NCBI GenBank assembly: GCA_023253795.1
Contig: JALRFG010000005.1
Coordinates: forward strand, 1-32,440
DNA: 32,440 nucleotides
Origin: Methylocystis sp.
Lineage (GTDB): Bacteria > Pseudomonadota > Alphaproteobacteria > Rhizobiales > Beijerinckiaceae
Reading direction: 5' to 3'
Below are positions 1 to 32,440 of this stretch, piece after piece (positions within the stretch are counted from its first letter, which is position 1; each line of letters begins with the position of its first letter). Below the pieces are notes generated by a model. That model was not told the DNA's origin and did no database searches. It saw only the letters and a program-made list of their open reading frames with translations. A program made the position numbers and the translations under genes.

Positions 1-21
1 TGGCGGTCAAGCGGGGGAGCT

Positions 22-1107
22 ATGGGCACGGATTCTGACGGATCGGCGAAAAGCGGATTTTTTTCGCGCATGTTCGGCGGCGGCAAGGCGGCGGAGAAGC
101 CGGAAGCTCCGCAGACCGAGCCGGGCGACGCCCAACCCGCAGAGAAGGCTTCCTGGTGGTCGCGGCTCTCGGGCGGTCTTTCCCGCACGTCGCAGTCCAT
201 CGTTCAGGGCGTCGCCGACGTCTTCACCAAGCGCAAGCTCGACTCTCTGACTCTGGAAGAGCTGGAGGATGTGTTGCTGCGCGCCGATCTCGGCGTCGCC
301 GCCGCGACCCGGATCACGCAGGCCGTCGGCAAATCGCGTTATGAGAAGGATATCGATCCGGAAGCGGTGCGCCGCATTCTGGCGCGCGAGGTCGAGAGCG
401 TCCTGACGCCGGTGGCCATTCCCTTCGAGATCGACGCCGCCAAAAAACCATTCATCATTCTTGTCGTGGGCGTTAACGGCTCCGGCAAAACCACCACCAT
501 CGCCAAGCTCGCCTCGAAATGGACCGGCGAAGGCAAAAAGGTCGTGCTGGCTGCGGGCGACACATTCCGCGCCGCCGCCGTCGAGCAATTGCGGGTCTGG
601 GGAGAGCGGCTGGGCGCCGAGGTTGTCGCGGGATCGGAAGGCGCCGACGCCGCCGGTCTGGCGTTTGACGGCATTCGCCGCGCGCGCGAAAGCGACGCCG
701 ACATCCTGCTGATGGACACCGCCGGCCGTTTGCAAAACCGCACCGAACTGATGGCCGAGCTCGAAAAAATCGTTCGAGTCATGAAAAAAGCCGAGCCGGA
801 GTCGCCCCATGCGGTGCTGCTCGTGCTTGACGCCACTGTTGGTCAGAACGCGATCCAGCAGGTTGAAGTCTTCGAGCGGGTCGCCGGCGTGACAGGGTTG
901 GTGATGACCAAGCTCGATGGCACGGCGCGCGGCGGCATTCTCGTCGCTATCGCCGAAAAATTTGGCTTGCCGATCCACTACATCGGCGTGGGCGAAGGAC
1001 CGGAGGATCTGGAGCCTTTCGCGGCGGCCGATTTCGCGCGCGCCATCGCCGGGCTCGATGAACAGCAGGTCCTCGAACCCGTGTCTGAGCAGATCTCCGA
1101 GGGCTAA
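22..1107 (+). CDS. ftsY: Signal recognition particle receptor FtsY
   Basis: SRP GTPase NG domain: GVNGSGKTTTIAKLA (G1), DTFRAAAVEQL, DTAGRLQNRTELMAEL, TKLDGTARGG; acidic/variable N-terminal extension. Confidence 0.97.
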   Translation: MGTDSDGSAKSGFFSRMFGGGKAAEKPEAPQTEPGDAQPAEKASWWSRLSGGLSRTSQSIVQGVADVFTKRKLDSLTLEELEDVLLRADLGVAAATRITQAVGKSRYEKDIDPEAVRRILAREVESVLTPVAIPFEIDAAKKPFIILVVGVNGSGKTTTIAKLASKWTGEGKKVVLAAGDTFRAAAVEQLRVWGERLGAEVVAGSEGADAAGLAFDGIRRARESDADILLMDTAGRLQNRTELMAELEKIVRVMKKAEPESPHAVLLVLDATVGQNAIQQVEVFERVAGVTGLVMTKLDGTARGGILVAIAEKFGLPIHYIGVGEGPEDLEPFAAADFARAIAGLDEQQVLEPVSEQISEG

Positions 1108-1114
1108 GCGCTTC

Positions 1115-1744
1115 ATGAACGACAACGTCACCACCAAAGCCGCTGCTGCGCCGGCTCAGGATGCGCCCAAAAAGAAGCTGCATCCGGCGCTCAAATTCGT
1201 GCTCGAACTCGGGCCGGTCATCATCTTCTTTGTCGTTAACAGTAAATACGACATTTTCGCCGCCACGATCGTCCTGATGGTGAGCGTCGTGACGACTCTG
1301 GGGATTTCCTGGGCGATCACCCGCCATTTGCCGGCGATGCCGCTGGTCACCGCAGCGCTGGTGCTGGTGTTTGGAACGCTCACCGTCATTCTTCACGATG
1401 AAAACTTCATCAAGCTGAAGGTGACGATCCTTTATATGCTGTTGGGCGGCGCGCTGATCGGGGCGTTGTATTTTGGCAAATTGCTGCTGCCGATCGTGTT
1501 CGATATGGCGATCCACATGGATGACGCAGGGTGGCGCAAACTCACCTGGCGCTGGGGATTGTTCTTTTTCCTGCTGGCCGGATTGAACGAAATCTTCCGC
1601 CGCGTGCTGACGACGGACCAGTGGATGTATTTCAAGACATTCGGCATCCTGCCGTTAACGGTGGTGTTCGCGATCGCGCAGACGCCGCTGATCCTGCGGC
1701 ATGAAATTCCCGCCGAGTCGGACGACACTGACGCGCATTTCTAA
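1115..1744 (+). CDS. yciB: Inner membrane septation protein A (YciB/IspZ family)
   Basis: Internal ATG of ORF 917..1744; product MNDNVTTKAAAAPAQDAPKKKLHPALKFVLELGPVIIFFVVNSKYDIF..., multiple TM segments, WRWGLFFFLLAGLNEIFRR typical of the family; directly after ftsY. Confidence 0.9.
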   Translation: MNDNVTTKAAAAPAQDAPKKKLHPALKFVLELGPVIIFFVVNSKYDIFAATIVLMVSVVTTLGISWAITRHLPAMPLVTAALVLVFGTLTVILHDENFIKLKVTILYMLLGGALIGALYFGKLLLPIVFDMAIHMDDAGWRKLTWRWGLFFFLLAGLNEIFRRVLTTDQWMYFKTFGILPLTVVFAIAQTPLILRHEIPAESDDTDAHF

Positions 1745-1780
1745 AGGGCGGCGCGGGTAGGATTTCATTAACGTTACCTG

Positions 1781-1848
1781 TTAACCGAAGGCTAACCATA
1801 AAAACGGCTTTTCGTTTACGATAAATATTCATGGTTTATTTTAACCAT
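1781..1848. promoter_or_regulatory. Cluster of CtrA-like sites: TTAA-N7-CTAAC (1781-1796), CTAACCAT (1792-1799), exact TTAACCAT (1841-1848)
   Basis: Read directly; resembles the alphaproteobacterial CtrA motifs TTAA-N7-TTAAC and TTAACCAT; intergenic, upstream of the L,D-transpeptidase. Confidence 0.4.
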
Positions 1849-1903
1849 GTTGTTCGTTGAGTCTCGTTCGTATGACGAGGCGATAGCCGTATGGTTCCCG
1901 GTC

Positions 1904-2659
1904 ATGAGCGTTAAACTTGCGTCCTTGCGTTTCGCCGCGCGTCTTGTTGCGTCCGTCGTTCTCGTCACAGTCCTTCCCGGCTTCGGCGTCGACGCCGCCC
2001 ACGCCGATCCCTATGCGCAGTCCGCTGCGCCGGAATTGCCTGATCCGGCCTATATCCCGTCAAGCGGCGGCATTCTGGATGATCTCTTCGGCGAGACGTC
2101 TGGTCCCTACGCCTATTATGCGGAGCCGGAGGACGCCTCAGCGGCGTCTGCGCGGTCGGCGTCCGTCGCCTCGGGGGGGGCGGATGCTGAGTCCGGCATG
2201 GCGCGCGGCGTCATCGATTCCGCCTTCCTGCGCGCTGAGGTCGATTATCGCACCTCGGAGCGTCCCGGCACTCTGGTGGTCGATACGCCGAACCGTTACC
2301 TCTACCTTGTCCAGAACGATGGCCGCGCCATCCGCTATGGCATCGGCGTTGGCCGGCCGGGATTTGAATGGTCGGGCGTTAAAAGCGTCAGCCGCAAGTC
2401 GGAATGGCCGGATTGGACGCCGCCCCCGGAAATGCTGAAGCGTCGGCCCGATCTGCCGCATCATATGCGCGGCGGCCCGGATAATCCGCTCGGCGCGCGG
2501 GCGCTGTATCTGGGCGGCTCGATGTATCGGATCCATGGCACCAATGAGCCGGACACCATTGGCCATAATGTCTCGTCAGGCTGCATTCGCATGATGAACG
2601 AGGATGTGGTCGATCTCTACAGCCGCGTTCATGTCGGCACCAAGGTCGTGGTGCGCTGA
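1904..2659 (+). CDS. Exported L,D-transpeptidase (YkuD/ErfK family)
   Basis: Catalytic motif YRIHGTNEPDTIGHNVSSGCIRMMNEDVVDLY (HGT...SxGCIRM); N-terminal hydrophobic signal. Start at 1904 (MSVKLASLRF) preferred; the longest ORF opens at 1847. Confidence 0.93.
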   Translation: MSVKLASLRFAARLVASVVLVTVLPGFGVDAAHADPYAQSAAPELPDPAYIPSSGGILDDLFGETSGPYAYYAEPEDASAASARSASVASGGADAESGMARGVIDSAFLRAEVDYRTSERPGTLVVDTPNRYLYLVQNDGRAIRYGIGVGRPGFEWSGVKSVSRKSEWPDWTPPPEMLKRRPDLPHHMRGGPDNPLGARALYLGGSMYRIHGTNEPDTIGHNVSSGCIRMMNEDVVDLYSRVHVGTKVVVR

Positions 2660-2665
2660 TTGAGG

Positions 2666-2697
2666 GAAGCGCCGGCGCTTGCAATCGCCGGCGCTTC
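2666..2697. terminator. Perfect 12-bp stem hairpin after the L,D-transpeptidase gene (terminator-like, no T-tract)
   Basis: GAAGCGCCGGCG-cttgcaat-CGCCGGCGCTTC, 7 nt after the stop codon. Confidence 0.45.
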
Positions 2698-2730
2698 GCG
2701 TCATGACAAAGATGGTCATGTTTGCAATGG

Positions 2731-2883
2731 ATGATTGCCGTGCCAAGCCTGTCTCGATTCCTGATCCTTGTTTGTCTCGCGGCCGCGCTCGTTTACGGAA
2801 CGATGCAGGCGATTGTCGCGGCGGTGACGCCGCAGCCACGCGAAATGACTTATTCGATCCCCGCACAAAAACTGATCAAATAG
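2731..2883 (+). CDS. Small single-TM membrane protein, 50 aa (not in the supplied ORF track)
   Basis: Read from sequence: MIAVPSLSRFLILVCLAAALVYGTMQAIVAAVTPQPREMTYSIPAQKLIK*; TM helix plus polar tail; stop 10 nt upstream of the recombinase start. Confidence 0.7.
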   Translation: MIAVPSLSRFLILVCLAAALVYGTMQAIVAAVTPQPREMTYSIPAQKLIK

Positions 2884-2893
2884 GGCGCGCGGC

Positions 2894-3835
2894 ATGAGCC
2901 GGCGCGCCTTTCGTCATCTCGACGCCTATCTGGACATGCTCGCCGCCGAGCGCGGCGCGGCGCGCAATACGCAAGACTCCTACCGTCGCGATCTCACCGA
3001 TTATTACGCCTTTCTCGCCTCGCGCGACGCCGATGCGTTATCCGCCGCGAGCGAGGATTTGCGCGCCTATGTCGCGTCACTTGCGCAGCGCAGCCTGTCA
3101 TCGGCGACGGTGGCGCGGCGCGTTTCGGCGCTGCGGCAATTTCATAAATTCCTGTTTGTCGAGAAAATGCGCGCCGACGATCCGGCGGCGACGCTGGAAG
3201 GTCCGCGCAAGCCGCGCAGCGCGCCCGGCGTGATGTCGGTCGCCGAGGTCGATCGGCTGCTGGCGGTTTCGCGCGAGGGCCTCGACGACGCCAAACGACC
3301 ACTCCGCGAGCGGCTCCGCGCGGCGCGGCTTTATGCGCTGCTGGAGACGCTTTACGCGACGGGCCTCCGCGTCTCGGAACTGGTGTCGCTGCCCAAAAGC
3401 GCGGCGCGTGTTCGTGAAGCCTTTATCGTCGTGCGCGGCAAGGGCGGCCGCGAACGCCTGACGCCGCTCACCGCGCGCGCCAAAACGGCGCTCTCCGCCT
3501 ACCGCGATTTGCTGGAGGCGTCGGCGCCGGGGTTGGCGGCAGGGCCATTTCTTTTTCCCGCCGACAGCGACAGCGGCCATCTGACAAGACAAGCGTTTGC
3601 GCGCGATCTCAAGGCGCTCGCCGGCGCCGCCGGACTGGCCGCCGCGCAGGTCCATCCGCATGCGCTGCGCCACGCCTTCGCCAGCCATCTGCTGCAAAAC
3701 GGCGCGGATTTGCGCATCGTGCAGGAATTGCTCGGCCACGCCGATATTTCGACGACGCAGATCTACACCCATGTGCTCGACGAGCGGATGCGCGCCATGG
3801 TGCGCGACCTGCATCCGCTGGCCGAAGACGCATAG
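2894..3835 (+). CDS. xerD: Site-specific tyrosine recombinase XerD/XerC
   Basis: N-terminal SAM-like domain plus catalytic ATGLRVSELVSL, HALRHAFASHLLQNGADLRIVQELLGHADISTTQIYTHV. Confidence 0.93.
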   Translation: MSRRAFRHLDAYLDMLAAERGAARNTQDSYRRDLTDYYAFLASRDADALSAASEDLRAYVASLAQRSLSSATVARRVSALRQFHKFLFVEKMRADDPAATLEGPRKPRSAPGVMSVAEVDRLLAVSREGLDDAKRPLRERLRAARLYALLETLYATGLRVSELVSLPKSAARVREAFIVVRGKGGRERLTPLTARAKTALSAYRDLLEASAPGLAAGPFLFPADSDSGHLTRQAFARDLKALAGAAGLAAAQVHPHALRHAFASHLLQNGADLRIVQELLGHADISTTQIYTHVLDERMRAMVRDLHPLAEDA

Positions 3836-3862
3836 ACCGGCAAGCCTGAGAGCCTGTGGGGA

Positions 3863-5002
3863 TTATTTGGCGCGGCAGTTCATAGATTCGGCATAATCGA
3901 CCAGCGCCTTCTGCCTTTCGACTGGAAACTGTTTTTTGACATTTTTGTATGCCGCCGTGATGATACGTTGATTTTCTGCGCGCGGCGACGAGAAATGAGC
4001 AGCTGAAATCACGCCTTTGCCTTTGGAAACATTGAAAGCGATGTCCGGGGCCGGGCAGGCGCGAAACAATTTCGTCAGATCCAGTCGGCGCATCTCCGGA
4101 TTGTCCCGCGTTCGCCACTCGACCCATCGTTCGGCTGGCGAGAACACAATGCTCCATTGTGTCGCGGAAGGCGGCTGGCCGCCGAACGCTGAAAGCACGT
4201 CGCTGACCTGAAAATCTACGCGGGTTTTCTCCAGCATGTCGTGCAGACGTTGGGCGCCGAGGTTGCGTGAATCCGCTATGCCAGCGCGTTGCAAGAGCCA
4301 GGCGGCGCGCGTATAGGCGTCGAGCGAATTTTTATCGTCTGACAAATCGGCGAATTCTTCGGTGTTCAACGCCAATGCGGCATGATGTTTCGATCGGATC
4401 AATGTGCTGTTGGTGATCGCCGCCGGTTCGAAGTCAGCGCCACGCTTTGCGATCCGCATGCCGATCTCGTCGAAATCGATGAGCGCGCAAGCGCCGGATG
4501 CTTCGCATACGACATAATGCAGGCTGGCGTAGTCTTGATGAATAGGAGTCGCCGCGAGGCTTCTTTGGACATCGGCGACGCTCTCGGCCGTGTCGAGCTG
4601 ATACTGAATCCATTGCAGTTCATTCAGAGAAGCCGTCTCGCGACGGTTAACCTTCGGATAGCTGGCGTCCTTGTTCCAGAGGCCCTGAATGGTCAGCCCT
4701 TTTTCATTCATGCCTGAAATTGGCAGTTCCTTGCCGAATTGCGCGAACGCGACGCTCGAATATTTGGCGCGCCAATGCAGGGCGCGCTCATCGCCCTCGG
4801 CGAGAGAGGTTTTCTCCTTGCCGGAAGCGTTGACGAAAATCGCCCCGTCGCCAAGCGCGAAGTCATAGTTTTGGCCCAGCAACGATCGTGGACCCTCGCC
4901 AATGATCATCGATATGCAAGCCATAGCGGCGCTCGCGAGCGGAATAGAGACCGCGATGGCGAATGTCTTTAATTTTGTTTTTATGGAGAATTTTGGCGTC
5001 AT
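3863..5002 (-). CDS. Exported choloylglycine hydrolase / penicillin V acylase family Ntn-hydrolase
   Basis: Signal peptide ...IPLASAAMA followed by CISMIIGEGPRSLLGQNYDF (N-terminal nucleophile Cys), GMNEKGLTIQGLW, LHYVVCEASGACALIDF. Confidence 0.85.
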   Translation of the reverse strand: MTPKFSIKTKLKTFAIAVSIPLASAAMACISMIIGEGPRSLLGQNYDFALGDGAIFVNASGKEKTSLAEGDERALHWRAKYSSVAFAQFGKELPISGMNEKGLTIQGLWNKDASYPKVNRRETASLNELQWIQYQLDTAESVADVQRSLAATPIHQDYASLHYVVCEASGACALIDFDEIGMRIAKRGADFEPAAITNSTLIRSKHHAALALNTEEFADLSDDKNSLDAYTRAAWLLQRAGIADSRNLGAQRLHDMLEKTRVDFQVSDVLSAFGGQPPSATQWSIVFSPAERWVEWRTRDNPEMRRLDLTKLFRACPAPDIAFNVSKGKGVISAAHFSSPRAENQRIITAAYKNVKKQFPVERQKALVDYAESMNCRAK

Positions 5003-5047
5003 GAGAGAAACGGCCCGGGGTTGCGCTCGCTAAATGTCGACGCCATA

Positions 5048-5081
5048 ATATATCTGTTAGATATATAGTCCAGATATATCT
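5048..5081. promoter_or_regulatory. Candidate operator: ATATATCT-gtt-AGATATAT plus palindrome AGATATATCT
   Basis: Perfect 8-bp inverted repeat (5048-5066) and perfect 10-bp palindrome (5072-5081) in the divergent intergenic region between the acylase and PadR genes. Confidence 0.65.
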
Positions 5082-5117
5082 TGATTTATGCGCGCGCGCG
5101 TCATCTGAGTTTTAACC

Positions 5118-5726
5118 ATGACGATTTCCGAGTCCGGCGACCGCCGATCCAACCGTACCCGCTACATCGTGTTGGGCATTCTCGCCCGAGGGCCCGCGAG
5201 CGGCTACGACGTCGCCTGCGCCGTGCGTGACAGCACCGGCTATTTCTGGAGCGAGGGATTTGGCCAAATCTATCCGTCCATGAAGCAACTGGCGGCGGAA
5301 GGATTGATCCGTCCCTGCAATGCGCCGGTCCAGCCGAACGGAAAAGCAAAGGAAAGTCGTCGTCGCAAAACTCTTTTTGAACTGACGCCGGAAGGCGAGA
5401 AGTTTCTCGACGCCTGGCTTGCAGAGCCTTATCAGCCCGCCGTCGAACGCAATGAAATGCTGCTCAAGATTTTTTTCAGTGCTCGACTGAATGCGGACAT
5501 TGCGACAAGACATTTCATGCAGGCGATACAAGAGGCGCAAGCCGCCGCGAGAGTGCTGACGACTTTGGAAGAAGAACTAGTTGCGAGATTGCCCGACCCG
5601 GCGGCGCGCTTTTTTTACGAGGCGACAATCCGATATGGACAAAAAGCGGCGCAGGCTCAGGAAGAATGGAGCAGGGAGATGATGCAGGGCCTGAAGGGCG
5701 TGATCAAATCTCCAAAACGCCAGTAG
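5118..5726 (+). CDS. PadR family transcriptional regulator
   Basis: YIVLGILARGPASGYDVACAVRDSTGYFWSEGFGQIYPSMKQLAAEGLI...LTPEGEKFLDAWL winged helix; C-terminal helical domain. Confidence 0.93.
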   Translation: MTISESGDRRSNRTRYIVLGILARGPASGYDVACAVRDSTGYFWSEGFGQIYPSMKQLAAEGLIRPCNAPVQPNGKAKESRRRKTLFELTPEGEKFLDAWLAEPYQPAVERNEMLLKIFFSARLNADIATRHFMQAIQEAQAAARVLTTLEEELVARLPDPAARFFYEATIRYGQKAAQAQEEWSREMMQGLKGVIKSPKRQ

Positions 5727-5935
5727 TCGCAGCGCAGGCTCGTTGTGACGTCGTCGATATGCGAACTATAATTAGATTGACCCCTGTAACGCACTGGGTT
5801 ACTGGAAATACGCTGCGTCGCAGCATGAGGCGCTCCAGCCGCGTAATTCGGAACAAGCCGTTTCAGGCGTCCGACCCCCGCTGTCCTGTCTCCAAATCCC
5901 TGAAAGACGGCCCGATACGCGGGGTTTGTCCTTGA

Positions 5936-5971
5936 TTGCCCGCCGACGGTTCAACCGGACGGCGCGGGCAA
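5936..5971 (+). other. Extended hairpin in the leader of the DEAD-box helicase gene
   Basis: TTGCCCG...CGGGCAA outer stem with inner CCG/CGG and CGGT-tca-ACCG pairing; ends 16 nt before the TTG start. Confidence 0.4.
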
Positions 5972-5987
5972 ACGCGAAAGTATTGCC

Positions 5988-7355
5988 TTGACCCAGTTTT
6001 CCGATCTCGGCCTCGCCGAGATTCTGCTCCGCGCTCTCGAACGCGAGGGCTATGAAAAGCCTACCTCGATCCAGACGCAGGCCATCCCTTATCTGATGCA
6101 GGGACGCGACCTGCAGGGCATCGCCCAGACCGGCACCGGCAAGACGGCGGCCTTCGCGCTGCCGATCCTGAACCGTCTGGCGGAAGATCGTCGCCGGCCG
6201 ACGCCCTTCACCACGCGCGCGCTTGTGCTGGCGCCTACGCGCGAACTGGCGGCGCAGATCGCCGACAGTTTCCGCGCCTATGGCCAGTTCATGCGTCCCA
6301 GCGTCGGCGTGATTTTCGGCGGCGTGTCGCATCGTCCGCAAATCGAGATGCTGTCGCGTGGTCTGGACGTTCTGGTGGCGACGCCGGGACGTCTGCTCGA
6401 TCACATCGCCTCGGGCCGGTTCAAGCCGGCGACCACCGAGTTTCTCGTGCTCGACGAAGCCGATCACATGCTCGATCTCGGCTTCATCGTACCGATCCGG
6501 CATATTGTCTCCAAACTTTCCAAAAACCGGCAGACGCTGTTGTTTTCGGCGACCATGCCGAAGGAAATCGCCTCTCTCGCGCATGATTTGCTGAAGGATC
6601 CCGCGCATGTGGCGGTGACGCCGGTGGCGACGACCGCCGAGCGCGTCGCGCAGCATGTTTATCTTGTCGATGGCGGCGCCAAACGCGAGTTGCTGGTCGA
6701 ATTGATGGGTAATCCCGATCTGTCGCGCGCGATTGTCTTCACGCGCACCAAGCGCGGCGCCGATAAGGTCGCGCAGCATCTGGAAGGCGCCGGCGTCGGC
6801 GCCGACGCCATTCACGGCAATAAAAGCCAGAGCCAGCGTCAGCGTGCGCTCGACGCCTTTCGTCGCGGCCAGACGCGCGTGCTTGTCGCCACCGACATCG
6901 CCGCGCGCGGCATCGACGTCGATGGCGTGAGCCATGTCGTGAATTACGAACTGCCGGAAACGCCGGAAGCCTATGTGCACCGGATTGGCCGCACCGCGCG
7001 CGCCGGAGCCTCCGGGCAGGCGATCTCGCTGTGCGACAATGGCGAGCGCCAGCTACTGCGGGCCATCGAAAAGCTGACTCGTCAGAGCCTGCCGTTCACC
7101 GACCGGCGCAGCCCAGGCGGACGACAGGAAGAGAGCGCCGAGCGGCCGCAGGGGAAAAATACGCGCGGTAACCCGCAGGCGAAGCGCAACGCACCGGCGC
7201 GTCCGCGTCGCGATGCGCCGCGCGTCGACGCCAAAGCCCCCGGCACCAAGCCGCCGGGCGCGAAAGCGCGGCCTGATAATCGTGAGGAAGCCAGCGGCGG
7301 GTTTCGTTCTCGTCCGCGTCGCGCCCCCCGCCGGGAAGCGCGCGCCACAAGCTGA
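5988..7355 (+). CDS. rhlE: DEAD/DEAH-box RNA helicase (RhlE-like), TTG start, basic C-terminal tail
   Basis: AQTGTGKTAAF, PTRELAAQ, TPGRLLD, VLDEADHMLD, SATMP, HRIGRTARAG; Arg/Lys/Pro-rich C-terminal extension. Confidence 0.95.
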   Translation: MTQFSDLGLAEILLRALEREGYEKPTSIQTQAIPYLMQGRDLQGIAQTGTGKTAAFALPILNRLAEDRRRPTPFTTRALVLAPTRELAAQIADSFRAYGQFMRPSVGVIFGGVSHRPQIEMLSRGLDVLVATPGRLLDHIASGRFKPATTEFLVLDEADHMLDLGFIVPIRHIVSKLSKNRQTLLFSATMPKEIASLAHDLLKDPAHVAVTPVATTAERVAQHVYLVDGGAKRELLVELMGNPDLSRAIVFTRTKRGADKVAQHLEGAGVGADAIHGNKSQSQRQRALDAFRRGQTRVLVATDIAARGIDVDGVSHVVNYELPETPEAYVHRIGRTARAGASGQAISLCDNGERQLLRAIEKLTRQSLPFTDRRSPGGRQEESAERPQGKNTRGNPQAKRNAPARPRRDAPRVDAKAPGTKPPGAKARPDNREEASGGFRSRPRRAPRREARATS

Positions 7356-7362
7356 AAAACAA

Positions 7363-7389
7363 AGGACCGCGCCCGAAAGGCGCGGTCCT
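7363..7389. terminator. Bidirectional-type terminator hairpin between convergent genes
   Basis: AGGACCGCGCC-cgaaa-GGCGCGGTCCT perfect 11-bp stem; A-rich 5' flank gives a T-tract on the minus strand. Confidence 0.7.
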
Positions 7390-7408
7390 CGCATTTTCAG
7401 GGTTAGGG

Positions 7409-7714
7409 TTATTTGCCGTTGTTATACCAGCCGGTCGCGTAGCCGGCGCGATAGGAGGCCTGGAAGCGCGGATCAAACTCGCTTTCATGGCGGCGGAAGG
7501 AATCCGTCTGTCCCGCCGAGCGGTCGGCGAGACCCGCTTTGATGCCGTCCTTATAGGCGTCGCATTCCGCGCCCGAGAGCCCGCCCGGACAACCCGCGCC
7601 GCCACCGCCTGCGCTTCGCGGCGCGGAGACGGGCGTGGCGAGCGGCGGCGTCGCGGCCTGATTGCAGGCGCTCAGCAGGGCTGCGAGGACGAGACAGAAA
7701 TGCAGACGCTTCAT
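7409..7714 (-). CDS. Putative small lipoprotein
   Basis: MKRLHFCLVLAALLSACNQAATPP: lipobox LSAC; the mature region (YKDGIKAGLADR, FQASYRAGYATGWY) is Gly/Tyr patterned. Confidence 0.7.
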   Translation of the reverse strand: MKRLHFCLVLAALLSACNQAATPPLATPVSAPRSAGGGGAGCPGGLSGAECDAYKDGIKAGLADRSAGQTDSFRRHESEFDPRFQASYRAGYATGWYNNGK

Positions 7715-7865
7715 ATGCGCTCCCAATAGACGGCTGCGGCCAATAGGCGCCGCAAGAATACATTCGGCATTATCGAAACAACTGGTTAAGGAAAATGCTA
7801 CATCTCCGTCAGGAGATCGTCCCCATGCGCCGGGCGCGCTGTCAGGGACGGGAAGGAGCAGGGGA

Positions 7866-9593
7866 ATGATACGTCAGTCGATCCGGCGCAAGATTCTGAC
7901 AATTACGCTCGTCCTGATTGTGCTGATGGCGGTGGCGTCGGTCATCTCTCTTATGCTGGTCAAAAAGGTTGACGATCATTTCGACCAGCTGACCGGCAAT
8001 TATATTCCCGCCTATGGCCATCTGGCCCAGGCGAATATCCGTTCGCTGGAGCGCGCCGTTTATTTGCGCCAGATGGTGATCGAAAAATTCACGCCCGGAA
8101 CCGAGCCTCAATATGAGAAGCTCAAACAGTCTTTCATCGATAAGGGAAAAGCCGTTGAGATGGAGATCGGCGCGACGCGTGAACGGCTTCGTGACTTGAT
8201 CGAGAGCAAAAACGGTTTCGATGACGACGCCGCGCTGGCGCGTATCGACGCCCGCCTTGACGACTGGCTCAATGAGCAGCGTCCGGCGTTAAACCGCGCG
8301 CTGCAAGAACTCATCCAGCCTCTGGAGCAAAAACGCGCAAAATTTGATCATGCGAAAATGGAGGAGGTCGATGCGCTCAGAGAGGCGCTTAACCTCAAGA
8401 TCAACGCCATCAGAACCGAGCTGCTGGAGCTGATCAGCGCCGATACGCGTCTCACCCTTCGCGCGCAACAATGGGTGTCGCGCATTTCTGTGGCGATTAC
8501 GCTGATCGCCGGATTGATCGGTTTGCTCTTCTCCGTTTTGGTGAGCAACGGCATTGTCTCGTCCATCCGCCAATTGCTGGAAGGGGCGCGGGCCATTGAG
8601 GCGGGTAAGCTCGATCACAACATCTCGATTCTCTCCAGCGATGAAATTGGACATTTGTCGCAGGCCTTCAATCAGATGGTGGAGCAATTACGCGTCAAGG
8701 AGCGAATCCGTGCAACCTTCGGCACCTATGTCGATCCGCGTGTTGTCGAGGGTTTGATTTCCGGACCGAGCGACGGGACGGAAGGACAGCGTCGCGTCAT
8801 GACCGTGCTGTTCTGCGATCTCGGCGGTTTCTCGCGGGTGAGCGAACAATTGACGCCGCAAGCGCTTGTGCGCGTCGTAAATCGCTACTTCACCATCATG
8901 TCGGCGCCTGTGCGTGAAAATAGCGGCATCATCGACAAATATATCGGCGACGCGATCATGGCCTATTGGGGCGCGCCGTTTAATGATGAAAAACAACAGG
9001 CGCATCTGGCGATGCGCGCCGTGCTGGATATGTGCGCGCGCGTCGAAGAGCTGAATATCGCGTTGAGCGATGAATTGGGATTGCGTGAAACGCCGATGTC
9101 TTTCGATATCCGCATCGGCGTCGCGACAGGAGAAGTCATCGTCGGCAGCATTGGCTCCGATCAGATGAAAAACTATACGGTCATCGGCGATACGGTGAAC
9201 ACCGCCGCGCGTCTGGAAAGCATCGGTAAGACCTATGGCGTGCGCGTTGTGGTTTCCGACGTGACGGCGTTGGAGGCGGCGGATGACATTGAAGCGCGTG
9301 AGATTGATTCCGTTTATCTCGCCGGCCAGCAGGTTCCACACGCCATTTACGAAGTCATGGGCGCGAAAGGCGCGCTGCCTGAAAACCGGCAGCGTCTGAA
9401 AGCATTATATGCCGATGCGCTCGCCGCCTATCGTGCGCAGGATTGGGACAAGGCCAGCGAGTTGTTGAACGCAGCGCTCGGGATCGCGCCCAAGGACGGA
9501 CCATCCATGCTTCTGCTCGATCGCATTGCGGCGTTTCGTGCCGCCCCGCCGCCGGCAGACTGGAAAGGCGTGTGGCGATTTGATCAAAAATAA
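7866..9593 (+). CDS. Membrane adenylate/guanylate cyclase with HAMP domain and C-terminal TPR-like segment
   Basis: MIRQSIRRKILTITLVLIVLMAV TM, second TM ISVAITLIAGLIGLLFSVLV, HAMP, class III cyclase VLFCDLGGFSRVSE...GDAIMAYWGAP...YTVIGDTVNTAARLE; ALYADALAAYRAQDWDKASELLNAALGIAP. Confidence 0.92.
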   Translation: MIRQSIRRKILTITLVLIVLMAVASVISLMLVKKVDDHFDQLTGNYIPAYGHLAQANIRSLERAVYLRQMVIEKFTPGTEPQYEKLKQSFIDKGKAVEMEIGATRERLRDLIESKNGFDDDAALARIDARLDDWLNEQRPALNRALQELIQPLEQKRAKFDHAKMEEVDALREALNLKINAIRTELLELISADTRLTLRAQQWVSRISVAITLIAGLIGLLFSVLVSNGIVSSIRQLLEGARAIEAGKLDHNISILSSDEIGHLSQAFNQMVEQLRVKERIRATFGTYVDPRVVEGLISGPSDGTEGQRRVMTVLFCDLGGFSRVSEQLTPQALVRVVNRYFTIMSAPVRENSGIIDKYIGDAIMAYWGAPFNDEKQQAHLAMRAVLDMCARVEELNIALSDELGLRETPMSFDIRIGVATGEVIVGSIGSDQMKNYTVIGDTVNTAARLESIGKTYGVRVVVSDVTALEAADDIEAREIDSVYLAGQQVPHAIYEVMGAKGALPENRQRLKALYADALAAYRAQDWDKASELLNAALGIAPKDGPSMLLLDRIAAFRAAPPPADWKGVWRFDQK

Positions 9594-9790
9594 GCATGCT
9601 GCATGAGTAATATATTTTGATTCATGCATTTACGTGAGTTTTTCGCATCCGGCGCGTCGCCTCTGGCGAAGCGCCGCATCAACTCCCACATCATGAACAT
9701 GACAGGATGGCTGGCGCGTGACGGCGTCGCCGTCGTTTTTGTGTGAGATCATCCTTGAGGGGGTGTTCCATGATCATGAAAGGCGAGACG

Positions 9791-10090
9791 ATGCGAAGCT
9801 ATGTTCGGTCGATGGCGCCGGGGATTGCGGCTGTCGCTGCGACGCTCGCGCTCTTCACCCTGCCGGCGAAGGCAGACACCAAAGTGTTCGGATGCAGCCA
9901 CATCGAGCACTATAGCCAGACGCAGGTGCATCTTGCTCTGGCGCATGCCCGCGCTTTTGTGGACGCGGGTGAGGTCAATAACCTGTATGGGCAATACGTG
10001 AGCCTGCGGAACGAATGTCGTTCCAATCCGGGCGCCAAACGCGTCGTGCATGTTTCGTCGCGGATGGCGCAGTTGATGGCGGACGATTAA
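9791..10090 (+). CDS. Small secreted protein of unknown function
   Basis: MRSYVRSMAPGIAAVAATLALFTLPAKA signal peptide; followed by an intrinsic terminator; alternative ATG at 9770. Confidence 0.6.
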   Translation: MRSYVRSMAPGIAAVAATLALFTLPAKADTKVFGCSHIEHYSQTQVHLALAHARAFVDAGEVNNLYGQYVSLRNECRSNPGAKRVVHVSSRMAQLMADD

Positions 10091-10115
10091 ACGGTCAGCG
10101 CATTCAGCTACAGGA

Positions 10116-10139
10116 GCCGCCCTTCGGGGCGGCTTTTTT
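10116..10139 (+). terminator. Rho-independent terminator
   Basis: GCCGCCC-TTCG-GGGCGGC followed by TTTTTT. Confidence 0.9.
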
Positions 10140-10218
10140 GCGTCGCGGCCTCATCTGTTCAGGCCTTTTTAACCCTAATGGCGATATCAAGATGCGGTAT
10201 GCGTTTTGTAGGTGCGCC

Positions 10219-10359
10219 ATGTCCCGTAAATATTACCGCCTCCTGAAAAGCAGCCTTCGCGGGCGCGATCCCTTCTTTAATGTCGTCACGCTGATTGTGG
10301 TCGAAATCGTCGCGCTGGCCTATGCGGCGACGGTTCTGGCGCACGCCGCCAGCGCCTGA
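10219..10359 (+). CDS. Small single-TM protein, 46 aa
   Basis: MSRKYYRLLKSSLRGRDPFFNVVTLIVVEIVALAYAATVLAHAASA; basic N-terminus plus TM; intrinsic terminator downstream. Confidence 0.5.
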   Translation: MSRKYYRLLKSSLRGRDPFFNVVTLIVVEIVALAYAATVLAHAASA

Positions 10360-10394
10360 GACGGGTTCGAGTCTTAAGCATCTGGCAATCTGCG

Positions 10395-10427
10395 ACGGGA
10401 AACAGCGCGAGGCTGTCTCCCGTTTTT
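10395..10427. terminator. Intrinsic terminator between convergent genes
   Basis: ACGGGA-a-ACAGC-gcgag-GCTGT-c-TCCCGT followed by T-tract. Confidence 0.75.
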
Positions 10428-10437
10428 GTGACGTTGA

Positions 10438-11376
10438 TTAATTACACTTCTGGAATTTTGACGCCTTGCAGGCTTCCGCCGCTTTTTTCGCGGCGGCGAT
10501 TTCCGCCGGCTTCATGTCTTTCTCAAGATAGTCGCGCAGCGCTTTGGCTTTATGGTCGCCATCGTCGGCGGCGAGCGTCGCCCACAGATAGCCCAGACGT
10601 GTGTTCTGCTCGACGCCCTGTCCAAAGCCATATTTCACGCCGAGAAAGCCTTGCGCGATGGCGTTGCCTTGCGCGGCGGCTTTTTCGAAAAGCTTGAAAG
10701 ATTCCGTATAGTTTTTCGCGACGCCTTTGCCTTCTTCATAAAGCAGCGCCAGATCGACCTGCGCGCCCACAATGCCGGCGTCGGCGGCCTTGCGATACCA
10801 TTTCAGCGCTTCCGCATAATCCTGCGCCACGCCTTCGCCCGTCGCATATTTATGACCAAGATTGAACGCGCCGCGCGGGTCGCCCTGTTCGGCCGCCTTG
10901 CGATAGAGTTTGACGGCTTCGGCTTCATCCTTGGCGACGCCGTCGCCCTTTGAATACATCAGGCCGAGATCGACCTGCGCGCCCGCCGAGCCGGCGTCGG
11001 CGGCAAGTCGATAGAATTTCGCGGCCTGCGCATAATCGCGCAACACGCCCAGGCCGTTGGCGTAGAAATAACCCAGGCTGAATTGCGCCTGCGCATTGCC
11101 CTGATCCGCCGCCTTGCGGAAAAACGGGATCGCCTGTTCGTAGCTGCGCTTCACGCCCCAGCCGTTTTCATGCATCAGGCCAACGTAATATTGCGCCTGC
11201 GGATCGCCATGCTCGGCCAGCGGATTGAGTTCGCGCAGCGCAATCGCATAGTCGCGTTTGTCGAAGGCGGCGACGCCGCGTTGCAGATTGGGCGCTGTCG
11301 CCGCGCCGGCCGCGCCGGTCATGAGCAGGCAGCCGAGCAGAGTGACGACGAAAGACGTCGATCGCTGGGTTTTCAT
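10438..11376 (-). CDS. Secreted Sel1-repeat (TPR-like) protein
   Basis: Signal peptide then about six roughly 36-aa Sel1 units (e.g. AQFSLGYFYANGLGVLRDYAQAAKFYRLAADAGS); GAGGAAA Shine-Dalgarno before ATG at 11376. Confidence 0.9.
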   Translation of the reverse strand: MKTQRSTSFVVTLLGCLLMTGAAGAATAPNLQRGVAAFDKRDYAIALRELNPLAEHGDPQAQYYVGLMHENGWGVKRSYEQAIPFFRKAADQGNAQAQFSLGYFYANGLGVLRDYAQAAKFYRLAADAGSAGAQVDLGLMYSKGDGVAKDEAEAVKLYRKAAEQGDPRGAFNLGHKYATGEGVAQDYAEALKWYRKAADAGIVGAQVDLALLYEEGKGVAKNYTESFKLFEKAAAQGNAIAQGFLGVKYGFGQGVEQNTRLGYLWATLAADDGDHKAKALRDYLEKDMKPAEIAAAKKAAEACKASKFQKCN

Positions 11377-11450
11377 GTGGTTTCCTCGAAGTTTCTGGTG
11401 TGGCGCCAACCAGAATCCGCAAAATCGGGAAGCTGTCAATTTGCGCCCGG

Positions 11451-12176
11451 CTAGCCGCCGGGCTGAGGCCGCGCGCCGGCTTGTTCGAAGGGTTGCCGGA
11501 ACGCCGGCAACAGCGCCATCAACACGAGTCCCAGCGAAAACAGGCACCAGATCGCGGCCACTTCATTGACGTTGCCGGTGAGGCGGGCCGCAAGAAAGGG
11601 ACCGAAAATGGCGTGGAAAACGGTGAAGCGCCACGCGCCATAGAGCAGGGGCACCAAGAAGGACACGATCATATAGGAGGGGAAGCCCCAGCCCATGCCG
11701 ATCATGCGATCAACGCCGACCATCAGACCGTTGTAGGGAACATTCCACGCCAGATGCCAGTTGCCGGAGACCGTGCACAGGCCGGTGCCGCAAAGATTGA
11801 CGGTAGGCTCGCACAGGCCGGCCCAGGGGAAGGGATAAAGCTGCAACAGCATGATCGCCGAGGAAATCCCGCAGGCGGTGAAGACGGGAATACGGGCCTT
11901 GGCGCGCACTGCCGGCGAGACGAGTTCGAGGGTGAAGGCGTTGATAAAAAAGGGCTGGAAGACGATGTGCAAAATAGAGAGCAGCGTGACGGCCTGATTG
12001 ATCGGGTTGTCGCACTGATTGATCACCAGATAGCCGACGAGCTGCAGCGCCTCCATGAGCGTGAACCAGGCGATAGCGACCGGAAAGGCGATCGGGTCGC
12101 CCCGACGGACTGTCACCACCGTCGCCACAACCCCCACGCCCACGATCGTGGCGGATACTCCCGGCCCCCAGCACAT
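11451..12176 (-). CDS. Multi-TM membrane protein, DUF5765-like
   Basis: MCWGPGVSATIVGVGVVATVVTVRRGDPIAFPVAIAWFTLMEALQLVGYLVINQCDNPINQAVTLLSILHIVFQPFFINAF...; about seven hydrophobic segments. Family name is from memory. Confidence 0.65.
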   Translation of the reverse strand: MCWGPGVSATIVGVGVVATVVTVRRGDPIAFPVAIAWFTLMEALQLVGYLVINQCDNPINQAVTLLSILHIVFQPFFINAFTLELVSPAVRAKARIPVFTACGISSAIMLLQLYPFPWAGLCEPTVNLCGTGLCTVSGNWHLAWNVPYNGLMVGVDRMIGMGWGFPSYMIVSFLVPLLYGAWRFTVFHAIFGPFLAARLTGNVNEVAAIWCLFSLGLVLMALLPAFRQPFEQAGARPQPGG

Positions 12177-12334
12177 ACGAAATCCCTCGAATTGACTTTA
12201 GTCAGGATGGAGGGGTTTCAGGGGTTTGGCAACCATAGGCGTCAATCAGGGCGGGGCGGCGGGCGTCGGGGACGCGAGCCGCTTGATTCTCGTCGTCGCC
12301 TCCCGTAACCTTCAAAAAAATAGCGGGATGCAAA

Positions 12335-12385
12335 ATGTGTGGGTTTCTCGTCGTATATGCGGCGCCGGGGGCGGTGTGGGGATAG
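12335..12385 (+). CDS. Candidate ilv leader peptide MCGFLVVYAAPGAVWG
   Basis: Short ORF in the ilvB leader with consecutive Leu-Val-Val codons; stop codon lies in the loop of hairpin 12372-12397. Translation not demonstrated. Confidence 0.35.
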   Translation: MCGFLVVYAAPGAVWG

Positions 12386-12397
12386 TCCCGCAGACCG
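12372..12397 (+). promoter_or_regulatory. Candidate pause/anti-antiterminator hairpin in the ilvB leader
   Basis: CGGT-gtg-GGGA-tag-TCCC-gcag-ACCG. Confidence 0.4.
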
Positions 12398-12414
12398 TCA
12401 CAGGCGCTTGATCG

Positions 12415-12436
12415 AGGCCCCGCGAGGGCCTTTTTT
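12415..12436 (+). terminator. Intrinsic terminator in the 5' leader of ilvB (putative attenuator)
   Basis: AGGCCC-cgcga-GGGCCT followed by T-tract TTTTTT, 35 nt before the ilvB ATG; the nearest upstream gene is on the opposite strand. Confidence 0.7.
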
Positions 12437-12471
12437 CTTGCCCGCTGCAAGCCGAAGTGGAAGCGAAGACC

Positions 12472-14244
12472 ATGTCGAAGGAAATGACCGGCGCCGAAAT
12501 GGTGGTGCAAGCCCTGATTGATCAGGGCGTTGATACGCTATTTGGCTATCCGGGCGGCGCCGTTCTTCCGATTTACGACGTCCTTTTCCATCAGGAGAAG
12601 GTTCATCACATTCTTGTGCGCCATGAGCAGGGCGCGGCGCACGCCGCCGAAGGCTATGCGCGCGCCTCTGGCAAGGTCGGGGTGTTGCTCGTCACATCGG
12701 GCCCCGGCGCCACCAATACGGTGACCGGCCTGACCGACGCGCTGATGGACTCCATTCCGCTGGTCTGCATCACCGGACAGGTGCCCACCCATCTGATCGG
12801 CTCCGACGCCTTTCAGGAGTGCGACACGGTCGGCATCACCCGCCATTGCACCAAGCATAATTATCTCGTCAAAAACGTCGCCGATCTGCCGCGCATTCTG
12901 CACGAGGCGTTTTATGTCGCGAGCAGCGGCCGTCCTGGCCCGGTGGTCATCGACATTCCCAAGGATGTGCAGTTTGCGCGCGGCGTTTACACGCCGCCGG
13001 CCGGCGCTGGCCACAAGACCTATCATCCGAAGCTGGACGCCGACATGGATGCCATCCGCACGGCGGTGGCGATGATGGCGGCGGCGAAGCGCCCGATTTT
13101 TTACACGGGCGGCGGCGTGATCAACTCCGGTCCGGCCGCTTCCGCGCTGTTGCGCGAGCTGGTGGCGCTCACCGGTTTCCCGATCACCTCAACGCTGATG
13201 GGGCTTGGCGCCTATCCGGGCTCGGGCGAGAACTGGCTCGGCATGCTCGGCATGCACGGCACGTTTGAAGCCAATAACGCCATGCATGATTGCGATCTGA
13301 TGATCGCCGTCGGCTCGCGTTTCGACGACCGCATCACCGGTCGGCTCGACGCCTTTTCGCCGGGTTCGAAAAAAATTCACATCGACATTGATCGTTCGTC
13401 GATCAACAAAAACGTCAAGGTCGATTTGCCGATCGTCGGCGATTGCGGCCATGTGCTTGAAGCGCTGGTGCGCGTCTGGCGCGCGGAAGCGATGCATGCG
13501 GAAAAGCAGCCGCTCGATCACTGGTGGGCGCAGATCAATGAGTGGCGTGAGCGTAAATCGCTCGCCTATCGCACCTCCGACACGACGATCAAACCGCAAT
13601 ACGCCGTGCAGCGGCTTTATGCGCTGACGCGCAATCACGACGTCTACATCACCACTGAGGTGGGCCAGCATCAGATGTGGGCCGCCCAGCATTTTCATTT
13701 TGACGAACCCAACCGCTGGATGACCTCGGGCGGGCTTGGCACCATGGGCTATGGTCTGCCGGCGGCGATTGGCGCGCAGCTGGCGCATCCCAATGCGCTG
13801 GTGATCGACATCGCCGGCGAAGCCTCGATCCTGATGAACATTCAGGAGATGTCGACGGCGATCCAGTATCGTCTGCCGGTCAAGATCTTCATCCTCAATA
13901 ATGAATATATGGGCATGGTGCGTCAGTGGCAGGAACTGCTGCATGGCGGACGCTACTCGCACAGCTATTCGGAAGCCTTGCCGGATTTCGTGAAGCTCGC
14001 CGAGGCCTTCGGCGGCAAGGGCATTCGCTGTTCGGACCCGGCGACGCTCGACGCCGCCATTCAGGAAATGATCGATTACGATGGCCCGGTGATCTTCGAT
14101 TGCCATGTCGACAAGATCGAGAACTGCTTCCCGATGATCCCGTCAGGCAAGGCGCATAATGACATGCTGCTCGCCGATCTGTCCGACGACGCCGGTCTGG
14201 AGATTGGCTCGATCATCGACGAAAAAGGCAAGATGCTCGTCTAG
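12472..14244 (+). CDS. ilvB: Acetolactate synthase large subunit
   Basis: ThDP enzyme: MTGAEMVVQALIDQGVDTLFGYPGGAVLPIYD, RHEQGAAHAAEGYARASG, GEASILMNIQEMSTA, LNNEYMGMVRQWQELLHGGRYSHSY. Confidence 0.97.
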   Translation: MSKEMTGAEMVVQALIDQGVDTLFGYPGGAVLPIYDVLFHQEKVHHILVRHEQGAAHAAEGYARASGKVGVLLVTSGPGATNTVTGLTDALMDSIPLVCITGQVPTHLIGSDAFQECDTVGITRHCTKHNYLVKNVADLPRILHEAFYVASSGRPGPVVIDIPKDVQFARGVYTPPAGAGHKTYHPKLDADMDAIRTAVAMMAAAKRPIFYTGGGVINSGPAASALLRELVALTGFPITSTLMGLGAYPGSGENWLGMLGMHGTFEANNAMHDCDLMIAVGSRFDDRITGRLDAFSPGSKKIHIDIDRSSINKNVKVDLPIVGDCGHVLEALVRVWRAEAMHAEKQPLDHWWAQINEWRERKSLAYRTSDTTIKPQYAVQRLYALTRNHDVYITTEVGQHQMWAAQHFHFDEPNRWMTSGGLGTMGYGLPAAIGAQLAHPNALVIDIAGEASILMNIQEMSTAIQYRLPVKIFILNNEYMGMVRQWQELLHGGRYSHSYSEALPDFVKLAEAFGGKGIRCSDPATLDAAIQEMIDYDGPVIFDCHVDKIENCFPMIPSGKAHNDMLLADLSDDAGLEIGSIIDEKGKMLV

Positions 14245-14282
14245 TCGCGCTGCGCCGCATTCGCAGACAATGAAGGATCAGA

Positions 14283-15978
<1,696 letters not shown>

Positions 15979-16001
15979 TCCTTCAGGCGTTTTTTGATTT
16001 G

Positions 16002-16035
16002 GCGTCCCCGGCCTTGCGCCGGGGACGCTTTTTTT
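16002..16035 (+). terminator. Rho-independent terminator after ilvC
   Basis: GCGTCCCCGGC-cttgc-GCCGGGGACGC plus TTTTTTT. Confidence 0.93.
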
Positions 16036-16093
16036 ATGGGCGCGTTTCCGCAACGCCCGATCTCTGCAATACTGACGGTCTTCTGCCGCCCGG

Positions 16094-17017
16094 ATGTTTT
16101 CGCCCGTGTCCCGCCCGCTGAAATTTCATTTGCTGGATGTCTTCGCCGACCGGCCTTTTCGCGGCAATCCGCTGGCGGTTGTCGAAAACGCCGATGCGCT
16201 GACGCAGCAGCAGATGCAGGCGATCGCGCGTGAATTCAATCTCAGCGAAACGATTTTTCTGCTGGAGCCGCGCAATCCGGTTCACAGCGCGCGGGCGCGT
16301 ATTTTCACACCGCAACGGGAGCTCGCTTTCGCCGGTCATCCGACTGTCGGAGCGACGGCGCTGATCGCGCAAACGCGCGGTCGCGACATTCTCATGCGTA
16401 GCGGTCTCGCCGTGACGATCGAGGCGGACGTCGGCGTGCTCCGATGCGAGGCGCGTCGCGCCGGCGAGGGCCTTGTTTATGCGCAGGTGGCGCTGCCGAC
16501 GCCGCCCTGGTCACCGCGCGCCGCGCCCTCCGCCGCCGCGCTCGCCGCCGCGTTATCTTTGCCAGAAGCGGAGATCGGTTTTGGCGCCCATCGGCCCAGC
16601 GTGTTCGACGCGGGCGCGACCTTTGTCTTTGTGCCGGTCAAATCCCGCGCGGCGCTTGAAAGCGCAAAACCGGATCCGGCGCTGTTTGCGCTGGCGCTGC
16701 GTGACGCCATTGGCGTCTATCTCTACACGCTGGAGACGCTTGAGCCGACGAGCGCCATACATGCGCGGATGCTGGCGCATGGTCTGGGCTTTGATGAAGA
16801 TCCGGCGACCGGTTCGGCGGCGGCGGCCTTCGCCGGCGTGGCGCTGGCCTTTGAACGCCCGGAGGAAGGCGAGCACGAAATCCGCATCGAGCAGGGCGAT
16901 GCGATGGGGCGTCCTTCGCGCATCACTTTGTTCATGTCGGTCGAGAATAACGCGCTGGCGGATGTCGCCATCGGCGGGCTTGTTTGTCCCTATGGCGAAG
17001 GCGTGTTGCGGCTGTGA
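16094..17017 (+). CDS. PhzF family isomerase/epimerase
   Basis: FHLLDVFADRPFRGNPLAVVENADALTQQQMQAIAREFNLSETIFL; FAGHPTVGATALI; DEDPATGSAAAAFAGVAL. Confidence 0.93.
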   Translation: MFSPVSRPLKFHLLDVFADRPFRGNPLAVVENADALTQQQMQAIAREFNLSETIFLLEPRNPVHSARARIFTPQRELAFAGHPTVGATALIAQTRGRDILMRSGLAVTIEADVGVLRCEARRAGEGLVYAQVALPTPPWSPRAAPSAAALAAALSLPEAEIGFGAHRPSVFDAGATFVFVPVKSRAALESAKPDPALFALALRDAIGVYLYTLETLEPTSAIHARMLAHGLGFDEDPATGSAAAAFAGVALAFERPEEGEHEIRIEQGDAMGRPSRITLFMSVENNALADVAIGGLVCPYGEGVLRL

Positions 17018-17739
17018 GCGAAGCGCCGCGCATTTACGAGGTCGATCGGATCATTTGCCGACGGGTTGATTATACCTGGGCGTATGAACGCGATAACGCC
17101 GCCGCCATCCAACGCCACTGGGCGATGCGCCGTCGCGAAACGCCATCCATATACGATGGCCGCGTGTTGCTCGCCTGCCGCGTCGAAACAGACGAGGCCT
17201 GCAGCACGCTGCAGATGGATATGTTCGAGACCGGGTTTTCCGCCTTTCTGGCGTGGCGTGACGCCGGCTGGCCCGACCGCTCGGCGTTCAATTGTTTTTC
17301 GATGCCGGCGGTCCGTTCATCCGATGGCGGTTTTCTGGTCGGCGAAATGACCGCCGATCATTCCGTCGCCGGCGCGCTGTATTTTCCCTGCGGCACGCCG
17401 GACCCTTCCGATCTGGATGCGACGGACGGCGTCGATCTCCTCGGCAGCCTGATGCGTGAACTGGGCGAGGAAACCGGCCTCGACGCGAGCCGGGGCGCGC
17501 TGCGTCCTCGCTGGACGATTGTCGTCGATGGACAGCGGATCGCCTGCATTCGCACCATCGACTGGCCCGAGGACGCGGCCTCCCTTGTCACGGAGGCCCG
17601 CCGGCGGATCGCTGCGCAGAGCCGGCCCGAACTCGCCAATGTCCATATTTTCACGGAGTCGTCCGCGCTATCCGATCCCCGCCTGCCGCCGTATATGACG
17701 AGCTTTCTCAGCCGGGCCTTTCGCCGTGGCGAGGGATGA
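17014..17739 (+). CDS. Nudix hydrolase family protein with a partly degenerate Nudix box
   Basis: GTG start overlapping the phzF stop (GTGA); MRELGEETGLD retains the RE-x2-EE-x-G part of the Nudix box. Confidence 0.65.
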   Translation: MSEAPRIYEVDRIICRRVDYTWAYERDNAAAIQRHWAMRRRETPSIYDGRVLLACRVETDEACSTLQMDMFETGFSAFLAWRDAGWPDRSAFNCFSMPAVRSSDGGFLVGEMTADHSVAGALYFPCGTPDPSDLDATDGVDLLGSLMRELGEETGLDASRGALRPRWTIVVDGQRIACIRTIDWPEDAASLVTEARRRIAAQSRPELANVHIFTESSALSDPRLPPYMTSFLSRAFRRGEG

Positions 17740-19583
17740 ATTTCTCGCCGTCGCCGTGTAGATTGTCGATCATGACTCGTATGAACACTCCGGGGCCTGT
17801 CGAAGCGTCGGCCGGTCCGGTCGACGCGCGCGCCGCCCCCATCCTCGATGGGCTGGGCGGGCGCTCAATCGTTTTTGTCGGCATGATGGGCTCGGGGAAA
17901 AGCGCCATTGGCCATCGTCTGGCGGCGCGACTGGGCCTGCCGTTCGTCGACGCCGACGCCGAGATCGTCGCCGCCGCTGCGGGTCTGACCATCCCCGAGA
18001 TTTTCGCCCGATATGGCGAGAGCTATTTTCGAGACGGAGAGCGTCGCGTCATCATGCGGTTGCTCAATGGCGCGCAGACCGTTCTCGCCACTGGCGGCGG
18101 CGCCTTCATGGATCCGCGCACCCGCGCGCGCATCGCCGAGCAGGGCGTGTCCATCTGGCTCGACGCCGATTTTAAAACGCTGATGAAGCGCGTGCGACGC
18201 AAGAATGATCGTCCTCTGCTGCACACCGCCGATCCCGAGGCGACGCTGCGCCAGCTTCTGGATGTTCGCACGCCCGTGTATCGGCTGGCCGACATAAGGG
18301 TCGAGTCGCATGACACGCCGCAGGATGTCATGGTCGATGAAACAATGGACGCGCTGGTGCGCGGTCTCGCCGATCTGGATCAAACGCGTCGCGTGGCGCG
18401 GGAACAGGAATTCGCCAAAGTGATGTCGCATCTTCATCCGCATCGCGGGGCCATGGAAACAGACGCCGGTCATCGCGAAATCGTTCATGTCGCGCTGTCG
18501 GGCCGCGCCTATGACATTGTCATCGGCGCCAATCTTGTCACTGAAGCCGGCGCGCGCATTAAAGCGATTGCGCCGGGCGCAGCCTGCGCCATCGTGACGG
18601 ATGAAAATGTGGCGCGCCTACATTTGCCCGCGCTTCAGGAGAGTCTTTCCGCCGCCGGAATAAGACATTCGACCATCGTCGTTACGCCGGGTGAGGCGTC
18701 GAAGTCGCTGCTGGTGTTTGGCCGCGTTTGCGATGAGGTGCTTGCTGCGAAAATTGAGCGGCGCGATGTTGTTGTCGCCTTTGGTGGCGGCGTCGTCGGC
18801 GATCTTGCGGGCTATGTCGCCTCAAGCGTGCGACGCGGAACGCGCTTCATCCAGATACCGACCACGCTGCTGTCGCAGGTCGACTCTTCGGTGGGCGGAA
18901 AAACCGGGATCAATTCCGCCTATGGCAAGAATCTGATCGGCGCCTTTTATCAGCCGGCGCTGGTGCTGGCGGATGTCGATGTGCTGAAAACCCTGTCGCC
19001 GCGCGAATTCCGCGCCGGCTATGCGGAAGTCGTCAAATATGGCCTGATCGGCCACAAGCGTTTCTTCGAATGGCTTGAGGCTGACGCCGAAGCTGTTTTC
19101 AACAGTCGCGCCGAACAGATTTGCGCTGTCTCGGTGAGTTGCGAAAGCAAGGCGGCGATTGTCTCCCGCGATGAAACCGAGCAGGGCGATCGCGCCTTGC
19201 TCAATCTTGGCCACACTTTCGGCCATGCTTTCGAATTACTGGCGCGTTACGACGGCGCGCGACTGGTGCATGGCGAGGGCGTCGCCATCGGCATGGTTTG
19301 CGCGGCGCGTTTCTCGGCGCGTCTGGGTCTGTGTTCGACCGAGGACGCCGAGCGCGTGGAGAGTCATCTCGCCCGGGTCGGCCTGCCGACAAAAATCAGC
19401 GATATCCCAGATTGGCGTGACGATGCGCAGGCGATTTTGAACGCCATGTATCAGGACAAGACAGTCGAGGGCGGCGCGCTGACCTTCGTTCTGATGCGCG
19501 GCATTGGCGAGGCATTCGTCGCCAAGGGCGTGGATGCGCAGGATGTGCGCGCCTTTCTCGATGACGAACTGACGCGAAAGTAA
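17736..19583 (+). CDS. aroKB: Bifunctional shikimate kinase / 3-dehydroquinate synthase (AroK-AroB fusion)
   Basis: N-terminus: IVFVGMMGSGKSAIGHRLAARLGLPFVDAD...ATGGGAFMDP...RPLL; C-terminus: VVAFGGGVVGDLAGYVASSVRRGTRFIQIPTTLLSQVDSSVGGKTGIN...LNLGHTFGHAFE; uninterrupted single frame. Start is 17736 (ATGA overlap) or 17772. Confidence 0.93.
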   Translation: MNFSPSPCRLSIMTRMNTPGPVEASAGPVDARAAPILDGLGGRSIVFVGMMGSGKSAIGHRLAARLGLPFVDADAEIVAAAAGLTIPEIFARYGESYFRDGERRVIMRLLNGAQTVLATGGGAFMDPRTRARIAEQGVSIWLDADFKTLMKRVRRKNDRPLLHTADPEATLRQLLDVRTPVYRLADIRVESHDTPQDVMVDETMDALVRGLADLDQTRRVAREQEFAKVMSHLHPHRGAMETDAGHREIVHVALSGRAYDIVIGANLVTEAGARIKAIAPGAACAIVTDENVARLHLPALQESLSAAGIRHSTIVVTPGEASKSLLVFGRVCDEVLAAKIERRDVVVAFGGGVVGDLAGYVASSVRRGTRFIQIPTTLLSQVDSSVGGKTGINSAYGKNLIGAFYQPALVLADVDVLKTLSPREFRAGYAEVVKYGLIGHKRFFEWLEADAEAVFNSRAEQICAVSVSCESKAAIVSRDETEQGDRALLNLGHTFGHAFELLARYDGARLVHGEGVAIGMVCAARFSARLGLCSTEDAERVESHLARVGLPTKISDIPDWRDDAQAILNAMYQDKTVEGGALTFVLMRGIGEAFVAKGVDAQDVRAFLDDELTRK

Positions 19584-19588
19584 CCCAC

Positions 19589-20893
19589 ATGCATGGTCTT
19601 GGCGCGGGCGTTCAAGGTGGCGATTTATGGGTCGACCTCCTGATCGTCGTCCTGTGTATTCTCCTCTCGGCCTTCTTCGCCGGCTCTGAAACCGCGCTCA
19701 CTGCTGCGTCGCATGGGCGCATGCACACGCTGGAGAAAGAGGGGGATCGGCGCGCCGCCGCCGTCAATCGGCTGTTGCGTCAGCGTAACCGGATGATCGC
19801 CGCGCTCTTGCTGGGCAATACGCTGGTCACCATCGGCAGCTCCGCCTTTACGACGAGCGTGCTGAATTCGCTGGTTGGCGAAAATGGCGCCGTCTACGCC
19901 ACAATCATTATGACCGCGCTGTTGCTCGTGTTTGCGGAAGTGTTGCCCAAGACGCTCGCCATCAACTATCCCGACGCTATGTCGCTGCGTGTCGCGAAAA
20001 TCATCACGCCCTTCGTCTCGGTCTTTGGTCCTGTGCTTGCCGCAGTGGAGTTCATCGTGCGCACGGTGCTCAGCCTGGTGGGCGTCGACATCGGACATGG
20101 CCGGACGATCCTTTCGCCCTATGAGGAGCTGAAAGGCGCGGTCGACATCATGCACGAGGAGGGCAATGTCGAGCGTTCGGCGCGCGATATGTTCGGCGGC
20201 GTGCTGGATTTGCAGGTGCTGCATGTGGCCGATGTGATGATCCATCGCACCAAGATGCGGACCATCGACGCCGATCTGCCGCCAGTGCAGATCGTCCGCG
20301 AAGTTCTGTCGTCGCCGTTCACGCGCATGCCGCTCTGGCGCGAGCGCCCGGATAATTTTGTTGGCGTGCTGCATTCGAAGGATTTGCTGCGCGCGCTCGA
20401 CGCCGCCGGCGGCGACGCCTCGAAAATCGACATTGACGAAGTGATGTTTGCGCCCTGGTTCGTGCCGGAGGCGACGACGCTGGAGGATCAGCTTGAAGCG
20501 TTCCTCAAGCGCAAGACGCATTTTGCGCTGGTCGTCGATGAATATGGCGAGGTGATGGGCCTCGTCACGCTGGAAGATATTCTGGAGGAGATCGTCGGCG
20601 ATATTCGTGACGAACATGATCTCGCCGTGCAGGGCGTTCGGCCACAGCCGGATGGCTCGGTTTTGGTCGACGGCTCAGCGCCCGTGCGCGATCTCAATCG
20701 CGTGATGGCGTGGGATCTGCCCGACGAGGAGGCGACGACCATCGCCGGCCTGGTCATTCACGAGGCCGGCGCCATTCCGGAGGCCGGGCAAATCTTCACT
20801 TTTCACGGTTTCCGTTTTGAGGTGATGCGGCGTGTTCGCAATCGGATTACGGCGCTGAAAGTGACGCCGCAGGAGGCGACGACGGAAGATTAA
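19589..20893 (+). CDS. HlyC/CorC family (CNNM plus CBS plus CorC_HlyC) membrane protein
   Basis: LCILLSAFFAGSETALTAASHGRMHTLEKEGDRRA; CBS pair; LVVDEYGEVMGLVTLEDILEEIVGDIRDEHD. Confidence 0.94.
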   Translation: MHGLGAGVQGGDLWVDLLIVVLCILLSAFFAGSETALTAASHGRMHTLEKEGDRRAAAVNRLLRQRNRMIAALLLGNTLVTIGSSAFTTSVLNSLVGENGAVYATIIMTALLLVFAEVLPKTLAINYPDAMSLRVAKIITPFVSVFGPVLAAVEFIVRTVLSLVGVDIGHGRTILSPYEELKGAVDIMHEEGNVERSARDMFGGVLDLQVLHVADVMIHRTKMRTIDADLPPVQIVREVLSSPFTRMPLWRERPDNFVGVLHSKDLLRALDAAGGDASKIDIDEVMFAPWFVPEATTLEDQLEAFLKRKTHFALVVDEYGEVMGLVTLEDILEEIVGDIRDEHDLAVQGVRPQPDGSVLVDGSAPVRDLNRVMAWDLPDEEATTIAGLVIHEAGAIPEAGQIFTFHGFRFEVMRRVRNRITALKVTPQEATTED

Positions 20894-20904
20894 CGCCCGT
20901 CTTT

Positions 20905-21894
20905 TTATATCTGCGCGGTGAGCGTCACGCGCAGACCTTCGCGTTCAAAAGCGAGATCGGCGTCGCCGCCGAACTGACGCGCCAGCACATTGCAGACCAG
21001 ATAATGTCCGGCGCCATTGGGGTGTGGCTGATCAATGTCCGGCCCGCCGTGCTCCGACCAGATCAACGTAAGCTGCGACTCCGAAGAGGGTTCGCGCCGC
21101 CAATCAATGTTGACGACGCCATTCTCGGTCGACAGCGCGCCATGTCTTTCAGCGTTGGAGAGCAGCTCATGCAGCGCCATGCCAAGAGCCAGCGCGACTT
21201 CGGAGCGTAGATCAGTATCTGGTCCGTCAAGCGCGATCCGATCGTTTGATTGACGGTCGAGAACGGTATGAATCAATTCGCGCAGCGGCGTGCGCGCCCA
21301 TGATTTACGCACCAGCAGCGTTGAGATGCGGCTGAGACATTGCACCCTTTCATTGAAGGAGTCGCGAAAGCAATCAAAATCCCGTGCCGTTCGGGCCGTG
21401 ATGTTGGCGACGCCCTGAATCATCGCCATGGCGTTATTCACACGATGATGCAGCTCAAGATCCATCACCCGGCCATGTTCGCGCGCCGCCTGGATTTCGT
21501 CCTGATCGGCGGCGATGCGGACGCGCTTTTCCTGAAGACGGCGATTGCTTTCCTCCAGATGACGCGCAATGGCGTCGATCTCCGCGACTCCGCTGGGGCG
21601 CCAGTTTAGGGCGGGATCGCCGTCAATTTGCGTCATGAAGGCGGCAAGGCGGCCCTGCGCGGCGCGCGCCTTGTTGTTGGCGACATAAAAAACGGCGGCC
21701 ATGCCGATTGATACGGCCAGCGCGCTGGCCAGCAGAAGCATTGTGAGGCTGCCGTTGTCGCCGGCGACGCCGGCAGATTCGCTCGCTCGCGCCAAAGGCG
21801 CGTCGACGAGCAGAGCGCTGGTTGCGAATACGATCAGGCCGACGGCGCCGCGTGCGGGCGCTCCGGACAAACCAGACAGATCGATCAAGCGCAA
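20905..21894 (-). CDS. Membrane sensor histidine kinase, HWE/HisKA_2 type (PhyK-like candidate)
   Basis: Two N-terminal TMs, H-box LELHHRVNNAMAMIQGVANITART, ALALGMALHELLSNAERHGALS; 37 bp downstream of ecfG on the same strand; TTG start, so the N-terminus is uncertain. Confidence 0.82.
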   Translation of the reverse strand: MRLIDLSGLSGAPARGAVGLIVFATSALLVDAPLARASESAGVAGDNGSLTMLLLASALAVSIGMAAVFYVANNKARAAQGRLAAFMTQIDGDPALNWRPSGVAEIDAIARHLEESNRRLQEKRVRIAADQDEIQAAREHGRVMDLELHHRVNNAMAMIQGVANITARTARDFDCFRDSFNERVQCLSRISTLLVRKSWARTPLRELIHTVLDRQSNDRIALDGPDTDLRSEVALALGMALHELLSNAERHGALSTENGVVNIDWRREPSSESQLTLIWSEHGGPDIDQPHPNGAGHYLVCNVLARQFGGDADLAFEREGLRVTLTAQI

Positions 21895-21931
21895 AAACAG
21901 GCTCCGTCGGTAATGAACGTCACTTAGATAT

Positions 21932-22477
21932 TTAGGTGGACGACGGATTTTTTCGATCCTCTCCCGGTCGATCCAGCATCGTGGAATCGTCGCCTGTCAG
22001 GCCCAGCAGCTCCGCTAGCCGGGCGCGGGCGCGGTTAAGCCGGCTTTTCACCGTGCCGACGGCGATATTGCAGATCTGCGCGGCTTCCTCGTAGGAGAGC
22101 TCGGTCACGCCGATCATCAGCAGGATTTCCCGCTGGTCTGCCGGGAGCAGGTTGATCGCCCGCTGCACGTCGCGCATGGCGACGGATGTCTCCTGTCCGC
22201 CGCCGACGGCGATCTGCCCGGCATGAATGTGGTCGTTGTCCTGCACCTCGCGCGAGAGCTTGCGATATTGATTGAAATAGGTGTTGCGCAGGATCGTCAC
22301 CAGCCAGGCGCGGAAATTTGTGCCGGTTTCAAAAGAATCGGCGTGTGACCAGGCCTTGACCAGCGTCTCCTGCACCAGATCGTCGGCGACGCTGGCGGAG
22401 CCCGAAAGCGACAGCGCGAAGGCGCGCAGATAGGGCATTTCCGCCACCATCATGTCTGTGAACGCCGCCTCGCTCAT
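21932..22477 (-). CDS. ecfG: ECF sigma factor, EcfG type (general stress response)
   Basis: MPYLRAFALSLSGSASVADDLVQETLVKAWSHADSFETGTNFRAWLVTILRNTYFNQYRK...ELSYEEAAQICNIAVGTVKSRLNRARARLAELL. Confidence 0.93.
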   Translation of the reverse strand: MSEAAFTDMMVAEMPYLRAFALSLSGSASVADDLVQETLVKAWSHADSFETGTNFRAWLVTILRNTYFNQYRKLSREVQDNDHIHAGQIAVGGGQETSVAMRDVQRAINLLPADQREILLMIGVTELSYEEAAQICNIAVGTVKSRLNRARARLAELLGLTGDDSTMLDRPGEDRKNPSST

Positions 22478-22701
22478 TTTTTCTCGCGCTGTTTGGCCTC
22501 GAGGCGCGCGAGCAGGACAGCGAGTTTATCGGGGATGGGCTGCTGGACGAGATCGTCGCAGAAAGAACGGAAGACGCGGCCGAGCTGTTCCTGAACCCTG
22601 GGATCCAGCGAGGGGGATTCCTCCGCCGCCTCCAGAGCCTGTTCCGATATTGGGCGCTGTCGCCCGTCCGCTGGAGAATGCCCGTCCTTGCCCGCCGTCA
22701 T
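22474..22701 (-). CDS. nepR: Anti-sigma factor NepR
   Basis: LDPRVQEQLGRVFRSFCDDLVQQPIPDKLAVLLARLEAKQ; ATGA overlap with the ecfG start. Confidence 0.88.
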   Translation of the reverse strand: MTAGKDGHSPADGRQRPISEQALEAAEESPSLDPRVQEQLGRVFRSFCDDLVQQPIPDKLAVLLARLEAKQREKK

Positions 22702-22768
22702 GGAAAGTTCCGCTTCCTTCCAGAATTCATGAGGCGCGCGTCGTCGCCGGTTCGTCCGCTGATCTCTT

Positions 22769-22793
22769 AACCCGCGAGCCGGGTGAATGTTCC
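22769..22793 (-). promoter_or_regulatory. EcfG-type promoter for nepR-ecfG: GGAAC-N16-GGTT
   Basis: On the minus strand GGAAC ATTCACCCGGCTCGCG GGTT; the established EcfG consensus is GGAAC-N16/17-CGTT. Confidence 0.6.
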
Positions 22794-22905
22794 CTTCGGG
22801 GCCTAATTGGAGCCTCACGGGGGCGTTTTACGGCGGTTTCTTGCCGGAAGGTCCGCAAGTCACTAGATCTACAGATCAGTTTTATAACAGGCTACGGTTT
22901 TTGAC

Positions 22906-23694
22906 ATGAACATCTCCAGAGAGATTGCTCCCCATCTTCCCTATCTTCGGCGTTTCGCGCGTTCGCTCTGCGGCTCGCAAAAGAGCGGCGACGCCTATGT
23001 CGTCGCCACGCTGGAGGCGCTGATCGACGACACCAGCTCCTTCCCTGCGGGCGTGTCGCCAAAGGTTGGCCTCTACCAGCTGTTCATGACTTCATGGGGG
23101 TCGATTCCGCTCAATATCGAAGATGATCCCGAGGAAGACCTCTCGGCGGCGCAGCATAATGTCAGCGAGCTCACGCCGCGCTCGCGACAGGCTTTTCTGC
23201 TGCGGACAGTCGAGGGGTTTGCGCCCGAAGAGGTGGCGAATATTCTGTCGATCTCGCCGGCGGAGGTTGAGTCGCTGATCGCCGAAGCGGGCCGGGAGAT
23301 CGCCCAGCGTGTCGCGACCGATGTGTTGATCATCGAGGATGAAGGGCTGATCGCGCAGGATATCCAGTTTATTTGCGAAGATCTTGGCCATCGCGTGATC
23401 GGCGTCGCCCGCACCCATGGTGAAGCGCTGGAACTGGCGAAAACGCGCCGGCCCGGCCTCATCCTTGCGGATATCCAGCTCGCCGATGGCACATCCGGGC
23501 TCAATGCGGTGAATGATCTGCTGGCGCAGGCCGATTCGCCGGTGATTTTCATCACCGCCTTTCCGGAACGACTGCTCACAGGCGAACGTCCGGAGCCCGC
23601 CTTTCTGATCAGCAAGCCCTATCGGGTCGAGATGGTGAAAGCGACTATCAGTCAGGCGCTTTTCTTCGATAAAAAAGGCCGTCCCGCCTCCTGA
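22906..23694 (+). CDS. phyR: Response regulator / anti-anti-sigma factor PhyR
   Basis: N-terminal sigma-like domain (HLPYLRRFARSLCGSQKSGDAYV...RQAFLLRTVEGFAPEEVANILSISPAEV) fused to receiver VLIIEDEGLIAQDIQFICEDLGHRVIGVA...LADIQLADGTSG...FITAFPERLLTGERPEPAFLISKPY. Confidence 0.96.
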   Translation: MNISREIAPHLPYLRRFARSLCGSQKSGDAYVVATLEALIDDTSSFPAGVSPKVGLYQLFMTSWGSIPLNIEDDPEEDLSAAQHNVSELTPRSRQAFLLRTVEGFAPEEVANILSISPAEVESLIAEAGREIAQRVATDVLIIEDEGLIAQDIQFICEDLGHRVIGVARTHGEALELAKTRRPGLILADIQLADGTSGLNAVNDLLAQADSPVIFITAFPERLLTGERPEPAFLISKPYRVEMVKATISQALFFDKKGRPAS

Positions 23695-23714
23695 GCGCGA
23701 CGGCGGAGCGTTTC

Positions 23715-24629
23715 ATGTCCGGCTATTCTCTGATGATTCATGGCGGCGCCGGCGTGATCCGAAATCCGGAGCGTTTCGAGCCGTCTCTGCATCGCATCGT
23801 TTCGGCGGGCGCCGATCTGCTTGAGCGCGGCGGAACGGCGCGCGACGCCGTCAGCCTGTGCGTGACGCTGCTTGAGGACGATCCGCTTTACAACGCCGGC
23901 TTTGGTTCGGTGCTCAACGCCGATGGCGTCGCCGAATGCGACGCCGCGATCATGGACGGGCGCGATCTGTCGGCTGGCGCGGTTGCCGGCGTCGGGCGGA
24001 TCAAAAATCCGATCCTCGCCGCGCGGACGGTGATGGAGAACAGCGCGCATGTGTTTCTGATTGGCGCAGGGGCAGAGGCCTTCGCGCGGCGCAACAATGT
24101 CGAAATGGTCCCCGAAAGCTATTTCCAGACGCCCGAGCGCCTTGCCGATCTCGCCCGCGCGAAAGCCCGCAATGAGACGGCGCTGGATCACGTTGCGTCG
24201 CAGGGCGCGCCATCGGCGAAGAAGCTTGGCACAGTCGGCGCCGTCGCGCGCGATCGCGCCGGCAATCTCGCTGCAGCGACCTCGACGGGCGGCATGACCA
24301 ATAAACTACCGGGACGGGTTGGCGACTCGCCGGTGATCGGCGCCGGCGTATTCGCCGATAACGCCAGTTGCGCCGTTTCCTGCACCGGCGTCGGCGAACA
24401 TTTTCTGCGCACCTCGCTCGCCCGCACGGTTGGCTTCCTGATCGAGGATCTGGGGCTAGAGACGCAGGCCGCGACAGATGAAGCGATCCGTCGACTGGTC
24501 GAGAAAGTCAGCGGCGTCGGCGCGCTGATCGTGGTGGGTCGCGATGGCGTCTGCGCCCGCGCTCAAAGCACGCCGGGGTTGCTAACGGCCAGCGCGCGCG
24601 ACGGCGTGATTAACGTAAAGACCGCCTAA
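23715..24629 (+). CDS. Isoaspartyl peptidase / L-asparaginase (Ntn, plant type)
   Basis: IHGGAGVIR, DPLYNAGFGSVLNADG, autocleavage region KKLGTVGAVARDRAGNLAAATSTGGMTNKLPGRVGDSPVIGAG. Confidence 0.95.
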   Translation: MSGYSLMIHGGAGVIRNPERFEPSLHRIVSAGADLLERGGTARDAVSLCVTLLEDDPLYNAGFGSVLNADGVAECDAAIMDGRDLSAGAVAGVGRIKNPILAARTVMENSAHVFLIGAGAEAFARRNNVEMVPESYFQTPERLADLARAKARNETALDHVASQGAPSAKKLGTVGAVARDRAGNLAAATSTGGMTNKLPGRVGDSPVIGAGVFADNASCAVSCTGVGEHFLRTSLARTVGFLIEDLGLETQAATDEAIRRLVEKVSGVGALIVVGRDGVCARAQSTPGLLTASARDGVINVKTA

Positions 24630-24658
24630 GCGGCGCGTTTATTGCGGAGCGAACTCGG

Positions 24659-26482
24659 TTAGTCTGAAAGAAGTTTGCGCGTCGCGCCGCGCAGCCATGC
24701 GCGCGTTTTTGGATCGGCAAGCGGCGACAGAGTCTTGCGCACCCGCGCATGATAGGCGTCGAGCCAGTCGATTTCCGTCTCACTCAGAAGCTTTGGGTCG
24801 ATGCTGGCGAGATCGAAGGGCGCCAGCGTAATCGTTTCAAACCCGTACATCTCGCGCTCGCCGCCCTTGATGTCGCGCTTCTCGACAATCACGAGATTTT
24901 CAAGCCGGATGCCATAATCGCCGGCGCGGTAGTAACCCGGCTCATTCGACAGGATCATGCCGGGTTGCAGCGGCGTCGTGTCGAGACGCGAGATGCGCTG
25001 CGGCCCTTCATGCACGGAGAGATAAACGCCGACGCCATGTCCGGTGCCGTGATCGAAATCGAGGCCCGCCTCCCAAAGAGCGGCCCGCGCAAAAGCGTCA
25101 AGCTGCGCGCCGCCGACGCCTTTCGGAAACACAGCGCGGGCGATGGCGATATGGCCCTTGAGCACACGCGTATAATGTTCGCGAAACTGTTTTGAGGGGC
25201 GACCAATCGCGACGGTGCGCGTCACATCTGTCGTGCCGTCGAGGTATTGCGCGCCGCTGTCGACAAGATAAACGCCCTTGCCGATGCGCAGATTGCTTTT
25301 TTCGGTGACGCGATAATGCGGGATCGCCGCATGTTCGCCAAAGGCCGAAATCGTCGGGAAAGAAATGTCGCGCAGATCGCCGGCTTCGCGCCGGAAAGTT
25401 TCGACCGCCTGCGCAGCGGAGATTTCGGTCAGTCCGCCTTTTGGCGCCGCCTGAGAAAACCACGCCAGAAAACGCGTCAGCGCCAGCCCGTCGCGAACAT
25501 GCGCTGCGCGCGCGCCCGCCAGTTCCGAGGCGTTTTTCACCGCCTTTGGCAGCGACGCCGGATCGGCGACGAGCTTCGGCGCGCCGCCTGCGGCGCGCAG
25601 GGTTTCGACAAGTTTCGATGGCGCCGTCGCCGCGTCAAAGAGCACTGTCGCCTTGTCGTGGCCCAGACGCGTCAACGCGTCGGCCAGAGCTTCCGGCGGG
25701 GAAAGATCGAGAAATTTTTCGAGCGCCGCGCGGGTTTTGGCGTCGAGCTTTTCGGCGTCGATAAACAGCGTCGGCTTGCCGGTCTTCGGCAATAACGCAA
25801 AACACAGCGCGATCGGCGTGTGCGCCACATCGGCGCCGCGAATGTTGAACGTCCAGGCGATTGCGTGCGGATCGGAGAACAGCGCCGCGTCGGCGTCGCC
25901 CAGTTGCGCGCGCAGGCGTTTGATTTTGGCGTTAGCGGTTTCGCCGGCAAGACGGGCCGGATATAGCGTCACGCTTCCGATGGGTTCGGCCGGACGGTCG
26001 CGCCAGATCGCGTCGATCGGATTATCGTCGACCGGAATCAGCGTGACGTTTTTACCTTCGAGCGCTTTGCGGAAACGTTCGATCTGGCCGCTGGTGTGCA
26101 GCCATGGGTCGTACCCGATGCGGCCGCCGTCGGGCGCATTTTCGGCGAGCCATGTGGCGGGCGCGATGGTCGAGATGTCGAGCGACGTCATCACGCGCGG
26201 ATCAATTTCGCCGCGCACCTGAATCACATAACGGCCATCGACAAAAATCGCCGCTTTCGTCGCCAGAATCACGGCGAAGCCGGCGGAGCCGGTGAAGCCG
26301 GTCAGCCAGGCGAGCCGTTCGGCGGATCTGGGCACATATTCGTTTTGATGCGCGTCGGCGCGCGGCACGAGAAAGCCGGCGAGCCCTTGCTCTGCAAGCG
26401 TGGCGCGCAACGCTTTAATGCGGGGGGCGCTTTCATTGGCGGCGGCGGGATCGGCGAAGGATTGGAATTTTGCTTCGAACAT
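24659..26482 (-). CDS. pepP: Aminopeptidase P family metallopeptidase (Xaa-Pro aminopeptidase)
   Basis: Creatinase N domains; YLVDSGAQYLDGTTDVTRTVAIG, DHGTGHGVGVYLSVHEGP, SNEPGYYRAGDYGIRLENLVIV metal-binding motifs. Confidence 0.95.
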   Translation of the reverse strand: MFEAKFQSFADPAAANESAPRIKALRATLAEQGLAGFLVPRADAHQNEYVPRSAERLAWLTGFTGSAGFAVILATKAAIFVDGRYVIQVRGEIDPRVMTSLDISTIAPATWLAENAPDGGRIGYDPWLHTSGQIERFRKALEGKNVTLIPVDDNPIDAIWRDRPAEPIGSVTLYPARLAGETANAKIKRLRAQLGDADAALFSDPHAIAWTFNIRGADVAHTPIALCFALLPKTGKPTLFIDAEKLDAKTRAALEKFLDLSPPEALADALTRLGHDKATVLFDAATAPSKLVETLRAAGGAPKLVADPASLPKAVKNASELAGARAAHVRDGLALTRFLAWFSQAAPKGGLTEISAAQAVETFRREAGDLRDISFPTISAFGEHAAIPHYRVTEKSNLRIGKGVYLVDSGAQYLDGTTDVTRTVAIGRPSKQFREHYTRVLKGHIAIARAVFPKGVGGAQLDAFARAALWEAGLDFDHGTGHGVGVYLSVHEGPQRISRLDTTPLQPGMILSNEPGYYRAGDYGIRLENLVIVEKRDIKGGEREMYGFETITLAPFDLASIDPKLLSETEIDWLDAYHARVRKTLSPLADPKTRAWLRGATRKLLSD

Positions 26483-26520
26483 AGATGGAAGCTAGTGACC
26501 GCCGCGCCGTCCGGCAACCA

Positions 26521-27483
26521 TCAATCGTCGTCGTCCTCATCGTCGTCGTCATCGTCCTGCGGCAGCGGCTGTGCGCCGCCCCGGCGCAGCAGCAGCGTCG
26601 CCCAGCCGTCGATGTCGTAACGCCGGGCGAGGGCGAAGCCCTGTCCGCGATAGGCGGCAAGCACGCCGGGCACATCGCGGGCGAGCAGGCCGGAGAGCAC
26701 CAGCTCGGCGCCGCCGGCGGCTGCGCCGGCGATCGAGGGCGCGAGCAGGCGCAGGGGCTTCGCCAGAATATTGGCGAAGATCAGATCATATTGGCCGACC
26801 AGCGCCGGATGGCGCAGGCCGGGGGCGACCACCGGCCGCACAAAGGCGCCGGCGGCGTTGGCGCGGGCGTTGGCGCGGGCGGTTTCGACGGCGACAGGAT
26901 CGATGTCGCCGCAGGCCACCGTCTGGCGCAGCAGCCGAGCGGCGGCGATGGCGAGCACGCCTGTGCCGGAGCCGACATCGAGGACGCGTTGCGGCCGACG
27001 GCGTTTCAGAATGCTGTCGAGCATGCGCAGGCAACCCAGCGTGGTGCCGTGATGGCCTGTGCCAAAGGCGAGCGCTGCTTCGATCTCGACGCCAATGTCA
27101 TTGGCGCGCAGCTTGCCGCGATCATGCGAGCCATGCACCACCAGCCGTCCGGCGCGCACCGGCTTCAGCCCGGCGAGCGCGTTCTGCACCCAATCCTGTT
27201 TGGCGATCTGTTCGAAACGGGCGGCCTGCGCCGTCTCCGCATCGCTCACGGCGGCGATCAGTTCGCGAATCTCGTCCTCGTCCGGCGGTTCGGCGAAATA
27301 AATCTCCACCGCCCAGCTCACCCCATCCGGCTCTTCGAAAGCGGCGGCGGCGGTCTCGGTGGGGTCGAAAGTTTCGACAATGATGTCGGCGATGGCGCGG
27401 GCGCGGCGCTGATCGCAGACGAGGCGCAGCACATGGCTGGCGCCGTTGGGAGGCAGTCCTTCAAGCATATCCGCGCTTAGCAC
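26521..27483 (-). CDS. prmA: Ribosomal protein L11 methyltransferase PrmA with acidic C-terminal tail
   Basis: FGTGHHGTTLGCLRMLD, VLDVGSGTGVLAIAAARLL, FANILAKPLRLLAPSIA, LVLSGLLARDVPGVLAAYRGQGF; tail DDDDDDEDDDD. Confidence 0.94.
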   Translation of the reverse strand: MLSADMLEGLPPNGASHVLRLVCDQRRARAIADIIVETFDPTETAAAAFEEPDGVSWAVEIYFAEPPDEDEIRELIAAVSDAETAQAARFEQIAKQDWVQNALAGLKPVRAGRLVVHGSHDRGKLRANDIGVEIEAALAFGTGHHGTTLGCLRMLDSILKRRRPQRVLDVGSGTGVLAIAAARLLRQTVACGDIDPVAVETARANARANAAGAFVRPVVAPGLRHPALVGQYDLIFANILAKPLRLLAPSIAGAAAGGAELVLSGLLARDVPGVLAAYRGQGFALARRYDIDGWATLLLRRGGAQPLPQDDDDDDEDDDD

Positions 27484-27603
27484 GTCGCCGGCGAAGCGTC
27501 ACCCGCGCCGGTCCCTGCGTTGTCATGTCTGTCGCCCTTTGCCCCGCGCCCCCGCGTCTGTATTGTCCGGGCGAGGCGGGGCCAGAGACGCGCGCAGCAG
27601 GGC

Positions 27604-28599
27604 ATGACGGAAAAAAGCACCATTTGTCTGATCGGACCGAAAGCGAGCGGCAAATCCTCGCTGCTCGCGTCATTGACGGAATGTGTGGCGCAGGGCGCAT
27701 TTGGTTATTCGCCGCGCCTGCGGCCGGCGTTGCAGCCTGTGACCGAGGGCGATTTTCGCGCAGCGGCGACCGAGATCCGCCCCGCCGATTTTCTGGCTCA
27801 TGAGGAAGGCGATTACGAACGCCTGAAACGCGATTTCGCGCTGGGCGGCGTCGCCACCGATACGCTCGACACCTATGAATATTATTTCCGCCTCACGGTG
27901 AACGGCGAGGCGCCGCCGGCGATCGTCACGCCCGGACCATGGCTGCTGGAGATCGTCGACTCTGCCGGCGAAATCGCCGTGCCGCCGGATGGCGCAGAGA
28001 TTCCGATCCTCAACGATGTGAAAACCAAGCTGGCGCGGCAATTGCTGGCGAGCGAGGCGGTGGTGCTGGTGCTGCCGCTGGTGCGGCTGGAGGATTCCGC
28101 CTGGATCGGCGCCTTGACGCGTTTCATCGATCGTCTTGCGCTGGCGCCGGATAAAAAACTGCGACGCCTCGTTGTGGTGTTTTCGCAATATGAGCGTCTG
28201 TTCGTGCGTCTCGGACCGAGCGCCTTCACCTACGCCTGCGATCCGGCGGTGGCGTGGCATGTGCTGCGCAAATCCCTGCGCGCCGCGCAATGGCTGGAGC
28301 GTTTGCGCGCGCTGGAGACGGGAGATGGCGGCGCCAGCGTGCGCTTCACCGTCGCTTCTTCCTATGGCTTCACCAAGCGGTTTCAGAACCCCAATATCGA
28401 TCCGCATCAGCCCGGCGAACGTCGCTTTCGTCGCGCCAGCCTTGAGGAAGCGCGCGCCAGCAACGAATATTGGCGCCCCTTCCTGACCGCCGAGCCGTTT
28501 TTATATGCGGCGCTCGGACTGGATAGCGCCTTCACCTTCTCCTTCGCGCAACTCGACGCCCGCGCGCCCGAAAAACCCGCCGCGTCAATCCTCGCTTAA
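27604..28599 (+). CDS. P-loop GTPase-like protein of unknown function (possible DO-GTPase/TRAFAC type)
   Basis: MTEKSTICLIGPKASGKSSLLASL Walker A; WLLEIVDSAGE (DxxG-like switch II); VVVFSQYERL at the base-recognition position in place of NKxD. Confidence 0.65.
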   Translation: MTEKSTICLIGPKASGKSSLLASLTECVAQGAFGYSPRLRPALQPVTEGDFRAAATEIRPADFLAHEEGDYERLKRDFALGGVATDTLDTYEYYFRLTVNGEAPPAIVTPGPWLLEIVDSAGEIAVPPDGAEIPILNDVKTKLARQLLASEAVVLVLPLVRLEDSAWIGALTRFIDRLALAPDKKLRRLVVVFSQYERLFVRLGPSAFTYACDPAVAWHVLRKSLRAAQWLERLRALETGDGGASVRFTVASSYGFTKRFQNPNIDPHQPGERRFRRASLEEARASNEYWRPFLTAEPFLYAALGLDSAFTFSFAQLDARAPEKPAASILA

Positions 28600-28640
28600 A
28601 GTCTGGCGGCTAGAGTTCGCCCGTCGTTCCCAACCGACGG

Positions 28641-29447
28641 ATGCGCAAAGTCGTGAGCACAGACAATCCGCCAGACGCCGAGGCGTCGATCGCCTTCCGG
28701 CGCTTGCATTATGGCAAGCTCGCGGACGCCGTCACCGGCGTTGTGCCGCCGAGCGAGGGCTATCGCGTCACCCGCCGTACGATGGATCTCGATCCTGAAC
28801 TTGAAGGGCGTCTGTCGCCGGCGCGATTGATCGGACGCCGCCGCTTTGAACTTGATGTGGTGGCGCCGCCGGCGCGTGGTCTGGGGTGTTTCGTCGCCCG
28901 GATGGCGTCCGCCGATGCGATGGCGATGCTGCGCGCCCGTTTTCGTCCCGAGGATGGCGAAAACGGCGGCGCGCGCCTGCATCATCAATCGTCGGTCTGG
29001 GTCGCCGCCGCCGAGGATTGGCGGCGCTTTCCCGCCGCCTGTCTCAGCATTGCGGCGCGCCAGTTGCGCGCCGATCCCGATCCTGTCGATGAGGCCGAAA
29101 CAACCCGCCTCGCTGAAGCGCCAACGCGCTGGCGTTTTCGCTGGATCACGCCGGATCAAGCGGGGTCTGTTCTGGCGCGCGCGTCCTGGGGGCGCGCCAT
29201 TCTTGAGCATTTCACGACTGCGTTAGAATCGAACGATGACGCGCCGCTTACTTTTGGCTCGAGTGATTTCGCCAGCGAAAATGATTTTCTGGCGGCTGTC
29301 GGCTTCGCCCTGCTATATCTGCCGGCGAGCTATCCGCGTTGGGACGAGATCAGCGTTGTTTGCGGTCTTGAGCATCCGCTGCCAGGCGTATGTCTGCGCT
29401 ATGTCAGTAATGTTGCGACAGATGCGGCTTTGTCCGCCGCCGCCTGA
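28641..29447 (+). CDS. Conserved-looking protein of unknown function, probable partner of the preceding GTPase
   Basis: Complete 268-aa ORF, same strand, 41 bp after the GTPase; IAFRRLHYGKLADAVTG...EGYRVTRRTMDLDPELEGRL start resembles GTPase-associated (GAP1-N) type domains (weak, from memory). Confidence 0.6.
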   Translation: MRKVVSTDNPPDAEASIAFRRLHYGKLADAVTGVVPPSEGYRVTRRTMDLDPELEGRLSPARLIGRRRFELDVVAPPARGLGCFVARMASADAMAMLRARFRPEDGENGGARLHHQSSVWVAAAEDWRRFPAACLSIAARQLRADPDPVDEAETTRLAEAPTRWRFRWITPDQAGSVLARASWGRAILEHFTTALESNDDAPLTFGSSDFASENDFLAAVGFALLYLPASYPRWDEISVVCGLEHPLPGVCLRYVSNVATDAALSAAA

Positions 29448-29456
29448 CGGAAAAAA

Positions 29457-31661
29457 CTAGCCGCCTTCCATACCGGCGTCAGCCGGGGCCGCTTCTGCAA
29501 GATAGCGCTCCAGCGCCGACGGACGCCGCCGACGTGTGCGCGCGGCGATCGGATCAGCGTAAAAAGCGCGCGGTCCCACTCCGTCGCCGCCGCCTTCCAG
29601 CGCATAGCGCAGCGCACGCGCGCTGCGCGGCTTGAGCGCCGCATGCAGACGCGATTCGATCTGCGCGATAGTGACGTTGTCGACGACATAGGCGCCCTTG
29701 CGGTCGACATGCGCAATCTCGTCGCGCACCAGCCGATTGAGGATCGCGGTCAGATTTTCGCGCACCGCCGATGGCAATGTCGTAATTGTTTGCGCGCCGA
29801 GATCGATTTCGCTCATGTCGCCGGGCATGGGCCGCGCGACGCGCAGCAGCGCTTTCATGGCGCGAATATCGACCGGCTCGTCCTCGTCGTCCGTCAAATC
29901 GAGTGGAGCCATGAACTGGCGTCGCTCGCGTGATTCAAAACCGCGTTTGAAAATCTCCGACAGGAATTTCATGATGAACACAAAAGCGTCCTGCGCCATG
30001 GCGACGCAGATCGCCATCGTCGAATCCGGCGTGAAACTCCAGAAGGCTTCACGCGCCAGTTCAAACTTGTTGCGCTCCGATGAGTGCGCGCGCAGAAAAT
30101 CGTCGCTCTTTTTCAAATAGCCGCGTACGTCCGCGTCGCTCAGTCCGAGCGCCTTGGCGGCGACGACGCAGCCATCAATCACTGTCTTCGCTGTGTTGAA
30201 TCCTTCTGCGGCGGCGTTTTTGTCGGACGCCGGCGCAGCGCGGATTTTGCTGACGATGGCGTTCAATTGATCGCGCAGTCCCGCCTCAACGCCGCATTTT
30301 TTCTCATAGGCGGCCCGCGCGGCGATGGCGTCGTCGTGCGCCGAAAGAAGGTCGCGGGCTTCGCCCTGCGGTTCGCAGGCGAAATCACGTGCAATGGCGG
30401 CGGGCGCGGCGTTGGCCTGTCGGGCTGCGGCGAGAATCGGTTCGCAGAGCGGTTTAGCCGCGCGCACGCGCGCCCATGACGGATCGACGCGCAGTTGATC
30501 GCGCAGGGCGATGAGTTCGCGCAGATTGGCGTCGAGATCGGGCGCCGCTTCCAGTTTTGCGGCGGGGCGGCCGGGGAGGGCGTCGGCCGCCTCAGCCTTC
30601 TGTTTCAGCGTGATCAATGCAGCGGCGAGCGTATCGCGCTTTTTCAGCGCATTGGCGCGTTCGTTCGAAGGGCCGGAGAGCGTGCGGCGAATGACGGCCA
30701 GACGTTGCAGCGCCTCCTGCGCCTTGGCGCGATGGGTGTGGCAATTGGGACCACAGGCCGCGCCCTGATTGTCGAGGCCATGTTCGGCGTCGACGGCGAG
30801 TTGCTCCTCTTGCCGCGCCGTCGCGGCGAGCTGATCCATCTCGTCCTGTTTGGATTTGATGATCGCGTCGAAGGCGGCGGCGCTTTTTTCGAGCGCCGCA
30901 ATATCTGCGCGCGCTTCCTCCATCTGTCGCGCCGCCGTCCGGGCCGCCTCCAGTTCGACGGCGGCCTGTCGCGCCGCCTGCGCGAGAACGGCGCGCTGCG
31001 CTTCCTGATTTTTGCGAATCGTTTCCCGCAGCGCCGGCCCGGCCTGCCGGGCCGAATCGATCAGCCCGTCGAGGCTGTCCAGATAGGCCTTGAAGGTCGG
31101 CGTCGCGACGATTCGGGCCGAAGCCGCCTCCTGGGCGGCGGCGATCTGCTTGCTCGCCGGCAGCATCACCTCGGCGGCCAGCTCGTTGGGCTGCAACTCT
31201 GCGACGATCTTGCGCGAGGAAAGTTTGAATATGTTATTGTAATAATAGGTAAAAGAGAAAAAGGCCGAGATCGAGAAGACAAAGGTGAAGACCAGGGCGG
31301 TCACCAGCGTCTTGATGATCATCCGCTCCCGCGCCATGCGCCGATGGGCGATCAGCGCGGCGAGATCGGCGCCCAGCGACCAGGAGGTCGAGGCCAGCAT
31401 GATCAGAATCGCCGAGGTGGCGACCAGCGTGCCGGCGACGCCGACCAGGTCGTCCGGCTCCTTTTGCATGATGTCGATCATGCCGGAGGCGGTCGTGTAG
31501 AACACCCAGGCGAGCACGGGCAGCGCCACCGCCATGCCGACCCGGCCGAGATCGATCTGGCCCGCCCAGAGATGCCGCAGCGGCTTCATCATTTTATTTA
31601 ACATATTGTTTTTTATTGGCTCTGCCGTTTCGGGAGCGGCGGGCGTCGGCGCAGAAGTCAT
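29457..31661 (-). CDS. Large membrane coiled-coil protein (734 aa), unknown function
   Basis: Three N-terminal TM segments, roughly 400-aa Ala/Glu/Gln/Arg-rich coiled coil with several Cys, fourth hydrophobic segment (DSTMAICVAMAQDAFVFIMKFLSEIF), C-terminal soluble domain. Confidence 0.75.
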   Translation of the reverse strand: MTSAPTPAAPETAEPIKNNMLNKMMKPLRHLWAGQIDLGRVGMAVALPVLAWVFYTTASGMIDIMQKEPDDLVGVAGTLVATSAILIMLASTSWSLGADLAALIAHRRMARERMIIKTLVTALVFTFVFSISAFFSFTYYYNNIFKLSSRKIVAELQPNELAAEVMLPASKQIAAAQEAASARIVATPTFKAYLDSLDGLIDSARQAGPALRETIRKNQEAQRAVLAQAARQAAVELEAARTAARQMEEARADIAALEKSAAAFDAIIKSKQDEMDQLAATARQEEQLAVDAEHGLDNQGAACGPNCHTHRAKAQEALQRLAVIRRTLSGPSNERANALKKRDTLAAALITLKQKAEAADALPGRPAAKLEAAPDLDANLRELIALRDQLRVDPSWARVRAAKPLCEPILAAARQANAAPAAIARDFACEPQGEARDLLSAHDDAIAARAAYEKKCGVEAGLRDQLNAIVSKIRAAPASDKNAAAEGFNTAKTVIDGCVVAAKALGLSDADVRGYLKKSDDFLRAHSSERNKFELAREAFWSFTPDSTMAICVAMAQDAFVFIMKFLSEIFKRGFESRERRQFMAPLDLTDDEDEPVDIRAMKALLRVARPMPGDMSEIDLGAQTITTLPSAVRENLTAILNRLVRDEIAHVDRKGAYVVDNVTIAQIESRLHAALKPRSARALRYALEGGGDGVGPRAFYADPIAARTRRRRPSALERYLAEAAPADAGMEGG

Positions 31662-31965
31662 GGGCGGCGACGCTCTGACAGGCCGCCGTGCGGCGGATTT
31701 TGCGCTCGGTTCATCGGCTCAAAACTCCCGGAAACGCATGTTGGGCTTCTCGACGCCCATCTCACTGCCGCTCTCACGCCCGAAAAGAGACTGATTTGGT
31801 CCTTAAGGCAAGGCGCAGTGAGAAAATCCGCGACAAGGTCGCAGGTTTCCCCGCTGCGTTGTTTCATGCTAGACGCCCCAAATGGCGAACGCTCGCGGTT
31901 TTCCGCGCCGGCGCCCTTTGTCTCGCAGTCCCTTGAAGGCTCGCGTATCACAACAGGAATCTGCC

Positions 31966-32440
31966 GTGTCCATACCTTTCCGCTACGTCGCGAAGATCGG
32001 CGCTTATATCGTCAAGCAACATGTCATGGGCGTGAAGCGTTATCCGCTCGTCCTGATGCTCGAACCGTTGTTCCGTTGCAATCTGGCTTGCTCGGGTTGC
32101 GGCAAGATCGATTACCCCGATCATATTCTGAATAAACGTCTCTCGGTTGAGGAATGCCTCAAATCGGTCGACGAATGCGGCGCGCCCGTCGTGGTGATCG
32201 CCGGCGGCGAACCGCTGCTGCACAAGGATCTGCCGCAGATTGTCGAAGGCATTATTGCGCGCGGCAAATTCGCCATCGTCTGCACCAATGCCCTGCTGCT
32301 CAGCAAAAAAATCGATCAATACAAGCCGAGCCCGTATTTCACCTGGTCGATCCATCTCGATGGCGACAAGGACATGCACGACAAGGCTGTGTCGCAGGAA
32401 GGCGTTCACGAGCGCGCTGTCGAGGCGATCCAGCTTGCGA
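31966..32440 (+). CDS. hpnH: Adenosyl-hopene transferase HpnH (radical SAM), 5' part, runs off the window
   Basis: GTG start with AGGAA Shine-Dalgarno; MSIPFRYVAKIGAYIVKQHVMGVKRYPLVLMLEPLFRCNLACSGCGKIDYPDHILNKRLSVEEC (CX3CX2C), VVVIAGGEPLLHKDLPQI; absent from the ORF track because no stop is in the window. Confidence 0.92.
   Translation, partial: MSIPFRYVAKIGAYIVKQHVMGVKRYPLVLMLEPLFRCNLACSGCGKIDYPDHILNKRLSVEECLKSVDECGAPVVVIAGGEPLLHKDLPQIVEGIIARGKFAIVCTNALLLSKKIDQYKPSPYFTWSIHLDGDKDMHDKAVSQEGVHERAVEAIQLA

Follow-up and report, generated by a model that had tools for sequence, protein, structure and literature searches.

Three adjacent genes of a Methylocystis sp. genome, here termed G, B and D, are parts of one module together with a fourth, unlinked gene, C, and we estimate at about 0.5 the probability that the four encode a single membrane-associated switch system controlling the cell envelope. 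The functional link rests on independent clusters in Methylosinus-like genomes and in two distant Alphaproteobacteria (G291 and G550), together with the co-occurrence of the genes across genomes. An open-access literature search found no description of the G/B/C/D gene set. The window, the whole stretch of 32,440 nucleotides analysed here, comes from a 2.06-Mb genome (82% complete) and holds three of the genes:

27604..28599, + strand: G, 331-aa TRAFAC-like P-loop GTPase, putative switch
28641..29447, + strand: B, 268-aa GAP1-N2-like partner
29457..31661, - strand: D, 734-aa membrane protein with four predicted transmembrane (TM) segments, a periplasmic coiled coil and a cytoplasmic C-terminal domain

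Sequence features of G, B and D

The three open reading frames lie as an earlier sequence-only reading had placed them, in coordinates, strands and lengths, with 41 bp between the end of G and the start of B and, as that reading had also claimed, 9 bp between the stop codons of the convergent B and D. The prmA gene adjoins G, and hpnH adjoins D. The ATG at 27604 is conserved as the start of G among homologues; an in-frame TTG at 27520 was rejected, as it has no homologue support. No Pfam or NCBIfam model reached its cut-off with any of the three proteins. All three are real genes, with homologues throughout the genus and synonymous and non-synonymous rates indicating purifying selection on each (dN/dS approximately 0.06-0.31).

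Both motifs previously noted in G were located, the Walker A sequence GPKASGKSS at residues 11-19 and DSAGE at residues 119-123, where Walker B reads IVDSAGE. Across the G family, Walker A follows the pattern GPxxxGKS and Walker B the pattern hhhhDxxG, with E as the next residue in the majority of members; D-x-x-G-E is kept in the window protein and in those of loci L044, L054 and L075, the glutamate being lost in L046, L047 and L057 and replaced by aspartate in L056. The guanine-specificity motif N/TKxD is replaced in the family by S-x-Y/F-E/D, with SQYE in place of NKxD at the G4 position of the window protein. The AlphaFold model of G is weak (mean pLDDT 53.8, pTM 0.60); in a Foldseek search of the PDB with this model, all 27 matches with E<0.001 were TRAFAC GTPases or G-protein complexes (probability 0.97-1.00), including EF2, EF-Tu, G-alpha, mitofusin and a bacterial dynamin. 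As judged from this low-pLDDT model, the fold class of G is that of a TRAFAC GTPase, which bears out the GTPase-like identity proposed earlier, and the fold makes GTP the likely substrate. The absence of N/TKxD and the loss of the Walker B glutamate in Methylosinus-like members leave the GTP specificity of G uncertain. Membership of the DO-GTPases, a possibility raised by the same reading, did not follow: against the DO-GTPase2 model PF19993 (cut-off 27 bits), the best E value was 0.11 for the window G and 0.012 for that of L075, both below cut-off and confined to the P-loop region. The sole result of a PF19993 search of Alphaproteobacteria was a true but unrelated DO-GTPase in G365.

The core motif of B is RARFRPEDGExGxGRxHQQSxxW, and sub-cut-off matches of its homologues to PF20013 (GAP1-N2) suggest that B is a divergent relative of that family. 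The best-matching homologue, L005, scores slightly under the Pfam cut-off of 24 (21.4 bits, E 2.7e-4, model positions 4-128 of 139), and weak matches occur in 6 of the 20 B homologues, the window B not being among them; every other family matches only one. The similarity covers only the N-terminal ~125 aa, and neither GAP1-M nor GAP1-C had a Pfam match in any of the 20 homologues, B proteins being 260-330 aa long. A search with PF20013 of 249 genomes of the phylum gave no match. The GAP1-N2 matches among B homologues support the earlier guess of a GAP1-N-like partner.

Hydrophobic segments of D lie at about residues 36-54, 72-90, 119-137 and 549-567, with a long helical region between the third and fourth. 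The predicted layout is three TM segments, a periplasmic coiled coil, a fourth TM segment and a cytoplasmic C-terminal domain, which agrees with the four TM segments and long extracytoplasmic coiled coil described beforehand. D also carries a four-cysteine signature (C406, C429, C456 and C498) in addition to C303/C307. The TM segments flank a long coiled coil, as in DUF4407-like and other TM coiled-coil proteins; what sets D apart from these is a conserved signature of four periplasmic cysteines and a cytoplasmic domain at its C-terminus, and the window D had no match to DUF4407.

Distribution, linkage and the fourth component

Of 37 same-genus genomes sampled, 35 carry both G and D, and 31 carry B; the remaining two, in which G and D were not found, are incomplete (59% and 66% complete). 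In a sample of 24 genomes representing other families of the order, neither G nor B was found, and four of these genomes encode a distant D-like protein of ~1100 aa. Named records place G homologues in Methylocystis, Methylosinus, other Methylocystaceae and Alphaproteobacteria. In samples of the order, class and phylum, few other genomes had G homologues (G291, G146, G270, G550 and G781), and the match in G781 and the first-look matches in G146 and G270 were to the P-loop only. The module genes are single-copy and are kept in reduced genomes of 1.4-2.1 Mb: in G008 (2.1 Mb, 98% complete) and in the related, smaller genomes G014 and G019, G, D and C are kept and B was not detected. Universality, purifying selection and retention in these small genomes argue for a house function.

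The arrangement G-B-D is that of the Methylocystis loci, and B lies directly downstream of G in these, in the window and in L054 and L075. After rearrangements G remains with prmA and D with hpnH, so adjacency within the genus is partly inherited synteny. The earlier proposal that the three genes form a functional set gains support from their genus-wide co-occurrence and from the recurrence of their linkage amid different surroundings; neither a lack of co-occurrence nor assignment to unrelated known families was seen.

The fourth component, C, is a soluble protein of ~670-690 aa that begins MWxxxxDxFWDGxR in Methylosinus-like loci. In four of these (L046, L047, L048 and L057) its gene immediately precedes G, the two overlapping by 4 bp (ATGA) in L057. 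Linkage of C and G in this clade predicted an unlinked C in the other, and a profile built from the four Methylosinus-like sequences detected C in 24/24 same-genus genomes searched, including the window's own (G000:C303:5517-7478), and in 0 of 14 other families within the order. Most of the Methylocystis genomes examined have C on its own, surrounded by housekeeping genes.

Clusters in distant Alphaproteobacteria

In G291 and G550, D, C, G and B lie together in the same order, with C on the opposite strand. Profile comparisons, run against 32 negative-control ORFs, ranked the expected counterpart top for each component except the D of L054. The distant counterparts of G are G_L054, G_L075 and G_L055, and E values for this component were 2.8e-67 and 2.3e-24; the counterparts of B, detected at 1.9e-8, gave 7e-6 and 1.7e-4. 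For D, L075 gave 1.8e-4 and L054 0.034, behind the D-like proteins L063 (7e-13) and L064 (1e-10). Homology of D with these counterparts is backed by the four-cysteine pattern, which falls in their predicted periplasmic region with near-constant spacing (23/27/42 in the window, 22/26/42 in L054 and 26/26/41 in L075). Homology of the distant C with that of Methylocystis is only suggested, by E values of 0.008 (the best in hhalign) and 0.067, and a profile from the distant C proteins found no C in Methylocystis.

Upstream of D, both distant loci share five further genes:

distant operon gene: HSP70/actin-like protein, ~1150 aa, two D-h-G-A-S motifs
distant operon gene: single-TM protein
distant operon gene: protein of ~500 aa
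distant operon gene: transpeptidase, 943-972 aa, with STFK, SSN and KTGT (Pfam E 1.8e-8, above cut-off)
distant operon gene: SEDS-like polytopic protein, 1054-1106 aa

The polytopic protein had no Pfam match; in a profile alignment with E. coli FtsW/RodA its QPxE motif falls in register (E 0.001, a single comparison), making kinship with SEDS proteins likely, short of proof. The HSP70/actin-like protein is a putative assignment read from its motifs, and a PDB sequence search with it gave no match. For the protein labelled A2, a structure model (pLDDT 64.6) gave no PDB match of significance, and the best-ranked one, a DENN-domain GEF (E 0.016, rmsd 14.9), was not counted as evidence. The distant clusters resemble the SEDS-class B PBP synthases RodA-PBP2 and FtsW-FtsI in pairing a three-motif transpeptidase with a SEDS-like polytopic protein. 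Compared with the canonical pairs, the two proteins are much larger and come together with an HSP70/actin-like ATPase and the G/B/C/D module.

A search of 2.0 Mb of Methylocystis rosea with profiles of the distant G and B proteins gave just two significant matches, to G (1.6e-17) and B (1e-3), which are neighbours there. No homologue of the HSP70-like protein, the transpeptidase or the SEDS-like protein was found in this main contig (2.0 of 3.55 Mb), a negative that is only partly informative, since such profiles can miss fast-evolving members; in a control, two-sequence profiles recovered G and B and missed C and D. Transpeptidase and SEDS-like genes are encoded with the module in G291 and G550, and an envelope output in Methylocystis is an extrapolation. 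An envelope-maintenance role had been offered beforehand as an alternative on account of the flanking hpnH: the peptidoglycan-synthase context in distant relatives favours such a role, and the tie to hpnH proved to be inherited synteny.

Possible roles of the module

The closest described kind are the DO-GTPase/GAP1-N2 systems (Kaur et al. 2020, eLife 9:e52696, PMC7159879), for which Alphaproteobacteria are not listed among the main carrier phyla (PMC7159879). As in those systems, a P-loop TRAFAC GTPase gene is followed directly by a gene for a GAP1-N-type partner, a membrane component is present, most G members keep the Walker B D-x-x-G-E, and an HSP70-like gene occurs in the distant full clusters. 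In contrast, G falls below the DO-GTPase2 cut-off and has neither N/TKxD nor zinc ribbons, the short B is unmatched by the GAP1-M/C domains, and in place of variable effectors D and C are constant across the genus. No FNIII match was obtained with G, B, C, D or the SEDS-like protein, nor with the C-terminal portion of the transpeptidase. We therefore regard the module as a divergent relative of this kind and do not file it as a member.

The main rival to an envelope switch is an anti-phage or self-recognition conflict system of the DO-GTPase/GAP1 type, in which D, as a sensor or effector in the membrane, would bring about cell death or arrest once G is triggered. GAP1-N2, which B resembles, is the constant component of predicted conflict systems, the described GAP1-N2 systems include membrane association and HSP70-like partners, and phage-like terminase and methyltransferase genes adjoin the G550 cluster. 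However, the genes are near-universal, syntenic and single-copy in the genus, retained in reduced genomes and evolving at dN/dS far under 1, and their membrane component is constant, with no variable effector. PADLOC matched no described defence protein (best E 0.04-0.13, in coiled-coil or P-loop regions only), and searches of plasmid and phage collections returned no homologue of G, of D or of the distant proteins. The conflict layout that the sequence-only reading had proposed is disfavoured by universality, conservation and the lack of variable parts, and we consider it unlikely.

A role in the assembly or maintenance of the intracytoplasmic membranes of type II methanotrophs would fit the presence of the system throughout Methylocystis and Methylosinus-like genomes and the failure to find it in 11 same-family genomes of five other genera, and a GTPase with an integral membrane scaffold might suit membrane shaping. 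The window's own genome encodes a PmoA homologue, as expected for a methanotroph. This idea is weakened by carriers without PmoA, namely G291, G146 and G550, which have a G homologue (G291 and G550 the full set), and G008, G014 and G019, in all of which G, C and D are retained; we give it little credence. That the three genes are unrelated and sit together merely by inherited synteny between prmA and hpnH fits the persistence of the D-hpnH and G-prmA pairings through rearrangements. Against this, the same families form clusters in distant genomes whose surroundings are quite different, and the C predicted from linkage was then present in every genome tested, leaving that reading largely refuted and very improbable.

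For the envelope switch, the mechanism that we infer, including GTP hydrolysis, all interactions and the direction of signalling, would run as follows. D would span the inner membrane and anchor the system there, its disulphide-stabilised periplasmic coiled coil sensing or scaffolding the envelope. Its cytoplasmic C-terminal domain, with B and C, would set or read the nucleotide state of G, the P-loop GTPase, B and the large soluble C being the partners that read or set that state. The output would be control of the envelope, that is, of peptidoglycan or membrane assembly. In the distant full version this output may be the dedicated transpeptidase/SEDS-like pair with its HSP70/actin-like ATPase; in Methylocystis, where the switch half alone is seen, the module would presumably act on other envelope machinery.

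A broader and more tentative reading, which we hold to be possible rather than probable, is that Alphaproteobacteria possess a nine-gene GTPase-controlled cell-wall synthase (the HSP70/actin-like ATPase, the single-TM and ~500-aa proteins, the oversized class B-type transpeptidase, the oversized SEDS-like protein, D, C, G and B), whose switch half (G, C, D and usually B) is near-universal and genus-core in type II methanotrophs and steers another envelope machine there. The module itself would link the poorly understood GAP1/GTPase systems, so far predicted as conflict machines only, to a cell-wall synthase context and to a gene set that is near-universal and evolves slowly in a methanotroph genus of environmental importance, and would give a common assignment to four families that have no database name.

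Nine-gene cluster in distant Alphaproteobacteria

An operon-like cluster of nine genes was common to two distant Alphaproteobacteria, G291 and G550, in which it encodes an HSP70/actin-like protein, a 1-TM protein, a protein of ~500 aa, an oversized transpeptidase, an oversized SEDS-like protein, the coiled-coil membrane protein D, the soluble partner C, the GTPase G and the GAP1-N2-like partner B.

L112:5453-16001 and L054:331-10751, cluster of G291
L113:8229-17501 and L075:843-11128, cluster of G550
L075:13307-16437, ParB/methyltransferase-like gene and terminase large-subunit gene, after the G550 cluster

The presence of the latter two genes suggests that a prophage or gene-transfer-agent region adjoins the G550 cluster.

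D-like proteins and a G relative at other loci

L063:297-3599, D-like protein, ~1100 aa
L064:6814-10176, D-like protein, ~1100 aa
L055:7146-11489, G relative and divergent 973-aa protein, genome G146

Both D-like proteins, encoded close to ispG on stretches lacking a GTPase gene, share the four-cysteine pattern of D and have additional TM segments. In G146, a gene for a 434-aa G relative is oriented divergently from that for a 973-aa protein, which may be a C relative; neither B nor D was seen in the surrounding stretch.

Same-genus genomes and the tail of C

Three small genomes assigned to the same genus as the window (G008, G014 and G019; L056, L065, L100 and L101) retained G, C and D and lacked both a detectable B and a PmoA match; these are possibly non-methanotrophic reduced relatives.

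L096:5517-7499 and further C genes

The C proteins of Methylocystis and Methylosinus terminate with a short hydrophobic tail (KPKGFFQRLFG, GLLATMRNFF), which might serve as an amphipathic anchor to the membrane.
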